Part shown: piece after piece, positions 1-64,000 of the stretch
Numbering within the stretch: the stretch's first letter is position 1
Layout of the letters: each line of letters begins with the position of its first letter
Assembly: GCA_017883205.1 (NCBI GenBank)
Contig: JADGNZ010000022.1
Location: forward strand, 1 to 64,000
Length of the DNA: 64,000 nt
Source: Thermoanaerobaculia bacterium
Lineage (GTDB): Bacteria; Acidobacteriota; Thermoanaerobaculia; Gp7-AA8
Reading direction: 5' to 3'
The notes under the pieces: generated by a model
Databases searched by the model: none
What the model saw: only the letters and a program-made list of their open reading frames with translations
What the model was told of the DNA's origin: nothing
Position numbers and translations under genes: made by a program

Positions 1-123
1 CTTCGCTCCGAAGGTACAGCTGCGTCTCACGACGAGCCCTCTTCTTAACGATCGATGAAGGAGCGTAGAACGGTGCAGGAGCACCTATAAGGATGACACA
101 ACAACGCTCAGCGGATTCAGGCC

Positions 124-942
124 TCACCCCTTCTTCCGCAGCGTGCGCTCCAGTGCCTTCGCTCTGCGCAGCCAGACGCGATCGCGGCGCTTCTGGTATG
201 CGGGCATGGTCATCTCTCGCATGGCGATGTTCTGTGCAATCTCGAGCGCTTCGGCAGGCCTTCCGTTGCCGGCGTAGAACTCCGCGGCGCTGACCAGGGG
301 CTCGGCGCCGGTGGCGCTCTGCGCGAACTTGTCGAACACGGCCATCGCCTCGTCCGTGTGCCCCAGTCGTGCCAGTGACTGGCCGAGCAAACAGGCGGCA
401 CGGAAGAAATCGTATTTCGGGTCTGCCGCGGTGACGTGACGAAGATCGTTGACCGCTGCTTCGTCCTCACGCAGCTCGAACTCTGCGATGCCGCGGCGGT
501 AAAAAGGGTCGATCGAATCGGTGCGGACGGCCAAGGCGCGGTCGAAGGCATCCCGGGCCTCGCGATAACGCTTGTCCTCGAGCAGCAGCTCGCCGAGCTC
601 CTCGTAGTTTCCGGGCGACGGATTCTCGATCACAAGAACGCGCAGAACCTCGATCCGTTTCCGGCGTGACGGGCCTCTGAGCGTTCTCTGAACATTGCGA
701 AAGTCAGGCAGCCCTTCGATGAGGAAGTAGGCAATCGATCCGATCATGCCGCCGATGATGATGATGAAGATCCAGAACGCTTCGGGGCGTTTGCGCGCCC
801 AATGGATGAGCGCCGCCACCTGGAACAGGAATCCGTAACCGAAAAAGTGCCCGATCATCGAGCCGTGCGATGCCCCCTGCTGCCCGAAGGCGGCAACCGA
901 GGAGCAGAGAAACAGCAGAGCGACGACGGTGCGGACTTTCAT
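124..942 (-). CDS. Membrane-anchored TPR protein
   Basis: The 272-residue product starts with a signal-like stretch (residues 1-21). A hydrophobic pair follows at about residues 32-48 and 55-76, similar to the N-terminal membrane part of PLDc_N-type proteins. A soluble region with tetratricopeptide-like helices spans about residues 100-245 (for example YREARDAFDRALAV). It is probably an inner-membrane protein that presents a TPR scaffold for protein contacts. No catalytic motif is visible. The C-terminus is strongly basic (KALERTLRKKG). Nothing codes between it and the left edge of the window. The specific partner and pathway are unknown. Confidence 0.75.
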   Translation of the reverse strand: MKVRTVVALLFLCSSVAAFGQQGASHGSMIGHFFGYGFLFQVAALIHWARKRPEAFWIFIIIIGGMIGSIAYFLIEGLPDFRNVQRTLRGPSRRKRIEVLRVLVIENPSPGNYEELGELLLEDKRYREARDAFDRALAVRTDSIDPFYRRGIAEFELREDEAAVNDLRHVTAADPKYDFFRAACLLGQSLARLGHTDEAMAVFDKFAQSATGAEPLVSAAEFYAGNGRPAEALEIAQNIAMREMTMPAYQKRRDRVWLRRAKALERTLRKKG

Positions 943-1077
943 CAGATCGCCCGCCGCGGAGCGCGGACGTTCCTTTCACGTGGCGATTTGTGCGGGACAG
1001 GATACGCCGGACGGCGCGGCCAGCCCAGAACATGATGAGGATATCGCTACTGGAACGTCCGCGGACGAACATGCGCT

Positions 1078-1356
1078 CTAGGTGCCGCGGATGAGGTTAT
1101 GCACTTCGATGAATTCAGGCGCGCCCGGGTCGACTCCGATCTCCTGCATGATCGGCATCAGGACCTGGCCGAAGCGGTCGAAGTTTTCCTGGGTGTCCCA
1201 GATATCGGAAACGCGCAGTGCTTCCTTCGGACCGAAGGCGACGTGAAAGATCCGACCCTTGGGGGCGGCGGCTCCGGCTGCTTCAAGCTGCTTGATGACC
1301 TGGTCGTACTTCTCGGAAGACATCGACTTCGGAGTAAAGCGAACGACAAAAGACAT
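1078..1356 (-). CDS. Small dimeric alpha/beta-barrel-like protein
   Basis: This 92-residue protein has the size and pattern of dimeric alpha/beta-barrel (antibiotic biosynthesis monooxygenase-like) proteins: an initial strand (FVVRFTP), a helix with YDQVIKQLEAAG, then FHVAFGPKEALRVSDIW and a second helix NFDRFGQVLMPIM. The ATG is preceded by a clear AAAAGGAG ribosome site on the minus strand, which supports the start. It lies immediately downstream (in transcription) of the 41-bp repeat array, so its promoter must lie in or next to that array. No active-site residue can be assigned. The function is unknown. Confidence 0.7.
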   Translation of the reverse strand: MSFVVRFTPKSMSSEKYDQVIKQLEAAGAAAPKGRIFHVAFGPKEALRVSDIWDTQENFDRFGQVLMPIMQEIGVDPGAPEFIEVHNLIRGT

Positions 1357-1440
1357 GGAAGCTCTCCTTTTCCCGGCGAAGTTTACGACGCGGGAGGGTG
1401 ATCGGATTGGAAACCTGGCGCGGGTTCCTTACACTCTTCT

Positions 1441-1822
1441 CGACGTGGTCATTTTCGATGTCAACGTCGTCATTTTGGATGAGAAATCGGCATCCTGGAT
1501 GTCATCGATGACATTTTCTAAGCAAAATTTGCATCCCGGATGACATCGATGACATATTTTTAGTCATCGATGTCATCTCTTAAGCAAAATTTGCATCCTA
1601 GAAGTCATCGACGACATTTTTTGACCAAAATCCGCATCCTGGAAGTCATCGATGACATTTCTTAAGCGAAATCGCCATCCCTGGAAGGCATCGATGACAT
1701 TCTTTAGGCGAAATCGCGAATCGCGGATGTGGATATCGTTGTTTTTTATTTGAAATCGGCATCCTGGATGCCGACATCGTCATTCCTTGATGGTTCGATG
1801 TCGACATCATCGATCTTCGTTC
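1441..1822. repeat. Dyad array A: about 41-bp degenerate tandem repeat
   Basis: The gene-free stretch 1357-2002 holds about eight degenerate copies of a 41-bp unit. The best copies contain the perfect 16-bp palindrome ATGTCATCGATGACAT, then GCAAAATTTGC, then CATCCTGGAT running into the next copy. In the clearest copy (from 1501) the centres of the first two dyads are 20.5 bp apart, and half of 41 is again 20.5, so dyads recur every two helical turns. Copies near 1500, 1600, 1643 and 1686 are most alike; the outer ones are decayed. The weak open frame on the minus strand here reads repeat units and is not taken as a gene. Confidence 0.85.
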
Positions 1823-2002
1823 GAATTTGGTGGAGTCGGCGCGCCAGGTGGTTCCCTTCGCTCGTGACTGTTGGCGCGATGCCGTAGATCGAGCTTTCGG
1901 CGATACACCGCTTTCAACCCGTGCTGAAGCGAGTGTTAAACACACCTCCGACGGTTCAGAACACACCAGTTCGGGAAGAAATCGTCGAGCCGCCCGACGT
2001 TT

Positions 2003-2881
2003 TTAGAGCCTGCTCTGGCCGCGCAATAGTTCGGCCGCCGCCACGGGCCCTTTTCCCGGGCGCTGCACCGTGATCAGCCGCAACGCGCCGTCGCCGGTGG
2101 CGACGATGACACCGTCTGTGCCTGCCGAGAGGATCGTTCCCGGCGAACCGTGGCCAACCGCTGGTGCCATCTCGAGCAGTTTCAACTCGCCCGCGAGAAC
2201 GCCCGGCCATGGATCGAAAGCGCGGAACCTGTTGTAGATCGATGCGGTCGTTTGACTCCACTGAATCGCACCCTCGCTCTTTTCGATCTTCGGCGCGATG
2301 GTGGCGGCGGCGTGATCTTGCGGCATCTCGACGGGCCAGCTCATGAGCACGCGCCCGAGAGCCTCGGCGCCGATGAGGGAAAGGCGCGCGGCCAGCGACG
2401 GCGTACGCTCGTCGGGACCGATCTCCGTCGTCTCGATCGCCAGCATCGGCCCGTGATCGAGCTGCTCGTCGACGCGGATGATGGTCACGCCTGTCGTCGT
2501 CTCGCCGCGCTCGATCGCGCGCTGGATCGGTGCGGCACCGCGGTACTGCGGCAGGATCGAGCCGTGTACGTTGAGGAATCCGCGCGTGGGAATCGACAGG
2601 AGCGCCGCCGGCAGGATCTTTCCGTAGGCGACGACAATGCCGGCATCGGGAGCCAGCGCCGCGATCGAATCGAGAAACTCGGCGGTCCGAATCTTCGCCG
2701 GCTGTGCGAGGGGCAGTCCAAGCTCTCGCGCCTTCACCGCGACGGCAGGCGCCTGCATCTTCATCCCGCGTCCGGCAGGTTTGTCCGGCTGAGCGACGAC
2801 GAGTGCGATGTCGTGCTCGCGCGCTAGCTTTTCGAGCGAGGGCACAGCGAATTGCGGAGTACCGAAGAAGACGAGGCGCAA
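2003..2881 (-). CDS. fmt: Methionyl-tRNA formyltransferase
   Basis: Transfers a formyl group from 10-formyl-tetrahydrofolate to initiator Met-tRNA in the cytoplasm. The 292-residue protein starts with the family pattern FFGTPQFAVPSLEKL. It keeps the catalytic triad at the same numbering as the E. coli enzyme: N104 and H106 in NVHGSILPQYRGAAP and D142 in DEQLDHGPML. The N-terminal transferase domain covers about residues 1-190 and the C-terminal tRNA-binding barrel about 205-290. It is slightly shorter than the usual 310-315 residues. No peptide deformylase gene is next to it. A heptamer inverted repeat separates it from the upstream gene. Confidence 0.95.
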   Translation of the reverse strand: MRLVFFGTPQFAVPSLEKLAREHDIALVVAQPDKPAGRGMKMQAPAVAVKARELGLPLAQPAKIRTAEFLDSIAALAPDAGIVVAYGKILPAALLSIPTRGFLNVHGSILPQYRGAAPIQRAIERGETTTGVTIIRVDEQLDHGPMLAIETTEIGPDERTPSLAARLSLIGAEALGRVLMSWPVEMPQDHAAATIAPKIEKSEGAIQWSQTTASIYNRFRAFDPWPGVLAGELKLLEMAPAVGHGSPGTILSAGTDGVIVATGDGALRLITVQRPGKGPVAAAELLRGQSRL

Positions 2882-2895
2882 GTGGGGATTGTAGC

Positions 2896-2988
2896 CGGGG
2901 GAGTCGCGGATCGGGAGTCGGGAGTCGGAGAGAAAGCCGATGGCGACGCGAACTACATCTCCGACACCCGACCCCCGACCCCCGAAGA
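2896..2988. repeat. Heptamer inverted repeat (GGGAGTC family)
   Basis: A left arm of GGGAGTC heptamers (about 2910-2933) faces a right arm of CGACACC/CGACCCC heptamers (about 2958-2984). The complementary ends are GTCGGAGA and TCTCCGAC. The repeat could fold into an imperfect hairpin between the lipoprotein gene and fmt. Related elements occur at many other spacers in this window. Confidence 0.7.
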
Positions 2989-3255
2989 CTACGTTCGCGT
3001 CACCGGTGCCTGATTGCCAAGTTTGTCGCTTGGCGGAACCGGCGACGCAGGCTTCTGTGTAACGTTCGGCCCCTCAGCGCCTTTACTCGGCTCGGGTGCA
3101 GCGCCCGGCATGCCATGCGCCGCGGGTGTTTGCGCCGAGGAGTTTGCAGGATGCATCATCGCCGGGGGCGCATTCTGGTAATCGCGTGGCACCTTCTCAC
3201 CACGGCAAGCGCCGAGAAGCAGAAACGCGGTTGCAGCGGCAATCATGGTTCGCAT
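2989..3255 (-). CDS. Small secreted lipoprotein
   Basis: Starting from ATG at 3255 the protein is 88 residues long. It begins with a short lipoprotein signal (MRTMIAAATAFLLLGAC), whose LLGAC lipobox places the lipidated cysteine at residue 17. The mature part is proline- and alanine-rich and of low complexity (SKGAEGPNVTQKPASPVPP), typical of an envelope tether with no fold. A longer in-frame start at 3288 would spoil the signal, so the internal ATG is preferred. The gene is divergent from the TPR gene at 3297 with only 41 bp between starts, so the two share a promoter region. The function is unknown. Confidence 0.7.
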   Translation of the reverse strand: MRTMIAAATAFLLLGACRGEKVPRDYQNAPPAMMHPANSSAQTPAAHGMPGAAPEPSKGAEGPNVTQKPASPVPPSDKLGNQAPVTRT

Positions 3256-3296
3256 GCAGAAATACGGTTCAAGTGATGTGCCATACAATTCTGGTT

Positions 3297-4148
3297 ATGC
3301 GAAAAATACTGATCGTCGCCATCGCAACTATCGGATTCACGCTTCCTTCGTTCGCGCAGGTGAGCGAAGGCGATCAGCATTGGAACGCGCGGGCCGAAGG
3401 CCATCAGGGCGGCCGGGCCAAAGCGGGACAAGTCGATGCCGCGATCGCTGCGTACCGCAAAGCAGTTGCTCAGGAGCCGAACAACCTCGAGGCGCGCGGG
3501 AAGCTGCTGCGGGCGGTGCGATTCAAAGGCGCGTATGTCGCATCGACCAACGATGAGAAGAAGGCGATCTACGCGATCGCGAAGAACGATGGTGATGCGG
3601 CGATGGCCGTGGTCAACCGGCAGCTCGCCGCGAAAGGCGTGAAGGCAGACGCCCCGGAAAAGAACGTTGCCGATGCCGCGCGCGCCATCTCCGGAGCGGC
3701 CGATGTCTTTCTCTGGGATTCCGTCAACTGGGGCGAGTGGGCTCTCGCCTACGGCAAAATGGCTGCGGTGCGCCAGGGAGCCGCAGACCGCATCCGCCGC
3801 GAGGCGACGATCGCCATGTTGATCGATCCGAAACTCGACGGCGGCGGACCGCAACGCGTTCTCGGCCGGCTGCACGATCAGACGCCGCGCGTGCCGTTCC
3901 TCACCGGCTGGGCCTCGAGCAAAGAGGCCGTTCGTTTCCTGAGGGAGTCGAACAAGATCGATCCCACGAACAAGATCACGCGCGTCTTTCTGGCGGATGC
4001 GCTGGTGTCGGACGACAGCAAGAATGCCCCCGAAGCGATTCGGATTCTGCGCGAGGTGATCAACTCTCCGAACGATCCGAATTTCGAGGTCGAGAACGTG
4101 CAGGCGCAGGAGGACGCGAAGGCGTTGCTGCGAGAGTGGGGAGCGTAG
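3297..4148 (+). CDS. Secreted TPR-containing protein
   Basis: The preferred ATG at 3297 gives 283 residues and a clean signal peptide, MRKILIVAIATIGFTLPSFA, likely cut before Q. The longer in-frame extension has no signal and low-quality sequence. The mature part has TPR-like helices near the N-terminus (VDAAIAAYRKAVAQEPNNLEAR) and again near the C-terminus (EAIRILREVINSPNDPNFE). It is probably periplasmic. A TACAAT box ends only seven bases before the ATG and no Shine-Dalgarno is present, so the message may be leaderless. No enzyme motif is seen. Confidence 0.75.
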   Translation: MRKILIVAIATIGFTLPSFAQVSEGDQHWNARAEGHQGGRAKAGQVDAAIAAYRKAVAQEPNNLEARGKLLRAVRFKGAYVASTNDEKKAIYAIAKNDGDAAMAVVNRQLAAKGVKADAPEKNVADAARAISGAADVFLWDSVNWGEWALAYGKMAAVRQGAADRIRREATIAMLIDPKLDGGGPQRVLGRLHDQTPRVPFLTGWASSKEAVRFLRESNKIDPTNKITRVFLADALVSDDSKNAPEAIRILREVINSPNDPNFEVENVQAQEDAKALLREWGA

Positions 4149-4170
4149 TTATCACGCGAAGACGCGAAGA

Positions 4171-7100
4171 CTACCGCGCGACCGCGGGCATGAACTGTGA
4201 GTCGCCGTTGGGATCGACGACGCTGGCGTAGGCGACGCAGGTGCCGGCGACCAGGGAAATGTGCAGGGCGTTGGTCTCGTCGAGCGTGACGCCGAGCGTC
4301 TTCTCGATTTCGGGGATCGTTCGCAACTCGTCTTCGTTGAGAGCTTCTTCGAAGGTCCGGCCGATCTTCTGGCCGGTTCGCGTGCGGACAGTGATGCGGA
4401 AGATCGCCGGGACTTTCCCGATGTTGACGATGCCGATGTTGACGCGGCGATCGGTGCCGCTGGGAATGCCGACGAGGGTGAGATCCTGGTTCTCGCTCCC
4501 CGCGCTGGCGGAGTCGCGCATCGACAGCGGCGCGCTGACCGAGCCACGGGCGTTGTGCGCAGCGTCGTAGGTCTTGATCCGCGCGACCGGTTGATGCTGC
4601 CCTCGGTATTCGATCCACAGCACGCCGCTCCCTTCGGGTGCCCCAAAGAGCGACCGCACGACGTCCTCCCATCGCAGGCTTTGTCCGCCGAGGATCGTGA
4701 CGTTCCGGTCGATGCGTGATTCTCCGGCAACGTAGCGCAGCTCCAGCGGCATCCGCTCCTTGAACGGATTGTGCAGCGTCAGATCGCTTCGCCAGTACGA
4801 CGCGTTCGCCCCTGGCAGACTGCCGACGGACGGGAAAACCACGCGCGACCGATCGCCGATCGCGCCAAGCTCCGCGACCGTCGGAATGCGGATGCGCGCC
4901 AGATACGCCGCAAGATTCAGCCGCGCCGCCTCCGGTCGGCGCCGCCAGATCTCGACGCCTCGGGTTGTCCGCGCAAACGTGTAATGGTCGTCGATGTAGG
5001 CGGCCACCGCCTGCGCCCGAATCGAGTTGTCGATGCCGTCGAAGACATCGAACTCCTGCGGTGAGTGCCTGATGACCAGCGGAGGCCTTGCCCGCTCCAG
5101 CGCGAGGATCGTCTCGGCTTGGTACGCGGGTGGGGAGAGGATCGGCACCTGGTAGAAGCGCGTCGGGTTCGGGCGGTCGCAAAAGAAATAAAGGGCCGGC
5201 TGATTGGAGAAGTCGAACATCGGCTGGCCGGGCTTGCTGAGCGCATCGACGGCCGATTTGACCGCTTCGACGCGATTGCGGATCTCTTCTGCCGCCGGAT
5301 CGATCCAACCGATACGGCTCACGCGCCCGAGGTAGTGGGTGGTGTCATCGAGCCGCATGTTGATGATGTCGGGCACCCAGAGAATGACGGCGAGAACCGG
5401 CAGCATCATCGCCGCGGCCAACACGACGAACGCTTTCGTGGCCTGCTCATGCGTGCGCCAGATGCCCGCTACGGCGCGGCCGAACAGCACGAGCAGGATG
5501 AGGATCATCGGTCCGATCAGGAACGCCGAAAAGTACTGGTGCTGAAAATCGGCGCGGCCCAGCGCGCTGCGTTGCGTCAGGATCGCGAAGGCCGCGAGCA
5601 CCGCCAGCCCGAGATCGAGGTCAGCGTCGAATTCATAGGTGCGGCGGGTGATCCTGCGCTGCACCAGCACGACCAGCGCGAGGCCGATCACGAGCGGATT
5701 CAGGATGAAACGGAAGTGATCGCTGAGGACGAAGTCGGACAGGGAGTGGAGGTTGAGGTTGCTGCGGAAGGTCGTCGTCAGATCGGGGAACGGTAACGAC
5801 CAGACGGCGTCGATGATGCGGGGAATGGCGAAGAACGACGTCGCCACAAACGCTCCGAACGCCCCGCGCATGCTGAGGTAGACGACGAAGGGCGCGGCGC
5901 CGAGGGCGATTCCGGCGACAAAGCTCGCCAGCAGTGCCCAACTGCGCTGCGCAGCATTGCGGACCAGAGACGCAGCCAGGATCGCCAGGACGCCGCCGCC
6001 CACGGTGTAGAGACCGATATCGAGGCTGTAAAAAAGGGTGATCGCTGCCGCAACTCCACTCGCAAGCGCGAGCCATCGCGCATTGCGCCGCATCGCGCCG
6101 ATGAGCAGGGCGATGGCGACGATCTCGAACAAGGCGCGCTCGTTGTCGACTGTGGTTACGGCGCCGAGGAGAATCGACAGCATCGCCAGCGGAATGGAGT
6201 CGAAGATCACCATGCCGAGGTACCAGAGCATCGCCACGGCCACCGAGCCGAGGATGACCGGGCGGAGGAGAACGATGTTGATGTTCCGCCCGAAGAGCTC
6301 CATGAGCCACGTGTCCAGCAGGCCGTCTTCGAGCAGACCGTGGAGCGCGAATACATCGCGAAACGGCACTTTGCCGCGAAGCAGATCCGACGCCGGGCCG
6401 AGCGTTTCGCCGCGATGGAAGAGATCGATCCACTGCGTCAGCGAGGCCGTCGACGCGTAGCTGAGACAGAAGAGAAGCGAGGGGAGGATGGCGAAGGCGA
6501 CGAGGTTGCGAACGCTGCGCGAATCGATCGGCTCGCGACGGCTAAGCATCAGCGGAAGCGCCAGAAGGATCATCGCCATCGCCAACGAGATCGCAACACT
6601 GCCCTGGACAAACAAAAGCGCGAGCGGTGGAAGGATGACCATCGGCAGCGCGGCGATTCCAATCCGCTGCAGTGCTTCCTCCGTGGTGAGGTCGGAGGCG
6701 AACGCGGCGACGCGGGCAATCAACAGAAACGCCAGCCAGAAAAGGGCGATGAAGAAGGCGATGAACGCGATCTCGAGAAACAGCGTGGGAATGTGCGCGA
6801 TCCGTTTCCCGACGGCGATGTATCGAAAGAGGATCCACGACAGCGCCTCGACGACGATGAGCGCGTGATGCGGCGCCATCGCGCGTACGAAGAGCTTGCG
6901 AATCCAGAGTGTCCGCTGCCACGTGATGACCGCTCGGGGCAAGAGCTGCGAAAACGCCAGCGGGATGAGAATCGGCCAGGCCGGCTTGAACGTGGTGAGG
7001 TAGAGAAACGGGGCGAGAAAAAAAGGCGCAACGAACAGCGCGGAGACGAGATTGCGAACGCTCTCGCCGCTGACCGTGGCGCGCAGCCTCAGGTTCTCAC

Positions 7101-7353
7101 GCGCACCGAGGCGATACAGCGGGATCGTCGCGGCCGGCGCGATGATGAAGAAGAGAAGAACGGTCAGGTAGTCGCGCAGCTTCGATGCGTTTTCGACCGT
7201 GACCCGCCCGACCGCCACATGCGGTGTCGCCGGAACGTCACGCAGCAGAAGCGTTGCCGTCAGGAAGATCCCCATGGCAAAACAAAACGCCGCCACCCAG
7301 AGCAGCGCCCGGATCACGCCCGCGGCGAGGTCTTTGCGAGGCTCGTCCAACAC
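4171..7353 (-). CDS. GT-C-like polytopic membrane protein with C-terminal beta-sandwich
   Basis: This 1060-residue protein has at least twelve predicted membrane segments across roughly residues 15-670. A periplasmic region of about 670-830 follows, with DFSNQPALYFFCDRPNPTR, which resembles the post-membrane domain of dolichyl-phosphate-mannose-type (GT-C fold) glycosyltransferases. The last ~210 residues begin VFPSVGSLPGANASYWRSDL and look like an all-beta immunoglobulin-like domain, seen by recall at the end of many secreted proteins of this lineage. The role is probably cell-surface glycosylation or polymer handling. The donor and acceptor are unknown. No clear DD/DE catalytic pair could be assigned with certainty. 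Confidence 0.75.
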   Translation of the reverse strand: MLDEPRKDLAAGVIRALLWVAAFCFAMGIFLTATLLLRDVPATPHVAVGRVTVENASKLRDYLTVLLFFIIAPAATIPLYRLGARENLRLRATVSGESVRNLVSALFVAPFFLAPFLYLTTFKPAWPILIPLAFSQLLPRAVITWQRTLWIRKLFVRAMAPHHALIVVEALSWILFRYIAVGKRIAHIPTLFLEIAFIAFFIALFWLAFLLIARVAAFASDLTTEEALQRIGIAALPMVILPPLALLFVQGSVAISLAMAMILLALPLMLSRREPIDSRSVRNLVAFAILPSLLFCLSYASTASLTQWIDLFHRGETLGPASDLLRGKVPFRDVFALHGLLEDGLLDTWLMELFGRNINIVLLRPVILGSVAVAMLWYLGMVIFDSIPLAMLSILLGAVTTVDNERALFEIVAIALLIGAMRRNARWLALASGVAAAITLFYSLDIGLYTVGGGVLAILAASLVRNAAQRSWALLASFVAGIALGAAPFVVYLSMRGAFGAFVATSFFAIPRIIDAVWSLPFPDLTTTFRSNLNLHSLSDFVLSDHFRFILNPLVIGLALVVLVQRRITRRTYEFDADLDLGLAVLAAFAILTQRSALGRADFQHQYFSAFLIGPMILILLVLFGRAVAGIWRTHEQATKAFVVLAAAMMLPVLAVILWVPDIINMRLDDTTHYLGRVSRIGWIDPAAEEIRNRVEAVKSAVDALSKPGQPMFDFSNQPALYFFCDRPNPTRFYQVPILSPPAYQAETILALERARPPLVIRHSPQEFDVFDGIDNSIRAQAVAAYIDDHYTFARTTRGVEIWRRRPEAARLNLAAYLARIRIPTVAELGAIGDRSRVVFPSVGSLPGANASYWRSDLTLHNPFKERMPLELRYVAGESRIDRNVTILGGQSLRWEDVVRSLFGAPEGSGVLWIEYRGQHQPVARIKTYDAAHNARGSVSAPLSMRDSASAGSENQDLTLVGIPSGTDRRVNIGIVNIGKVPAIFRITVRTRTGQKIGRTFEEALNEDELRTIPEIEKTLGVTLDETNALHISLVAGTCVAYASVVDPNGDSQFMPAVAR

Positions 7354-7365
7354 GCGGGGGAGTAT

Positions 7366-7424
7366 ATGGGTGGGTGGGGTGCGGGGAGTGGGAGTAGGGG
7401 AACTGATTTCAGCGCGGAGGGTGA
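7366..7424. repeat. G-rich heptamer half-element
   Basis: A G-rich run of GGGTGGG/GGGGAGTG units lies between the 3' end of darG and the start of the GT-C-like gene. It looks like one arm of the heptamer inverted repeats found elsewhere; no facing C-rich arm is visible here. Confidence 0.5.
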
Positions 7425-7446
7425 AACGGGCCGAACGATGATCAGC

Positions 7447-8505
7447 TTACGCCGCGCTCGGAGCCCAGCCTTGTTCCCGGAGTCTTTGCCATGCGCGCAG
7501 AAGATGCTCGCGCTTGAGCTGCTGTTTCTTCCGCGGACTCCAAGCCTGGACGGCGTTGATGGCGACCTCGGGATTCTCTCTGGCCTCTTGATTGTCGCGC
7601 ATGACCCAATGCACGGTGCTGAGAAGCTCAAGCCCGAACGGATCTTCAAAACCCTCGATTAGTCCGGCAACGCGATCGATGCGCGCCAACGCTTCGGAGT
7701 CTTCGCAAAGAAACGCGGCGGCTTCCTCGACTGCGCCGGGAAGTAGATGAATCGGTGTGGTGGGTTTGTCTTTGCCGTCGCCGTAGCCTTGAGTGTAGTG
7801 AGTCTCCAGGCAAATGAGGACCTGTCGTAGATTTCGCGCGTATGGACCGAACGGCTTAGCCTCGTACTTGAGTTTGAGCGGCTGCCCGGCCTCCTGCATG
7901 AAGTACATCAGCTTGTGAATCTCCAAAAGGCTGACGAATGGATCGAGCAATCCTCTGAGGTATCGATCGATGAGAAGGATCAGCGCCGCGCGGCCCATCG
8001 TCATGGCGGGACGTTCGGTGTGGTTCGTCATCGTGCCTGCGTCCGGCACGAGACCAGGCGGGTAGAGAAGAACGCGGACATCTGGCAACTCCGCCAGCGC
8101 CGCATCGATGCGAGGCCTCACGTCACTCCAATCGAGACCGCCGTTGCCACAACCGAGGGGCGGAATGGCGATGGAGCGAATGCCGAGACGCTTGATTGTC
8201 GCGACAAGATCCTGCAGGCCGGCCTCGATGTCCTTAAGGCGGCTATCAGCTCGCCAGTGCCCTTTGGTGGGGAAGTTGATGATCCAGCGCGGTCCGCCAA
8301 CGAGTCCGCCGAGGTCGAAGATGTGCATCTTGCCTAGCATTACCTGACCGGCTTTGCACGCCGCTTCGTACGCACGGAACATTGAGGGATACGCCTGCTT
8401 GAACTGAAGCGCGATGCCCCGGCCCATCACGCCCGCCGTGTTGACAGTGTTCACCAGCGCCTCGACGGGCGCCTGCATCAAATTGCCCTTGGCAAGCTCG
8501 ATCAT
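7447..8505 (-). CDS. darG: DarG: macro-domain antitoxin of DarTG
   Basis: The N-terminal macro domain (about residues 1-155) carries GNLMQAPVEALVNTVN and GVMGRGIALQFK, the ADP-ribose-binding loops, followed by PPLGCGNGGLDW. Family knowledge: DarG removes ADP-ribose that DarT attaches to thymidine in single-stranded DNA. The C-terminal half (about 165-352; HKLMYFMQEAG, KYEAKPFGPYA) matches the part of DarG that binds and blocks DarT directly. The length of 352 is normal. It follows darT on the same strand with a 12-bp gap, the usual order and a translationally close pair. It appears intact. Confidence 0.92.
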   Translation of the reverse strand: MIELAKGNLMQAPVEALVNTVNTAGVMGRGIALQFKQAYPSMFRAYEAACKAGQVMLGKMHIFDLGGLVGGPRWIINFPTKGHWRADSRLKDIEAGLQDLVATIKRLGIRSIAIPPLGCGNGGLDWSDVRPRIDAALAELPDVRVLLYPPGLVPDAGTMTNHTERPAMTMGRAALILLIDRYLRGLLDPFVSLLEIHKLMYFMQEAGQPLKLKYEAKPFGPYARNLRQVLICLETHYTQGYGDGKDKPTTPIHLLPGAVEEAAAFLCEDSEALARIDRVAGLIEGFEDPFGLELLSTVHWVMRDNQEARENPEVAINAVQAWSPRKKQQLKREHLLRAWQRLREQGWAPSAA

Positions 8506-8517
8506 TTGGCGTCAATT

Positions 8518-9159
8518 CTAGTAGTACCAGTCCCTTCTAACCGTGACTCTCGGACGATGATTCTGGTTCGTGATGATCGTTGTGACCGCCTCCGCGGCCA
8601 CTGGGTCGTAGCAGCCAACCTCGTGGAGCGCAGTCCACGGAAAGAGGCCAGCGAAAAGGAATTCGGCCTGTTTCTGGTGACGGTTCGCGGCCCAGGACGT
8701 CGCTTCGATCGCAGGCCAATCGAGGTCGTCGATGAACTGCAACGTTGAGTCGAACGTGGTGTGGAACGCTCCCGCGTTTCCATCGCTCACGGCCCACGGT
8801 TCTCCCAATGTGATCGCGTCACGCACGCGGCTGACGAGGTGAACGATTGTTTTCTGGCAGCCGGGCGTGCGGCCAGTGTTGCCCAGGTTGATCGTGTAGA
8901 GCATCGGCGAACGCGGGCAAAAATAGAACGGCAGGAATTCGCCGACGTAGCGGTCCCCGCAGCTGGGAACCCGAATTTGGGTGAGCCGGCGCTGCTTGAT
9001 GTGGCTGTGGCCGATGATCGTTGGATCGCGCTGCGACATCACGGCGTCGGAAAGTAGTCCTCCCGCGTCGAGGATGCTCGGAAGGTTCTCGATGTCCGTG
9101 ATGTGAAAGATGAATCGGTCTTCGGGACGTGGAAGCATCGTCAGATGGGATTCTGCCAT
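8518..9159 (-). CDS. darT: DarT: ssDNA thymidine ADP-ribosyltransferase toxin
   Basis: The protein matches the DarT (DUF4433) family. It has the N-terminal FIFHITDIENLPSIL (H19), the hallmark FLPFYFCPRSPMLY with R83, and the presumed catalytic glutamate in KQAEFLF (E166). Family members use NAD+ to ADP-ribosylate thymidine in ssDNA and block replication, often as an anti-phage abortive system. I chose ATG at 9159 because GGTGAG lies four bases upstream. A TTG at 9171 and an ATG at 9138 are alternatives. The product has about 213 residues, full length for the family. darG is directly downstream. Confidence 0.92.
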   Translation of the reverse strand: MAESHLTMLPRPEDRFIFHITDIENLPSILDAGGLLSDAVMSQRDPTIIGHSHIKQRRLTQIRVPSCGDRYVGEFLPFYFCPRSPMLYTINLGNTGRTPGCQKTIVHLVSRVRDAITLGEPWAVSDGNAGAFHTTFDSTLQFIDDLDWPAIEATSWAANRHQKQAEFLFAGLFPWTALHEVGCYDPVAAEAVTTIITNQNHRPRVTVRRDWYY

Positions 9160-9191
9160 CCGACTCACCAATCGTCACTAATGGACAACTA

Positions 9192-9282
9192 CACGGGATC
9201 TCGACCCCGCAACCCCGCAACCCCGCAACCCGCCCGCTCCGACTCCCGACCCCCGAGACGCGACACCCCACCACGGCACACA
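9192..9282. repeat. C-rich octamer and heptamer repeat
   Basis: Three copies of AACCCCGC are followed by CGACTCCCGACCCCCGAG-type heptamers between the divergent darT and M15 peptidase genes. It is a single-armed member of the same dispersed repeat family as at 2.9 and 31.5 kb. Any darTG promoter must lie within or next to it. Confidence 0.6.
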
Positions 9283-9300
9283 TCGTGAACCTCTCCGCGT

Positions 9301-10464
9301 GTGGCCGAACATCATCTCTTCCCGCGTGCGCAGGTGCGGCATCGCGTTTTCGGCGGTCTGCTCAGCGCGCGGCAGAGGCACGTCTTCAACTGGGTCACGG
9401 TCGTCATCGTGATGCTGTACGTCACGGGTTGGATTGGCGCCATTCACGATGTCATCGAACAGCGTCGGGAGATCGCCCGCATCGCGAAGGAGGCGGGAGT
9501 GAAGGTGCCGGCTCCGCCGCCGTCTTTGCCGGCGACGAAGATCGCGACCCAGATTTTTCAGCCGCGGGCGCCGACCACGGCCTACATCAACGACGCCATG
9601 CTCGGCTTTCTCAATCCGTTGCGCGGACGGAGCGGGAAAGTGTTCTTCACGACTCTTACGCCCGGCGCGTCGATCGTCGCGGGAGCGCCGGGCGGAGCGA
9701 AATCCGTGCTGACCGGCGGAACCGAGAGGGTGTCTTCCGACTTCACCGCGCCGGAGCAGCCGGGCGTCTACAAGCTCGCCATCCAGCTCAATCAGGCCAT
9801 GCGCCAGCTCGACGATTTCAGCGTCATCACGCTCGTTCCCTTCTCAGAGAAACGCGCCGGCCACATCGGCACGTACTTCCTCGGCAGTTGGCCTTTTGAA
9901 AACGGAGGAATACCGAAGACGCCGGCGTATGCGAATCCGAGCGGCTTCATCGAAGTCACGCAAGCGAACGCCGACACGCCGATCTCCGAGCATTTCAAGC
10001 TGCGCGACTTCCTGACCAAAGATCAGCCGAACGTCTGGCCGAAGTACCTGCTGCTGAATCCCAAGTTGCTCGACAAGCTCGAGCTGACGATTCAGGAGTT
10101 GGAGGCGGCCGGCCATCCGGTCAAGCACCTCCACATCATGAGCGGTTTCCGTACGCCCGAATATAACCACGGCGGCGGCAACACCGAGGGGCGCGCCAAC
10201 CTGAGCCGGCACATGTACGGCGACGCCTCGGACACCTTTGTCGACAACGACGGCAACGGAGGCATGGACGACCTCAACCACGATGGGCGCGTCGATGATC
10301 GCGACGCCGAGGTCATTCAGCAGGCCGTGGAACGGGTGGAGATCAAGAATCCGTCGCTAGTCGGCGGAGTTGGCGTTTATTCCGCATGTTGTGGCCACGG
10401 CCCGTTCACGCACATCGACGTGCGCGGCTACCGCGCGCGGTGGCACGGAACGGGAAGTGGTTGA
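9301..10464 (+). CDS. M15-type peptidase with inserted calcium-binding loops
   Basis: An N-terminal membrane anchor (about residues 29-50) is followed by a beta-rich region (about 110-195) and a C-terminal Peptidase_M15-like domain (about 225-380). Zinc ligands fit SRHMYGDASD (H304, D311) and FTHIDVRG (H371), with SGFRTPEYN ahead of them. Such enzymes are usually peptidoglycan D,D-carboxypeptidases or L,D-endopeptidases acting outside the membrane. Between the zinc ligands lie two EF-hand or dockerin-like acidic loops (DNDGNGGMDD and NHDGRVDDRD, residues 315-334). The start is GTG at 9301; no strong ribosome site was seen, so the exact start is uncertain. Confidence 0.8.
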   Translation: MAEHHLFPRAQVRHRVFGGLLSARQRHVFNWVTVVIVMLYVTGWIGAIHDVIEQRREIARIAKEAGVKVPAPPPSLPATKIATQIFQPRAPTTAYINDAMLGFLNPLRGRSGKVFFTTLTPGASIVAGAPGGAKSVLTGGTERVSSDFTAPEQPGVYKLAIQLNQAMRQLDDFSVITLVPFSEKRAGHIGTYFLGSWPFENGGIPKTPAYANPSGFIEVTQANADTPISEHFKLRDFLTKDQPNVWPKYLLLNPKLLDKLELTIQELEAAGHPVKHLHIMSGFRTPEYNHGGGNTEGRANLSRHMYGDASDTFVDNDGNGGMDDLNHDGRVDDRDAEVIQQAVERVEIKNPSLVGGVGVYSACCGHGPFTHIDVRGYRARWHGTGSG

Positions 10465-10465
10465 T

Positions 10466-10545
10466 TTGGCTGTTAGCTGTTAGCTCTGAGCTGTTGTTCT
10501 TCGAGATCTCCGACACCCGACACCCGAGAGCCGACACCCAGAGCA
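10466..10545. repeat. Heptamer repeats (GCTGTTA and CGACACC types)
   Basis: Two GCTGTTA heptamers are followed by CGACACC repeats immediately upstream of the zinc-ribbon gene. The element occupies most of the short spacer and ends just before the ribosome site AGGAGG at about 10553. Confidence 0.6.
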
Positions 10546-10562
10546 AAACATCAGGAGGTAAC

Positions 10563-11009
10563 GTGGTTGACGCAGTAACGAACACCCCGGCAACTTGTCC
10601 CGAATGTGGCGCGAAGCGTCCCGATCCGTCGCGCGTCTGCCCGGCGTGCGGTGCGCGGCCGATGCGAGCCGGCGACAAACGCGCTGGCGACAATGAAGTA
10701 CGCACCGAAGATCTCGAACCGTACATTGCGCTGCGCTACATCGCGCGGCTTTTCAAGGTCCTGGCACTCCTCCTCGTCGTCATGCTCCTGGGCGAGGTCG
10801 TAACCGGCGTGATTACCAGCGGTATCGCCGCGTTCATGACGCTCCTCGGCGAAGCGACGCGGCTCCTCGTGCTTGCGGGATTGCTCTGGGCTGGCGGCGA
10901 TATCACGATCCTGTTGATCGACGCCGGACACGATCTGCGCGTGGCTCGTATCCTCCTCGGCAGAATCAACGCCACGTTGCACGAGCGCGAGGCGCAGGAG
11001 AAAAAGTAG
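10563..11009 (+). CDS. Zinc-ribbon membrane protein
   Basis: A GTG start at 10563 is well supported by AGGAGG with normal spacing. Upstream in-frame sequence is repeat DNA and is excluded. The 148-residue product has an N-terminal double zinc-ribbon (CPECGAKRPDPSRVCPACGA) and two membrane segments at about residues 63-87 and 97-120. The C-terminus is short and charged (HEREAQEKK). Proteins of this build are common and mostly uncharacterised membrane-associated factors. It converges with the Doc-like gene on the other strand. Confidence 0.75.
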   Translation: MVDAVTNTPATCPECGAKRPDPSRVCPACGARPMRAGDKRAGDNEVRTEDLEPYIALRYIARLFKVLALLLVVMLLGEVVTGVITSGIAAFMTLLGEATRLLVLAGLLWAGGDITILLIDAGHDLRVARILLGRINATLHEREAQEKK

Positions 11010-11068
11010 GGTACGGTCTATCTCGACGTCCCCCGCGTCTCCGCGTGAGACCGTCCCTCGCGAACGAT

Positions 11069-11494
11069 CTACAGCGGCACGATCACGCGCGTCATCGTTT
11101 CCCGAATCTCGCGGAAGACGTTTTCGGGAGGGATGCCGAGCTCACGGTGTCCGGCTACGCGCTTGAAAAGATTCTCCGCGGCTTTCTCGTCCAGAAGGCG
11201 GGTGTCGACGTCACGATTGTTGAGCTCGCAGAACGCGAACAGTGAGGCCAGAGCCACGCGGCGGTTGCCTCCGCGGAAGGGGCTGTTCATGAGCAGGGCA
11301 AAAAGGAACGCTGCAACTTTGTCGGGGAAGGTTGCGTACGCCTCGCGTCCAAGCATCATGACCTGCGGCCGCTGCACACTGTTGAGGAGTCCGAACGCCG
11401 AATCGACCACGCCCGGATGCGCCTGGTTGCCGCCGAACTCCACGCTGATGGCGCGGTGCAACTCCACGATGTCCTGAACGGTCAGGTAGCGGAT
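11069..11494 (-). CDS. Doc/Fic-like toxin homologue lacking the catalytic histidine
   Basis: The 141-residue domain aligns with Doc (death-on-curing) proteins from its first residues (IRYLTVQDIVELHRAI, where relatives begin MRYLT) through DSAFGLLNSVQRP to the Fic motif. The motif reads NSPFRGGNRR (about residues 70-79) instead of NHPFxDGNKR: the catalytic His is Ser and the Lys is Arg. Doc itself phosphorylates EF-Tu. This copy may be inactive or altered. No ATG, GTG or TTG lies at the family start point; the position matching Met is ATC (11494), seven bases after the stop of the upstream gene. The long in-frame extension upstream has non-coding codon use. Confidence 0.6.
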   Translation of the reverse strand: MRYLTVQDIVELHRAISVEFGGNQAHPGVVDSAFGLLNSVQRPQVMMLGREAYATFPDKVAAFLFALLMNSPFRGGNRRVALASLFAFCELNNRDVDTRLLDEKAAENLFKRVAGHRELGIPPENVFREIRETMTRVIVPL

Positions 11495-11501
11495 GCCGCT
11501 G

Positions 11502-11876
11502 TCAGTCGGTAAGGCGGCGGAAGGCGTTGGGATACTTCTTGACGGCGCGCCTGAAGGCGCTTTCGATGGCAGGGTTGGTGAATCGGATGTCGGTGTCGTC
11601 GGAGCGGCCGGCTTTTTCACCGGCTTTGGAGCCGGGTGGGGCTTTGACGATGGCTTTGCCGTCGCCTTTGCTACTGGCTTTGACGACGATTTTTGGGCTG
11701 GCTTTGGCACTGCCGGCTTTTTTGGGGCTGGTTTTGCCGGGGCTGCTGCTTTCTTTTTTGCCGACGGTTTTGACGGCTTTGCCGCCTTTGGCTTTTGCTG
11801 CGGTTTTGCTGCTGGTTTCTTTCCCTGAGGCTTTGGCTTTGGCTGCTTTGCTTTTTGCTTTGTCGCCATGTTTCAT
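11502..11876 (-). CDS. Lysine/alanine-rich protein, probable antitoxin partner of the Doc-like gene
   Basis: The 124-residue product starts at ATG 11876 after a GAGGA ribosome site. About residues 3-85 are histone H1-like low complexity (KAK, KAS, KPS-like repeats). The C-terminus is a compact segment, IRFTNPAIESAFRRAVKKYP, ending in RRLTD. Third codon positions in this frame are almost all C or G (GCC, GTC, GGC), whereas the overlapping open frame that reads straight into the Doc-like gene has A-rich third positions. I therefore take this frame as the real one. It ends seven bases before the Doc-like reading, the usual antitoxin-toxin order. The DNA-binding or neutralising role is inferred. 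Confidence 0.6.
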   Translation of the reverse strand: MKHGDKAKSKAAKAKASGKETSSKTAAKAKGGKAVKTVGKKESSSPGKTSPKKAGSAKASPKIVVKASSKGDGKAIVKAPPGSKAGEKAGRSDDTDIRFTNPAIESAFRRAVKKYPNAFRRLTD

Positions 11877-12021
11877 TTCCAATCCTCGGCGACTCATGCT
11901 ACGTCAGCTAAGTTCCTGAGTCAATGGCGTTTACGCGCAGAGGTATCATTTGTGACCCAACGCCACCCCCCTAAACTGCTGAATTTACGTGAGTTATAGA
12001 TTGCACCGATTTGTGTGCAAT

Positions 12022-12309
12022 TTATTCGGCAACCACGGCAGCTGCCTCCTCCGAGGCGCCTCCCTCCTCGAACTCCGGCTTCGGATCGTAGGAGAGAAAC
12101 TCCTTCGCCTTCGGCGTCAGGGCGAAGTTTTCCCGCGCGGCATCGGTCGTCAGAAAGCCCTTTTCCACAAGCGACAACGCCGGACTCTCGCCGCCTCCGG
12201 CCGGATGCTTGATTGCCGTGATCGCCGCAATGGTCAACGACTCCGTACCTACTCGCCGATACTCCTGCAGGACTCGGATCTCCTGCTCCGTCATTCCTTT
12301 GATCAACAT
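12022..12309 (-). CDS. Small winged-helix-like protein
   Basis: The 95-residue protein (ATG at 12309; ATG at 12318 and 12294 are alternatives) has a helical N-terminus (TEQEIRVLQEYRRVG). A pattern typical of the recognition end of winged-helix domains follows (LSLVEKGFLTTDAARENFALTPKAKEFL). It ends in an acidic tail (FEEGGASEEAAAVVAE). It could be a small transcription regulator, but no family is recognised. It stands alone between modC and the lysine-rich gene. Confidence 0.55.
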   Translation of the reverse strand: MLIKGMTEQEIRVLQEYRRVGTESLTIAAITAIKHPAGGGESPALSLVEKGFLTTDAARENFALTPKAKEFLSYDPKPEFEEGGASEEAAAVVAE

Positions 12310-12333
12310 GCTGCACATTGTAACGGTGACCGG

Positions 12334-13371
12334 CTAGCCGACAATACGGAAGGCGCGGCTACGCAGCGCAAGCCAGACGCGCGAACCGGCGCGCAACCCC
12401 AGATCCTGGGCGGCGGCACGGGTGATCCTCACAGTCAGCGCCGCAGGCGTCGTCACGATGAGGTCGACGATGCCTTCGGTCGCGCGGAGGGACGCAACCG
12501 TTCCTTCAAAGACGTTGCGTGAGGAGATCGACGCAGGCTTCTCACCGAAAACGACGATGTCATCCGCCCGGATTCGGACGACGATGGGAAATCGCGCCTC
12601 GGCCACCTGATCGTACGGCAGAACCAGTGTCAAACCATCGCTGGTGGTCGCACGCGTGATGCCGAGCTCGCGATCGTGCGCTGGTTGCGACACCTCGAAC
12701 ACGTTGTCGACGCTTCCCGCCACGTCCGGATCAGCGAGCACGCTGCGGGACGGTCCGTCGGCGGCGATCGCTCCGTTGCGAAGGACGACGCACCAACTGC
12801 TCAGTGCGAGCGCTTCAAACGGCTGGTGCGTAACGTAGATCATCGGGATGCCGAGGTCGCGCACACGTCTCAGGTAGAGCAGGATGCGCTCGCGAAGAGG
12901 CTGATCGATTGACGCCAACGGCTCGTCGAGCAGCAGCAGCCGCGGCCGCGTCATCAGCGCCCGGGCCAGCGCCACGCGCTGCCGCTCCCCGCCGGACAGT
13001 GACGCAGGCGTGCGGCTCAGGATTGGGGCAAGCTCGAGCGCGGCGACGAGCGAGTCGAATCGATCGCGGTCCGTACCGCCGAAGCGGATATTTTCGCTGA
13101 CGATCAAGTGAGGAAAGAGCGCGGCATCCTGCGGCACGTAGCCGATCGATCGCCGCTCGGGCGGAAGGTCGATGCCGCGCGCCGTGTCGACGAGCACGGC
13201 GTCATCGATGGCGATCCTCCCTCGGGCGCGGCGGAGTCCGGCAATCGATTCGATCAGCGACGTCTTTCCCGCGCCGGACGGTCCGACGATCGCGGTGACG
13301 TTTGCGCTGAGCGTGCAGCGGACTTCCAGCGTGAAGTGCGCGAGCGGCAGACGGATGTCGATCTCGATCAT
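12334..13371 (-). CDS. modC: Molybdate ABC transporter ATP-binding protein
   Basis: Energises molybdate (or tungstate) import at the inner membrane. The 345-residue protein has Walker A GPSGAGKTS (about residues 30-38), the signature LSGGERQRVALARAL, Walker B LLLLDEP, an H-loop in YVTHQPFEAL, and a C-terminal TOBE/Mop-like oxyanion domain (about 275-345). The ATG at 13371 overlaps the modB stop by four bases (ATGA), which marks translational coupling. The longer open frame upstream is modB read in another frame. The length fits ModC (about 350). Confidence 0.9.
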   Translation of the reverse strand: MIEIDIRLPLAHFTLEVRCTLSANVTAIVGPSGAGKTSLIESIAGLRRARGRIAIDDAVLVDTARGIDLPPERRSIGYVPQDAALFPHLIVSENIRFGGTDRDRFDSLVAALELAPILSRTPASLSGGERQRVALARALMTRPRLLLLDEPLASIDQPLRERILLYLRRVRDLGIPMIYVTHQPFEALALSSWCVVLRNGAIAADGPSRSVLADPDVAGSVDNVFEVSQPAHDRELGITRATTSDGLTLVLPYDQVAEARFPIVVRIRADDIVVFGEKPASISSRNVFEGTVASLRATEGIVDLIVTTPAALTVRITRAAAQDLGLRAGSRVWLALRSRAFRIVG

Positions 13372-14030
13372 GCGTCCAACCGTCTCCGCTGTTGCATGAT
13401 CAGGATGCTGCTGATCGATACGAGAACCCAGGCGATGCCGACGACGAACGCGACCAGCACGGCGGCTTCGTGATCGTTTCCGTTTTGCACACGGTCGTAG
13501 ATTGCAAGAGCCATCGTCTGCGTGCGGCCCGGGATGTTCCCGGCGATGAGGATCGTTGCACCGAACTCGCCGAGAGCGCGGCAGAACGCGAGCAGGACGC
13601 CGCTCAGGAGGCCGCGCCAGGCGAGCGGGAGTGTCACGCGCGCGAACGCGCGAACCGGCGACGCGCCGAGCGTTCGGGCCACATCGAAATAGCGGCGGTC
13701 GGTCGTCTCGATCGCCACCCGGAATGCCGTGAACATCAGAGGGAACGACATCACGGCGCAAGCGAGGACTACCGCTTTCGGAGTGAAGAGAACCGCGACA
13801 CCGATGCGCTCGAGAAGCGCACCGATGGCGCTTCGCCGCGAAAGAATCTCCAGCAGGACGAACCCCACCGCTGTCGGCGGCACGACCAGCGGCAACGCCG
13901 CGAGCGCGTCAAGAACGAGCCCCTTCGTCCCCGCCCGCCACGACCACGCGGCCAGCGCCAGCGCCACCGGCGCGATGCAAACCGTGCTGATCGCCGCAAC
14001 GACGAGTGTGAATAGAAGGATGTGAAGCAT
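13368..14030 (-). CDS. modB: Molybdate ABC transporter permease
   Basis: The 220-residue permease has about five or six membrane segments and the cytoplasmic EAA-type loop (GASPVRAFARVTLPLAWRG) that docks with the ATPase. Sequences such as LGEFGATILIAGNIPGRTQT are diagnostic of ModB. It overlaps modC by four bases. Unusually, no modA binding-protein gene lies upstream: the 5' side is an inverted repeat and then an opposite-strand gene. The substrate protein must be encoded elsewhere. Confidence 0.9.
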   Translation of the reverse strand: MLHILLFTLVVAAISTVCIAPVALALAAWSWRAGTKGLVLDALAALPLVVPPTAVGFVLLEILSRRSAIGALLERIGVAVLFTPKAVVLACAVMSFPLMFTAFRVAIETTDRRYFDVARTLGASPVRAFARVTLPLAWRGLLSGVLLAFCRALGEFGATILIAGNIPGRTQTMALAIYDRVQNGNDHEAAVLVAFVVGIAWVLVSISSILIMQQRRRLDA

Positions 14031-14044
14031 GCGAGCCCTAGCTT

Positions 14045-14196
14045 ACCCCTGGGAGCGCGGGCGTCTCGCCTGGCGTCTCGCCCGCTCATGGTCGGGCCTC
14101 ACACGCTGGCGCCGCGCGATTGTCGTCGCCGAACAAATATCGCTCCTGGCTGGAACTCGGCGTCTGCGGGCGGGACGCCCGCGCTCCCAGGGGGAT
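14045..14196. repeat. Long GC-rich inverted repeat upstream of modB
   Basis: The left arm, from CCCCTGGGAGCGCGGGCGTC (about 14045), matches the complement of the right arm (about 14166-14194, ending CGCGCTCCCAGGGGG). The left arm carries an extra 12-bp duplication, TGGCGTCTCGCC. About 80 bp of unique sequence lies between the arms. It is MITE- or REP-like but has no coding content. Confidence 0.75.
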
Positions 14197-14213
14197 GACT
14201 TCTTCGCTCCGAG

Positions 14214-14846
14214 GTGTTTCACAACCTCGTGCCATCCCGGATCTTCCTGCTCTCGCCCGCCAACACGAGCGGGATTCGTGCGAAGCAATTCGTCTCGCCG
14301 CGCGCGAGCTTCGAAGCCGCGCTCCAGTATCGAACGTCCGAGGGCGTCGAGATCGCGAAGGCGTTCGCGTTCATGAGCTCCCTCTACTTTCGCGGGAAGA
14401 TTGGTTACGCACAGCACTTTGCGAAGCCCGCTGCCGTCGATGGCTGCGGTGTTTACGTCATCACGCCCGGTTTCGGGCTCGTTCCACCCGACTGGCGCCT
14501 GACGTCCGAACGGATGAAGGTGATGTCCCGAACGCCGGTCGATGGCAGCAAACAAAACTACCGAAAGCCGCTCGAGCGCGATGCGCGTTCGCTTGCCGCC
14601 ACTCTCGAACACGACGCCGAGGTGATCCTTCTTGGCAGCGTCGCCAGCGGCAAGTACGTCGACATCCTCTGGCCCATCTTTGAGGCCCGACTTCGCTTCC
14701 CTGCCGCCTTCGCAGGACTCGGCGACATGTCGCGCGGAGGGCTCATGCTGCGCGCCGTCCGCGCGAACCGTGAGCTCGAATACACGACTCTCGACGCGCC
14801 GCGGCACCGCACGGATGGCGACGGGAAAATCCCTGAGGGCTGGTGA
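14214..14846 (+). CDS. Conserved hypothetical protein beside the end-joining genes
   Basis: The 210-residue product (GTG start at 14214) begins with a recognisable pattern, FHNLVPSRIFLLSPANTSG, and contains GVYVITPGFGLVPPDW and LEHDAEVILLGSVASGKYVDILWP, an alpha/beta-type core. By recall similar proteins occur in several phyla without known function. I cannot name the family. It lies 31 bp upstream of the LigD-type polymerase gene on the same strand, so co-transcription with DNA repair genes is likely, but a repair role is only inferred from position. Confidence 0.6.
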   Translation: MFHNLVPSRIFLLSPANTSGIRAKQFVSPRASFEAALQYRTSEGVEIAKAFAFMSSLYFRGKIGYAQHFAKPAAVDGCGVYVITPGFGLVPPDWRLTSERMKVMSRTPVDGSKQNYRKPLERDARSLAATLEHDAEVILLGSVASGKYVDILWPIFEARLRFPAAFAGLGDMSRGGLMLRAVRANRELEYTTLDAPRHRTDGDGKIPEGW

Positions 14847-14877
14847 CTAAGGCACAACCGCTGCACAATCTGCAGTC

Positions 14878-15843
14878 GTGGCTGCATCCAAACGCCTCCT
14901 CATACCGACTGATGTTACCGACGTCGTGCTCAACGTCGGTACGCGCGAAGTGCGGCTGACGAATCTGCCGAAGCTCTTCTGGAAAAACCTGAAGATCACC
15001 AAGCGAGACCTGCTTCAGTACTACGCCGACATATCGCCATACCTTCTGCCGCACCTCGCCGGGCGGGCCATGGTGATGAAGCGCTACCCGAATGGTGCTG
15101 AGGGCGATTTTTTCTACATGAAGCGCGCGCCGGAGCCGCGGCCCGATTGGATCGACATCTGTCAGATTCCGCACGGCGCGGGCATGGTCAACTTCCCGAT
15201 CGTGCAGGATCTGCCTTCCCTTCTCTGGCTCATCAACCTCGGGTGCATCGACCTGAATCAGTGGTACGCCCGCTGCGATGACTACAACCGCCCCGACGTT
15301 CTTCACTTCGATCTCGACCCCGGTCCCGGCGCCGATTTCAAGATGATCCGCGAGGTTGCTCTTCGCGTTCACGAGATCCTCGACCACCTCGGCATGCCGA
15401 CCTTCGCGAAGACGACCGGCTCGAAGGGCATTCACGTCTACATCCCCATCGTTCGAGGCCCGCTGCAGAAAGAGGTATGGACGTTCGCGAAGGCGATCGC
15501 CATCGAGCTCGAATCACGGCATCCGAACATCATCACGGCCGAATATCGAAAGGTGAAACGGCCGTATGCGCGCGTCCTCGTCGACTACAACCAGAACGCC
15601 TGGGGGCGCACGCTGGCGTCGATCTACTCGGTGCGGCCAACGCCGTTCGCGGGGGTGTCGACTCCGGTAACCTGGGAGGAGATCGCCGAAGGCATCGACA
15701 TCCAGGACTTCCGCATCGACAACGTCCGCGAGCGTGTCGCAGAGCTCGGGGATTTGTGGAAGCCCGTGGCGGTGGGGAAGAAACGGTTCGATTTGACGAC
15801 GGTGTTTTCTGCTCCGAAGCCGAAGACGGCAAAGAAACGTTGA
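14878..15843 (+). CDS. LigD-type polymerase domain protein (end joining)
   Basis: An archaeo-eukaryotic primase-type polymerase, as in the polymerase domain of LigD, which fills gaps with ribo- or deoxynucleotides during non-homologous end joining. The 321-residue protein (GTG start) shows the metal-binding HFDLDPG (D145, D147), TGSKGIHVYIP (S182, H186) and the third acid in VLVDYNQN (D236). It stands alone rather than fused to a ligase and is followed 31 bp later by a separate ligase gene. The basic tail is short. No Ku gene is seen in the window. Confidence 0.9.
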   Translation: MAASKRLLIPTDVTDVVLNVGTREVRLTNLPKLFWKNLKITKRDLLQYYADISPYLLPHLAGRAMVMKRYPNGAEGDFFYMKRAPEPRPDWIDICQIPHGAGMVNFPIVQDLPSLLWLINLGCIDLNQWYARCDDYNRPDVLHFDLDPGPGADFKMIREVALRVHEILDHLGMPTFAKTTGSKGIHVYIPIVRGPLQKEVWTFAKAIAIELESRHPNIITAEYRKVKRPYARVLVDYNQNAWGRTLASIYSVRPTPFAGVSTPVTWEEIAEGIDIQDFRIDNVRERVAELGDLWKPVAVGKKRFDLTTVFSAPKPKTAKKR

Positions 15844-15874
15844 ACCACAGAGGCGCAGAGGTCACAGAGCTCAC

Positions 15875-16975
15875 ATGCCAAAACCTCGAACCACCGCACC
15901 AAGTATCGCCACCCAGGGCTTCCCCAAGCTCGATCTCCCGATCACGCCGCCCTATCCGCCGATGGAGGCGAAGCGAGCCGACAAGATTCCTGCCGGCGAC
16001 ACCTGGCAGTTCGAGCCGAAGTGGGATGGGTTCCGCGCCGTCGTGTTCAAGAGCGGCGACGACGTCGTCATCCAGTCGAAGGCAGGCCAGCCGCTCGGAC
16101 GCTACTTCCCCGAGGTTGTGGAGGCGGTGCGTGGGCTGAAACAAAAAGAGCTCGTGCTCGACGGCGAGATCGTTATCTCGGTTGGTGGACGGCTTTCGTT
16201 CGACCACCTGCTTCAGCGCATTCATCCCGCGGAGTCGCGCGTTCGCAAACTCGCCGCGGAAACACCGGCGCACTATTTCGTTTTCGATCTGCTCGTGGCG
16301 AAAGGAAAATCGCTCATCGACAAGCCTGTCGAGGCGCGGCGCGAGCAACTGGAGCGTGTCTTCGAAAGTGTGCCGGAAGACTCGTTGGTCAGGCTCTCGC
16401 CCGCGACTACCGACCGCAAGATCGCCGGTGACTGGTTCAACAAGTTCACCAAAGCCGGACTCGATGGCGTCATGGCTAAGCGCCTCGGCGAGCCGTATCA
16501 CTCCGGCGACCGCGAAGGAATGGTGAAGGTCAAGCACCTCAAGACCGCCGACTGCGTCGTCGGCGGTTTCCGCTACGGCGAAGGAACGCAGACCGTCGGC
16601 TCGCTCCTCCTCGGCCTTTACGACTCCGAAGGACGGCTCGTTCACATCGGCCACACATCATCGATCCGCAAGGACGACCGTGCCGCGCTGACGAAACAGC
16701 TCGAAGCGCTGGGCGGCGAGAATCCGTTTGAGGTGCGTGTTCCCGGTGGGCCTTCGCGATGGGCAACGGAGAAGAGCGGCGAGTGGGAGCCGGTGAAGCC
16801 GCAGCTCGTTTGCGAAGTCGAATACGACTACTTCTCGCAGGGCCGGTTTCGTCACGGTTCGAAGTTCCTACGCTGGCGGCCGGAGAAGAAGCCGCGCCAG
16901 TGTCTGATAGAGCAGGTGACGGGAAACGATGAAGGCGGAAGGATGAACGATGAATGGGCGTTGATCGGCTCGTGA
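15875..16975 (+). CDS. ATP-dependent DNA ligase (LigD ligase-domain type)
   Basis: Seals DNA nicks using ATP. The adenylated lysine is K49 in FEPKWDGFRA (motif I). Further nucleotidyltransferase motifs are VLDGEIV (III), YFVFDLL (IIIa), LDGVMAKRLG (IV) and MVKVKHL (V). An OB-fold region (about residues 225-350; GLYDSEGRLVHIGHTS) completes the catalytic core. The length of 366 fits the isolated ligase module of LigD. It acts with the polymerase gene upstream. Its stop overlaps the preferred GTG start of the next gene by four bases. Confidence 0.92.
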   Translation: MPKPRTTAPSIATQGFPKLDLPITPPYPPMEAKRADKIPAGDTWQFEPKWDGFRAVVFKSGDDVVIQSKAGQPLGRYFPEVVEAVRGLKQKELVLDGEIVISVGGRLSFDHLLQRIHPAESRVRKLAAETPAHYFVFDLLVAKGKSLIDKPVEARREQLERVFESVPEDSLVRLSPATTDRKIAGDWFNKFTKAGLDGVMAKRLGEPYHSGDREGMVKVKHLKTADCVVGGFRYGEGTQTVGSLLLGLYDSEGRLVHIGHTSSIRKDDRAALTKQLEALGGENPFEVRVPGGPSRWATEKSGEWEPVKPQLVCEVEYDYFSQGRFRHGSKFLRWRPEKKPRQCLIEQVTGNDEGGRMNDEWALIGS

Positions 16976-18333
16976 TCCGACGACTCGTCCTTTTCCTTCT
17001 TTTGATCAGCGCCTCCGCGTTCGCACAGACGGTGCAGATCACCTCGAAACCGACTGCGCTCGTCTACGGCAATCTCTTCGTGCCGGTGCAGACGCGCGAG
17101 CCGGTGGTGCGCGTGGCGCTGTTCATCAATGGAGTGAAGTTCGGGGAGAAGCCCGGCGGATCGCTCGACTTTCCCGTGGTGATCGGCGACTACCTCCGGC
17201 GTCTGCGTTTTCGCGCGGTCGGCTACGACGCGCAGGGCAACATCGCCGGCGAAGACGAGATGGTCGTCAACGATCCGCGGCCTCCCTTCCGGATCCGGCT
17301 GCATGCCGGTCCCGGAAGGCTCGAAGCGAATGTCGTGAAGCCGGAGCAGCTCGCGATCTCGTCGGTCGATTTCCTGATCGGCGAGGAAAAGATCGGCAGC
17401 GCGAAGGCACCTCCGTACAACGCGGCGTACGATCCTGCCAAGTATCCGAACGCGGTCTACGCACGCGTGGTTGCACACGCGAGCGACGGCAGCGAGGCGA
17501 ACGACGTTCTCTTCTTCGGGACGAATCCGAGCGAGCAGGTGGACGTCGCGGTGCAACAGGTTCCTGTCTCGGTTGTGGGCGGCAATCGCGCGCCAAAGGC
17601 CGGCGAGCTGACTTTGCTCGACAACGGCGTGCCGCGGAAGATCGAGGCGCTCACGCCCGCCTCCGAACAGCCGCTGTACGTCATCCTGCTCATCGACTAC
17701 TCCGAATCGATGCTCGAAGAATTGCCGGTGGTGAAACTGGCCGCGCGACAGTTCGCGCAGAAGCTCCTGCGGCCGCAGGATCGAATCGCAGTCGTCGGCT
17801 TCAATCAGACGACGTTCTGGCTGACTTCGTTCACGAACGATTTCAACGCTGCCGCCGCATCCGTCGACCGCGTGAAACCAGCAGGTGAAACGCATCTCTA
17901 CGACACGGGCATCGAGATGTTGTACGAACTGCAGAAACAGCCCGGCCGGCACGCGCTCGTGATCCTCACAGACGGCGTCGATCAGGGAAGCCACTTCAAG
18001 CTCGATCACCTCGTTCACTACGCGCGTTACGCCGGCGTGCCGGTCTATCCGATCATCAAGAACAAGATGCTCACGCGCCTGATGCGCTTCGGAGTCGGAT
18101 ACCTCGAGGCGCGAAAGCTGGCCGCGATCGCACGCGACACCGGCGCCACGTACTTCATCATCAAAGGAGAGCGCGAACTGCCGGACGTCTACGCCAGACT
18201 GGCCGACGAACTGCGCAATCAATATCAGCTCGCGTTCTACTCCGACCTCTCGGTTCCCGATCAGTGGCACGCGCTGCGAATTTCATCGAGCGCCGGGCAG
18301 CAGTTGCGGATTCCTCTTGGATATTTTCCTTAG
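16972..18333 (+). CDS. Secreted VWFA-related protein (acidobacterial type)
   Basis: The GTG at 16972 forms a GTGA overlap with the ligase stop and gives an immediate signal peptide (IRRLVLFLLLISASAFA). An ATG at 16954 is the alternative. The 453-residue protein has an Ig-like N-terminal half and then a von Willebrand A domain with the metal site DYSES in LIDYSESMLEE and T/D positions in VILTDGVDQG. It belongs with the VWFA-related family that is expanded in Acidobacteriota. A periplasmic or surface adhesion or scaffolding role is probable. Coupling to a DNA ligase is odd and may be incidental. Confidence 0.85.
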   Translation: MIRRLVLFLLLISASAFAQTVQITSKPTALVYGNLFVPVQTREPVVRVALFINGVKFGEKPGGSLDFPVVIGDYLRRLRFRAVGYDAQGNIAGEDEMVVNDPRPPFRIRLHAGPGRLEANVVKPEQLAISSVDFLIGEEKIGSAKAPPYNAAYDPAKYPNAVYARVVAHASDGSEANDVLFFGTNPSEQVDVAVQQVPVSVVGGNRAPKAGELTLLDNGVPRKIEALTPASEQPLYVILLIDYSESMLEELPVVKLAARQFAQKLLRPQDRIAVVGFNQTTFWLTSFTNDFNAAAASVDRVKPAGETHLYDTGIEMLYELQKQPGRHALVILTDGVDQGSHFKLDHLVHYARYAGVPVYPIIKNKMLTRLMRFGVGYLEARKLAAIARDTGATYFIIKGERELPDVYARLADELRNQYQLAFYSDLSVPDQWHALRISSSAGQQLRIPLGYFP

Positions 18334-18354
18334 AACCTCTTTGGTTCGAGACTT

Positions 18355-18954
18355 TCAGCGAGCTGCTTCAAGCTCTGCCGCATCCGAACGAAGCGACGGC
18401 GCCAACCACGTGTACGGCGCAACCTGCAGCAACCCCGCTTTCTCGAAGAGCTTGCGGTACCAGATCGCTGGGCGGCGGATCATGCCGTTGAGATCGCCGA
18501 TGATGTCGTCATCGGCGGTGAGCACTTCGAGGAAAAGAACGCCGCCGGCGAGGCGGACGAGCTCGGGCAGACCGGCGCGAATCTCATCATCGGCGACGTA
18601 GTGCAGTGCATCGGAGCAGACGACGAGATCGAATGGGCGCCGCAGCCGCGCGGACGCCAGCTCGCCGAACGCCGCCTTCCGGATGTTGCGCGATTCGCCG
18701 AAGCGCTCGACAGCGTAGCCGCTCGGATCGAGGCCGAGGTATTTCGCTTTCGGACGGAGATCAGCGAGATGTGGTTGCCACGCTCCTTCACCACAACCGA
18801 CGTCAAGCACCGATCGAAGAGGATGGCGGATGAAGTACTCGCACGCCGCGACGGCGAGCGCAACCTTTCGCCTGACTTCATCGCGGCTGCTGACGCGGTT
18901 GCGGCCGCGGTACCAGTGGTCGAAATAGGCGCGGTCGTACCGCTTCGTGGTCAT
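18355..18954 (-). CDS. SAM-dependent methyltransferase
   Basis: The 199-residue class I methyltransferase has motif I LDVGCGEGAW, an acidic motif II in YLGLDPSGY and the later VVCSDALHYVAD. Starting at ATG 18954 (MTTKRYDRAYFDHWYRG) fits small-molecule or protein methyltransferases of the Methyltransf_11/23 type. The longer in-frame start reads promoter DNA. It converges with the VWFA gene (21 bp apart) and diverges from the MarR gene. The substrate is unknown. Confidence 0.8.
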   Translation of the reverse strand: MTTKRYDRAYFDHWYRGRNRVSSRDEVRRKVALAVAACEYFIRHPLRSVLDVGCGEGAWQPHLADLRPKAKYLGLDPSGYAVERFGESRNIRKAAFGELASARLRRPFDLVVCSDALHYVADDEIRAGLPELVRLAGGVLFLEVLTADDDIIGDLNGMIRRPAIWYRKLFEKAGLLQVAPYTWLAPSLRSDAAELEAAR

Positions 18955-19040
18955 GTCGATTCCCGTCCAAAGCCGAGCGATTATGGAACACCACCTGAGG
19001 GTAGCAGTTTCATGCGATCCCAAGTATGGTTGCATTCATC

Positions 19041-19565
19041 ATGAGTGACAGCGCACGCATCCTCGACGCCATCCGCCGCCTCGTGCGGCACCTTCGTCTG
19101 GCCGATCGCGCGGCGCAGAGCGAGTTGGGAATCTCGGGCGCGCAGCTCTTCGTGCTCGCCGAACTGGGGAAAACGCCCGCGCTCTCGCTGAACGAAGTTG
19201 CCGCGTTGACCCGCACCGATCAGAGCTCCGTGTCGGTCGTCGTCAGTCGCCTCGTGGAGGCAGGACTGATCACGCGCGCGCGCGATACGCGCGACGCGCG
19301 GCGCCTCGTGCTCGATCTCACTCCGAGCGGACGCGCGGTCCTGGATCGGGCGCCGGCGGTGCCGCAGGAACAGATGCTGCTCGCGATGGATCGTCTTCCC
19401 TCCGCGGAGCGCAAGCATTTTGCTGACTTGCTCACCGCGCTGGTCGAGGAGCTTGGTGTCGATCCCGGGCCGGCGCCGATGCTCTTTGAAGATGACCGAA
19501 AGAACAGGAAGCGCAGCGAGCGTGCCGGAAGAACCGCGAAAGGTGAGGATGAAGCGGCGAAGTGA
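19041..19565 (+). CDS. MarR-family transcription regulator
   Basis: The 174-residue winged-helix regulator shows the MarR DNA-binding core: LSLNEVAALTRTDQSSVSVVVSRLVEAGLITRARDTRDARRLVLDLTPSGRAVL. It usually binds as a dimer and releases DNA on binding a ligand. The C-terminal ~25 residues are basic (RKNRKRSERAGRTAKGEDEAAK) and overlap the start of the CLC gene by 17 bases, so the two are translationally linked. The likely target is its own operon including the CLC gene. Confidence 0.85.
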   Translation: MSDSARILDAIRRLVRHLRLADRAAQSELGISGAQLFVLAELGKTPALSLNEVAALTRTDQSSVSVVVSRLVEAGLITRARDTRDARRLVLDLTPSGRAVLDRAPAVPQEQMLLAMDRLPSAERKHFADLLTALVEELGVDPGPAPMLFEDDRKNRKRSERAGRTAKGEDEAAK

Positions 19566-21327
19566 CCTGAATATCGAAGTGGCCGCGACGCAAACAGATA
19601 TGAAGAAGACCTCGAGGGGCGACTTTTCGGCCGATCAGCGATTGCTTCAGCTCTCCGCGATTTCCATCGCCATCGGTGCCGTCGGTGCGGTCGTGGCCGT
19701 ATTACTCCTGAAGCTCATCGCCTGGTTCACGAATCTCTTCTTCTATCTACAGTTCTCGCTGACGCCCCGAACCCCTGCAGGAAGCCCCCTCGGACTTTGG
19801 ATGATCGTCGTCCCGGTGATTGGCGGTCTGATCATCGGTTTGATGGCCCGTTATGGCTCCGAGAAGATTCGCGGCCATGGCATTCCGGAAGCTCTCGAGG
19901 CCATTCTCTTCGGGAAGAGTCTCATGTCGCTGAAGGTAGCGATACTCAAACCTCTGTCATCTGCGATCTCGATCGGATCGGGGGGACCCTTCGGCGCTGA
20001 AGGCCCCATCATCATGACCGGTGGCGCAATCGGATCCCTCGTCGCGCAGAGGTTTCATCTGTCGTCCGCTGAACGAAAGACCTTGCTTGTGGCGGGAGCG
20101 GCGGCTGGAATGTCCGCGACGTTTGCCGCGCCAATTGCGGCTGTATTACTTGCCGTGGAGCTCCTGCTCTTCGAGTGGAAACCCCGGAGCCTGATTCCGG
20201 TGGCACTGGCCAGCGCAGTGGCCGCGGCGATGCGTGTGCATCTCCTCGGAGCGGGCCCTCTCTTCCCCGTGGCGGCTCATGGCATCGTCGAGTGGCCTGG
20301 ATTGCTCGCGGCCGTTGTGGTCGGCCTGGTCGCTGGCGCGTTTTCCTCGGGACTCAGCACCCTGCTCTACGCGCTCGAAGATGCGTTCGAACATTTGCCG
20401 CTGCACTGGATGTGGCGTCCGGCAGTAGGCGGATTGGTCGTTGGAATCGGAGGTTACTTCCAGCCAAGGACCCTGGGAGTGGGCTACGACCTTATTGGCG
20501 ATCTGCTTCTGGGGCACTTAGCCGTTTCGATCGTTCTGGCGCTACTCCTCGTGAAGTGCGGGATCTGGCTCGTCTCTCTAGCTTCCGGGACCTCGGGCGG
20601 AGTCCTTGCTCCACTCTTGATCATGGGATGCGGACTGGGGGCAGTCGAGGCGATCCTGCTGCCTTCCTCCGGGAGCGCCTCACTCTGGCCGTTGGTCAGT
20701 ATGGCCGCGGTCCTGGGAGGAATGATGCGCGCCCCATTTACCGCTGTGATTTTTGCGCTCGAGCTGACGCATGACGTGGACTCGTTGCCTCCTCTGCTCA
20801 TCGCAGCGGTGGTCGCGTACGGATTCACCGTACTCGTGATGAAGCGCTCCATTCTCACCGAGAAGGTCGCTCGCAGGGGTTACGACATCTTCCGGGAGTA
20901 CACGGTCGATCCGCTGGAAACGTACAGGGTTTCGGAAGCGATGACGGAATCGGTCCTGACGATTCCGGGATCATTTCCAGCGAGCCAGATTTACGAGCGG
21001 TACTTTTCATCGAGCCAGAAGCACCGTGGATTTCCGGTGGTGGACGCGAATGAGAAGCTTCTCGGGATCTTGACGATCTCCGATGTCATGGAGATGTCAA
21101 TCTCAGCGCCCGACGCCGCCCTGACTGCCCGCGACCTGATTCGACTCGATCCGATCGTCGCCCACCCTGAAGAGACATGTCGGGAGGCGGCCGAGCGCAT
21201 GGCGGAATCAGGGATCGGACGGCTGCCGGTTCTGTCGGGTGGGAAACTCATCGGCATCATCACGCGCAGCGATTTGCTAAAGCCTCGGCTTCTTCGCTTC
21301 GAAGAGGAGCGCAGGACCCCTCGTTAG
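19549..21327 (+). CDS. CLC-family chloride channel/transporter with CBS pair
   Basis: ATG 19549 (ribosome site AAAGGTGAGG) gives 592 residues. The membrane core has the CLC anion-site motifs GSGGP (143-147), GAEGP with gating glutamate E151, and SGGVLAPLL. The C-terminal ~150 residues form two CBS domains (SEAMTESVLTIPG and ARDLIRLDPIVAHPEE). Aligned with E. coli ClC, E202 is kept but the internal proton glutamate E203 is leucine (L205 here). That fits a channel or an altered exchanger rather than a standard 2Cl-/H+ antiporter. ATG 19600 is an alternative start. Confidence 0.88.
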   Translation: MKRRSDLNIEVAATQTDMKKTSRGDFSADQRLLQLSAISIAIGAVGAVVAVLLLKLIAWFTNLFFYLQFSLTPRTPAGSPLGLWMIVVPVIGGLIIGLMARYGSEKIRGHGIPEALEAILFGKSLMSLKVAILKPLSSAISIGSGGPFGAEGPIIMTGGAIGSLVAQRFHLSSAERKTLLVAGAAAGMSATFAAPIAAVLLAVELLLFEWKPRSLIPVALASAVAAAMRVHLLGAGPLFPVAAHGIVEWPGLLAAVVVGLVAGAFSSGLSTLLYALEDAFEHLPLHWMWRPAVGGLVVGIGGYFQPRTLGVGYDLIGDLLLGHLAVSIVLALLLVKCGIWLVSLASGTSGGVLAPLLIMGCGLGAVEAILLPSSGSASLWPLVSMAAVLGGMMRAPFTAVIFALELTHDVDSLPPLLIAAVVAYGFTVLVMKRSILTEKVARRGYDIFREYTVDPLETYRVSEAMTESVLTIPGSFPASQIYERYFSSSQKHRGFPVVDANEKLLGILTISDVMEMSISAPDAALTARDLIRLDPIVAHPEETCREAAERMAESGIGRLPVLSGGKLIGIITRSDLLKPRLLRFEEERRTPR

Positions 21328-21419
21328 CCAGCCGGCATGTTGACGCGTAGCGAACTGCTCAGCACCCGCGCGCAACGCTTGGAAGAAGAACCGCGCTGAC
21401 GTACTCTTCCTCCTAGACC

Positions 21420-21547
21420 GCATTTCTCACACACTTGGTTCAGCTCCTTGCTACAGCTCCTTGCTACACCTCCTTGCTACACCTCTTCCTTTTTCTTCGC
21501 AGTGCTTTCCGATCGAAAGAGTTTGGATAAAAGTGTGAGAAAGCGGG
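21420..21547. repeat. Flank of array B: inverted CGCATTTCTCACAC element and 15-bp repeats
   Basis: GCATTTCTCACACACTTGG (21420-21438) faces its near-complement AAGTGTGAGAAAGCGGG (21531-21547). Between them are three 15-bp tandem copies built on CTCCTTGCTACA (about 21441-21486). The same 19-base flank, 17 of 19 identical, recurs beside array C at 42661. The stretch lies in the gene-free interval 21328-22208. Confidence 0.75.
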
Positions 21548-21667
21548 CTAATGACTCACCGGCGAGCCGGGAAGCGGCAAACGGACGTCACGAAGCGATC
21601 ACGCACCTTCGAGAACGGCAGCTTGACGTCACGGCAACCGGGCAACCGCGTCGCCATCCTCGTCCCG

Positions 21668-22024
21668 CGAGTGCGGAGTCAGACTCTTCGAGTCCGGACT
21701 TAGAACCGATGAGTCGGTACTCACACTTATTGAGTCGGTACCCACATCGTCTGAGTCCTTACTCACGTCCGATGAGTCGGTACTCACATCTCGTGAGTCG
21801 GTACTCAAGTGACGTGAGTACGGACTCACAACGTTTGAGTCGGTACTCACATTTTGTGAGTCCGCACTCATATTCTTTGAGTCGCGACTCACATTCTTTG
21901 AGTCCGTACTCAAGTTCTTTGAGCCCGTACTCAAGTTCGGTGAGTCCGTACTCAAATTCGGTGAGTCCGTACTCAAGTTCGGTGAGTCGGTACTCATATT
22001 TTTTGAGTCGGTACTCAAATTTAA
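21668..22024. repeat. Dyad array B: 17 units of exactly 21 bp
   Basis: Fifteen canonical units start at 21710 and repeat every 21 bp without a single indel to 22024; two decayed units precede them. Each unit is TGAGT-4 bases-ACTCA plus a 7-base linker, most often TGAGTCGGTACTCA. The 5-base arms are nearly invariant, while the central four bases (CGGT, CCTT, ACGG, CCGC, CGCG, CCGT) and the linkers vary. Because 21 is divisible by three, both strands are open and appear to encode heptapeptide repeats; I regard these frames as artefacts. The array lies between two convergent genes. The remainder up to 22208 has no recognisable feature. Confidence 0.95.
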
Positions 22025-22208
22025 AATCGACCGAGGGGCCGTCGGAGGGTCAGAATCATCTGATTTTGGCAGAAAACGGGCCGAAATCGATGGAGTGGTG
22101 CCGTAACTAAACTCAGTTATTCCAGCGAGCGCTATTTTATCGCCCATCGATGGGTAGCAGCTAGCGGATTCGAGGTCAGTGGATTCAGAGACTCGTGGAT
22201 TGAATCCA

Positions 22209-23525
22209 CTACACGCCCACCTGCCGTTGCCACTCCTCCGTCCCGCCTTGCACGTTGCGCACGTTGGTGAAGCCGGCGCGGGCGAGGAGGCTGCTGGCGA
22301 TCGACGAGCGGTAGCCTCCGGCGCAGATCACGGCCAGGGGATGCTCGCGGTCGATCTCGCTGAAGCGTTCGGGAAGCTCGTCGAGAGGGATGTTCTTCGC
22401 GCCGGGGATGTGACACTCCGCAAACTCGCCGCGGCGGCGAACGTCGAGGATGGCGGGCGACTGGTCGCGCAGCTCTTGCACCGTGAGTTGCGCGAGTGGC
22501 GTGGTTGGGTAATCGTCCATCGCGGCGATGTATCCGGCCACACGCTCGATGCCGACGCGCGCCAGGCGGATCACCGCTTGTGCGGCGGAGTTCGCATCGT
22601 CCGCGACGATGACGATCGGCGCGTCGAATGGCAGCAACGCACCACACCACGTCGCGAAACTTCCATCGAGCCCGATGTTGACCGCGCCATCGATGTGCCG
22701 CGCACCGAAAGCGCCGGCATCACGCACGTCGAGGATCAGCGCGCCGGAAGGCAGCGTATCGGCGGTGAGCAGCGCTGGTCCTTCGTCGCTCAACGAAGAT
22801 GGTCCGACGCGATTCAGTTCGGCGTCGTGAGGAAAATAGCGCGGAGGTGCAGCCAGGCCTGAGGTCAGCTCCTGAATGAGCTCCTCGCGTGGCATCGGCC
22901 GCAGCGCCCAATTCAGCTTCCGCTGCATGCCGATCGTCGATGTCAGCTCCTTCGACATGTTCCGGCCGCATGCTGATCCGGCTCCGTGCGCGGGCCAGAC
23001 TTCGACATCATCGGGCAGCGTCAGGATCTTCGTGTGGAGCGAGTCGTAGAGCATCGAGGCCATCTCTTCGGACGTATGCCCGCGTGCGCCGGCGAGATCG
23101 GGCCACCCGACGTCGCCGATGAAAAGCGTGTCGCCTGTGAGCAGTTTCGATGGATGCCCCTCCTCGGATACCAGCCACGAAATTGATTCCGGCGTGTGGC
23201 CGGGCGTCTCGATCGCGCGCAGTTCGACGTGGCCGATGCGAAGCACGTCGCCGTCGCGCACGGCGCGGTGCGGGAACGCAGCGTTCGCCCGTGCGCCGAA
23301 CACGATCTCCGCGCCGCTGCGCTCAGCCAGCTCCCTGTGTCCGCTGACAAAGTCGGCGTGAAGGTGCGTCTCGAGGACGTGGCGAATGACCACGCCGAGT
23401 GTCTTCGCGGCGTCGAGATACTGATCGACATCGCGCTGCGGATCGACGACGACAGCCTCACCGCCATCCGCGATCAGGTACGACGCGTGCGCCAGGCATC
23501 CGAGGTAGAACTGGTGAAAGTGCAT
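22209..23525 (-). CDS. Metallo-beta-lactamase fold protein with two rhodanese domains
   Basis: The N-terminal domain (about residues 1-225) is an ETHE1-like metallo-beta-lactamase fold with THLHADFVSGH, GHTPES and GDTLFIGDVG, probably a persulfide dioxygenase or related sulfur hydrolase. Two rhodanese modules follow (about 255-345 and 350-438). The second has the catalytic cysteine in AVICAGGYRS. The first has IVIVADDAN at that place and lacks it, so it is probably structural. ATG 23525 (MHFHQFYLGCLAH) matches the family start. A role in sulfide or glutathione-persulfide detoxification is inferred. Confidence 0.88.
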   Translation of the reverse strand: MHFHQFYLGCLAHASYLIADGGEAVVVDPQRDVDQYLDAAKTLGVVIRHVLETHLHADFVSGHRELAERSGAEIVFGARANAAFPHRAVRDGDVLRIGHVELRAIETPGHTPESISWLVSEEGHPSKLLTGDTLFIGDVGWPDLAGARGHTSEEMASMLYDSLHTKILTLPDDVEVWPAHGAGSACGRNMSKELTSTIGMQRKLNWALRPMPREELIQELTSGLAAPPRYFPHDAELNRVGPSSLSDEGPALLTADTLPSGALILDVRDAGAFGARHIDGAVNIGLDGSFATWCGALLPFDAPIVIVADDANSAAQAVIRLARVGIERVAGYIAAMDDYPTTPLAQLTVQELRDQSPAILDVRRRGEFAECHIPGAKNIPLDELPERFSEIDREHPLAVICAGGYRSSIASSLLARAGFTNVRNVQGGTEEWQRQVGV

Positions 23526-23570
23526 GTTGTGGTCGCGGGCTTTCGGGATGGTCGCGCGCAACCGCGATCA

Positions 23571-24206
23571 CTACCTCCACGTCATCTCATACGTGCAGTT
23601 CGAATCGCCGAGGGTCTGGCACTTGGTTTCGACGACGCTGGGATCGGTGCCGCCGTGGCGCAGGATCGACTCGAGATAGAAGCCGGCGGCGCTGGCGCAA
23701 AAGATGGGGCTATTGACCGCGTAGTCGCTGCAGATCATCCGGCCGCCGGTTGCCGTCTTCTCGAAACGCACATTGCCGAACTTCTGAAACTGATTGTGGA
23801 ACATGGCCTGATTCTCGAGGAACTTCAACAGCTCCGTGCTGTCGAGCGACTTGTAGACGCGTCCGATCCCCAACTCGGCCGAAGCCGCGCCGATCAATGC
23901 CAGCACGTTGGGATGCTTCTGCTTCAGCGTTTCGTAGATGGCGCGATCCAGCTCGATCAGCGATGCGAATTCGCACCAGCTCGATGCAAGCGGAGTCTTC
24001 GTGTAGCTGGCCGTCTTCGGGGAGAGCTTGGCGATAATGGCGGCGAATCCTTCCTCGCCCGCCACGTCGGAAAGAAACTGCTTGCGCCCGCCGAACATAA
24101 CGCCTTTGACTTTAGCGACATCGGGGTTGGGTCCGACGAGGACTTCCTTTCCTTCGAGTCGCGGAAGCGGAGCGGCGGGTCCTTTGCGTTGCATGAGCAG
24201 AGACAT
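23571..24206 (-). CDS. DUF2378/V4R-like ligand-sensor protein
   Basis: The 211-residue soluble protein carries KVKGVMFGGRKQFL near the N-terminus. It ends with a V4R-type signature, CQTLGDSNCTYEMTW, in which paired cysteines and GD are typical of small-molecule-binding V4R or heme-NO-binding-like folds. It resembles the family first described in myxobacteria (DUF2378). No output domain is attached. It is divergent from the TonB receptor gene across the palindromic spacer at 24.2-24.4 kb. The ligand and partner are unknown. Confidence 0.65.
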   Translation of the reverse strand: MSLLMQRKGPAAPLPRLEGKEVLVGPNPDVAKVKGVMFGGRKQFLSDVAGEEGFAAIIAKLSPKTASYTKTPLASSWCEFASLIELDRAIYETLKQKHPNVLALIGAASAELGIGRVYKSLDSTELLKFLENQAMFHNQFQKFGNVRFEKTATGGRMICSDYAVNSPIFCASAAGFYLESILRHGGTDPSVVETKCQTLGDSNCTYEMTWR

Positions 24207-24224
24207 GAGGTGATTCTATCGCGG

Positions 24225-24353
24225 GTGTTGGGGGGTGGGTTGTGGGGAGTGGGGGGTGGAATGGGTTTGTCGCGATTTGGATAAGAAGCGAATCAATCAT
24301 CGCGACCCCGCACGCTTTTCTCCAACTCCCCACCCCCAACACCCCACACCCCA
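24225..24353. repeat. Heptamer-type inverted repeat with inner palindrome
   Basis: A left arm of GGGTGTTGGGG-like units (24225-24260) faces a right arm of CCCCACCCCCAACACC units (24322-24353). Inside is an 8-bp inverted pair, GTCGCGAT (24270-24277) and ATCGCGAC (24300-24307). It fills the divergent spacer and ends directly before the -35 box of the receptor promoter. Confidence 0.7.
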
Positions 24354-24354
24354 C

Positions 24355-24383
24355 TTGACACGTCCCCGACACAGGCCTACATT
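24355..24383 (+). promoter_or_regulatory. Sigma-70-type promoter of the TonB receptor gene
   Basis: TTGACA at 24355-24360 and TACATT at 24378-24383 are separated by exactly 17 bp. Transcription should start near 24390, about 10 bp before the palindromic operator and about 55 bp before the receptor start. Confidence 0.7.
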
Positions 24384-24396
24384 GCGCCGACACAAC

Positions 24397-24415
24397 AAAC
24401 CGACCGGTCGGCTGG
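24397..24415. promoter_or_regulatory. Palindromic TetR-type operator
   Basis: The perfect 12-bp palindrome CCGACCGGTCGG (24400-24411) has the form of many TetR-family operators. Lying just past the predicted transcription start, it would act as a block to elongation or open-complex formation. A TetR gene is encoded at 31564-32196, after the operon that follows. The pairing of site and regulator is inference. Confidence 0.65.
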
Positions 24416-24446
24416 TAACTCGGTCCGATCATCACAGGAGATGCCG

Positions 24447-27203
24447 ATGCTGCGTAAGCTGATCTTCGCTGTCCTCGCCACGATGCTGGCGATTCCCTCA
24501 TTTGCTCAGGTCGACAAAGCGTCCATCGAAGCGGTGGCACTCGATCAGGCCAAGGCGCCGCTTCCCGGCGTCACCGTCACGGCACGTCGTGCTGAAGTCG
24601 GAATCGAGCTCGTCGACGTCACTGACGCGGCCGGCGTTGCGCGCTTCAAGGCTCTCGCACCCGGCAAGTATCAGATCTCCTTCGCGCTCGAAGGCTTCGC
24701 GCCGGTGAAGGAGCAGAACCTGACGCTTCTCGTCGGACAGACTGCGAAGATCGCCGTGACGATGCAGCAGGCCGCCAGCGAGACGATCACCGTCAGCGCC
24801 TCGGTGCCGCTCGTCGATGTGCACAAGACCGACTCCTCCACGAACATCGTGCCCGAGCAGATCGAATCGCTTCCGGTCGCGGACCGCGATTTCCAAAAGC
24901 TCGCGTTTATTACTCCAGGCGTCGAGCGCGAGCGCGGCGGCTTCCGCTTCATCAACGGCGGGCCGGTCGTTGGCGCGGGCGGCAACGCTTCGCAGACGAC
25001 CATCCTCGTCAACGGCGTCGATCTCACCGACGAGGTCAACGGTCAGTCGCGGGCACGCTTCAGCCAGGACGCCGTGCGCGAGTTCCGCGTCATCACCAAT
25101 CGTTTCGATCCCGAGATCGGCGGTTCCGCGGGCGGCGCGATGTCGGTCGTGACGAAGTCGGGCACGAACGACACGCACGGCACCGTCTTCGGCTTTTTCC
25201 GCGACGCCGCCATCCGCAGCAAGGGCGCGCTCGATCTGGAGAAGAACAACGATTACTCGCGCCACCAGCTCGGCTTCACGCTCGGCGGACCGGTTACGCA
25301 CGACAAGCTTTTCTATTTCGCGTCGCTCGAACAGATCAACGAAAAGAACATCGTCCTCTTCCGTCCAGGTGGTGCGTTCGCTTCGCAGGCGGCCGACATC
25401 AGCCATCCGTTCAAACAGACGCTGCTCTACGGCGGCGTGGATACGAACATCAGCTCGAAGGTGACCGCGGGCTTCAAGGCGGTCTACGAGGATTACACCG
25501 AGGACAACTTCCGCGTCGGCGGGGTGGCCGATGCGTCGTATGGGCAGACGCTCGAGCGCAAGAACTGGAACGGAACGTTCGAGCACAACACGGCCATCGA
25601 CAACTCGACGTCGAACGAGGCGCGCTTTCAGTTCGGACATCGCCGTTTCTTCGAGCCGACGAACACGCGTACCGGTCCGGCGTCGTGGTTCTCCTCCGGC
25701 AACACCCTCATGACGGGAACCAACATCCTCGGCGACCTCCTCGGCGACGGCAACACCTGGGAAGTCCGCGACACGCTGCACCGCAGCTTCACCTTCGGCC
25801 GCTCCTCGCACGATCTGAAAGCCGGCGTTTCGGTCCAGCACGACAGTGAACGTGTTCGCATCGACACCTATCAGAACGGCCTCTTCCTCTACCTGACGGA
25901 TACGACTGCTCTGCCGCTCGCGTATGCGTACGGTGTCGGTTCCTCCGATGTCAATAAAGGCACGGACCTCTACGGTGGGTTCCTCGAAGATTCGTGGCGT
26001 CCGAACGCCAATCTGCTCGTCAACCTCGGCGTTCGCTACGACCTCGACACCAACGGCAACAACCCCGGATACACGCATCCGCTGATTCCGTTTGCGCGAG
26101 AGAGAGATACGAACAACATCCAACCGCGTGGCTCGTTTACCTACGACGTCAACGGCGATGGAGTGAACGTGCTGCGCGGCGGCGCGGGCAGATTCACTGG
26201 CCGGATGCTCCTGGTACCCGCAGTGACCGAGCTGCAGCAGAACGGCGTCACCGGCCGCGTGACCTATACACGGATCAACGGCGCGCTGCTCGGGTTCCCC
26301 TCCCTCGCGCTCGACCCGAACAATCCGACCACGACCGGCATCGTGTCGAAGCCGGCCATCGGTCTTCTGTCGCCGACGTTCAAGTCGCCTCAAGCCGACC
26401 AGGCATCCCTCGGATACACGATGAAGCTCGGCCAGTCGCGGATGTATCTCGACACCGAAGGCATCTACGTCAAGGGAACGAACGAGATCGTCATCCGCGA
26501 CGTCAACTGGAGCGGCAACGCCACCCACATCCGTCCCATCAGCGCCTATGACCAGGTCAACGAGTACACGAACGAGGGGCATTCGAAGTATCAGGCGCTC
26601 GTCGTCGCGCTGAACGGCAGCGTGCGTACCAACGATCTCGTCACTGCGTCGATCACCTACGCGGACAAGAAGAACATCAGCGACGACTTCTCGCCCGACT
26701 TCCCCACCGGCTATCCGAACGACCCCGCGAACATCGAGGGGGAGTATGGCCGTGCACGCGGTACCGAGCGGATGCGCTTCGTAATGAGCGGCGTTTTCCA
26801 TGCGCCGTGGGCGACGACGGTTGCACCGATCCTCGAGTACGGATCCGGCCAGCCGTGGACGCAGCGGCTCGGCTACGATTTCAACGGCGACGGCAAGAAC
26901 TCCGATCGTCCCGCCGGCGTCGGCCGCAACACGATGAACGGTCCGAAGTACAAGAACGTCTCGCTCCGCGTGACGAAGGACATCGCCTTCAGCGGCTACG
27001 GCTCGCTGCAGGCCATCGCCGAAGGCTTCAATCTCTTCAACTTCAAGAACTTCGATGTGCAGTCGATTCAGGCCGGCCAGTTCCTCAGCGGACCGACGAT
27101 TGCCAACCCGAAAGCAGTTGCGGTGCCCAATCCGAACTACGGTAAGTTCCTGGCCACGCTTCCGGCCCGTGAGTTCCAGTTGGGCCTGAGGTGGGTTTAC
27201 TAG
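24447..27203 (+). CDS. Oar-like TonB-dependent outer-membrane receptor
   Basis: The second ATG (24447) has AGGAG at the right distance; the first (24441) touches it. The ~918-residue protein has a signal peptide (MLRKLIFAVLATMLAIPSFA) and a carboxypeptidase-regulatory-like beta domain (about 25-110; KAPLPGVTVTARRAE). A plug region follows (NGVDLTDEVNGQSRARFSQDAVREFRV), then a long beta-barrel ending RWVY-like with aromatic LGLRWVY. It imports a substrate across the outer membrane, powered by TonB. The TetR-type operator and the lipid-type operon downstream suggest a hydrophobic or acyl substrate; this is inference. Confidence 0.88.
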   Translation: MLRKLIFAVLATMLAIPSFAQVDKASIEAVALDQAKAPLPGVTVTARRAEVGIELVDVTDAAGVARFKALAPGKYQISFALEGFAPVKEQNLTLLVGQTAKIAVTMQQAASETITVSASVPLVDVHKTDSSTNIVPEQIESLPVADRDFQKLAFITPGVERERGGFRFINGGPVVGAGGNASQTTILVNGVDLTDEVNGQSRARFSQDAVREFRVITNRFDPEIGGSAGGAMSVVTKSGTNDTHGTVFGFFRDAAIRSKGALDLEKNNDYSRHQLGFTLGGPVTHDKLFYFASLEQINEKNIVLFRPGGAFASQAADISHPFKQTLLYGGVDTNISSKVTAGFKAVYEDYTEDNFRVGGVADASYGQTLERKNWNGTFEHNTAIDNSTSNEARFQFGHRRFFEPTNTRTGPASWFSSGNTLMTGTNILGDLLGDGNTWEVRDTLHRSFTFGRSSHDLKAGVSVQHDSERVRIDTYQNGLFLYLTDTTALPLAYAYGVGSSDVNKGTDLYGGFLEDSWRPNANLLVNLGVRYDLDTNGNNPGYTHPLIPFARERDTNNIQPRGSFTYDVNGDGVNVLRGGAGRFTGRMLLVPAVTELQQNGVTGRVTYTRINGALLGFPSLALDPNNPTTTGIVSKPAIGLLSPTFKSPQADQASLGYTMKLGQSRMYLDTEGIYVKGTNEIVIRDVNWSGNATHIRPISAYDQVNEYTNEGHSKYQALVVALNGSVRTNDLVTASITYADKKNISDDFSPDFPTGYPNDPANIEGEYGRARGTERMRFVMSGVFHAPWATTVAPILEYGSGQPWTQRLGYDFNGDGKNSDRPAGVGRNTMNGPKYKNVSLRVTKDIAFSGYGSLQAIAEGFNLFNFKNFDVQSIQAGQFLSGPTIANPKAVAVPNPNYGKFLATLPAREFQLGLRWVY

Positions 27204-27222
27204 TTCACGGAACGTGTTGAAG

Positions 27223-27284
27223 CCGGCGGCCTCGCCGGCGCAGTCGATCGCGCTGCAACGGAACGCCGGCGAGGCCGCCGGCGC
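27223..27284. terminator. GC-rich inverted repeat after the receptor gene
   Basis: GCCGGCGGCCTCGCCGGCG (27223-27241) is the exact complement of the right arm at 27265-27284, with about 23 bp between. It sits 20 bp after the receptor stop and could act as a terminator or mRNA-stabilising hairpin. No T-tract follows, so I treat it as a REP-like element that may attenuate transcription into the SDR gene. Confidence 0.55.
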
Positions 27285-27309
27285 CACTCTCGAGTGCGGC
27301 GGTCATTGA

Positions 27310-28032
27310 ATGGATCTCAACCTCAGCGACAAAGTTGTCATCGTGACTGGTGGTGCGGCTGGAATCGGCCGTGCCACTGTCGAGCGGTTCGCAGCCGAGG
27401 GAGCGAAGGTCGTGTCGTGGGATGTGACTGGCGACCCGAAGGTCGACGTCACGGACTCCGGCTCCGTCCAGCACGCAGTCGACGACGTCATCGCGAAGTA
27501 CGGGCGCATCGACGTTCTCGTCAACAACGCCGGCATCGTCCGCGATGCGCAGCTCATCAAGTGGAAGGACGGCGTCGCCGGCATGATGGAAGACGCCGCG
27601 TTCGACGCCGTCATCAGCGTCAACTTGAAAGGCGTATTTCTCTGCACGCGCGCGGTGGTGCCGCACATGATCAAAGCGAAGAGCGGTGTGATCCTCAACG
27701 CCTCTTCGATCGTCGGCTTGTACGGGAACTTCGGCCAGACCAACTACGCGGCCACCAAGGCCGGCGTCATCAGCTTTACGAAGACGTGGTCGCGTGAGCT
27801 CGGACGCTACGGCATTCGCGTGAATGCTGTCGCGCCGGGCTTCATCGCCACCGAGATGGTCACCGCGATGCCGCAGAAGGTGGTCGAGTCGATGGCAGCA
27901 AAAACCCCGCTTGCGAAACTCGGCGCGCCCGAGGACATTGCCAACGCCTACGTCTGGCTGGCCAGCGACGCGGCCAGGTTCGTCAGCGGCGCCGTGCTTT
28001 CTGTCGATGGAGGGCTGGTACTGGGAACCTGA
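27310..28032 (+). CDS. Short-chain dehydrogenase/reductase (FabG-like)
   Basis: The classical 240-residue SDR has the NAD(P)-binding glycine motif TGGAAGIG (14-21), NNAG in VLVNNAGIVRDAQ, catalytic Ser in LNASSIVG, and YAATK (Tyr-x3-Lys). It is most similar to 3-oxoacyl-ACP reductases. It is the first gene of a tight set with a KAS III-like protein, an alpha/beta hydrolase and an acyl-CoA ligase, so a beta-keto or beta-hydroxy acyl substrate is likely. The cofactor preference cannot be read with certainty. Confidence 0.9.
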   Translation: MDLNLSDKVVIVTGGAAGIGRATVERFAAEGAKVVSWDVTGDPKVDVTDSGSVQHAVDDVIAKYGRIDVLVNNAGIVRDAQLIKWKDGVAGMMEDAAFDAVISVNLKGVFLCTRAVVPHMIKAKSGVILNASSIVGLYGNFGQTNYAATKAGVISFTKTWSRELGRYGIRVNAVAPGFIATEMVTAMPQKVVESMAAKTPLAKLGAPEDIANAYVWLASDAARFVSGAVLSVDGGLVLGT

Positions 28033-28094
28033 TGCGCGCTCGGGCCAGCCGCTACGACACCCGAGTCCCGATCGCCGACACCCGCAACCCACCT

Positions 28095-29105
28095 ATGCAC
28101 GCCAACATTGTCTCCACCGGCTCGTACGTGCCGGAAATCGAAGTGACCAACGATCAGTTGCGCGCGCGCTTCGACGTACAGGCGCCTGACTTCATCAACA
28201 AGATGGAAGCGTCGAGCGGCATCCTCACGCGCTGGTGGGCGCCCGATGACGTGGTGACGTCGGATCTCGCAGTGCGGGCGGCGCGCGTCGCGCTCGAGCG
28301 CGCCGGAAAGGCGGCCGAGGATGTCGATCTCATCATCGTCGGCACCGACTCGCCTGACTACATCACTCCCGCCACGTCGGTCGTCGTGCAGGCGAAGCTC
28401 GGAGCAAAGAACGCCGGCACCTTTGATGTCGGTTGCGCATGTGCCTCGTTCCCAACGGCGTTCTCGGCCGCGGCCGGTCTGATGGCGACCAACCCGTACC
28501 TGAAGACGGTCCTCGTCATCGGCGTCTATCAGATGCACAAACTGGCCAGCCCTGACGATCCGATGATCTTTTTCTATGGCGACGGTGCGGGAGCGGCCGT
28601 GCTCGAACCGGGCGAGCAGCGTGGCTTCGTCTCCTCGGCGTTTCGCGCCGACGGATCGTACGCGCCGCGCTGGGCCATTCAGTCCGGCGGCACCGTCGAG
28701 CCAGTGACAGAGGATGCCATTCGCGCAGGTCGGTCGCAGGTCAGGATGTACGACCGCTATCCGCCCGAGATCAACAATGATGGATGGCCACTGCTCGTGC
28801 GGCAGGTGGCGAAGAACGGCGGATTCGCGGTCAGCGACATCGACTTCATCATCTTCACGCAGGTTCGCAAGCCGACCATCGAGCTCGTGATGAAGGATCT
28901 CGATCTGCCGATGGAGAAGACGCACATGATCATGCAGACGGTCGGTTACACCGGCTCGGCGTGCATTCCGATGGCGCTCGACAGCGCACTGCAGGAGAAG
29001 AAGATCAAGCCCTCCGACCTCGTCGTGCTCGTCGGTTCCGGCGTCGGCTACAACCAGGCTGCTGCTGCCTTCCGCGTGGCGGAAGATGGTGCGAGGCTGT
29101 TCGCA
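28095..29105 (+). CDS. KAS III-like thiolase-fold protein without the His/Asn dyad
   Basis: Counting from ATG 28095, the 337-residue protein has the FabH fold and the nucleophile Cys116 in FDVGCACASF. The histidine expected in a PHQAN-like motif is T255 (IIFTQVRKPT), and the asparagine of the GNTGSAS-like motif is Y285 (VGYTGSACIP). The spacing 255-285 equals the H244-N274 spacing of E. coli FabH, so the alignment is firm. Enzymes lacking this dyad usually transfer acyl groups rather than perform decarboxylative condensation. The stop (to 29108) overlaps the next ATG (ATGA). The upstream extension of the frame is repeat DNA. Confidence 0.88.
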
Positions 29106-29989
29106 TGAAGATCGCCGCAGCGCTCGCCCTTCTGCTCATCATCGTCTTCACGTCGGCGACGTTGTACGCGAGACGTCATCCGCTCGAAGCGTTCGTGAAG
29201 CTGACGCGGCGCGGACTGGGGCGCGCGGGCATGGCGCTTCGTACGATCGAAGTGGACGGCAATCGCGTCGTCTATTTTGCCGGCGGAAACGGTGCGCGCA
29301 CGATCGTGCTGATTCACGGCGTTAACGATCAGGCCGGAACATGGGTCTCGGTCGTGCCTGCGCTGATGAAGACATTCCGCGTTATCGCCATCGACCTTCC
29401 GGGCCACGGCGAGAGCGCGCCCGCCACCGGTCCGTTGCCGATGCCCCTGATGTTGAAGGCGGTCGCAGCGGTCATCGATCGCGAATCGCCAAGCGCTCCG
29501 ATCGTGCTTGCGGGCAACTCGATGGGCGGATGGGTGAGCATGCTCTACGCCGCCGATCATCCAGACCGCGTCTCTAACCTCATCCTCGAAGATGCCAGCG
29601 GAATGATGTGGGATTTGAGCCACGTGCCGTTGTTTCCGAAGACGCGCGAGGAAGCATTGAAAGTGCTGCGCATGGTGCACGGTCCGGATACGCCGATTGC
29701 GGACTACCTCGTCGATGCCATGCTCAAGTCAGCGTCTTCGATGCCGCAGGCCCGCGTGATCGAAGGAGGCGTGGTGATGTACCTCGTCGATCTCCGGCTG
29801 AAGGATCTGACGATGCCTGTGACGCTGATCTGGGGCGCGCACGACGGTCTGCTGCCGGTTGTTTACGCGGAGGCGTTGCACGCAAAGATCGCCGGATCGA
29901 CGCTGCATGTGATTCCGAACGCGGCGCACATTCCGCACCGGCAGGCGCCGAAAGAATTTGTCCGCCTCCTGCAAGAGGCGCTTCCGTGA
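29105..29989 (+). CDS. Membrane-anchored alpha/beta hydrolase
   Basis: The 294-residue product has an N-terminal hydrophobic anchor or signal (about 3-22) and an alpha/beta hydrolase domain: oxyanion region IHGVN, nucleophile S139 in GNSMGGW, acid D247 in GAHDGLLP and H275 in AAHIPH. It is likely an esterase, lipase or thioesterase facing the periplasm or membrane. Start and stop are embedded in ATGA and GTGA overlaps with its neighbours, so translation is coupled within the operon. The serine nucleophile differs from the aspartate of OleB-type beta-lactone decarboxylases. Confidence 0.88.
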   Translation: MKIAAALALLLIIVFTSATLYARRHPLEAFVKLTRRGLGRAGMALRTIEVDGNRVVYFAGGNGARTIVLIHGVNDQAGTWVSVVPALMKTFRVIAIDLPGHGESAPATGPLPMPLMLKAVAAVIDRESPSAPIVLAGNSMGGWVSMLYAADHPDRVSNLILEDASGMMWDLSHVPLFPKTREEALKVLRMVHGPDTPIADYLVDAMLKSASSMPQARVIEGGVVMYLVDLRLKDLTMPVTLIWGAHDGLLPVVYAEALHAKIAGSTLHVIPNAAHIPHRQAPKEFVRLLQEALP

Positions 29990-31449
29990 TCTTCGATGGC
30001 GACCTGCTCGCCGAGCGGGCACGCCTCACGCCAGACAAGCTCGCCCTTGTCGCAATCGAAACCGGCGAGCGGCTCACCTACGCGCAACTGAATCATCGGG
30101 CGGAGCAGGCCGCAGCCGCGGTTGTTGCAGCCGGTGTCGGGTCAGGCGATCGATACGGAATCCTGCTTCACAACTCAATCGATTTCATCGCCCTCTTTTT
30201 CGCGGCGGCCAAATGTGGCGCCATCGTGGTTCCGCTGTCGACGCGCGCGACGACGCATGAGCTGAAGCAGGTCGTCGATGACTGCGGGATGAGTATCTTG
30301 TTCACGTCGGACGACTTCGATGCCTCGGCTCTCGGATGCCGCGTGTCGGGCGTCGATGCGTTGTCGTCAGCCTCTTCTCCGACCCCCGACTCCCGACACC
30401 CCACTCCCGAACACACATACTGCCTCCTCTACACGAGCGGCACGACCGGCAAGCCGAAGGGCGTGATGATTCCCAAACGTCAGCTCTGGTGGAATGGGTA
30501 CAACACGGCGGTCAATTGGGGTTTGCGCGAGGACGACGTCAGTCCAATCTACACGCCGCTGTATCACGCCGGCGGCGTCGCGGTGTTTCTCATTCCGATC
30601 TTCACCGTCGGCGGCACGATCGTTCTCCATCGCGGGTTCGACGCAGCCGCAATCTGGAGCACGATCGAAAAGGAAAAGGCCACAGTCGTTCTCGGCGTGC
30701 CGACCACATGGAAGATGTTGATGGACGCGCCCGAATTCGCGGCCGCCGATTTGCGCCACGTTCGCTGGTTCATCTCCGGCGGCGCGCCGCTTCCGCACTA
30801 CATCATCGAGGCCTATCAGAGCCGCGGCATCGAGATGAAGCAGGGGTTTGGGATGACCGAGGCCGGCGTCAATTGCTTCACGATGACGGTGGAGGAGTCG
30901 CGGCGCAAAGCGGGCTCTATCGGCAAGCCGATGATGTTCACCGAGGTTCGCGTCGTCGATGAGAGCGGATCCGAGATGCCAGCCGGCGAAGTCGGCGAGA
31001 TGTGGATTCGCGGTCCGCACGTCGCCCTCGGCTACTGGAACAATCCCGAGGCCACGCGCGCGGCATTCGACGACGCCGGCTGGCTACACACCGGCGATCT
31101 GGCCCGCTGCGATGACGAGGGTTTCTTTTCCATCGCCGGGCGGAAGAAAGAGATGTTCATCAGCGGCGGCGTGAACGTCTATCCAGCGGAGATCGAGGCC
31201 ACGCTCGTGTCGCACCCGAACGTCTCCGATGCGGCCGTAATCCCGGTCGCGGACGACAAGTGGGGTGAGGTGGCGGTGGCGTTCGTCGTCGGCAACGTCG
31301 ACAGCGCCGGTCTCGATGCCTATCTTGCGGAGCGCATCTCGAAATTCAAACTGCCGAAGCGTTACGTCTTTGTCGGCGCGTTGCCGCGAACACCTTATGG
31401 AAAAGTGGAGAAGCCAAAGCTTCGTCAGATGCTGGATGTGTCATCCTGA
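29986..31449 (+). CDS. Acyl-CoA ligase (AMP-binding family) with a repeat-derived insert
   Basis: The GTG at 29986 overlaps the previous stop (GTGA). The 487-residue adenylate-forming enzyme has the P-loop YTSGTTGKPKG (149-159), the A5 region GFGMTEAG, TGDLARCDDEGF, GRKKEMFISGG and the C-terminal catalytic lysine region in PYGKVEKPK. It activates a carboxylic acid with ATP and joins it to CoA. Residues ~116-143 (ALGCRVSGVD ... TPEHTY) are encoded by a heptamer inverted repeat at 30331-30414, in frame, in the surface stretch before the P-loop. The N-terminal domain is otherwise normal. The substrate is unknown. Confidence 0.9.
   Translation: MIFDGDLLAERARLTPDKLALVAIETGERLTYAQLNHRAEQAAAAVVAAGVGSGDRYGILLHNSIDFIALFFAAAKCGAIVVPLSTRATTHELKQVVDDCGMSILFTSDDFDASALGCRVSGVDALSSASSPTPDSRHPTPEHTYCLLYTSGTTGKPKGVMIPKRQLWWNGYNTAVNWGLREDDVSPIYTPLYHAGGVAVFLIPIFTVGGTIVLHRGFDAAAIWSTIEKEKATVVLGVPTTWKMLMDAPEFAAADLRHVRWFISGGAPLPHYIIEAYQSRGIEMKQGFGMTEAGVNCFTMTVEESRRKAGSIGKPMMFTEVRVVDESGSEMPAGEVGEMWIRGPHVALGYWNNPEATRAAFDDAGWLHTGDLARCDDEGFFSIAGRKKEMFISGGVNVYPAEIEATLVSHPNVSDAAVIPVADDKWGEVAVAFVVGNVDSAGLDAYLAERISKFKLPKRYVFVGALPRTPYGKVEKPKLRQMLDVSS
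30331..30414. repeat. Heptamer inverted repeat inside a coding gene
   Basis: Within the acyl-CoA ligase gene, GTGTCGGGCGTCGATG on the left faces CGACTCCCGACACCCCAC on the right, the same family as the spacer elements at 2.9 and 31.5 kb. The segment is in frame and of a length that keeps the enzyme open. Confidence 0.75.
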
Positions 31450-31450
31450 A

Positions 31451-31558
31451 TGGGGAGTCGGTTGTCGGGGGGTCGGGAGTCGAAGAAAAAAGAACGCGGG
31501 GTGCTCTCGGTTTTTCTCCGACACCCGACCCTCGAAACCCGACTCCCGTCGAGAGCAA
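31451..31558. repeat. Heptamer inverted repeat between acyl-CoA ligase and TetR genes
   Basis: A ~35-base left arm (GGGAGTCGGTTGTCGGGG...) and a facing right arm (...ACCCGACTCCCG) can pair imperfectly. A second 8-bp pair, TGCTCTCG/CGAGAGCA, overlaps the right arm. The element fills the 114-bp spacer upstream of the TetR gene and may separate its expression from the operon. Confidence 0.7.
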
Positions 31559-31563
31559 CCTAA

Positions 31564-32196
31564 ATGAACCAGGAAGAGCGCTCCGAGCGCAGCCGCGCCC
31601 AGATCCTCGAGGCCGCACTCAAGTTGTTTTCGCATCGTGGCTATGGCGCCACGAGCGTGAGTGACATCGCCGAAGATGCGGGTTTGTCGAAGGGGAACGT
31701 CTACCATCACTTCACCGACAAGGAGACGATCTTCCGCGAGCTGCTCGACCAGTATTTCCGGGCCATGTCCAATCCGGAGTTTCCGTTCAACCGCGCGCTC
31801 GCCGAGGGAAGATTTCCGGAGAATCTCGAAGAGCTCGGCCGCGCCGCGCGGGAAACCGTAAAGGACTACCGGGCCTACGTCGCGCTCATCTACGTTGATG
31901 TCGTCGAGTTCGACGGCACCCACATTCGCAAGTTTTACAGCGACATGGCCTTGCGCTTCGAAGTGTTCATGAAGAAGCACGGGATGGAAGAGGAGCTCGC
32001 CGGTCGCCTGCAGGATGGACTCTCGCCGATCTCCGCGGTGATGCTGGCCACGCGAATCTTCTACAACTACTTTTCCATCGAGATCATCTTCGGCGTCAAG
32101 GACCACTTCGGCAAGAACACCGACGAAGTGGTGGGTGAGATTTCCCGCATTCTGCGAAACGGAATGCTGAAGAATGGCCAGCCGCAAACGAAGTGA
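31564..32196 (+). CDS. TetR-family transcription regulator
   Basis: The 210-residue protein has the TetR helix-turn-helix at about residues 10-55 (ILEAALKLFSHRGYGATSVSDIAEDAG, then LSKGNVYHHFTDKE). An all-helical ligand domain follows, rich in aromatic residues (RIFYNYFSIEIIFG), suited to a hydrophobic ligand such as an acyl-CoA. It most probably represses the receptor/lipid operon through the palindrome at 24400-24411. That link is inferred from location and site form. Confidence 0.88.
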   Translation: MNQEERSERSRAQILEAALKLFSHRGYGATSVSDIAEDAGLSKGNVYHHFTDKETIFRELLDQYFRAMSNPEFPFNRALAEGRFPENLEELGRAARETVKDYRAYVALIYVDVVEFDGTHIRKFYSDMALRFEVFMKKHGMEEELAGRLQDGLSPISAVMLATRIFYNYFSIEIIFGVKDHFGKNTDEVVGEISRILRNGMLKNGQPQTK

Positions 32197-32281
32197 TCTG
32201 GCAAACGCCACCGTCCTGTAACCACATCGGAGTGGTTTTTCGGACATGGTGTTCCTAAGCGTCCATTCGAAGGAGGACCCG

Positions 32282-34342
32282 ATGAGGCTGCGTCTCTTTG
32301 CTGTGGCATTGATGTGCACAACGTCCGCGTTCGCGCAGATGCGAGAAACGGTCAACGTCAACGTCGTCGAGGTGCCGGTGTCGGTCTCCGATTCCAGCGG
32401 CAATCCGGTCCGCGGACTCACCGCAGCCAACTTCGAGATCTACGACAATGGAAAGAAGCAGACCATCACCGCGTTCGACAAGGTGGATTTTGGCTCGAAG
32501 GAAGCGGTCAGTGCTGTTTCGCCGCTGAACCCATCCGCACGACGCTCCTTCCTCCTTCTCTTCGACCTCGGATTCTCGTCGCCGCGTTCACTGGTCCGGG
32601 CTCAGGAGGCGGCGCGCAGCTTCGTCACCACCGCGGTTCACCCCCGCGATCTCGTCGGAGTCGGCACCATCGACGTCGATCATAGCTTCCGGTTGCTCAC
32701 CGCCTTCACGACGGACCACGATCTCGTCGCCGCGGCAATCGGCGATCCGCACAGTTTCCACGGAAAGGATCCGCTACAGATCGGGAACCGGACGTTCGTC
32801 AGCGACTTGATTTCTACCGACAATGTGGGGATGCAGGATGCCCAGGATGCGAGTCCGGGAGCGCCACAGAAGAGCGCCCCGGCAAAATTGCTCGACGAGG
32901 ATAATCGCGAAATGCAGCGCCAGATGACCGCCAGCAACGAGGAGTTCGTCCGCGCTCGTGTCGAGAAGCAGATCGACTACCTGGCCGATCTGGCGAAAAC
33001 GCTGCACGCCGTTCCCGGCCGCAAGCAGGTCATCTTCCTATCCGAAGGTTTCGACGCAAAGTATCTGCAGGGACGAGATGCCCGCGAGACCGCTGCCAAT
33101 CAGCGTGACTTCGCATCGGTTGCCAAGGGAGAGGTCTGGAACGTCGATAGCAACCAGCAGTTCGGCACTACATCCAGCCAGTCGATCCTCGATCGGATGG
33201 CGCGGACCTTTCGTTCGTCGGATGTCGTTCTCAACGCCATCGATATTCAGGGGGTGCGTGTTCAAAACGAAAATGCCGCGGGCGCAGGCTCGTCCTCATT
33301 GGCCCCAAACTCCAATGAAGGACTGTTCGCGGTTTCCCGTCCCACCGGCGGCGAAGTCTTCCGAAATACGAATGATCTCAAGAGCAACTTCGATCGCATG
33401 CTTCACGCGCAGGAAGTTACTTATATCCTCAGTTTCCAGGGATCCGCATCGAGCCCGGGCAAGGTCCACGATTTGAAGGTGAAGCTCGTCGACGCTTCGG
33501 GCCGGATTACGTATCGGATGGGCTACTACGAGAACGGTGGCGAGTCCGCGAGCGAGCGTGCGCTCAGCACCGCCGAGGTGATCGTCAACGATATCCCCCA
33601 GAATGGTGTCCGCGTCGCCGCGTTCGCAGCTCCGTTTCCGGTCAGCCATGGCAACTCGCAGGTTCCTGTCATTCTGGAGCTCAATGGTACGGATCTGGTG
33701 AAACAGGCTCGGGGAAACGCCGCTGGAGCAGAAATCTACGTTTATGCCTTCGACTCCGAGGGGATCGTTCGCGACCGCTTGTACCAGCGCGTCAAGCTGG
33801 ACATGCAGAAGATCGGCGATCGTCTTCGCGCCAGCGGACTTCGCTATTACGGCACACTTGTTCTGCCTCCGGGAACATACGCCATCAAGTCGCTCGTGCT
33901 TGCGGGGGAGCCTGATGCGAAACGGACGAGCGATGCGGACAGGCGTGGCTACGCGCGGACGGATGTTGTGGTGCCGCAAGCGGGCGATCTCGCGCTGCTG
34001 CCGCCGATCCCCATCGACGAACAGTCAAAATGGGTTCTCGTCAAAGGTACGGACCGCGGCGCAACGGGCGAGTATCCATTCGAGCTGAGTGGTCAGATCT
34101 TCATCCCGAGCGCGACCGCATCGAACAAGGTGGCGGTGGTTGTCTACGGTGCGGCGGCGAACGAGCTGACTTGGGAGACGACGCCCAAAACTAAACTGCT
34201 GGGCACGATTCCGGCGATGGGGGCGACGAAGTTCATCCTCCAGCTCGACGATCCCGCGCCTTCGTCTTCGCTGCAGGTGACGATGCACATGAAGGGTGTG
34301 GCGGAGCCGCAGACGACCAGCGTCGCACTGGTACGTCCATAG
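32282..34342 (+). CDS. Secreted VWFA-related protein (acidobacterial type)
   Basis: ATG 32282 follows a strong GAAGGAGG site. The 686-residue protein has a signal peptide (MRLRLFAVALMCTTSAFA), then the hallmark EVPVSVSDSSGNPVRGLTAANFEIYDNGKKQ of the VWFA-related family. The A-domain region has LLLFDLGFSSP (a weak metal site; DxSxS is not complete) and VIFLSEGFDAKYLQGRD. The C-terminal third (about 440-686) is beta-rich. It is probably periplasmic or surface-bound. It is a paralogue of the protein at 16.97 kb but longer. Confidence 0.85.
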   Translation: MRLRLFAVALMCTTSAFAQMRETVNVNVVEVPVSVSDSSGNPVRGLTAANFEIYDNGKKQTITAFDKVDFGSKEAVSAVSPLNPSARRSFLLLFDLGFSSPRSLVRAQEAARSFVTTAVHPRDLVGVGTIDVDHSFRLLTAFTTDHDLVAAAIGDPHSFHGKDPLQIGNRTFVSDLISTDNVGMQDAQDASPGAPQKSAPAKLLDEDNREMQRQMTASNEEFVRARVEKQIDYLADLAKTLHAVPGRKQVIFLSEGFDAKYLQGRDARETAANQRDFASVAKGEVWNVDSNQQFGTTSSQSILDRMARTFRSSDVVLNAIDIQGVRVQNENAAGAGSSSLAPNSNEGLFAVSRPTGGEVFRNTNDLKSNFDRMLHAQEVTYILSFQGSASSPGKVHDLKVKLVDASGRITYRMGYYENGGESASERALSTAEVIVNDIPQNGVRVAAFAAPFPVSHGNSQVPVILELNGTDLVKQARGNAAGAEIYVYAFDSEGIVRDRLYQRVKLDMQKIGDRLRASGLRYYGTLVLPPGTYAIKSLVLAGEPDAKRTSDADRRGYARTDVVVPQAGDLALLPPIPIDEQSKWVLVKGTDRGATGEYPFELSGQIFIPSATASNKVAVVVYGAAANELTWETTPKTKLLGTIPAMGATKFILQLDDPAPSSSLQVTMHMKGVAEPQTTSVALVRP

Positions 34343-34405
34343 CCGGCACAGCAAGCAGTACGTACGGCGTTGATCGATCGCGCTGCGCTTGATAGCCTGC
34401 CGTGC

Positions 34406-35230
34406 ATGGCAGAACGCTGGACGAGCATTCACGAGTTTCAGGACATCCGCTACGAGCGCACCGCCGACGGAATTGCAAAGATCACGATCAACCGTCCCGA
34501 GGTGCGCAACGCATTCCGGCCGCTGACGGTGAACGAGATGAAGCAGGCCCTGGATATGGCCCGCGACGACAGCGACATCGGCGTCATCATCCTCGCCGGC
34601 GAAGGCCCCGACGCATTTTGCTCCGGCGGCGATCAACGCGTTCGCGGCAAGGGTGGTTACGTCGATCCGAACGAGAAGATCCCGCGCCTCAACATCCTCG
34701 ACGTACAGAAGCAGATTCGCTCAATGCCGAAGCCGGTCGTGGCCATGGTCGCAGGCTACGCGATCGGGGGCGGCCATGTATTGCACGTCGTCTGCGATCT
34801 GACCATCGCTGCCGACAACGCCCGCTTCGGTCAGACCGGGCCGCGCGTCGGCTCCTTCGACGCCGGCCTCGGCTCCTCGTACCTGGCCCGCATCGTCGGC
34901 CAGAAGAAAGCGCGCGAGATCTGGTTCCTCTGCCGCCAGTACGACGCACAGCAGGCGCTCGACATGGGACTCGTCAATACCGTCGTGCCGCTGCCGCAGC
35001 TCGAAGAGGAGACGCTGAAGTGGTGCCGCGAGATGCTGGAGCTCGCGCCGACCGCGCTGCGTTTCCTCAAAGCCGCGATGAACGCCGACTGCGACGGCCA
35101 GATCGGCCTCCTCGATTTCGGCGGCGACGCCACGCTTCTCTACTACTTGTCTGAGGAAGCGCAGGAAGGCCGCGACGCCTACGTCGAGAAGCGCAAGCCC
35201 AATTTCAAGAAGTTCCCGAGATTTCCTTGA
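34406..35230 (+). CDS. menB: 1,4-Dihydroxy-2-naphthoyl-CoA synthase
   Basis: Catalyses ring closure of o-succinylbenzoyl-CoA in menaquinone synthesis. The 274-residue crotonase-fold protein has SGGDQ (73-77), the oxyanion region [31 protein letters not shown] and the MenB-specific end [17 protein letters not shown] before VGSFD marks the bicarbonate-dependent type I enzyme, as in E. coli. ATG 34406 is used because the family begins there. menA follows after a ~510-bp repeat spacer, then menC and menE; menD and menF are not in the window. Confidence 0.95.
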
Positions 35231-35238
35231 TGTGCGCT

Positions 35239-35736
35239 TGGCCGATTTGCGCTTCGCGCGTTGTCGGTTGTCGGTTTACTGCGCCGCTGGCGCGGCGCGT
35301 TGTCGGTTGTCGGTTGTCGGTTGTCTCTCGTGGGCTTTGTGAGATTTCCGCCACACCCTCCCGTCGAGCGCCTTCTCCCCCACGCTTCTCAGTGGGGGAG
35401 AAGGTGGCCGAAGGCCGGATGAGGGGGTACTTGCCTCTTGCGCCGGTTGAATTGAATCCGCATCGCGCATCCGGTCCTCGGAGCGCGTGCACATCGAACG
35501 CAACGCCCCCCTCATCCGCCTTCGGCACCTTCTCCCCCCGAAAAGCACGGGGGGAGAAGGCGCTCGATGAGAGGGTGAGGCGAGAAAGCGAGCGTTCGAA
35601 AGGTACTTGCGAACCGAGAACCGGAACGCGCGGAGACCAGTCGTCAGGTCACTGCCTTCGACAACCGACAACCGACAACGGAGAACGCGCCGCCAGGCGC
35701 CCGAACCGACAACCGACAACGCGCCGCCAGGCGCAC
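35239..35736. repeat. Large nested inverted repeat between menB and menA
   Basis: The gene-free stretch 35231-35741 is a nearly 500-bp nested inverted repeat. The outer arms (35239-35326 and 35660-35736) consist of GTCGGTT heptamers and GCGCCGCCAGGCGC-type blocks. The inner arms (35359-35430 and 35505-35580) each contain a local hairpin (CTTCTCCCCCAC facing GTGGGGGAGAAGG, and CTTCTCCCCCCG facing CGGGGGGAGAAGG). The centre has about 70 unique bases. No protein-coding frame in it is convincing. Confidence 0.85.
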
Positions 35737-35741
35737 GAATC

Positions 35742-36611
35742 ATGACTCCCTGGCTCCTCGCCGCACGCCCTAAGACCCTCGCCGCTGCCATCACGCCGGT
35801 CCTGGTTGGTACCGCCTTGGCGCGAAACGGCGCCGCGTCGATTCACTGGCCGTCTTTTGTCTTTGCGCTTCTGGGAGCAGTCTTCATCCAGATCGGCACA
35901 AACTTCGTGAACGATGCGCTCGACTTCAAGAAAGGGGCAGACACGCATGCGCGCCTCGGTCCGATGCGCGTCACGCAGGCGGGCCTGCTCAGCGCCGATG
36001 CTGTTCTGCGTGGCGCGTACGCGTGCTTTGCGATCGCCGCCTTTTGCGGCATCCCACTCATTCTTCGCGGCGGCTGGCCGATCGCGGCCATAGGCGTTGC
36101 CTCGATCGTCGCTGCCTATGCCTACACCGGCGGGCCTTATCCACTTGCCTACCACGGCCTCGGCGAAGTCTTCGTGATGATCTTCTTCGGCTTCGTCGCG
36201 GTTTGCGGATCGTTCTACCTGCAGCGGTTGACACTCGATCCGACCGCATGGATCGGCGGCCTCGCGGTTGGCGCGCTTGCCGTCGTGATCCTCGCGATCA
36301 ACAACCTTCGCGACCTCGAGAACGATCGGGCCAGCAACAAGAGGACGCTCGCCGCACGCTTCGGGCCGCGCTTCGCGTTCGGCGAGATCGTCGCCTTCGC
36401 GATTCTTCCGTTCGTCTGCGCCGGCGCGATCGCGTATCTGCGCGGCCGATGGACGATGCTGATACCGATGCTGGCCATTGGTCTCATGTTCGCACTTCTG
36501 CTGCGCGTGGCCCGCAGCCGCGGCGCGGAGCTCAATCGCTGTCTGGCGCTGGCGGGCGCGCTCGAGTGGTTGTTCGGCATCCTCTACGTCATCGGAGCGA
36601 GTGTTGGCTGA
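35742..36611 (+). CDS. menA: 1,4-Dihydroxy-2-naphthoate prenyltransferase
   Basis: A polytopic UbiA-type enzyme that attaches the isoprenoid tail to 1,4-dihydroxy-2-naphthoate in the inner membrane. The 289-residue protein carries both aspartate-rich motifs: NFVNDALDFKKGAD near the N-terminus and NNLRDLENDRASNKRTLAARFG in the middle. About eight membrane segments surround them. ATG 35742 directly follows the large inverted repeat. The end overlaps the start of menC by 11 bases, so both are co-translated. Confidence 0.92.
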   Translation: MTPWLLAARPKTLAAAITPVLVGTALARNGAASIHWPSFVFALLGAVFIQIGTNFVNDALDFKKGADTHARLGPMRVTQAGLLSADAVLRGAYACFAIAAFCGIPLILRGGWPIAAIGVASIVAAYAYTGGPYPLAYHGLGEVFVMIFFGFVAVCGSFYLQRLTLDPTAWIGGLAVGALAVVILAINNLRDLENDRASNKRTLAARFGPRFAFGEIVAFAILPFVCAGAIAYLRGRWTMLIPMLAIGLMFALLLRVARSRGAELNRCLALAGALEWLFGILYVIGASVG

Positions 36612-37440
36612 CATCTGGTACTGGCCGTACGAGCTGGTCCCGCGCCGCCCGTTGAGTGCGATCGCGGCGGCCGGTCCGAGGCGCGGTGCGCTCATTCGTG
36701 TCGACGCCGGGTTCGCCGACGTTCATCCCTGGCCTGAGCTCGGTGACGCGCCGCTCGACGAGCAGATCGTGCGGCTCAGCCGAGGGGTAACGACGCCGCT
36801 GACTGCCGCTTCGCTCCGCTTCGCCGCGATCGATGCTGCCGCGCGCCGTGCCGGGCGGAGCGTGTTCGAAGGTCTGATGATCCCGCCGAGCCACTGGCCA
36901 GGAGCCGATCCGCCAGCGGGCTTCGATACCGTGAAGTTGAAGTCGATCGATCGCATCCCCGACCATGTTCGCCTACGCATTGATTTCAACGCCACGCTCA
37001 CGCCCGATGAATTCGTACGCATCGCCGCGACGCTTCCACGCGAACGCATCGACTTCATCGAAGATCCCTGTCCGTACGAGGCCAAGACGTGGCGCGACCT
37101 TCGCGACCGCACTGGGCTCCGCCTCGCCCTCGACCGCGGCAACGGCGACGAAGATGTCGACGTCCTCGTTGTCAAACCTGCGGTGCAGGAGATCCCGCCG
37201 AGCCGCGCAGAAATCGTAGTCACCTCATACATGGACCACCCCCTCGGCCAGCTCTGCGCCGCATACGCCGCCGCAAGCGCAGGCATCACGACGACATGCG
37301 GCCTTGTCACGCACGTGCTCTACGAGTCCGATCCGTTCATCGAGCGAATGCAGGTCGACGGCGCGCGTCTGATCCCGCCCAGCGGCACAGGTTTCGGATT
37401 TGATGACTTGTTGGAGGCATTGCCATGGCGCCGCATCTAG
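36601..37440 (+). CDS. menC: o-Succinylbenzoate synthase
   Basis: A dehydratase of the enolase superfamily in menaquinone synthesis. The 279-residue protein keeps all catalytic positions: VKLKS (K112, K114), metal ligands D128 in RIDFNAT, E154 in FIEDPCP and D178 in ALDRGNG, and K192 in VVKPA. It is shorter than the E. coli enzyme (about 320) because of a reduced N-terminal capping domain. The GTG start at 36601 lies inside the menA gene; TTG 36604 is equally possible. menE follows after 205 bp of repeat-rich spacer. Confidence 0.9.
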   Translation: MLADIWYWPYELVPRRPLSAIAAAGPRRGALIRVDAGFADVHPWPELGDAPLDEQIVRLSRGVTTPLTAASLRFAAIDAAARRAGRSVFEGLMIPPSHWPGADPPAGFDTVKLKSIDRIPDHVRLRIDFNATLTPDEFVRIAATLPRERIDFIEDPCPYEAKTWRDLRDRTGLRLALDRGNGDEDVDVLVVKPAVQEIPPSRAEIVVTSYMDHPLGQLCAAYAAASAGITTTCGLVTHVLYESDPFIERMQVDGARLIPPSGTGFGFDDLLEALPWRRI

Positions 37441-37446
37441 CAATTG

Positions 37447-37612
37447 TCTCTCACCCTACGCAAAAAGCGCGGGGGGCGAAGGCGCTCGATGGAGGAGCAC
37501 CGCGACTCCAACCATCGAGCGTAGGGCCACACGCAAGCGCAGCGCCCACGCGAAGCGTAGCGCCGCCGGCCCGGCGGCTGTATCGCCGGCGGCTCGCCGG
37601 CGACTCCCGCAA
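37447..37612. repeat. Repeat remnants between menC and menE
   Basis: The left part (37447-37500) repeats the GGGGGG-GAAGGCGCTCGATG block seen in the menB-menA spacer. The right part (about 37568-37608) carries GC hairpins of the GCCGGCGG/GGCTCGCCGGCGA type. No gene is present. Confidence 0.65.
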
Positions 37613-37645
37613 TCGCGCGAAAGTGGCACCACAGCGATCACGAAC

Positions 37646-38656
37646 ATGATCGACTTCGAATCCGCCGCGTCCCACCTTCTTCTCAACCCTCGCATGCCTG
37701 CCGAGGAGCGGGAGAGGTTCGAGCGGATGACGCCGGCCCTCGATGCCCATGTCTTCGTCGCCACTTCTGGATCGACCGGCGTCATGAAGCTCGTTGCGCT
37801 GTCGAAGCGCGCCATCCTCGCGTCCGCGGCAGCGGTCAACGAACGGCTTGACGTAACCGACACTGATGTCTGGGCTGCCGTTCTTCCGACGTTTCATGTT
37901 GGCGGTCTTGGCGTTTACGCGCGATGTCATCTCGCTGGCGCGCGCGCAGTGCCGATGGCTTGGAACGCGCAGTCCTTCGCGGAATCGGAGGCCACGCTCG
38001 CCTCGCTCGTTCCTGCGCAGGTACACGACCTCCTCGCCACGCGCCTGACGCCATCACCAACCCTTCGCGCCATTCTCGTCGGCGGCGGTGCGTTCGACGA
38101 GGTCGCCGTCGCGCGTGCGCGTGAAGCGGGATGGCCGGTCCTTCCGAGCTACGGCATGAGCGAGTGCTGCTCGACGATCGCGATCGAAGACGTTCTCCTT
38201 CCTCATCTCGAAGCTCGTGTCGAGCCCGACGGACGGCTCGCGTTTCGCGGATCGTCTCTGCTGACCGGATACGTGATGGACGAAGGATTGACCGATCCAA
38301 AGATCGACGGCTGGTTCATTTCCGCGGATGCCGGCATCGTCGATGGACGATCGCTGCGTATTCATGGACGTGCCTCTGACTTTGTGAAAATCGGCGGCGA
38401 GTCAGTCGACCTCGGGCGACTCGATCGGATTCTTCGCGACCTCGCAGGAGACACCGCCGCCATCGTCGCGATGCCGGACGAGCGGCTGGGTTGCGTGATT
38501 CATGTCGCATCGACGGTCGATGTCGACGCCGTGGTCGATGCGTTCAACGCGATTGTTCATCCGTTCGAGCGGATTCGTGCGGTTCATCGAGTCGATGCCA
38601 TTCCGCGATCGCCGCTGGGTAAGCTTTTGCGCGCGAAGCTCGCCTCAATGATTTGA
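37646..38656 (+). CDS. menE: 2-Succinylbenzoate-CoA ligase
   Basis: An adenylate-forming enzyme that makes o-succinylbenzoyl-CoA for MenB. At 336 residues it is compact compared with typical MenE (about 450-490), with a short N-terminal part. It keeps the P-loop ATSGSTGVMKLV, PTFHVGGLGVYAR, the A5-like YGMSECCS, ADAGIVDGRSLRIHGR and the catalytic lysine region SPLGKLLRAKL. The men gene context supports the assignment. ATG 37646 is the first start that avoids repeat sequence. Confidence 0.88.
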   Translation: MIDFESAASHLLLNPRMPAEERERFERMTPALDAHVFVATSGSTGVMKLVALSKRAILASAAAVNERLDVTDTDVWAAVLPTFHVGGLGVYARCHLAGARAVPMAWNAQSFAESEATLASLVPAQVHDLLATRLTPSPTLRAILVGGGAFDEVAVARAREAGWPVLPSYGMSECCSTIAIEDVLLPHLEARVEPDGRLAFRGSSLLTGYVMDEGLTDPKIDGWFISADAGIVDGRSLRIHGRASDFVKIGGESVDLGRLDRILRDLAGDTAAIVAMPDERLGCVIHVASTVDVDAVVDAFNAIVHPFERIRAVHRVDAIPRSPLGKLLRAKLASMI

Positions 38657-38710
38657 CGAGCAGCGTCGTCAGTGACCTTCCCCGCTCCTCCTGCGTCGTA
38701 CCATACGAAC

Positions 38711-40438
38711 ATGAGGAGGCGGACGGCATTACTCATTGCCATCGCGGCTGGAATCGCGGTGATGTTTCTGACCGCGTCCGACACCGTCGATGCGCTGGAG
38801 TTGCCCGTTCGCGATCTCGCATTGCGGCTGCTTCCGCCGCTTCCTGCGACGATGACGGCCGTCGTCGGTATCGATGAGGATTCCCTGCGCGCGATCGGTC
38901 CGTGGCCGTGGGAACGCACCGTCCTTGCGGTCATCGTTAATCGCGCCGCTGATGCCGGAGCGCGCGGCGTGGTGCTCGACATCCTTCTCGCCGACGCGCG
39001 GCCCGGCGACGACAAGCTCGCCGCGGCTGCGCGGCGCGTGCCCACCCTCGCCGTTTCCGCGCTCGATGAGCAGGGCCAATGGCACCTGCCTGTGCCTGCG
39101 CTGGCCGCGGCGATGACGCCAGTGCACGGCAACTTCGAGATCGATCACGACGGCATCGTGCGGCGTTTCTCGGCCACGAAGCAGAATGAGGATCGCTCGC
39201 TCGTTGCCCTCTCGGTCGAGGCGTCATCGCTGATCACCGGCGCGCCGGTTCCTGTCGGCCGCACGCTCGCGCCGGCTTTCCGAACGCGCCCGGCCAGGAT
39301 CCCGATGATCAGTGCTGCCGCGCTTCTTCGCGACGCCACGGGCGCTTCACAGTTGCGAGGCAAACTCGTGTTCGTCGGCCCGGTGGCGATTGCCCTCGGC
39401 GACCGCGTGCTCACGCCTACTTCTTCGCGTCGCGTTGCCAATCCCGGCGTGACCGTTCATGCCGCGGCCACCGAATCGCTCATCCGCGGCGACGTCATTC
39501 GCGAGCTGCCGCCGATCACCTCGGGCGCCTTCACAGTGATCTCCGTCGGCGCGCTTGCCGTCCTTCGACGGCGCCGCATCGTCGCGATCATCGCAATCGT
39601 CGTCATCGTCGCCGGAGGTCTTCTGCTCCTCGGTAACGGAATTGCCGTACCGTTCGCGACGATGCTCGCGTCCGTCATCTTCACCAGCGCCGCGTTCGAA
39701 GCGTCCGCGATGATTGCGGCCCTGGCGCGCAGCGAGGCCCGCTTCCTCGTTCAACGGGATCGCGACGCCGAATCGAAGCTCGTCCTTGCGCACGAGCTGA
39801 AAACGCCGCTGGCGTCGATGCGGAACCTCACGCAGCTCCTCGGCGGCTTCGATCTGACGCCGGCCGAGCGGCAGCGGGTGACGTCACTGCTCGAGCACGA
39901 AGCGGGGAAGCTGGAGACGATGGTCGGCACGTTGCTCGATCTCGAACGGCTGCCGCTTCGTGACTTCACGTCGTCGTCATCCGTCGTAGATCTCGGAGCA
40001 CTCGTCGCTGCGCGCGTCGACTTTCTCCGCGCCAGCACCGACCGCTCGATCGTCATGAACGCATCGCCCGAAACCCTCGTCCGTGCCGACGCAGCCCTCA
40101 TCGAGCGCGTCGTCGACAATCTCGTCGGGAACGCCTTGAAGTACACGTCCGGTTCTATCAGTGTGACCGTGTCTTGCACGGGCCACGACGCCATCCTCCA
40201 AGTCGAAGACCGCGGTCCCGGCATCGCCGAGGCAGACCGTGGGCGCGTGTTTGAACGATTCGTGCGCGGCGCCACCGCCGCAGGTACGCAAGGCCTCGGC
40301 CTCGGGCTGGCCATGGTCACCGAGATCGCGCGATGGCACGGAGGTGAAGCCTCTCTCGATGCCCCTGCCGGCGGCGGCTCGCGATTTCGGATTACGCTGC
40401 CGTGTGCAGCCGCTGAACCGATGACAGGAGCGATGTGA
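38711..40438 (+). CDS. CHASE2-domain sensor histidine kinase
   Basis: The 575-residue protein has an N-terminal membrane helix (about 6-22) and an extracytoplasmic CHASE2 sensor (about 35-265; VVGIDEDSLRAIGPWPWERT, GARGVVLDI). Two or three C-terminal membrane helices (about 275-335) follow, then a histidine kinase core. The phosphorylated His361 is in LAHELKTPLASM, with N-box DNLVGNALKYT and G-boxes EDRGPGIAEADRG and GLGLGLAMV. It should phosphorylate the NtrC-type regulator next to it; the two genes share the sequence TGATG. The signal is unknown. Confidence 0.92.
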   Translation: MRRRTALLIAIAAGIAVMFLTASDTVDALELPVRDLALRLLPPLPATMTAVVGIDEDSLRAIGPWPWERTVLAVIVNRAADAGARGVVLDILLADARPGDDKLAAAARRVPTLAVSALDEQGQWHLPVPALAAAMTPVHGNFEIDHDGIVRRFSATKQNEDRSLVALSVEASSLITGAPVPVGRTLAPAFRTRPARIPMISAAALLRDATGASQLRGKLVFVGPVAIALGDRVLTPTSSRRVANPGVTVHAAATESLIRGDVIRELPPITSGAFTVISVGALAVLRRRRIVAIIAIVVIVAGGLLLLGNGIAVPFATMLASVIFTSAAFEASAMIAALARSEARFLVQRDRDAESKLVLAHELKTPLASMRNLTQLLGGFDLTPAERQRVTSLLEHEAGKLETMVGTLLDLERLPLRDFTSSSSVVDLGALVAARVDFLRASTDRSIVMNASPETLVRADAALIERVVDNLVGNALKYTSGSISVTVSCTGHDAILQVEDRGPGIAEADRGRVFERFVRGATAAGTQGLGLGLAMVTEIARWHGGEASLDAPAGGGSRFRITLPCAAAEPMTGAM

Positions 40439-41802
40439 TGGCCACGGTGCTGGTAGTCGATGACGATGCCGGAATCCGCGAGAGCGCCGCCATGGCACTC
40501 GAGAAAGCCGGCTTGAAGACATTCCAGGCTGGCGACACCGTGGCCGCCCTGCAGATGCTTCGTGCGCATCGCATCGACCTCGTGCTCAGTGATATCTACA
40601 TGCCCGGCGAGACCGGCATCACTCTGCTCCAGGCCATCTCCGAACGGCGCGATCCGCCGCGCGTGATTCTGATGACGGCGCGCGGCTCGATCGAGACCAC
40701 CGCGCTGGCGCAGCGCTTCGGCGCCTTCGACTATCTGGCCAAACCGTTCGATCTCAATGAGCTCATCGCTCGCGTCCGCGCGGCTCTCAACGTCAGCACT
40801 GCCGAGGGGGTCGAGGTCGAGCCGGGGCCGCCGTCGCGTATGGTCGGCTCGCATCCTTTGATGATCGCGATGTACAAGGCGATCGCGCGGGTCGCGCCGC
40901 TCAACGTGCCGGTGCTGATTCTCGGGGAGAGCGGCAGCGGCAAAGAGCTCGTCGCGCAATCGATTCACGACCTCGGCGACCGCGTTGCCGGCCCATTTGT
41001 CGCCATCAACTGCGGCGCGATCCCCGATTCGCTGCTCGAGAACGAACTGTTCGGATCGACGCGAGGAGCGTTTACCGACTCGAGGCAGGACAGGCGTGGC
41101 GCGCTTTCCCGCGCGGACGGCGGGACGCTCTTTCTCGATGAGATCGGCGACATCTCGCCGGCCTTCCAGGTCAAGCTGCTTCGCTTTCTGCAGGACGGTG
41201 TCGTCACGCCGCTCGGCGCCGAGAAGAGCCATCGCGTCGATGTGCGACTCATCGCGGCAACGCACCGCGACATCAAACGGCTCGTCGGCGAGGGAAAGTT
41301 TCGCGAGGATCTCTACTACCGGCTGGCCGGCTACGAGATCGCGGTTCCGCCGCTGCGCGAGCGAGCGTCCGACATCCCGCTGCTCGTCGCCTTCTTCCGG
41401 CATCGTATTGCCGAGGAGATGAAGCGTCCGTCGATTCCCGGGCCGTCGCAGAGCGTGCTCGATGTCTTTTCCGCGCATGGCTGGCCCGGCAACGTCCGCG
41501 AGCTCGAGCAGGTCACGCGGCGGATCGTGATCGATTCGGGTGCGCTGCTGGATGGCGCGGCGGCGTCGCGCGCGCTGCGTGATATCGCGCCTTCAGCCGC
41601 GGGCGCGAGCGTGCCTCCGGCCCCGGTCACCGAGGCCGTGAGCGAGGATCTGATCTCGCTCGACGAAGCCGAAAAGCGGCACATCATCACAGTCCTGCGT
41701 GCCACGGGCGGGAATCAGACGCAGGCCGCATACATTCTTGGCATCGAGCGCAAGACCCTTGCGCGCATGATGAAACGACTCGATATTTCGCTCGAACCCT
41801 GA
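40438..41802 (+). CDS. NtrC-family sigma-54-dependent response regulator
   Basis: ATG 40438 overlaps the kinase stop by one base, with AGGAG eight bases upstream. Receiver domain: acidic pocket VVDDDAG, phosphorylated D52 in LVLSDIYMP, K in YLAKPFD. AAA+ domain: Walker A GESGSGKE (163-170), Walker B GGTLFLDEIGD, arginine-finger region REDLYYRL. C-terminal Fis-type helix-turn-helix (about 428-452; NQTQAAYILGIERKTLARMM). The loop that contacts sigma-54 reads GAFTDS (210-215) instead of GAFTGA, keeping GAFT. It probably activates the downstream FecR-type gene or others. Confidence 0.92.
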   Translation: MATVLVVDDDAGIRESAAMALEKAGLKTFQAGDTVAALQMLRAHRIDLVLSDIYMPGETGITLLQAISERRDPPRVILMTARGSIETTALAQRFGAFDYLAKPFDLNELIARVRAALNVSTAEGVEVEPGPPSRMVGSHPLMIAMYKAIARVAPLNVPVLILGESGSGKELVAQSIHDLGDRVAGPFVAINCGAIPDSLLENELFGSTRGAFTDSRQDRRGALSRADGGTLFLDEIGDISPAFQVKLLRFLQDGVVTPLGAEKSHRVDVRLIAATHRDIKRLVGEGKFREDLYYRLAGYEIAVPPLRERASDIPLLVAFFRHRIAEEMKRPSIPGPSQSVLDVFSAHGWPGNVRELEQVTRRIVIDSGALLDGAAASRALRDIAPSAAGASVPPAPVTEAVSEDLISLDEAEKRHIITVLRATGGNQTQAAYILGIERKTLARMMKRLDISLEP

Positions 41803-41812
41803 TGAGGCTCCA

Positions 41813-42532
41813 ATGAAGACACTCCTGGCAGCTCTGGCAATGCTCACCGCTACGGCGGCGACAACGCCGTCGAGTCCCGTTGCATCGCCGATTCCGTATC
41901 GATTCGATGAGGTCAAGCGAACCGTCGTGCTGAAAACCGCGACGCGGGAGACGCAGGCCACGAAAGGCACGCAGGCGCAGAGCGGCGACCACGTTCACAC
42001 CGGCCTTTTTTCCTACGCTCTGATTGCCGCAGAACCGCACCACGCGAAGTTCGAGATCTTCAGCGTTACTGACGTTCAGCTCGCAGGCGGCGCGCCTGGC
42101 GTGATCCTCTCGATCGAGCGCGGCCGTGTTCACGCGATGTTCGACAAGATCCTCGGCAGCGAGCCGCGCCTCGTGCAAACGCCCGGCGCTCTTCTGGCCG
42201 TGCGCGGCACGCAGTACAACGTCGAAGTCGACGGCGCCGGAAAGACGATGCTCGACGTGTTCGAAGGCACGGTCGAGATCCGCTCGCCGTTCCGCCACGA
42301 GCCGTTTCTCGTCCACGCGGGCGAGAGCTCGAGCTTCACCCGCCAGGCACCGCCGCCCGATCATCCGACCCGAACGCCCGACAGCCGCCGCCCCGACGCA
42401 CAGAACCACCCTGACGGACACGGCGACGATCACGGACATCCGGGTAACGAGCCCGGAGCCCGCGGCGCGCAACCACCACCGCCGACCCCGCAGCCTCGCC
42501 CGCCGTCGCCACCTCCGGGCGGGCATCACTGA
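41813..42532 (+). CDS. FecR-domain secreted protein with proline-rich tail
   Basis: The 239-residue protein has a signal peptide (about 1-17). A FecR-like beta domain follows (about 60-165), with LQTPGALLAVRGTQYNVEVDG-type sequence (here RLVQTPGALLAVRGTQYNV) and VFEGTVEIRSP. FecR domains of this kind often occur as free periplasmic proteins. The last ~60 residues are rich in Pro, His, Gly and Asp (HPDGHGDDHGHPGNEPG), which may bind metal or cell wall. It lies 11 bp after the response regulator, so it is probably in the same operon. Confidence 0.82.
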   Translation: MKTLLAALAMLTATAATTPSSPVASPIPYRFDEVKRTVVLKTATRETQATKGTQAQSGDHVHTGLFSYALIAAEPHHAKFEIFSVTDVQLAGGAPGVILSIERGRVHAMFDKILGSEPRLVQTPGALLAVRGTQYNVEVDGAGKTMLDVFEGTVEIRSPFRHEPFLVHAGESSSFTRQAPPPDHPTRTPDSRRPDAQNHPDGHGDDHGHPGNEPGARGAQPPPPTPQPRPPSPPPGGHH

Positions 42533-42543
42533 CTGTCTCGCTT

Positions 42544-42648
42544 CCGTCATCGGAGCCGTAGCTTCCGACATCGGTCCGATCTAGACCGGCATCGGTCCGA
42601 TTTGGACCGGCATCGGGACCGCTGATTCCGACTTATTACCGCCCTTCG
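42544..42648. repeat. Dyad array C: five 21-bp units
   Basis: Units start at 42544, 42565, 42586, 42607 and 42628, each beginning CCG, in strict 21-bp register; a possible sixth starts at 42649. The best dyads are CGGTCCGATTTGGACCG and GGTCCGATCTAGACC. The array begins 12 bp after the FecR gene stop. Directly after it, GCATTTCTCGCACGCTTGG (42661-42679) matches 17 of 19 bases of the flank of array B. The rest of the gap 42533-42879 holds no other visible feature apart from the ribosome site AAAGGAG before 42880. Confidence 0.82.
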
Positions 42649-42879
42649 CCGTCTTTTGACGCATTTCTCGCACGCTTGGTGCGCTCGATTGGAAAGCGCG
42701 CAATCTTGTGAGTGGCTAGCTTCGCTACCAGAAGCCAACTGATGACCGCGTCCTTCCGCCCCCATCCCGCGTCATCCCACCGAAATCCTGGGTCATTCTG
42801 ACCCTCCAAATGCCCCTTCCACTCTGCGCGGACGTGGCATTTCGCTTGGACTTGTCTCCCGCCCAAAGGAGACGTACCC

Positions 42880-43440
42880 ATGAAGAAAACAATCACCGTA
42901 GTTCTTGCACTGATGATGGCGGCGACGCTTGCCGTCGCGAATGACCACGGCGGGCCGCCGCCAGCTGGCCCTGGTGGACCAGGTGGACCGGGCGAGCCGG
43001 GACGTGGCGTCGAAGGTGACGGACATCTGAGCGTCGCCGCCGATGGCACGGTCGTCGTTGCCCGCGCCGCGGCCAGCAGCACGACATCCAATCCGGTGGC
43101 CGAAGTCATCGCCATCCGCGGCGGCGCGATCGCCTGGAGCGCAACGCTGCCGTCGCCGCGCGCTGACGTCCAGATCTCCGGATCGCAGGTCATCGAAGTG
43201 ACCGACACGACCGCGTCCGGGGCATCATCGCCGGCGACCACACTCACGGCGCTGGCACTCTCGAACGGCGCGCAGGCCTGGACGCTCAACATTACCGGCC
43301 GCGTCACCGACCTCAACCCGTACAGCGGCGGCACCTACGCCGTCGTCATCATTCCGGCTGCGACCACGGGTGGGACTCCTACCCGGAATCTCGTGGCGAT
43401 CAGTCCAACGGGGACGGTCACGTCGACCGTCGCTTTCTGA
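42880..43440 (+). CDS. Secreted protein with collagen-like Gly-Pro tract
   Basis: AAAGGAG precedes the ATG. The 186-residue protein has a signal peptide (MKKTITVVLALMMAATLAVA). A short Gly-Pro-rich tract follows (about 23-42, PGGPGGPGEPGRG), then a beta-rich C-terminal region that resembles PQQ-type propeller blades by pattern (GTVVVARAAAS, AIRGGAIAWSATLPSP, NGAQAWTLNITG). It is likely periplasmic or extracellular. No enzyme motif is seen. The leader and ribosome site resemble those of the next gene (AAAGGAGAC). Confidence 0.65.
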   Translation: MKKTITVVLALMMAATLAVANDHGGPPPAGPGGPGGPGEPGRGVEGDGHLSVAADGTVVVARAAASSTTSNPVAEVIAIRGGAIAWSATLPSPRADVQISGSQVIEVTDTTASGASSPATTLTALALSNGAQAWTLNITGRVTDLNPYSGGTYAVVIIPAATTGGTPTRNLVAISPTGTVTSTVAF

Positions 43441-43516
43441 TCGTTTCATCCTCCTCGACCCAGGGTGGCGGCGCGTGGCCGCCGCCCGTTCGTGAGAAAG
43501 CAAAGGAGACCCAATC

Positions 43517-43768
43517 ATGCCCCGACCACCTTCGTATCCACTTCCGCTCGTCGCCGGATCGAAGCGTCCTTCCCGTTTGCGCTGCGAGCTCTGTTTTCAT
43601 ATCGGTGCCGCCGTTCGTGTCGGCGCCAGACTTCTCTGCGGCGCCTGCTTCCACGATGTCGCGCTGAGCGAAGAAGCGGCGAGAAGCGAGCGAGGTGCCG
43701 TCGCGGCTTCGATGCGGTCGACGGACCCCTTTCAAGCGGTTGCGGACGGCTTCGATGCGGTCGATTGA
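43517..43768 (+). CDS. Small zinc-ribbon protein with array-encoded C-terminus
   Basis: A good AAAGGAG site precedes the ATG. The 83-residue protein has one treble-clef or ribbon pair, CELCFHIG ... LLCGACFHDV, spaced like structural zinc sites. Residues ~66-83 (MRSTDPFQAVADGFDAVD) are encoded by the first copies of dyad array D, so the original C-terminus was probably shorter and has been replaced or extended by repeat DNA. The function is unknown. Confidence 0.6.
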   Translation: MPRPPSYPLPLVAGSKRPSRLRCELCFHIGAAVRVGARLLCGACFHDVALSEEAARSERGAVAASMRSTDPFQAVADGFDAVD

Positions 43769-44014
43769 CCCTTTTCGTAAGGTTGCGGACCGTTTTAAAG
43801 AGGTCGACTGACCCCTTTCATGCGGTTGCAGACCACTTTAAAGAGGTCGATTGACCCCTTTCACGAGGTTGCGGACCGCTTTATAGAGGTTGCACGACCC
43901 CTTTCATGAGGTTGCGGACCACTTTAAAGCGGTTGACTGACCCCTTGAAAGAGGTTGCGGACCGCTTTGAAGACGTTGATTGACCTCTTTCACGAGGTTG
44001 CGGACCACGACGTT
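43714..44014. repeat. Dyad array D: seven 43-bp units, each a 22+21 bp pair
   Basis: Seven 43-bp units follow each other without indels. Each is an A half of 22 bp (GNGGTCGATTGACCCCTTTC type) and a B half of 21 bp (GAGGTTGCGGACCACTTTAAA type, longer than needed here). The A dyad is GGTC-4-GACC and the B dyad GGT-5-ACC. The distance between successive dyad centres is 21.5 bp throughout. The array starts inside the zinc-ribbon gene and runs to just before the YfhO-like gene. It covers most of 43769-44123. Confidence 0.93.
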
Positions 44015-44047
44015 GATCTGGCTGCCGTTTGATGACTGGGTTCGAAG

Positions 44048-44095
44048 GAGTGCGGGCGTCTTCGCCCGCGGGCCCTCGGGCGTCCCGCCCGAGGG
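44048..44095. repeat. Two adjacent GC-rich hairpins
   Basis: GCGGGCG-TCTT-CGCCCGC is followed by GCCCTCGGGCG-TCC-CGCCCGAGGGC. Both are perfect short hairpins upstream of the YfhO-like gene and could affect its translation or the end of upstream transcripts. Confidence 0.7.
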
Positions 44096-44123
44096 CTTCG
44101 GCCTGGAATACGATCACCTTCGC

Positions 44124-46346
44124 GTGATCGTACTTTTGCTCCTGGGCATCGTCCTCCCGGCTGTCCTCCTCGTCGCCAGCGTGCGGCGATGGATCGCGCC
44201 GGTGCCGTGGACGATCGCGCTGCTGTTGCTGGCGCTGACGCTCGTGTTTCTGCAGGGCGCCGTGTTCAGCAGCAGGCTGCCGGTGCCTGTCGATGAGGTC
44301 GCGCGCGGCTATCCGTGGCGCGGTCTGTTCGGCGACGTCGTTGCTGCCAATCCGCTGACCAACGATACGGTGAAGTTGTTCCTGCCCTGGATGCAGGTCG
44401 CGCGCGAAGAGCTCGCGCACGGGCGTGCGCCGCTCTGGAACCGTTACTCGTTCGCCGGCTATCCGCTCCTGGCAAACGGGGAGTCTGCGCCCTTCTCGCC
44501 GCTTTTTCTGGCGACGCTGATCGTGCCGTTGCCGAAGCAGATCGTGGCCATGGCGGCGCTGAAGATCTTCGCCGCGCTCCTTTTCACGTACCTGTTTCTC
44601 AAACGAGAAAAGGTAAGCGATGCCGCGGCGGTGTTTGGCGCCATCGTCTTCGGCTTCTCGACCGTAATCACCGTCTTCCTCTACTACTCGACCGCCTCGG
44701 TCGTCGCCTTTCTGCCCGCCACAGCCTTCGCGCTGCTGCACGCGCTCGACCGGCAGACGAAGGCGAGCATCGTCTTCGTCGCGCTCGTCATCGCCACGCT
44801 GTTGGCGAATGGCCATCCCGAAAGCGTGCTGCATATCGCCGTCGGTTGCGGCGGAATCCTCGCCATCGAATTGTTGCGGTGGCGGGGTCCCGCGGGTCTT
44901 CCGGCGGAGCGGCGTCGCGACATGCTCCGCCGCTTCGTTGCTCCCATTCTCGGCGTTGCCGCCGGCCTCGCCCTCGGCGCTCCGGCATGGGTTCCCGTGC
45001 TCGAACAGGTGCGTATCAGCGAGCGCTTCGCAACGCTTCGCAAGGTGCCTCCCGTACCGATGCAACCGTTCACCGCGGCGTGGGCCATCATCAGCCCGAA
45101 CGGATTTGGCAATCCGGTGCGGCACAACTGGTCGTGGATGCAGCACTACGCCGGCGTTGCCATCTCGTACGCGGGCCTTCTTCCGCTGGCGCTCGCGCTT
45201 GCGGCCCTGATCGCCCGGCGGACGGAGGCGCGGGAGCGCTGGCGCATCGTGCTCGCGGTCATCCTTTTTTTCGTGGCGATGGACTGGACGATCGCCGGGC
45301 ACGCGCTGAATGCGATTCCGCCGTTCAACATCGCCGCAAATGACAAGCTGCGATTCGTCTGCATTTTTCTGATCGCGATCGTGGCGGCGAAGGCGCTGGA
45401 TGTGTCGAAGACCGCGATGGCGATCGCGTCGGCGCCGATCGTGTTGCTGGCGATCTACGTCTACGCCAAACGCTCCGACCTGATGCGTCCGGTCGACCTC
45501 ATCGGAGTCGCTGCCATTCTCATCTTCCTCTTCCTGCCGCCACGGTTCCGCTCATGGGCGGCCGTAGCCCTTGTCTTCACGGAGCTTTGCGCGTTCAACA
45601 GCGGCTTCAACGCGCTGGTCGACGCGAAGTACTTCCGGCCGCCGCTGCCGATCGTCGATGCCTTTCGCGCGCACGCGCCGCGCGAGCCGTTCCGCGTGGC
45701 CGGTCTGGCCTGGGTTCTCCTGCCGGATTCCTCTGCGCAGTACGGTCTCGAGGATGTTCGCGGCAGCGATCCGATGGCCTTCGCGTCGTACGACAGCTAC
45801 CTGCGCCGCTTCACCGCGCCGGACCTTGGCTGGCTTCCGCTGATCAAAGACGCAAACCGGCCCGAGCTCAACTTCCTGAATGTTCGTTTCCTGCTCGGTG
45901 AGCCCGATTCATCGCCGGGAGGAATGTGGCGGCGGCTCTATCGCGGCGCTGACGGGACGCTCTGGGAGAACCCTGCCGTGCTTCCGCGTTTCTTCGCGCC
46001 TGGCGCCGAGGTGCGCGATCTGCGCAGCGGCGCACCGGCCGAGTTTGCGATGACGGTCGTTGCGCCGTCGCCAACGCTCGTCGAGTCGAGCGAAGTGCTT
46101 GCGCCGGGACGGCGGGTGTATGTCGGAGGACGTCGAGTGCCGCTGCGGCATATCGAAGGCACGTTCATCGGATTTGAAGTGCCAGCCGGGACCTCGGACG
46201 TTCGCGTGGTTTATCGACCGATGAGTTTTTATGGTTCGTGCGCGGTGGCGCTGCTGACTGTATTGACGCTTTGGTTTTGGCCTGTGCGTAAGGTCGCCGC
46301 CGAGCCGGCGGCGGACCAGCCGTCGAGCCGACGGCGCTACGCCTAA
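44124..46346 (+). CDS. YfhO/GT-C-like polytopic membrane protein
   Basis: With GTG 44124 the protein is 740 residues long and starts in the first membrane helix (VIVLLLLGIVLPAVLLVAS). The open frame extends upstream to a TTG at 43980, but that part is array D and hairpin DNA, so the true start is uncertain. About twelve membrane segments cover residues 1-480. A soluble C-terminal part of ~250 residues follows (FRVAGLAWVLLPDSSAQYGLEDVRGSDP). The motif WNRYSFAGYPLLANGE resembles YfhO-family proteins that act in glycosyl transfer to teichoic acids or lipids. The last ~20 residues are encoded by GC hairpin repeats. Confidence 0.75.
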   Translation: MIVLLLLGIVLPAVLLVASVRRWIAPVPWTIALLLLALTLVFLQGAVFSSRLPVPVDEVARGYPWRGLFGDVVAANPLTNDTVKLFLPWMQVAREELAHGRAPLWNRYSFAGYPLLANGESAPFSPLFLATLIVPLPKQIVAMAALKIFAALLFTYLFLKREKVSDAAAVFGAIVFGFSTVITVFLYYSTASVVAFLPATAFALLHALDRQTKASIVFVALVIATLLANGHPESVLHIAVGCGGILAIELLRWRGPAGLPAERRRDMLRRFVAPILGVAAGLALGAPAWVPVLEQVRISERFATLRKVPPVPMQPFTAAWAIISPNGFGNPVRHNWSWMQHYAGVAISYAGLLPLALALAALIARRTEARERWRIVLAVILFFVAMDWTIAGHALNAIPPFNIAANDKLRFVCIFLIAIVAAKALDVSKTAMAIASAPIVLLAIYVYAKRSDLMRPVDLIGVAAILIFLFLPPRFRSWAAVALVFTELCAFNSGFNALVDAKYFRPPLPIVDAFRAHAPREPFRVAGLAWVLLPDSSAQYGLEDVRGSDPMAFASYDSYLRRFTAPDLGWLPLIKDANRPELNFLNVRFLLGEPDSSPGGMWRRLYRGADGTLWENPAVLPRFFAPGAEVRDLRSGAPAEFAMTVVAPSPTLVESSEVLAPGRRVYVGGRRVPLRHIEGTFIGFEVPAGTSDVRVVYRPMSFYGSCAVALLTVLTLWFWPVRKVAAEPAADQPSSRRRYA

Positions 46347-46363
46347 CTGACGGCGCCACGTCT
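46297..46363. repeat. GC-rich hairpins at the 3' end of the YfhO-like gene
   Basis: GCCGCCG-AGC-CGGCGGC and GCCGTCG-AGC-CGACGGC lie across the final codons. They belong with the REP-like hairpins at 27.2, 37.6 and 44.05 kb and may define the mRNA end. Confidence 0.6.
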
Positions 46364-46369
46364 GACTGC

Positions 46370-46398
46370 TGTCAATTGTCCATTGTCAATTGTCAATT
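46370..46398. repeat. GTCAATT heptamer repeat
   Basis: Four heptamers (GTCAATT, GTCCATT, GTCAATT, GTCAATT) lie in the convergent spacer before the aldo/keto reductase 3' end. They follow the period-7 pattern of the other dispersed repeats but with an AT-rich unit. Confidence 0.7.
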
Positions 46399-46403
46399 GA
46401 TCT

Positions 46404-47390
<987 letters not shown>

Positions 47391-47479
47391 CTACTACGGG
47401 CGCCGCTTGATCGGAAGATTTCGCCGAATCTACGCCACGTATATTCCTTACCTCCTCGGCATAGCCATGGCAGAATCCC

Positions 47480-47499
47480 GGTTACACAGTCGGTTACAC
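47480..47499. promoter_or_regulatory. Direct repeat upstream of the Panacea-type TA pair
   Basis: GGTTACAC occurs at 47480-47487 and 47492-47499, 12 bp apart, 38 bp before the antitoxin start. Such short direct repeats near TA promoters often serve as autoregulatory sites; the role here is inferred. Confidence 0.4.
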
Positions 47500-47537
47500 G
47501 GGGAGCCCGATTCTGACCGGGCGAGGAATCCCAAGTT

Positions 47538-47984
47538 ATGGCCAGCGCTCACGACGTCGCGTCCTACATCCTGAAAAAGCTTCACCGCACGACTGCCATG
47601 AAGCTGCAGAAACTCGTTTACTACTCTCAGGCGTGGTCCCTGGTTTGGGACGAGAAACCGCTGTTTCGTGAACGGATTGAAGCGTGGATCAACGGTCCTG
47701 TCGTGCCGAACCTCTACCGCGTTCATCGTGGTGAATACTTCGTCAGCAAGTGGCCGCACGGCAGCGAAGCAAACCTCTCCTCCATTCAGCGCGACACGAT
47801 TGATGCTGTTCTCAAGTTCTACGGGGACAAGAGCTCTCAGTGGCTCAGCGACCTGACTCATGCGGAGGAGCCATGGAAGCAGGCCCGGAAAGGACTTCCT
47901 CCTTCCGAGCCGTGCGGAAACGAGATCACGCACGCTTCGATGGCCGAGTATTACAGCGGCGTCGCTTCCATTCAGCAGGCGTGA
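47538..47984 (+). CDS. Panacea-domain antitoxin (DUF4065/SocA-like)
   Basis: The 148-residue protein is a single Panacea domain: VASYILKKLHRTTAMKLQKLVYYSQAWSLVW, EAWINGPVVPNLY, and the helical end TIDAVLKFYGDKSSQWLSDLTHAEEPWKQAR. Panacea proteins neutralise many unrelated toxins encoded next to them. The stop overlaps the GTG of the next gene by four bases (GTGA), the coupled arrangement expected for an antitoxin-toxin pair. An AGGAA site lies upstream of the ATG. Confidence 0.88.
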   Translation: MASAHDVASYILKKLHRTTAMKLQKLVYYSQAWSLVWDEKPLFRERIEAWINGPVVPNLYRVHRGEYFVSKWPHGSEANLSSIQRDTIDAVLKFYGDKSSQWLSDLTHAEEPWKQARKGLPPSEPCGNEITHASMAEYYSGVASIQQA

Positions 47985-48460
47985 GCAAGAAGAAGGGCAA
48001 GAAGAGGCCGTCGTTCAACGTTCAGGCCACACTCGGAGACAAGCGCGCGGCGCTTTCCACTTACCCTCGGCCTGAAAAGAGGCCGGGAGCAGTTGTCCCG
48101 ACGAGCTGGAATGACGAACATCCATCGTGGCGAGTTGGCCAGATCGAGTTAGTCGATCGTTTCGGTTGGCACACGATCTCTCGCGAAAAACTGCTGGAGA
48201 TTCGTGACCACCTGGCAAGTTTCGAATCGATGTCGTGGAATGAGATTTCCGTCAGAAGCAAGTACTTCCATCACTCGATCCCGGTCCAGGACATCATGCC
48301 TCGTGCACAAAAGAGGCTGGTCGAGATGGGCCTCCACATGCTCGATGAGCTCTTCCGCTTTCGCCTGGCCAACTTAGAGCGGGTCTGGGGTTATCGCGAT
48401 CGTGGCGTCATGCAGTTGCTGTGGTGGGACCCCGATCACGAGATCTGTCCGTCGAAATAA
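47981..48460 (+). CDS. Probable toxin partner of the Panacea-domain antitoxin
   Basis: The GTG start (GTGA overlap) gives 159 residues; the longer in-frame extension reads the antitoxin gene in another frame. The N-terminus is lysine-rich (SKKKGKKRPSF). The core includes WRVGQIELVDRFGWHTIS, MSWNEISV, KYFHHSIPVQDIMPRAQKRL and an ending seen by recall in other small proteins, ERVWGYRDRGVMQLLWWDPDHEICPS. Conserved His, Arg and Trp-Asp-Pro-His residues hint at a nuclease- or nucleotidyl-type active site, but no fold is recognised. Toxin function is inferred from the partner gene. Confidence 0.7.
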   Translation: MSKKKGKKRPSFNVQATLGDKRAALSTYPRPEKRPGAVVPTSWNDEHPSWRVGQIELVDRFGWHTISREKLLEIRDHLASFESMSWNEISVRSKYFHHSIPVQDIMPRAQKRLVEMGLHMLDELFRFRLANLERVWGYRDRGVMQLLWWDPDHEICPSK

Positions 48461-48520
48461 CCCACGCACTTTTGGCGCCTTTCTCTTGACGAGCCGGTGG
48501 GCTTATCATCACCGATCTCA

Positions 48521-49228
48521 ATGTCGCGGCTGAACCGATCGCTGCTCGCGGTTGCTCTCTTTGCCTTCGCGTCGTTCGCGCGGGCGGAGTCGCTGCGTCT
48601 CGTCTCGCCCGCGGCCGGCGCGACTCTGCGCGGTGGCTCGTTTGCGGAGCTGCGCTGGTCGGCGGAGCAGTTGCCGGCGTCGGCGGAAGAGTGGGAAGCC
48701 TTTCTTTCGGTCGATGGCGGCAAGTACTACGCGTTCCGCATCACGCCGCATCTCGATATCGACCGGAAGCGATTCACTTTCCTCGTACCCAACGTCGACA
48801 GCCGTGAAGCGCGCATTCTGATTCGTACCGGCGACGAGGTTCACGAGGCGCACTTCGAGACCAACGATTCGTTCTCGATCGCACGCGATGCTAGTGCCGA
48901 ACAGCTCGTTCCGCCGCTGGTGCAATTCGGCCGCGGCGAAGCGGCCCGCGACGGCGACCCGGCCGTTCTCTCCTGGACGGATGGCGCGCGCAACGGCTCC
49001 GGCGTCACGAGAACATCCTCGAGGCCGGTTCCCTCCAGCTCGCTCGGATGGATTGCATCGGTCACGGCTAACGCTGCGCCAGCGGTCCTTGCGCCCGCGG
49101 GCAAATGGGTTGGATCTCCGTCGAGCGCAAGCACTCAACGATCTGTGACCTATCGAAGCGAGCCGAAGTCTGACCCGCTCCCGCGATCGGTCGATCTCCT
49201 TCTGGTCTGCAGCCGCTGGAACATCTAG
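48521..49228 (+). CDS. Secreted beta-rich protein of unknown function
   Basis: ATG 48521 is preferred over the GTG at 48497 because it gives a clean signal peptide (MSRLNRSLLAVALFAFASFARA). The ~235-residue mature protein begins like an Ig-like or Fn3-type domain (RLVSPAAGATLRGGSFAELRWSAE; FLVPNVDSREARILIRTGDE), which often appears in extracellular proteins of this lineage. The C-terminal ~80 residues are low in structure signal and rich in Ser and Pro. It precedes the second TonB receptor on the same strand. No function can be assigned. Confidence 0.7.
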   Translation: MSRLNRSLLAVALFAFASFARAESLRLVSPAAGATLRGGSFAELRWSAEQLPASAEEWEAFLSVDGGKYYAFRITPHLDIDRKRFTFLVPNVDSREARILIRTGDEVHEAHFETNDSFSIARDASAEQLVPPLVQFGRGEAARDGDPAVLSWTDGARNGSGVTRTSSRPVPSSSLGWIASVTANAAPAVLAPAGKWVGSPSSASTQRSVTYRSEPKSDPLPRSVDLLLVCSRWNI

Positions 49229-49278
49229 TTCCGCGGTTCGCGCCCGCCTCACCAGAAACACAATCGAAGGAGAAGACG

Positions 49279-52272
49279 ATGAAGACGTATGTCTCATCTG
49301 TAATTTTGCTTTTTGCCTGTTTCGTCATGTTCATTGCGGCGCCACTGGCCGCGCAGTCTCCCAACACCGCGACGTTGATCGTGGCGGTCGTCGATCAAAC
49401 AGGCGCCGTCGTGCCGGGCGCCAAAGTCTCGCTGGTGAACGACGCCACTGGCGCCGTGCGCGACGCAATTTCGGCGAGCGACGGCAGAGTCACGCTGCCC
49501 GCGCTGTCGCTGACGGGCACCTACACTATCCGCGTGTCGAAGGAAGGATTTGACAACGAGGAGCGCAAAGACATCACGATGCGCTCGGGTGAGACGGCGA
49601 CGCTGAAGGTGAGCCTCCTCGTCGGCACCGGAGCCTCCGAGGTCACCGTGTTTGGGACGACCGAGGGAGTGAGGGCGGATCCGCAGATCGGGAGAAGGAT
49701 CGAGAGCAAGCAGATCGACGAGACGCCAATCCTCGGACGAAAGTTGTCAACCCTGCCGCTCCTCAACTCCGCGTTCCGGCAGGGAAAAGGGACAGGAGAC
49801 CTTTTCGTCAATCAGACCTACTTCGTCACTGGCGCGGGCTCACGCCGTACGACCACATTCACGCTCGACGGCGCAAATGACGACGAAGCGTGGGGCCGCC
49901 AGGCGATGATTGCCACCATTCCGCTGGGCGCCGTGCAGGAAGTGACGGTGCTCTCGAACGCATTCTCGTCCGAGTACGGTTGGACGGCCGGTCCAGCGCT
50001 GAACATCGTCACGAAGTCGGGCACGAACGCGCTGCACGGCGAAATGATTTACATGAGCCGCCTCGGCAGCATGCAGGCGAAGACGTTCTCGACGAGCGGC
50101 TATTGCGCGCCGTCCGTGGCCACATGCGTCACACCCGCAACGCTCCAGGCCATCAACCCGGTGGACATCCCCGACGCATTGAGCCAGTACTCCGGCTCGA
50201 TCGGCGGGCCGATCGTCAAGGACAGGACGTTCTTCTTTCTTACGGCTGATTACACGCGCCAGGATCGAACGGCGTTTCTTTCGAGCGCGCTGCCTGCCTT
50301 TGTCCTGCCTGCCGATGGCAGCCTCGACTACACCGGGCACTATCGCCAGTCGCTTTTCAACGGACGGTTGGATCACCAGCTCACATCGACGCAGACGCTG
50401 ATGTTGCGCGTGAACGTCGATCGCTTCTACGACACCAACCCCCAGGATGCCGTGGGCGGCACGAGCGCGCCGAGCGTCGCGCGCAAGTACTCCCGGGCGT
50501 CATGGACGTCGCAGCTCAATCACACGTCCGTTCTCAGCGAAAACCTTCTCAACGAGGCGCGATTCGCCTACCTGAACGGTGATCCGGTCACCAAGTGGGA
50601 AGCGCAGACGCTCTCGACCACCTACACGCGCGCCGGGTCCGTTCCTTTTACGATCGGACAGTCGCGCGCTTCCGACCTCTTCGGTCATCAGGCCCAACTC
50701 TCGGACACGCTGTCGTGGTCGACCGGCAAACACTACGTCCGCTTCGGCGGGAGTCTGATCCGCCACACCTCTGGAGGGTTCGGTAGCGAGCCCGGAACGG
50801 CAATCCTCGGCACGTTCACGTTCAAGAACACCACGACGGTGCCTTTCGGCTCTTTGACGCTGGCAGACGTGCAGAACTACACGCAGCCGATCAACTTCGG
50901 GATCAGCAGCTATGAGCTGACCCAGAAGCTCTACACCGGATTCGTGCAGGACACGATTCGCGTCACCAACGACCTCAACATCGACGCCGGCCTGCGCTAC
51001 GACCGCCAGACATTGACCGATGCGAAGAGGAACTTCGAGCCGCGCATCGGTTTCGGCTGGCATCCGAACGGCGATGCGCGCCTGGCCATTCGCGGCGGCT
51101 ACGGCATGTACTACACGCAGATTCAATCCAACTTGATCGCCAGCTACCTCGTGAATGGGCTGGATGGACTCACGACCTACACGGCCGTTCCCGGGCAGCT
51201 CGGCTTCCCGACCTGCCTGACGGGATCGTGCCTCCCGCTGTCGTTTGATCCCAAGACGTTGCTGCCCTCGCAATTGCCGGCACGCGACATCACAATCCAG
51301 GCCGGCCAGCGCGCGTTCTACGAGTCACAGTTCGCAAAGTACGGACTGAATTTCGACAAACTGCCGAATTATCCCGATCAATTGGTCAATCCACGCAGCC
51401 AGGTCCTGTCCATCGGCGCAGAGCGCGAATTCGGGACTGGATTTTTCATCTCGTCCGACTTCGTGCACCAGCGTTGGACCGATCTCGTGCGTACCGTTGA
51501 TCTGAACGCGCCGGCACCGTTCGATCGCACCGCGCCCGGCCAAGTACGAAGCGTGGCGGCGGCCAACGCGACGCGTCCGATCCTTCCCGTCAATGGCGGC
51601 GTGCGCCAGGTGAACGTGCTCATGAATCTCGGCGAAGCGGATTACAACGGTTTGCAGACGCAGATCACCTACCGCAATTCGCGCCTGTACGCCGCGCTCA
51701 GCTACACGTTGTCGCATGCGACGAACACCACCGAGCCGGATGGCAACGGCGTCGGACCGAATGACAGCAACATCGCGCGCCTTGGCGAGGTCGAGCGCGG
51801 CCCCAGCCTGCTCGACCAGCGTCACCGCGCCGTCCTCACGCTCAACTACCAGTTGCCCTTCAACATCACCGCCGGAACCTTGATGCAATACGCATCGGCA
51901 CGGCCATTCAGTGCGACAACCGGCATTGACAACAACGGGGACGGTATCAACAACGACCGTCCTGTCGTGAACGGAGTCGTGATGAGCAAGTCCGCTTTCC
52001 GCGGCACCCCCACCTCGGACGTTGGCCTCTTCGTCGAGGGCCGCCTCAAACAGTCACAGTTCGGTACGGTCCTCCTTCGTGTCGAAGGCTTCAATCTTCT
52101 CAATCACGGCAATTACCTCGGCCGTGGCCAGACCGTCTATGGCGACACAGCCACGCCGAACCCGACGTTCGGCCAGCTCGTCGCCGCGGGAACAGCTACC
52201 AATGCCATTCCGGCATTTGCCAATGTCGACCCGCCACGAATGTTTCAAATGCAGGTGCGATTCGTTTTCTGA
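49279..52272 (+). CDS. Oar-like TonB-dependent outer-membrane receptor
   Basis: GAAGGAG precedes the ATG. The 997-residue protein has a signal peptide (about 1-25), a carboxypeptidase-regulatory-like domain (about 30-120; VVDQTGAVVPGAKVSLVNDATGA) and a plug with TLDGANDDEAWGRQAMIATIPLGAVQEVTV. The beta-barrel ends in the expected aromatic residue (MQMQVRFVF). It takes up an unknown large substrate with TonB energy. It is about 80 residues longer than the receptor at 24.4 kb and clearly diverged from it. The DUF1080-like gene downstream hints at a carbohydrate or glycan substrate (inference). Confidence 0.9.
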   Translation: MKTYVSSVILLFACFVMFIAAPLAAQSPNTATLIVAVVDQTGAVVPGAKVSLVNDATGAVRDAISASDGRVTLPALSLTGTYTIRVSKEGFDNEERKDITMRSGETATLKVSLLVGTGASEVTVFGTTEGVRADPQIGRRIESKQIDETPILGRKLSTLPLLNSAFRQGKGTGDLFVNQTYFVTGAGSRRTTTFTLDGANDDEAWGRQAMIATIPLGAVQEVTVLSNAFSSEYGWTAGPALNIVTKSGTNALHGEMIYMSRLGSMQAKTFSTSGYCAPSVATCVTPATLQAINPVDIPDALSQYSGSIGGPIVKDRTFFFLTADYTRQDRTAFLSSALPAFVLPADGSLDYTGHYRQSLFNGRLDHQLTSTQTLMLRVNVDRFYDTNPQDAVGGTSAPSVARKYSRASWTSQLNHTSVLSENLLNEARFAYLNGDPVTKWEAQTLSTTYTRAGSVPFTIGQSRASDLFGHQAQLSDTLSWSTGKHYVRFGGSLIRHTSGGFGSEPGTAILGTFTFKNTTTVPFGSLTLADVQNYTQPINFGISSYELTQKLYTGFVQDTIRVTNDLNIDAGLRYDRQTLTDAKRNFEPRIGFGWHPNGDARLAIRGGYGMYYTQIQSNLIASYLVNGLDGLTTYTAVPGQLGFPTCLTGSCLPLSFDPKTLLPSQLPARDITIQAGQRAFYESQFAKYGLNFDKLPNYPDQLVNPRSQVLSIGAEREFGTGFFISSDFVHQRWTDLVRTVDLNAPAPFDRTAPGQVRSVAAANATRPILPVNGGVRQVNVLMNLGEADYNGLQTQITYRNSRLYAALSYTLSHATNTTEPDGNGVGPNDSNIARLGEVERGPSLLDQRHRAVLTLNYQLPFNITAGTLMQYASARPFSATTGIDNNGDGINNDRPVVNGVVMSKSAFRGTPTSDVGLFVEGRLKQSQFGTVLLRVEGFNLLNHGNYLGRGQTVYGDTATPNPTFGQLVAAGTATNAIPAFANVDPPRMFQMQVRFVF

Positions 52273-52362
52273 GCAAACGGCGGAGGATGAACAGCGCTGG
52301 TTTCAGCGCTGTTCACCCTCGGTCCATTCGCGATGTAAGCCGCAGTGTGAGTGAGGTGTTGA

Positions 52363-53025
52363 ATGAAGAAGGTCTTGATTTCGATCGCGTTGTTGTCTCT
52401 GGCGGTGGCGGGGAGCGTCTCGGTGCCGCCAACCGCCTTTCTGGCGATCGTGGGCGAATGGAGCGTCGCGAAGGACGCCGCAGGAAAGACTGTGTTGCAG
52501 GTCGATGGACGGCAATGGATCAAGGGCCAGCCGTCCGCCGGCCTTGCGGCGAAAGCGCGCACCATTTACGGCGCGAAGCACGAAGAGTTCATCGATAGCG
52601 TGAAGGCCTACGCGTACTTTCCGTACGCAGTCGCGAAGGGAGTCGATGATTTTCACGATGGTGAAATCTCGATCCGCTTTCGCCTTCTGGCCGGCCAACT
52701 CGATCAGTGCGCCGGCATCCTCTTCAACCTCAAGCCGAACGGCGACTATCTCACCGTCCGCTTCAACGGCAAAGAAGACAACCTCGTGCTCTGGACGTTC
52801 AAGGCCGGCAAGCGGAGTTTCGTCAAGAAGGCCTCCGAGAACGTTCACATCCCCCTCGGGGAATGGCACACGATCAAGATCGCCGTCTCCGGCACGCAAC
52901 TCCGCGGGTTTCTCGATGACAAGGCGATTCTCGATTACACACTTGCCGAGCCGGTGTCAGGCAAAGTCGGAGTGTGGTCGAAGACGGACAGCGTCAGCCA
53001 GTTTGATCAGTTCGTCGTGAAGTGA
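52363..53025 (+). CDS. Secreted DUF1080/concanavalin-like protein
   Basis: The 220-residue product has a signal peptide (about 1-20) and a single concanavalin-like jelly-roll of the 3-keto-disaccharide hydrolase (DUF1080) type: DGEISIRFRLLAGQLDQCAGILFNLKPNGDYLTVRFNGKEDNLVLW, then PLGEWHTIKIAVSGTQLRGFLDDKAILDY and GKVGVWSKTDSVSQFDQFVV. Whether it is catalytic or a binding module is not clear. It is 90 bp downstream of the TonB receptor and may be co-expressed, consistent with glycan use. Confidence 0.75.
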   Translation: MKKVLISIALLSLAVAGSVSVPPTAFLAIVGEWSVAKDAAGKTVLQVDGRQWIKGQPSAGLAAKARTIYGAKHEEFIDSVKAYAYFPYAVAKGVDDFHDGEISIRFRLLAGQLDQCAGILFNLKPNGDYLTVRFNGKEDNLVLWTFKAGKRSFVKKASENVHIPLGEWHTIKIAVSGTQLRGFLDDKAILDYTLAEPVSGKVGVWSKTDSVSQFDQFVVK

Positions 53026-53134
53026 CCTCAGAAGACAAAGAGTGGTGCCACGGCAAACGGTTTCCTGTGATCGGATCAGCCGCCCTGCCTCAGTTCGTGC
53101 ACGAATCCGGGCCGAAACGCAGCTTGATCTCCCC

Positions 53135-53610
53135 GAAGGAAAATTCCTCCTGAGAAAGGATTTCTCCTCCCGCAGAGGAAAATATCCTCCCGCAGAGGAA
53201 AATATCCTCTTGCGGAGGAAAATATCCTCCTCCAGAACACTTTAGTGTTCTTCAAGAGGATTTCATGACTCCTGCAGAGGACATCGCGCCTCCCTCGGAA
53301 GCAGAGAATGTTCCGAAAGAACCGAAATTTGCCTCCCGCGGAGCGTCCTTGCGCTGACGCGAAAGGAAAAAACGCTCCGCAGGAAGCATTTTCTCCTCTG
53401 CTGTTGCCAAAATTGCTGTATGCGCAAGGATTTTCCCTCTGCTGTTGCCAAAATTGATTTATCGACAAGCGATCGGTGGTCAAAGAGTTACCAAAATTGG
53501 TCCTAACGCAGCAGAAGACGCTGCAAGCAAGGGGATCGCCGCATGCTTGCACCCCGCAGCGCCACCTGTATAAGTGCGGGATGCCACCTAAGTGGTGCCG
53601 AAAGGGCCAT
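53135..53610. repeat. Dyad array E: about 20 units of 19-23 bp with changing arms
   Basis: Gene-free stretch 53026-53610. Three near-identical units GAGGAAAATATCCTC start at 53175, 53195 and 53215. They are followed by GAACACTTTAGTGTTC (53235), GAGG-8-CCTC (53277), AGCG-6-CGCT (about 53342), CCAAAATTGG-like units (53404, 53445, 53488), GCAGC-7-GCTGC (about 53510) and CCACCTAAGTGG (53584). Unit starts stay 19-23 bp apart. The arms change sequence but remain complementary, so pairing symmetry rather than primary sequence is conserved. The array lies between convergent genes. Confidence 0.85.
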
Positions 53611-54945
53611 CTATGCGGCACCGGCACTTCTCTCTGTGCCAAACAAGGACCGGCGCCTGACAAACCAAATCACCGCCACCACGATCGGCCAGGCAACATA
53701 GAAGACCATCTCCGCTCCGCTCGCCCTTTTCGCCAACGGATAGCCCGGATACGACGACGTCTCGCGCGCCGGCGCACGGACACCCGCGAGACCGTAAATC
53801 GTATCGAGCACGATCTCCTCAGTCGTCGATCGGCTCATCGCGCTCTTCGATCCAAGCTGATAGACGACCTCGCCGTAGCGCGCGTCGTTCTCGAACAGAC
53901 CTGAACGTCCCGCCAGCGGATAGATGACTCGTACATCTCGCTTCGCCCGCCGCAATTTCAGCAGGACGTTGTTCTCGAAGTCGGTCATGCGCGGATCTTC
54001 GGAGGATAGAAACACCGTGATCGTCAGTGGGTCGCTGATGCCGGCAAGTGCTCGCTCGTCCGAGGGAGAAAACGAATTGCGCCGGTTCTTGGAGAGATCG
54101 AAGCTCGCGCGAACCTGCATCGCGCAGATAGTCGCAATCGCCGCGACCGTCACTGCGATTGCCGAATGCGCGAGCCGCGTTCGAATGCTTCGCCCGAGGC
54201 GAAGCCAGATCGCGGCGATGGCGAATCCGAGCAGCGAAATGATCAGCATCACCAGCACGACATCGACACGTAGCAATCCCCGCTCGAAACCGCGCGACGT
54301 CGCGGTCGGCGTGAACGACGCAAGCGTCTGCACGATCCCGCCCCGGCCTGCGGCGATGAAGTCGAGCGCCCACGTTCCGATCGTGAAGGCCAGCACGATG
54401 ATGGCCGCGTTTGCAGCGCCCGACATCAGCGCCGCTGCGGCCATGGCAATCGACGCGATGAGCAGAAAGCGAAGCGTGTAGCCAGCGAGGAGGTTGAGCA
54501 CTTCCGCGGCGTGCAGATGCCCGCCGTAACCACGCCAGAGTGCCAAAGCAATGAAGAACGGGACGAGCGAGACGATCCAGGAGCCGATGAGCGCGATCAC
54601 TTTCGTAGCGATCTGCGAGCCGATCGAGGACGGCCATTGCAGCATCAGCTTCAGCGCGTCGGACGACTTCTCTGACGCTACGAGCCGGATGGCCACGAAC
54701 GGAAAAAGGAGCGTGATGGCGAGATCGTAGGCACCAAGGGTTGGCGTCAGTATGCCGTCGAGCGGCGACAGCCCCTGCGCCAGCGCCGCTGCCCCTCCTC
54801 CGATCCCGCTCGCCTCGGCGTACGCATTCACGGCAGTGATGAAGCCTTGTCCCGTGAGCAGCCCCACGATCACCAGCAACAGCCAGAACGCGCGGCTGGC
54901 CGCCAACTCCGCGATCTCCTTCCGCACCAGATCACGTGAGCGCAA
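53611..54945 (-). CDS. ABC-2-type permease fused to a GldG-like domain
   Basis: The N-terminal half (about residues 15-265) is an ABC-2 permease with six membrane segments (LLLVIVGLLTGQGF, TLLFPFVAIRLVASEKSSDALKLML). After a helix at ~265-285, the C-terminal part (about 295-420) resembles the extracytoplasmic domain of GldG/ABC-type uncharacterised transporters (NSFSPSDERALAGISDPLTITVFLSSEDPRMTDFENNVLLKL), closed by a final membrane helix (about 415-432). It overlaps the ATPase gene by 14 bases. Probably exports or handles an envelope component. Gliding function is not implied. Confidence 0.82.
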   Translation of the reverse strand: MRSRDLVRKEIAELAASRAFWLLLVIVGLLTGQGFITAVNAYAEASGIGGGAAALAQGLSPLDGILTPTLGAYDLAITLLFPFVAIRLVASEKSSDALKLMLQWPSSIGSQIATKVIALIGSWIVSLVPFFIALALWRGYGGHLHAAEVLNLLAGYTLRFLLIASIAMAAAALMSGAANAAIIVLAFTIGTWALDFIAAGRGGIVQTLASFTPTATSRGFERGLLRVDVVLVMLIISLLGFAIAAIWLRLGRSIRTRLAHSAIAVTVAAIATICAMQVRASFDLSKNRRNSFSPSDERALAGISDPLTITVFLSSEDPRMTDFENNVLLKLRRAKRDVRVIYPLAGRSGLFENDARYGEVVYQLGSKSAMSRSTTEEIVLDTIYGLAGVRAPARETSSYPGYPLAKRASGAEMVFYVAWPIVVAVIWFVRRRSLFGTERSAGAA

Positions 54946-55588
54946 GGAAGACCTCCTCGAGCCCGCTCACTCCCGCCCGCGATGTCAGCTCGCTAATCGT
55001 TCCCTCCGCGACCGACCGTCCGTTGTCGAGTAGAAGAAATCGATCGCAGGCGCGCTCGGCGTCGCGGAGTTGGTGAATGGAGAGCACGAGCGTGCGGCCC
55101 TTCGCTGCATCCCGGCGCAGGATGCTCATAACCTGGCGGGTCTGGCGCAGATCGAGTCCGTCGAACGGCTCATCGAGCAGCAGCACCGGCCGCGGCACGG
55201 AGAGTCCCATGGCGATATCGAGCCGCTTCGCCTCGCCTTTCGACAGCGAACCGACCGTGGCGTGTTGCAGCGCCACGAGATCGAGATCGGCGAACAGTGT
55301 CTCGTCGAGCCGCGAGTCGAACATGCGCGCGGTCAGTTCCAGCGTCCAACGGACTGTCTGGTCGGGCCACGGTCGGATCGCGTCAGGAACGTAAAACAGC
55401 GGCTCGCCGTGAACCGTGCCGCCGTGAAAGGGAAGCACGGCGGCGACGCACTCGAAAAGCGTTGTCTTCCCTGCTCCGTTGGGACCGATGACGCCGAGGA
55501 TCTCGGAGGGATGGGCCGTGAAAGAGACGTCGGTCAGCACCGCGCGCGATCCGCGTCGCGCGCAAAGTCCTGCAACTGCGAGACTCAT
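54932..55588 (-). CDS. ABC transporter ATP-binding protein
   Basis: The 218-residue ATPase has Walker A GPNGAGKTT, a signature with one change (SLSKGEAKRLDIAM), Walker B PVLLLDEPFDGLD and the H-loop in VLSIHQLRD. It is linked by overlaps to both neighbours: ATGA with the upstream lipoprotein gene and 14 bases with the permease gene. The three thus form one operon, with this protein as the motor of the ABC-2/GldG-like permease. Confidence 0.92.
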   Translation of the reverse strand: MSLAVAGLCARRGSRAVLTDVSFTAHPSEILGVIGPNGAGKTTLFECVAAVLPFHGGTVHGEPLFYVPDAIRPWPDQTVRWTLELTARMFDSRLDETLFADLDLVALQHATVGSLSKGEAKRLDIAMGLSVPRPVLLLDEPFDGLDLRQTRQVMSILRRDAAKGRTLVLSIHQLRDAERACDRFLLLDNGRSVAEGTISELTSRAGVSGLEEVFLALT

Positions 55589-56112
55589 CGCGCCGGCAGA
55601 TACGCGGCGGGAATCGGATGCGCGGCATCTTCCTCCTGCCAGAAAATCGTCAGCACCTTCCAGTCGTCGCCGATCCGCACGAGTTGAAAGCTGTTGATGC
55701 CGCGCGCGAACGGTTTGTCATCCGAGGAGGCGTGACGCGATTCGTAGGTGCTGAAGACGTGGGCGATGTCGCCGAAGCGTTCTTCGGAGTTGTGAGCCGG
55801 CCGCTCGAAGAAACCGTGGTCCTTGAAGTACACGCCCGCTTTGTCCGCGTACTCCTTCGGAGTCATCACGTTCGCGGTGACGACGCCGTCGGCGCGCTTG
55901 GTCGAGATCAGGCGCGCGCCGGGCGCAAAGAGTGCCTCGAATCGATCCCAATCGCGCCGTCCCGCCGGCCCGGAGATGACGTTGTAGACAGCCAGCACCG
56001 TCGAGTCGATCGCGAATTGATCGCTGCCGGGCTGTGGCGCGTCGGATGGTTTCATCGATGTACAGGCGGACGCGGACAGTAACAGAACGGCCAGCAGCGC
56101 TCGGAATCTCAT
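55585..56112 (-). CDS. NTF2/SnoaL-like lipoprotein
   Basis: The signal ends in a lipobox (LLSASAC, cysteine at about residue 17). The mature ~158 residues form an NTF2-like (DUF4440/SnoaL) cone fold: VYNVISGPAGRRDWDRFEALFAPGARLI, HVFSTYESRH, INSFQLVRIGDDWKVLTIFWQEE. These proteins bind or turn over small ligands; several lack enzyme activity. First gene of the operon with the ABC exporter, so it may be a periplasmic accessory. Divergent from the small lipoprotein gene at 56179. Confidence 0.8.
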   Translation of the reverse strand: MRFRALLAVLLLSASACTSMKPSDAPQPGSDQFAIDSTVLAVYNVISGPAGRRDWDRFEALFAPGARLISTKRADGVVTANVMTPKEYADKAGVYFKDHGFFERPAHNSEERFGDIAHVFSTYESRHASSDDKPFARGINSFQLVRIGDDWKVLTIFWQEEDAAHPIPAAYLPAR

Positions 56113-56178
56113 GGGCGGCGAGTATAGATCGTGGCGATGGCTGCGTTCTTGCGATGTGATTCCGGCAGGAGATCAACC

Positions 56179-56475
56179 ATGAAAAGAATAACGGCGTTAT
56201 TCGCGGCCCTGGTTCTCGTCGCGGCGACGGGATGCATGGAGAAGAAAACGGAATCGACATCGACGGTGAGCGGCACGGACACGGTGTCGAGCAGCACGAC
56301 GACCATCTCGACGACCGTCCCGGCAGTCGACACGGCGACGACGGCAGCGGCGAAGGCCGACGTCAAGGAAGCGGGGAAGGACGCAGCGGAGGCGGCGCGG
56401 GAGGCGGCTCATGGCACCGGCACCGCGATGGAAACGGCTGGAAAAGAGATCCAGCGCAAGACGAAGAAGAATTAG
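56179..56475 (+). CDS. Small Ala/Thr-rich lipoprotein
   Basis: ATG 56179 has an AGGAGA site and gives a 98-residue lipoprotein: signal MKRITALFAALVLVAATGC with lipidated C19. A Ser/Thr-rich stretch (about 22-50) follows, then an Ala/Lys amphipathic helix (KADVKEAGKDAAEAAREAAHG). This build resembles small stress-related or Lpp-like envelope proteins. A longer in-frame start at 56131 lacks a ribosome site. The function is unknown. Confidence 0.7.
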   Translation: MKRITALFAALVLVAATGCMEKKTESTSTVSGTDTVSSSTTTISTTVPAVDTATTAAAKADVKEAGKDAAEAAREAAHGTGTAMETAGKEIQRKTKKN

Positions 56476-56499
56476 CCGGGCGGTCGCAGGCGATCGCGC

Positions 56500-57243
56500 T
56501 TAGCGCGCGTGCGAGTCCGCGACCTTGCTCGCTGCCGGTGCCGCGGGCATGGCATTGCGGATGTGCTTCGCGATCCGGGTGATGTAGTTGATCGTCTCGC
56601 GGAATGGCGGCACGCCGTTGTACTTCCAGACGTTTCCTTCGCCGGCGTTGTAGGCGGCGACGGCGAGATCGGCGTTGCCGTTGAATGTCTTGAGCAGCCA
56701 GCGCAGGTAGCGCACGCCGCCGTAGATGTTGGCGACGGGATCGTAGGAATCGGTGACGCCGAAACGTTCCGCGGTCGAGGGCATGAGTTGCATCAGGCCG
56801 CGGGCGCCTTTGTCGGAGACCTCACGAGCGTTGAAGTCGGACTCCGCTTTGATCACGGCGGAGACGAGCGCGGCATCGACGTCGAACTTCTTCGCCGCTT
56901 CGACGATGATTGCGTCGAACTTCGACTTGAAGAGCGGCTTCCGGGCCTCGTCGTAGCGCCAGGAGCGGGTCGGGAAGATGCCGCCATCTTTCTCAACGGC
57001 TTTCTTCACCTCTTCGACGATGGCAGCAGGGACGATCTCATCGTCGAGGATGCGGTCGACACGCGTGAGCGGGACCGTGATGGCGCCGCCGCTCTTGAGC
57101 GAGAGTTGCACTTCGCTCTCACCGACTAATTTGTAGCTGCTGATCTTCATCGCGCGCCCGTCGACGAAGAGGGCAATGCTCGCGCCTGCTGGCGAGGCGA
57201 GCAGAAGGAGCGCGATGAATGGAAGAAGCCGCTTGATCGTCAT
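56500..57243 (-). CDS. Lytic murein transglycosylase (SLT family)
   Basis: Cleaves the glycan strands of peptidoglycan in the periplasm. The signal peptide (about 1-22) is followed by an N-terminal region of ~90 residues and the SLT domain (about 105-235). Catalytic Glu is in VIKAESDFNAREVSDKGARGLMQLMPSTAERFGV, with AAYNAGEGNVWKYNGVPPFRETINYI further on. The product has 247 residues. It lies 53 bp after xerD on the same strand and may share its transcript. Confidence 0.92.
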   Translation of the reverse strand: MTIKRLLPFIALLLLASPAGASIALFVDGRAMKISSYKLVGESEVQLSLKSGGAITVPLTRVDRILDDEIVPAAIVEEVKKAVEKDGGIFPTRSWRYDEARKPLFKSKFDAIIVEAAKKFDVDAALVSAVIKAESDFNAREVSDKGARGLMQLMPSTAERFGVTDSYDPVANIYGGVRYLRWLLKTFNGNADLAVAAYNAGEGNVWKYNGVPPFRETINYITRIAKHIRNAMPAAPAASKVADSHAR

Positions 57244-57296
57244 CGGTGGCAACGCTGTGAACTAGGACGTAACGAATGTTATTGCAGTTACATCCC

Positions 57297-58244
57297 TCAT
57301 GCACGCGGATGGAATTGCTCGTACATCTTCTGCAGACGGGCCCGGGATACGTGCGTGTAGATCTGGGTCGTCGAAATGTCGCTGTGACCCAGCATCATCT
57401 GCACGCTGCGCAGGTCGGCGCCGTTTTCCAGAAGGTGCGTAGCGAAGGAGTGACGAAGAACGTGCGGCGAGATGTGACCGCTGATTCCGGCCTGCCGCGC
57501 GTAGCGAACGATCTTCATCCAGAAGGCCTGCCGCGACATCGGCCGGCCGCGGTTGGAGAGGAAGAGATGCGGATCGGAGTGCTTTTCGAAGCCGCGCCGC
57601 CCCTGTTCGAGATAGGCGACGATCGTATCGCGGGCGCTGTCGCCGAACGGGACGATCCGCTCCTTCGACCCCTTGCCGATCGTGCGCAGAAATCCGGCGT
57701 CCATGACCAGATCCTCGACCTTTACATGGATGAGCTCGGAGACGCGCAGGCCCGTTGCGTAAAGCAGCTCGAGCATCGCTGCGTCGCGGAGGCCGTCGGG
57801 GGTGTTGCGGTCGGGCGCGCGCAAGAGCGCTTCCACTTCTTCCGGCGGCATCGACTTCGGCAACGTCGTCCAGAGCTTCGGGTTCTCGATGTTCTCGGTT
57901 GGATCGTGCTTGAGATGTTTCTCGGCCACGAGAAATCGGAACAGCCCGCGTATCGCCGCAAGGGCGCGCGCCACGGAGCGCGCGGAAATGCCTGCCGTGC
58001 GCAGTGCCTGGAAGTAGCGGACGATCTGAATCCGCTGCACGCGCTCGAGGTCCACCTCTTGATCCGCGAGCCAATGGCCGAAGTGTTTGAGGTCCGACTG
58101 GTAGGCCGACAGCGAGTTCTTCGCCAGTCCTTTCTCGACCGCGAGGTAGTCGAGAAAAATCGGCAACCAGGTCAGAAAGTACGGGCCGGTCTCTTTCTTC
58201 TCGGGGTCGGCCGCGCGCGGACTCTTACGCATTGGCAGCTTCAT
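57297..58244 (-). CDS. xerD: Tyrosine site-specific recombinase XerD
   Basis: Resolves chromosome dimers at dif with FtsK. The 315-residue protein has an N-terminal SAM-like core-binding domain (LDYLAVEKGLAKNSLSAYQSDLKHFGHWL) and the catalytic domain with Arg in YATGLRVSEL, Lys in IGKGSKERIVPF, HVLRHSFATHLL, GHSDISTTQIYTH and the terminal Tyr nucleophile in TQIYTHV. The start is either ATG 58244 or ATG 58232; both overlap the end of lipA, so translation is coupled. No integrase-like insertion context is seen, which favours the housekeeping role. Confidence 0.9.
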   Translation of the reverse strand: MKLPMRKSPRAADPEKKETGPYFLTWLPIFLDYLAVEKGLAKNSLSAYQSDLKHFGHWLADQEVDLERVQRIQIVRYFQALRTAGISARSVARALAAIRGLFRFLVAEKHLKHDPTENIENPKLWTTLPKSMPPEEVEALLRAPDRNTPDGLRDAAMLELLYATGLRVSELIHVKVEDLVMDAGFLRTIGKGSKERIVPFGDSARDTIVAYLEQGRRGFEKHSDPHLFLSNRGRPMSRQAFWMKIVRYARQAGISGHISPHVLRHSFATHLLENGADLRSVQMMLGHSDISTTQIYTHVSRARLQKMYEQFHPRA

Positions 58245-59091
58245 GCGCCACTGCATCGGCCATGTACGAGCTGCGCACGAAAGGACCCGCGAAGACCGCG
58301 CGGAATCCCATCGCTTCGCCGATGTCGCGATATTCGTCGAAGACGCTCGGAGCGATGTACTCGACGACATCGAGCTTCTCGCGCTTCGGCTGGAGGTACT
58401 GGCCGATGGTGACGATCTCGACGTGCGACTCGTACAGGCGCTGCAGCACGTCGACGACTTCGTCGCGGCGCTCGCCGAGTCCGAGCATCAGGCCCGACTT
58501 GGTGGTGACAGCGGGATCGATCCGCTTCGCTTCCCGCAGGATTGCCAGCGAGCGCTCGAAACGAGAGCCCGGCCGGACGAAGTCGTAGAGCCGCGGAACG
58601 GTCTCGACGTTGTGATTGAAGTAATCGGGCTTCGCTTCGACGACGGTCCGCACGGATTCAAAGTTCCCGCGGAAGTCGGAGGTCAGCACTTCAACGGCCG
58701 CATCGGGCAGGGCATCGCGCAGCGCCTGAATTGTGAGTGCAAATTGCCGCGCGCCGCCGTCGTCGAGGTCGTCGCGTGTGACGCAGGTGACCACGACGTG
58801 TCGCAGGCTCATTTTCTTTGCGGCAGCAGCAACCGATCGCGGCTCATCGGCCGCCGGCGGCGCGTAGGGGCGGCCGGTCGTGACGTTACAGAAGCCGCAG
58901 GAGCGGGTGCAGACGTCGCCGAGGATCATGAAGGTGGCGGTGCCGCGCGAAAAACACTCGCTGCGGTTGGGACAGGCCAGAGACTCGCAGACGGAGTGCA
59001 GTGACTTCTCCCGCAGCAGGGATTTGACCTCGTGCAGCTCGCGGAGGTTGATCTTCTTTTCGCGGATCCAGTCAGGGAGGCGGGCGGACAT
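58225..59091 (-). CDS. lipA: Lipoyl synthase
   Basis: A radical-SAM enzyme that inserts two sulfur atoms into protein-bound octanoyl chains. The 288-residue protein has both cluster motifs: auxiliary C35-x4-C40-x5-C46 (CESLACPNRSEC) and radical-SAM CTRSCGFC (C61, C65, C68). DVCTRSCGFCNVTTGRP and FNHNVETVPRLYDFVRPGS are further hallmarks, and it ends with the conserved RSSYMAD region. ATG 59091 is right for the family; the upstream extension reads repeat DNA. lipB is not nearby. First gene of a lipA-xerD-SLT run. Confidence 0.95.
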   Translation of the reverse strand: MSARLPDWIREKKINLRELHEVKSLLREKSLHSVCESLACPNRSECFSRGTATFMILGDVCTRSCGFCNVTTGRPYAPPAADEPRSVAAAAKKMSLRHVVVTCVTRDDLDDGGARQFALTIQALRDALPDAAVEVLTSDFRGNFESVRTVVEAKPDYFNHNVETVPRLYDFVRPGSRFERSLAILREAKRIDPAVTTKSGLMLGLGERRDEVVDVLQRLYESHVEIVTIGQYLQPKREKLDVVEYIAPSVFDEYRDIGEAMGFRAVFAGPFVRSSYMADAVAHEAANA

Positions 59092-59104
59092 CGTTTTACA
59101 TGCT

Positions 59105-59158
59105 AGCAAAGGGGAGTGGGGTGTGGGGGGTGGGGAGTGGAGGGGGGCGGAGGTTGGG
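59105..59158. repeat. G-rich heptamer half-element upstream of lipA
   Basis: GGGAGTGGGGTGTGGGG-type units, similar to the left arm at 24.23 kb, without a facing C-rich arm. It lies between the carD terminator and the lipA start, so the lipA promoter must be within or next to it. Confidence 0.5.
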
Positions 59159-59203
59159 GTCGTAGCCTGAACCTGAACGTCGATTACTGGATGGGGCGTC
59201 CAC

Positions 59204-59236
59204 CAAAACAAAACCGCCGCCCTTTCAGGCGGCGGT
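59204..59236 (-). terminator. Intrinsic terminator of carD
   Basis: A perfect 9-bp stem, ACCGCCGCC/GGCGGCGGT (59213-59221 and 59228-59236), with a 6-base loop, is followed on the minus strand by TTTTGTTTTG. It lies 22 bp after the carD stop. Confidence 0.85.
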
Positions 59237-59258
59237 CGATTGCATTCTTTGCCGTGGG

Positions 59259-59768
59259 TTAGTGGCCGAGCGACTTCTCGAGCGACCGGGCGATCAGCTT
59301 CTCCGCCTCGACCTCGGGGATGTTCTTCACGATCGCGACTTCCGACACGAGCAGGTATTTCGCGCGGTCGTACATCTTCTTCTCGCGGAACGAGAGGCTC
59401 TTCTTTTTCTGCACTTCGCTGAGGTTCTTGAGGACTTCGGCGACGTCTTCGAGGCGGCCGGTCTTCATCTTCTCGAGGTTCTCGCGGTACCGGCCTTTCC
59501 AGTCGGTATGCGCTTTCTGCGTCGTCTCTTCGAGGAGGCTGAGAAGGCCTTTGATCTGCGTCTGCTTGTACAGCGGGCGCAGCCCGACGCGGTCGGTGTT
59601 CGTGATCGGGACCATCAGGCGCGAGTTATTCGCGAGAAGCCTGAGGTGGTAGTACGTGTCATCCGCACCCATGATCGGCGACGAGCCGATCTGCTCGACG
59701 ATCGTGACGCCATGGTTCGGATAAACGAGCTTTTCCCCGACTTTGAAACCCATTTTCATTGAAGACAA
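59259..59768 (-). CDS. carD: CarD-family RNA polymerase-binding regulator
   Basis: Binds the RNA polymerase beta subunit and stabilises open promoter complexes. The N-terminal RNAP-interacting Tudor-like domain has FKVGEKLVYPNHGVTIVEQI and YYHLRLLANNSRLMVPITN. The helical C-terminal part has WKGRYRENLEKMKTGRLEDVAEVLKNL, the CarD/CdnL pattern. The start is decided by the ribosome site: AAAGGAG lies six bases before a TTG at 59768. In-frame ATGs at 59759 and 59753 would be too far from it. The promoter and terminator are both visible, so it is a single-gene unit. Confidence 0.93.
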   Translation of the reverse strand: MSSMKMGFKVGEKLVYPNHGVTIVEQIGSSPIMGADDTYYHLRLLANNSRLMVPITNTDRVGLRPLYKQTQIKGLLSLLEETTQKAHTDWKGRYRENLEKMKTGRLEDVAEVLKNLSEVQKKKSLSFREKKMYDRAKYLLVSEVAIVKNIPEVEAEKLIARSLEKSLGH

Positions 59769-59811
59769 GTAGAACTCCTTTCGGAAGACTTGGTGAAGCT
59801 GAGGGATCGGT

Positions 59812-59840
59812 ATTCTACGTCAACGTGACCGTATCGTCAA
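59812..59840 (-). promoter_or_regulatory. Sigma-70-type promoter of carD
   Basis: On the minus strand TTGACG (59840-59835) and TAGAAT (59817-59812) are separated by exactly 17 bp, placing the transcription start near 59805 and giving a ~37-base leader before the TTG start. Confidence 0.75.
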
Positions 59841-59920
59841 TCAGGCGAGGCGGTTAATGTGAGCGAGAGAAGCTCAACCGTTGACGATTTACCGACGATT
59901 CGGCCCCTTGCGACAGCCGG

Positions 59921-60850
59921 TCAGTGTGACGGAGACCGGAGCTTGCGAACGAGCTGGTGAAGGCGGTCAACTCCTTGACGACGTTCAGCTTCGGTCCCGG
60001 TGAGGAGGTCTTCGATCGCCTGTAACTCGGCGAGAGTCTCGGGGTCTTGCCGGCCCGAGATGACCTCCATTTGAGACGTTGCTGGAATCGCGGCAATTGT
60101 TGCCGGGGGAGTGCCCATCAGGGTGGTTGTTGCGGCTGAGACCGGCTGCAATCTGGCGGAAATCCGCTGCGCCATCGCCCGGATGGAGGGTTTGTCGTCG
60201 TGTTTCAGCCCATTCAGGATCGCTTTTGCGCTCTCCACGGAGTCGGCGTACGGGCTGGACGGCTCATCGAAGATGCGGGCCTCTACGAGGGTGAGAGTCA
60301 CGTTGGCGTAGCCGCCGCCCTCCGCGTGCGCATAGACGCGTGCAACCGCCTGACGGCCGATTTCGTCGAGGTCGATGGTCTGCGCGGAACCGGGCTCGAT
60401 CCACGCGCCGAGTTTCACGGTCTGGAACTTCTTCTCCGAGGAGCCTTGCGGCAACGACTCGATCTCGACGTGGTCGATGTAGATGCGATGGTTCTTCGTG
60501 ACGAGCATGCGCCGCGACGGAACGCTGATGATGAGCCGGAAGGCGAAGGCATCGCGCAGTTCGAGCACCGATTCCTTGCGCTCAGGATCGACCGAGATCG
60601 TGTCCGACTTGCGGCCCGCTTCCATCCGGTCGTAGCTGGCATATTGATAGGTGCCGTCGGCGCGCTTGCCGCGTAGAAGGTCGATGTCTTCGGTGACGAT
60701 GCGAGTCAACAGATCGCGAGGGAGATCGTTCCGGGAGGCTTCGGCCACGCGGTCGATCACCTTCGCGTCGGCGGCGACGCGGGCGGCCGGTACCTGCGCG
60801 AGGCCGGCGGTTGCTGTGAGGATTACGGCAACAGCGATGACGCTCTTCAT
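59921..60850 (-). CDS. Secreted protein of unknown function
   Basis: The 309-residue protein has a signal peptide (MKSVIAVAVILTATAGLA). A helical lead region follows (RVAEASRNDLPRDLLTRIVTEDIDLLRG), then a beta-rich middle (about 95-200; FAFRLIISVPSRRMLVTKNHRIYIDHVEI, VTLTLVEARIFDEP) and a helical C-terminus with acidic and basic stretches (ELQAIEDLLTGTEAERRQGVDRLHQLV). No family is recognised. It overlaps deoB by four bases (ATGA), so it is co-translated with it. A link to nucleoside metabolism is not evident from its sequence. Confidence 0.75.
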   Translation of the reverse strand: MKSVIAVAVILTATAGLAQVPAARVAADAKVIDRVAEASRNDLPRDLLTRIVTEDIDLLRGKRADGTYQYASYDRMEAGRKSDTISVDPERKESVLELRDAFAFRLIISVPSRRMLVTKNHRIYIDHVEIESLPQGSSEKKFQTVKLGAWIEPGSAQTIDLDEIGRQAVARVYAHAEGGGYANVTLTLVEARIFDEPSSPYADSVESAKAILNGLKHDDKPSIRAMAQRISARLQPVSAATTTLMGTPPATIAAIPATSQMEVISGRQDPETLAELQAIEDLLTGTEAERRQGVDRLHQLVRKLRSPSH

Positions 60851-62016
60851 TGCAGCACCTCCTTCAAAACCCCTCGGCCTGGAATCCCGTCGCTGGAGAT
60901 GCCGAGGTGCTCGCAGATGGTTGCGCCGAGATCGGCGAACGACGATCGGGTGCCCAGCGACGTTGCCGCGACGCGCGGCCCGGCCACGATGAGCGGTACG
61001 TACTCGCGGGTATGGTCCGTTGAGATGTCGGTGGGATCGCAGCCGTGATCGGCGGTGATGAAGAGCAGATCGTCGCGGCGCAGATCACTGAGCAGGGCGG
61101 CCAGTTCCTCGTCGAACGTCTCCAGTGCTTTGGCGTAGCCCGGCGCGTCGTTGCGATGGCCATACTTCGAATCGAAGTCGACGAGGTTCGTGAAGATGAA
61201 ATCGGCGTCCGACTGCCGGATGAGATCGATGGTCTTGCGCATGCCGTCGGAGTTGTTCTCGGTACGAATCTCTTTCGTAATGCCGACGCGGTCGAAGATG
61301 TCGGCGATCTTGCCGAGTCCGATGACCTGCTTGCCGGAGTTGAATGCGCGCTCGACCACGGTCAGGCCGGTCGGTCGCACGGAGAAGTCTTTCCGATTGG
61401 CCGTGCGCTTGAAATGTCCTTTGCCGCTGCCGATGAACGGACGGGCGATGATGCGGCCGATGTTGTGCTCCCCGCGCATGAGCTCGCGCGCGACGGCACA
61501 AATGCGCCACAGCTCTTCAACGGGGATGACCTCTTCGTGCGCGGCCACCTGGAAGACGGAATCGGCGGACGTGTAGACGATCGGACTTCCGGTGCGTACA
61601 TGTTCTTCGCCGAGCTCGTCGAGGATCACGGTACCTGAGGCGGCTTTGTTGCCGAGAGTCTTACGGCCGATGCGCCGCTCATATTCGGCGATGACATCGG
61701 CAGGGAAGCCGTTCGGATACGTGCGGAAAGGGTCCTCGACGATGAGTCCCATCATCTCCCAGTGACCGGTGGTCGTGTCCTTCCCCGCGCTGACTTCCGC
61801 CATGCGCCCGAACGCAGCGCGCGGCGTCTCGTTCGAAGCGGGCTTGGGTAGGGTGTGCAGGAGGCCGAGGCGCGCAAGTGTGGGCAGATTCGGATGCTGT
61901 GACTCGAGCACGTGCCCGAGCGTATTGGAACCTTCGTCGCCGAAGTCTTTTGCATCGGGAAGCTCGCCGACCCCGAGGGAATCGCAGACGATGACGATGG
62001 CACGGCTCTCTGTCAT
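60847..62016 (-). CDS. deoB: Phosphopentomutase
   Basis: Interconverts (deoxy)ribose-1-phosphate and -5-phosphate in nucleoside salvage. The 389-residue alkaline-phosphatase-fold enzyme has the metal and nucleophile motifs IVCDSLGVGELPDAKDFGD, AGKDTTTGHWEMMGL (Thr nucleophile), NLVDFDSKYGHRND and ITADHGCDPTDISTDHTREYVPL. ATG 62016 matches the family start. It is on the same strand as deoA (right edge), which feeds it ribose-1-phosphates, though a TA module and an opposite-strand gene lie between them. Confidence 0.95.
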   Translation of the reverse strand: MTESRAIVIVCDSLGVGELPDAKDFGDEGSNTLGHVLESQHPNLPTLARLGLLHTLPKPASNETPRAAFGRMAEVSAGKDTTTGHWEMMGLIVEDPFRTYPNGFPADVIAEYERRIGRKTLGNKAASGTVILDELGEEHVRTGSPIVYTSADSVFQVAAHEEVIPVEELWRICAVARELMRGEHNIGRIIARPFIGSGKGHFKRTANRKDFSVRPTGLTVVERAFNSGKQVIGLGKIADIFDRVGITKEIRTENNSDGMRKTIDLIRQSDADFIFTNLVDFDSKYGHRNDAPGYAKALETFDEELAALLSDLRRDDLLFITADHGCDPTDISTDHTREYVPLIVAGPRVAATSLGTRSSFADLGATICEHLGISSDGIPGRGVLKEVLQ

Positions 62017-62046
62017 AGTCTGATTATTACCTGAGGTGACAGGCAT

Positions 62047-62553
62047 ATGCACATCGCGGTGAAGTGGGTTACCTTCTTGGCGGCGGCGTCCCTCGTTTTC
62101 TATTTCGCGAAGTACGAGTTCGGACCTCGGAAGTATCCGACGAAGACACTCGACGGCCGCTGCCTCTACAGGCCGTCCGCGGTTGCCGGCATCCTGGACC
62201 AGCTCGGCGACTCTCGCGCGGCGTACTTAGAACAGGAAACGACCATCGACCTCATCTTTCCGATGCTGTACGGCTTGATGTTCGTGTCGGCGATCGTGGG
62301 GCTCACTCCCGGAGCGGGCACGCCACGATGGATCGTGGCGCTGCCGCTGATCACCGTGATGAGCGACTACACAGAGAACGCGACCGTGATCGCGATGCTG
62401 AAGCGATATGCAGCAGCTCGCGCAGGGCAAGCCGTAGACCTTGGCGTGCTTCCGTGGTTTGCCAGCGCCGCTTCGGGGACCAAAGGCATTACATTGCTCG
62501 CTTCGACGGTAGCCGTGGTCGTGCTCGCGGTCGCCTGGCTTGTCAGGCGGTGA
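62047..62553 (+). CDS. Small polytopic membrane protein
   Basis: The ATG follows GAGGTG at a suitable distance. The 168-residue protein has about four hydrophobic segments (WVTFLAAASLVFYFAKY, IDLIFPMLYGLMFVSAIVGL, WIVALPLITVMSDY, ITLLASTVAVVVLAVAWLV). The conserved-looking SDYTENATVIAML at a membrane edge suggests a ligand- or metal-binding patch. No family can be named. It is divergent from deoB (30-bp spacer) and ends one base before the second antitoxin-like gene on the opposite strand. Confidence 0.65.
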   Translation: MHIAVKWVTFLAAASLVFYFAKYEFGPRKYPTKTLDGRCLYRPSAVAGILDQLGDSRAAYLEQETTIDLIFPMLYGLMFVSAIVGLTPGAGTPRWIVALPLITVMSDYTENATVIAMLKRYAAARAGQAVDLGVLPWFASAASGTKGITLLASTVAVVVLAVAWLVRR

Positions 62554-62554
62554 G

Positions 62555-62785
62555 TCATCGATCCGGTGGCAGCGGTTGAATAGCCGCCTTCACGCGAAGA
62601 AGGGCGCGTAGCGCCTCGTTCACCGAATCGGAGTCGGGAAAGACGCTCAGAAGATCGGGAGAAAGGATGCGAAGGTTGCGATTACGTCCGTAGTCACGCG
62701 CGAAGGGATTTGGCTTGGCGTTGCTGAAATCGACTTCACGATCCAGCGGATCGTCGTCTTCAACTGGCGCGTCTTTCCTTCTCAT
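62555..62785 (-). CDS. Second BrnA-like antitoxin paralogue
   Basis: The 76-residue protein shares the pattern DDDPLDREVDFSNAKPNPFARDYGRN and the C-terminal helix DSVNEALRALLRVKAAI with the gene just upstream (DDDPLDHEIDFSKSRPNPYW; KAVNEGLRALLRVKEAI). The C-terminal part looks like a ribbon-helix-helix-type antitoxin. The second copy lies nine bases after the first. It may have arisen by tandem duplication and either bind the same toxin or regulate it. Confidence 0.7.
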   Translation of the reverse strand: MRRKDAPVEDDDPLDREVDFSNAKPNPFARDYGRNRNLRILSPDLLSVFPDSDSVNEALRALLRVKAAIQPLPPDR

Positions 62786-62794
62786 CGAATCTCG

Positions 62795-63076
62795 TCAGGC
62801 ACGGGCCTTCTTTCTTGCTTTTGGCGCGGAGGCGGTGCTGGCGCTGATCTTCTGCGGAATCGCCTCCTTCACCCGTAGGAGTGCGCGAAGGCCTTCGTTC
62901 ACCGCCTTGTCGTCGGGAAACTGGTCCGCGAGATCACGTTCAAGGAGGCGCACACAGTTGCGGTCGACCACCCCGAGCCAATAAGGATTCGGGCGGCTCT
63001 TGCTGAAGTCGATCTCGTGATCGAGCGGGTCGTCGTCAATCGATTCGGAGGTTTTCTTCGTAGGCTTGTTCTTCAT
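62795..63076 (-). CDS. BrnA-like antitoxin
   Basis: ATG 63076 gives a 93-residue protein with a basic start (MKNKPTKKTSES), the shared core DDDPLDHEIDFSKSRPNPYWLGV, a ribbon-helix-helix-like end (DDKAVNEGLRALLRVKEAI) and a Lys/Ala-rich tail. It overlaps the BrnT gene by 41 bases, as usual for toxin-first BrnT/BrnA operons. It is the likely antitoxin and autorepressor. Confidence 0.75.
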   Translation of the reverse strand: MKNKPTKKTSESIDDDPLDHEIDFSKSRPNPYWLGVVDRNCVRLLERDLADQFPDDKAVNEGLRALLRVKEAIPQKISASTASAPKARKKARA

Positions 63077-63329
63077 TTCGATTCGCTCGCCGGCTGCTGA
63101 TGATGCGAATTGTCTCGTGATCTCGAAGTGTAAATGGCACAATCGGCAATCGATTGTGATCCGACATGCCTGTGACCATCAAGCGGTGCTCGTAGGTTGA
63201 GTGTTTCTCGTCGTAGGCCTCGATTGCCCATCGGTCGGCAAAGACAGATCGTGCTTCGTCGAACGCGACACCATGCTTCCCGATATTTGCGAGCGCCTTC
63301 GCGCTATTCCATTCGAAACGGTAGTGCAT
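63036..63329 (-). CDS. brnT: BrnT-family toxin
   Basis: The 97-residue DUF497 protein has the family pattern in order: FEWNSAKALANIGKHGVAFDEARSVFAD, HSTYEHRLMVTGMSD, PIVPFTLRDHETIRIISSRRANRNEEQAYEE. BrnT proteins are RelE-fold ribonuclease toxins that inhibit translation. The ATG shares one base with the deoA stop (TGATG), so expression is coupled to the housekeeping gene. Two antitoxin-like genes follow. Confidence 0.92.
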   Translation of the reverse strand: MHYRFEWNSAKALANIGKHGVAFDEARSVFADRWAIEAYDEKHSTYEHRLMVTGMSDHNRLPIVPFTLRDHETIRIISSRRANRNEEQAYEENLRID

Positions 63330-64000
63330 CACGTCAAATGCTCATGAATCAGCGGCCGCTCCTCCGGCTTCGTATCTCCGAACGTCACGAATGACAGGAA
63401 GCGCTTCGTCAGCTCGGCGGCGTCACGTTTTGCGTTCCCGAGTTGGATTCGGGCAATTGTCTCGCCGGCGCGGACTTCGTCGCCTGTGCGCCGGTCGAAC
63501 ATCACGCCGGCGGCGTAGTCGATGACGTCGTCAGCCTTCTTGCGGCCGGCGCCGAGGTCGACGGTGAACATGCCGGCCTGGTAGGTGTCCATGAAGGTGA
63601 TGAAACCCGACTGCGGCGCTTTCACTTCGATGGTCGTCTTCGGCTGCGGGAGGAGCGAGTAATCGTCGACGATCTTCGCGTCGCCGCCCTGCGCCGTGAT
63701 CCAGGCGCGTGCCTGATCGAGCGCGCGGCCGGAGCGCAGCGCGTCTTCGAGCGCGGCGGCTGCCGAGGCGTCGTCGAACTTGCCGGACAGGACCAGTGTG
63801 CGCTGCGCCTGAGCGCGGGTCACGAATTCAACGTCCGCGGGACCGTTGCCTTTCAACACTTCGATCGTTTCGATGATCTCGTTGGCGTTGCCCGCAGCAA
63901 TCCCGAGCGGACGGTCCATGTCAGTGATGAGCGCTTCGACGCGTGTGCCCGAGCCCGCCGCGGCGGCGATGAGGCTCTGCGCCAGCGCCTTCGAGTCCTG
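63329..64000 (-). CDS. deoA: Thymidine/pyrimidine-nucleoside phosphorylase, C-terminal part
   Basis: Runs off the right edge; 223 residues of the C-terminal region are present. The reading includes TRVEALITDMDRPLGIAAGNANEIIETIEVLKG, typical of the nucleoside phosphorylase II family, and the C-terminal domain with QSGFITFMDTYQAG and GVMFDRRTGDEVRAGETIARI. It splits thymidine or other pyrimidine nucleosides with phosphate to the base and (deoxy)ribose-1-phosphate, the substrate of deoB. The missing N-terminal part lies beyond 64000. Confidence 0.92.
   Translation of the reverse strand, partial: QDSKALAQSLIAAAAGSGTRVEALITDMDRPLGIAAGNANEIIETIEVLKGNGPADVEFVTRAQAQRTLVLSGKFDDASAAAALEDALRSGRALDQARAWITAQGGDAKIVDDYSLLPQPKTTIEVKAPQSGFITFMDTYQAGMFTVDLGAGRKKADDVIDYAAGVMFDRRTGDEVRAGETIARIQLGNAKRDAAELTKRFLSFVTFGDTKPEERPLIHEHLT

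Follow-up and report, generated by a model that had tools for sequence, protein, structure and literature searches.

Within the window, the 64,000-nucleotide stretch of Thermoanaerobaculia DNA analysed here, two convergent genes enclose a tandem array that we refer to as array B. The gene on the left encodes a ClC chloride channel with CBS domains (19420..21327, plus strand; Pfam PF00654 and PF00571) and the gene on the right a metallo-beta-lactamase/rhodanese protein (22209..23561, minus strand; Pfam PF00581 and PF00753). The array itself (21710..22024, assigned to neither strand) is composed of 15 units of the form TGAGT-NNNN-ACTCA, each followed by a 7-bp linker, which places the dyads 21 bp apart. 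An earlier note on this DNA had described 15 consecutive indel-free 21-bp units whose outer five bases are almost fixed on both sides, and both descriptions hold: the first unit starts at 21710 and the last at 22004, all steps between them being of 21 bp and free of indels, both arms are perfect in 13 of the 15 units and 148 of the 150 arm letters are fixed, the exceptions being ACCCA in the unit at 21731 and TGAGC in the unit at 21920. Two degenerate 21-bp units in the same phase, likewise without a strand, lie to the left (21668..21709, starting at 21668 and 21689), and counted with them the in-phase array comprises 17 units. A conserved module borders the array on either side, the two flanking genes lying outside the element thus formed. 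The left module (21551..21667) is homologous in copies C1, C92 and C42, the right module (22018..22131) is 95% to 84% identical to that of the other five copies of the element and recurs in genome G001 at 77% identity, and neither is assigned to a strand. No Rfam family and no tRNA was detected in the window. A REP-like repeat, CACACACTTGG...AAGTGTGAGAAAG, of which the genome holds many partial copies, abuts the element at window positions 21420-21517, and the same junction between this repeat and the element is present in copy C1.

The array is the central part of an element of ~580 bp, element B, in whose copies the array is flanked by two conserved stretches of ~115 bp. Six copies, of which the window array is one, are dispersed at unrelated loci of the 6.4-Mb Acidobacteriota genome; the sister species, a Thermoanaerobaculia MAG (isolate Chersky.31_28), has two further copies, and the third species of the genus has none. 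Each copy carries 15-18 dyad-symmetric 21-bp units, and the copies differ in unit number mainly by whole 21-bp units. The exceptions are one 20-bp unit in the sister species and one 22-bp unit in copy C100, so that the absence of indels is true of the window copy but not of all its homologues. The left module is cut short in copies C100 and C82, both of which begin inside it at GACGTCA. The earlier note had also taken centre and linkers to vary freely. However, over 130 full-length units from eight copies the centre reads C(C/G)G(T/G), with ~0.9-1.5 bits per position, and while the linkers are indeed variable inside the array, they are largely conserved at the matching array position between copies, an identical linker recurring at equal position in different copies. 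Linkers that recur position by position indicate that the diversity within the array predates its copying, and that its linkers were inherited and are not random.

Equal variation in the arms, centre and linkers of homologous arrays is what, according to the earlier note, would have spoken against its reading, and in the six copies the variation is not equal. Aligned unit by unit, the copies show a pairwise divergence of 4.4% in the arms, 15.9% in the centres, 22.7% in the linkers and 13% in the 3' module. Wrongly aligned units might have raised the figures for linkers and centres, but they would not account for the lower divergence of the arms relative to the flank. Since the arms diverge by 4.4% and the 3' flank by 13%, the arms have been under constraint since the copies separated. 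Arms are also better conserved than linkers in 22 of 28 gene-linked arrays of other sequence (p 0.004).

Two relatives of element B are full-length modules in which a gene follows the array on the B minus strand, namely G000:C42 (~53271-55053) and G001:C107 (JADGNY010000163.1, ~3100-4539). The gene encodes a member of an uncharacterised family of ~180-250 aa that we name here AAP, for array-associated protein. In the full-length copies the minus strand of the array is co-directional with the AAP gene, the left module marks the array-gene side, or leader start, and the right module marks the end far from the gene; the unit DNA belonging to the AAPs of G000:C42 and G001:C107 is TGAGTNNNNACTCA. 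Because these full-length relatives carry an AAP gene while the window copy is gene-less, the window array is a solo copy. It is from the dispersal of its copies that we infer that element B is mobile. No target-site duplication was found and no clean empty site was recovered in G001 or G002: at the C35 locus the element is absent from both, yet the neighbouring genes differ too, which leaves the junction undefined. Inspection of the ends of the B copies revealed no terminal inverted repeat, and the 5' ends differ between copies. When 85k species genomes were searched for the exact TGAGT-pair pattern, arrays with many matches appeared in the sister species only and single pairs elsewhere, two of which, in a Bacteroidetes MAG and a viral contig, fall in 21-bp arrays without a detectable AAP. 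The MAG (locus L059; CAIMUP010000101.1) has 21-bp arrays at 5701-5855 and 1821-2034, one dyad being nearly that of array B (TTTGAGTAATCACTCAAA), and no AAP was detected in it by profile; the viral contig (L060:2118-2182; IMG/VR 3300036823_000120) has three 21-bp units, TGTGAGTTGAAACTCACGGGT.

Of the 36 tandem arrays detected in a 464-kb sample of this genome, 30 have a period of ~21 bp (or 2x21), among them many of unrelated sequence, and 29 of these 30 are intergenic as judged against gene calls from a simple codon model (coding fraction 0.7-0.8). Extrapolation to the whole genome gives about 400 arrays, which would make up close to 2% of it, although all such counts depend on the MAG assemblies, on our home-made gene calls, on the TRF thresholds and on the partial sampling of contigs. 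Array density is similar in the sister species, and practically no such arrays occur in the stretches sampled from the third species and from AAP-less genera. Most units of the class are palindromic: arms of at least 6 bp are present in 19 of 48 units, versus 2.3% expected from shuffled units (p 4.5e-19), with 17 of the 48 unit consensuses having arms below 5 and no good palindrome, and periods of 20, 22, 41 and 43 bp also occur. The window holds two further arrays of this class, neither assigned to a strand. Array A (1410..1850) is a solo array in which GTCATCGATGAC and GCAAAATTTGC palindromes alternate with a 41-bp period, and it has six further near-full copies as well as fragments in the genome. 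Array C (43716..44006) has a 43-bp period, its palindromes being ~21.5 bp apart. Another small array family is represented by a short CCGGCATCGGTCCGATCTAGA array with a 33-bp right flank (window 42565-42684); array and flank recur beside longer 21-bp arrays at G000:C1:184293-184637 and G000:C35:78777-79204. At locus L075 (G000:C1:43814-47153) arrays of two different palindromes, TCCTCAACGTTGAGGA and ATGTCATCGATGACAT, are adjacent at 45120-45593, and arrays may thus nest or insert beside one another.

The AAP gene is greatly expanded in this genome, with 66 copies. Sister species have 55 and 9, another genus of the family has 31 and 2, and the remaining 13 genomes of the family have none. No AAP was found in phages, plasmids or viral contigs. 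Searches of Pfam, NCBIfam, PHROG, PADLOC and the PDB returned no significant relative, the weak and mutually inconsistent PADLOC and PHROG matches being treated as chance, and by profile no DNA-binding domain is recognisable. Only P69, L157 and P170 are invariant in the alignment, which contains no conserved H, Y or acidic catalytic residue, and many AAPs have basic Lys/Ala/Pro-rich tails. A single-sequence AlphaFold model was unusable (pLDDT 41).

Most AAP genes have an array as their neighbour. An array of at least 100 bp lies within 1.3 kb upstream of the AAP gene at 30 of 42 loci, as against a downstream repeat at 1 of 41 (p 1e-11). At some 12 of the 42 loci no array was detected; four to six of these have a contig end upstream and the others, including both G017 loci, are truly without one. 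As a test of prediction, 20 fresh AAP loci were inspected, 16 of which had enough upstream sequence, and 12-13 of the 16 had an array versus ~1.4 expected, the lower figure applying if the weak match at L207, which is probably coding, is dropped. The sequence of the array follows that of the protein: the array sequence is common to 7 of 8 pairs of AAPs with at least 80% identity, to 6 of 22 pairs with 60-69% and to 4 of 921 pairs below 50%. The dyad core GTCA...TTGAC is common to L185, L188 and L190 despite a failed BLAST test, their linkers being different, and a AGATCGCGATCT array family and the 238-aa gene that follows it have been duplicated together. The association also extends to solo arrays, as 18 of the 30 sampled arrays (3 of the 18 themselves AAP-linked) matched an AAP-linked array in a comparison drawing on only 45 linked arrays, and shuffled sequences gave 0 matches. 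Many of the estimated several hundred, mostly intergenic arrays are thus solo copies of arrays that elsewhere accompany an AAP gene.

A profile built from the shorter AAPs identified a Bacteroidota homologue (E 3e-8). In keeping with the occurrence of such proteins of ~160-180 aa in Bacteroidota, relatives of this homologue are present in 27 of the 341 genomes of its class, the assignment of this set to Bacteroidota resting on locus L059. We know of no functional account of such proteins. Arrays of the 21-bp type lie beside the Bacteroidota homologues as well, downstream at 15 of 30 loci and upstream at 0 of 30. That the pairing is kept across two phyla while the side of the array changes argues for a physical partnership and not for a promoter or leader. 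Judged from sequence comparison, the pairing of AAP and array is specific by descent and old.

Given this pairing, it is appealing to propose that array B is a gene-less representative of a module in which array and protein are paired, and that it presents helically phased dyad DNA sites that would be bound by the cognate AAP, a reading to which we assign a probability of roughly 60%. AAP, probably as a dimer, would bind each dyad sequence-specifically as double-stranded DNA, and the two-turn spacing would align all the bound dimers along a single side of the helix, giving rise to a cooperative AAP nucleoprotein block in which the Lys/Ala/Pro-rich tails may help to hold the DNA. Solo arrays would be non-autonomous copies, open to AAP encoded elsewhere in the genome. 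The module as a whole would persist through copying to further genomic sites in a selfish, REP-like manner, with chromosome organisation as a possible side role; such selfish spread is favoured over autoregulation or chromosome organisation as the reason for its maintenance because solo copies far outnumber genes and because array families turn over quickly. The earlier note had offered two readings, phased binding sites or a row of stem-loops, and it is the first of these that fits: 21.0 bp corresponds to two helical turns, palindromes are strongly enriched among arrays that have this period but unrelated sequences, and the arrays are tightly linked to a protein family.

It is conceivable, albeit unlikely, that the arrays are simply selfish satellites, which recombination and slippage spread and maintain, and that AAP is a passenger or a transposition helper that does not bind the units. 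The hundreds of solo arrays, the change of unit number by whole 21 bp and the location of solo copies where the 3' ends of genes converge and an insertion does no harm would all be in keeping with this. However, constraint falls on the arms and not on the linkers, dyad symmetry is enriched in unrelated arrays, and the association of arrays with AAP spans phyla, whichever side of the gene the array is on.

We consider it unlikely that the partnership is with RNA, i.e. that AAP binds short hairpins formed by a transcript of the array, made together with the AAP gene or antisense to it, in parallel to repeat-RNA/protein pairs such as type III toxin-antitoxin systems. In Acidobacteriota the array is upstream of, co-oriented with and beside the gene of a small basic protein, and in family B the arm changes favour those that preserve G.U pairing on the minus (gene-sense) strand by 24:3, or by 10:2 when only singletons are counted, the number of independent events being smaller than 24:3 suggests. 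Attractive as this is for family B, it fails across the 29 gene-linked arrays read in gene-sense orientation, where sense-strand mismatches comprise 109 G.U and 103 A.C (13 versus 11 arrays, p 0.73). Moreover, the Bacteroidota arrays are found on the opposite side of the gene, hairpins with stems of 4-6 bp are weak, and an RNA would not explain the exact two-turn spacing. Since G.U equals A.C and the step is exactly two turns, the simplest reading is one of dyad sites along one face of double-stranded DNA, and the stem-loop half of the earlier proposal is unsupported.

A separate host DNA-binding protein could use the phased dyads for regulation or nucleoid structure, with AAP as a regulated target gene. 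Two-turn-spaced dyads upstream of genes, and hundreds of sites, might be expected of such an arrangement. Yet the array sequence differs among AAP paralogues and tracks the AAP sequence, so that one host protein could not read them all, and the Bacteroidota arrays are downstream of the gene; we therefore hold this to be improbable. Finally, that the period reflects a coding heptapeptide repeat, as 21 bp being seven codons and the open frames crossing array B on both strands might suggest, can be rejected as extremely improbable, since 29 of 30 arrays are intergenic, several lack an open frame, periods of 20, 22, 41 and 43 bp exist, changes between copies have no codon periodicity and one homologous array contains an internal 1-bp shift.

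In plasmid Rep-iteron systems and at sopC of the F plasmid, with its 43-bp repeats and SopB, tandem repeats of about two turns with inverted repeats lie beside the gene of the binder. The arrays described here resemble such iteron and centromere arrays in their two-turn (or double) spacing and linked protein gene, AAP being the presumed binder. However, they are chromosomal, tens of paralogous pairs exist alongside hundreds of solo arrays, AAP has no profile match to Rep, ParB or RHH proteins, and no ParA-like neighbour was noted beside it (partition arrays are discussed in PMC6238139). REP/BIME sequences with their RAYTs (REPINs) are extragenic palindromes that number from tens to hundreds, frequently form clusters and have a linked single-gene partner family as well as many gene-less copies (Di Nocera et al., 2013, PMC3733652; PMC8049555). 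Many-copy extragenic palindromes (29 of 30 arrays intergenic, palindromes enriched), a linked gene family and solo copies are features in common. Nevertheless, RAYTs are Y1 (HUH) transposases, whereas no transposase model matches AAP, in which visual inspection also revealed no HUH signature, and the strict 21-bp tandem steps and a different palindrome for nearly every AAP clade set the present arrays apart. By this comparison the system has the geometry of an iteron or centromere array and the genome ecology of REP/RAYT, but AAP does not match the partner protein that defines either of them.

Type III toxin-antitoxin (ToxIN-like) loci likewise have tandem repeats directly upstream of a small-protein gene, but their RNA antitoxin consists of a few units of ~35 nt, whereas the present arrays have no RNA-strand signature, lie on either side of the gene and are mostly solo, and ten AAPs had no ToxN/AbiQ-type match in Pfam or PADLOC. 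Phased operator arrays of homodimeric regulators share the palindromic sites, the helical-turn spacing and the location upstream of the regulator's own gene; the present arrays differ from them in having 10-20 sites, a partner with no recognised HTH or RHH domain and, in Bacteroidota, a downstream position. Unlike CRISPR, with repeats of 24-48 bp and unique spacers of similar size, the 21-bp units are contiguous and their 7-bp linkers recur between copies.

Our search, limited mainly to the open literature, found no paper that describes palindromic arrays of 21-bp units together with a gene family linked to them, and it is this, together with the lack of a protein match, that makes the system appear new, although an earlier description under another name is possible. 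Whether we are dealing with an undescribed two-part system of at least two phyla is, in our estimation, an even bet: fast-diversifying small proteins, each with its own 21-bp-phased palindrome array, would be present as tens of pairs plus hundreds of solo arrays per genome, either spreading themselves or organising the chromosome, with many specificities in one cell. If AAP binds its linked array, a single cell would harbour tens of orthogonal protein-DNA recognition pairs with 10-20 phased sites per array, a ready set for studies of specificity co-evolution and a possible source of DNA-labelling tools. Several hundred intergenic arrays would then have a single cause and a profile-less protein family a function. 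The pairing predicts which AAP binds which array and can be tested in vitro.

Many AAP genes are located at contig ends, the break being just upstream of or inside the gene (G000 C9, C100, C22, C30, C72, C27, C82, C54, C81, C11 and C29), probably because assembly fails at arrays or at near-identical recent copies. Some AAP genes have directly 3' of them another member of the AAP family, which is short and acidic-looking, for example, at L149:2067-2444 (G002:C61), with similar genes at G001:C132:6576-6758, G016:C21:647779-647946 and G000:C81:49961-50143; its product is possibly a partner or an antagonist of AAP.
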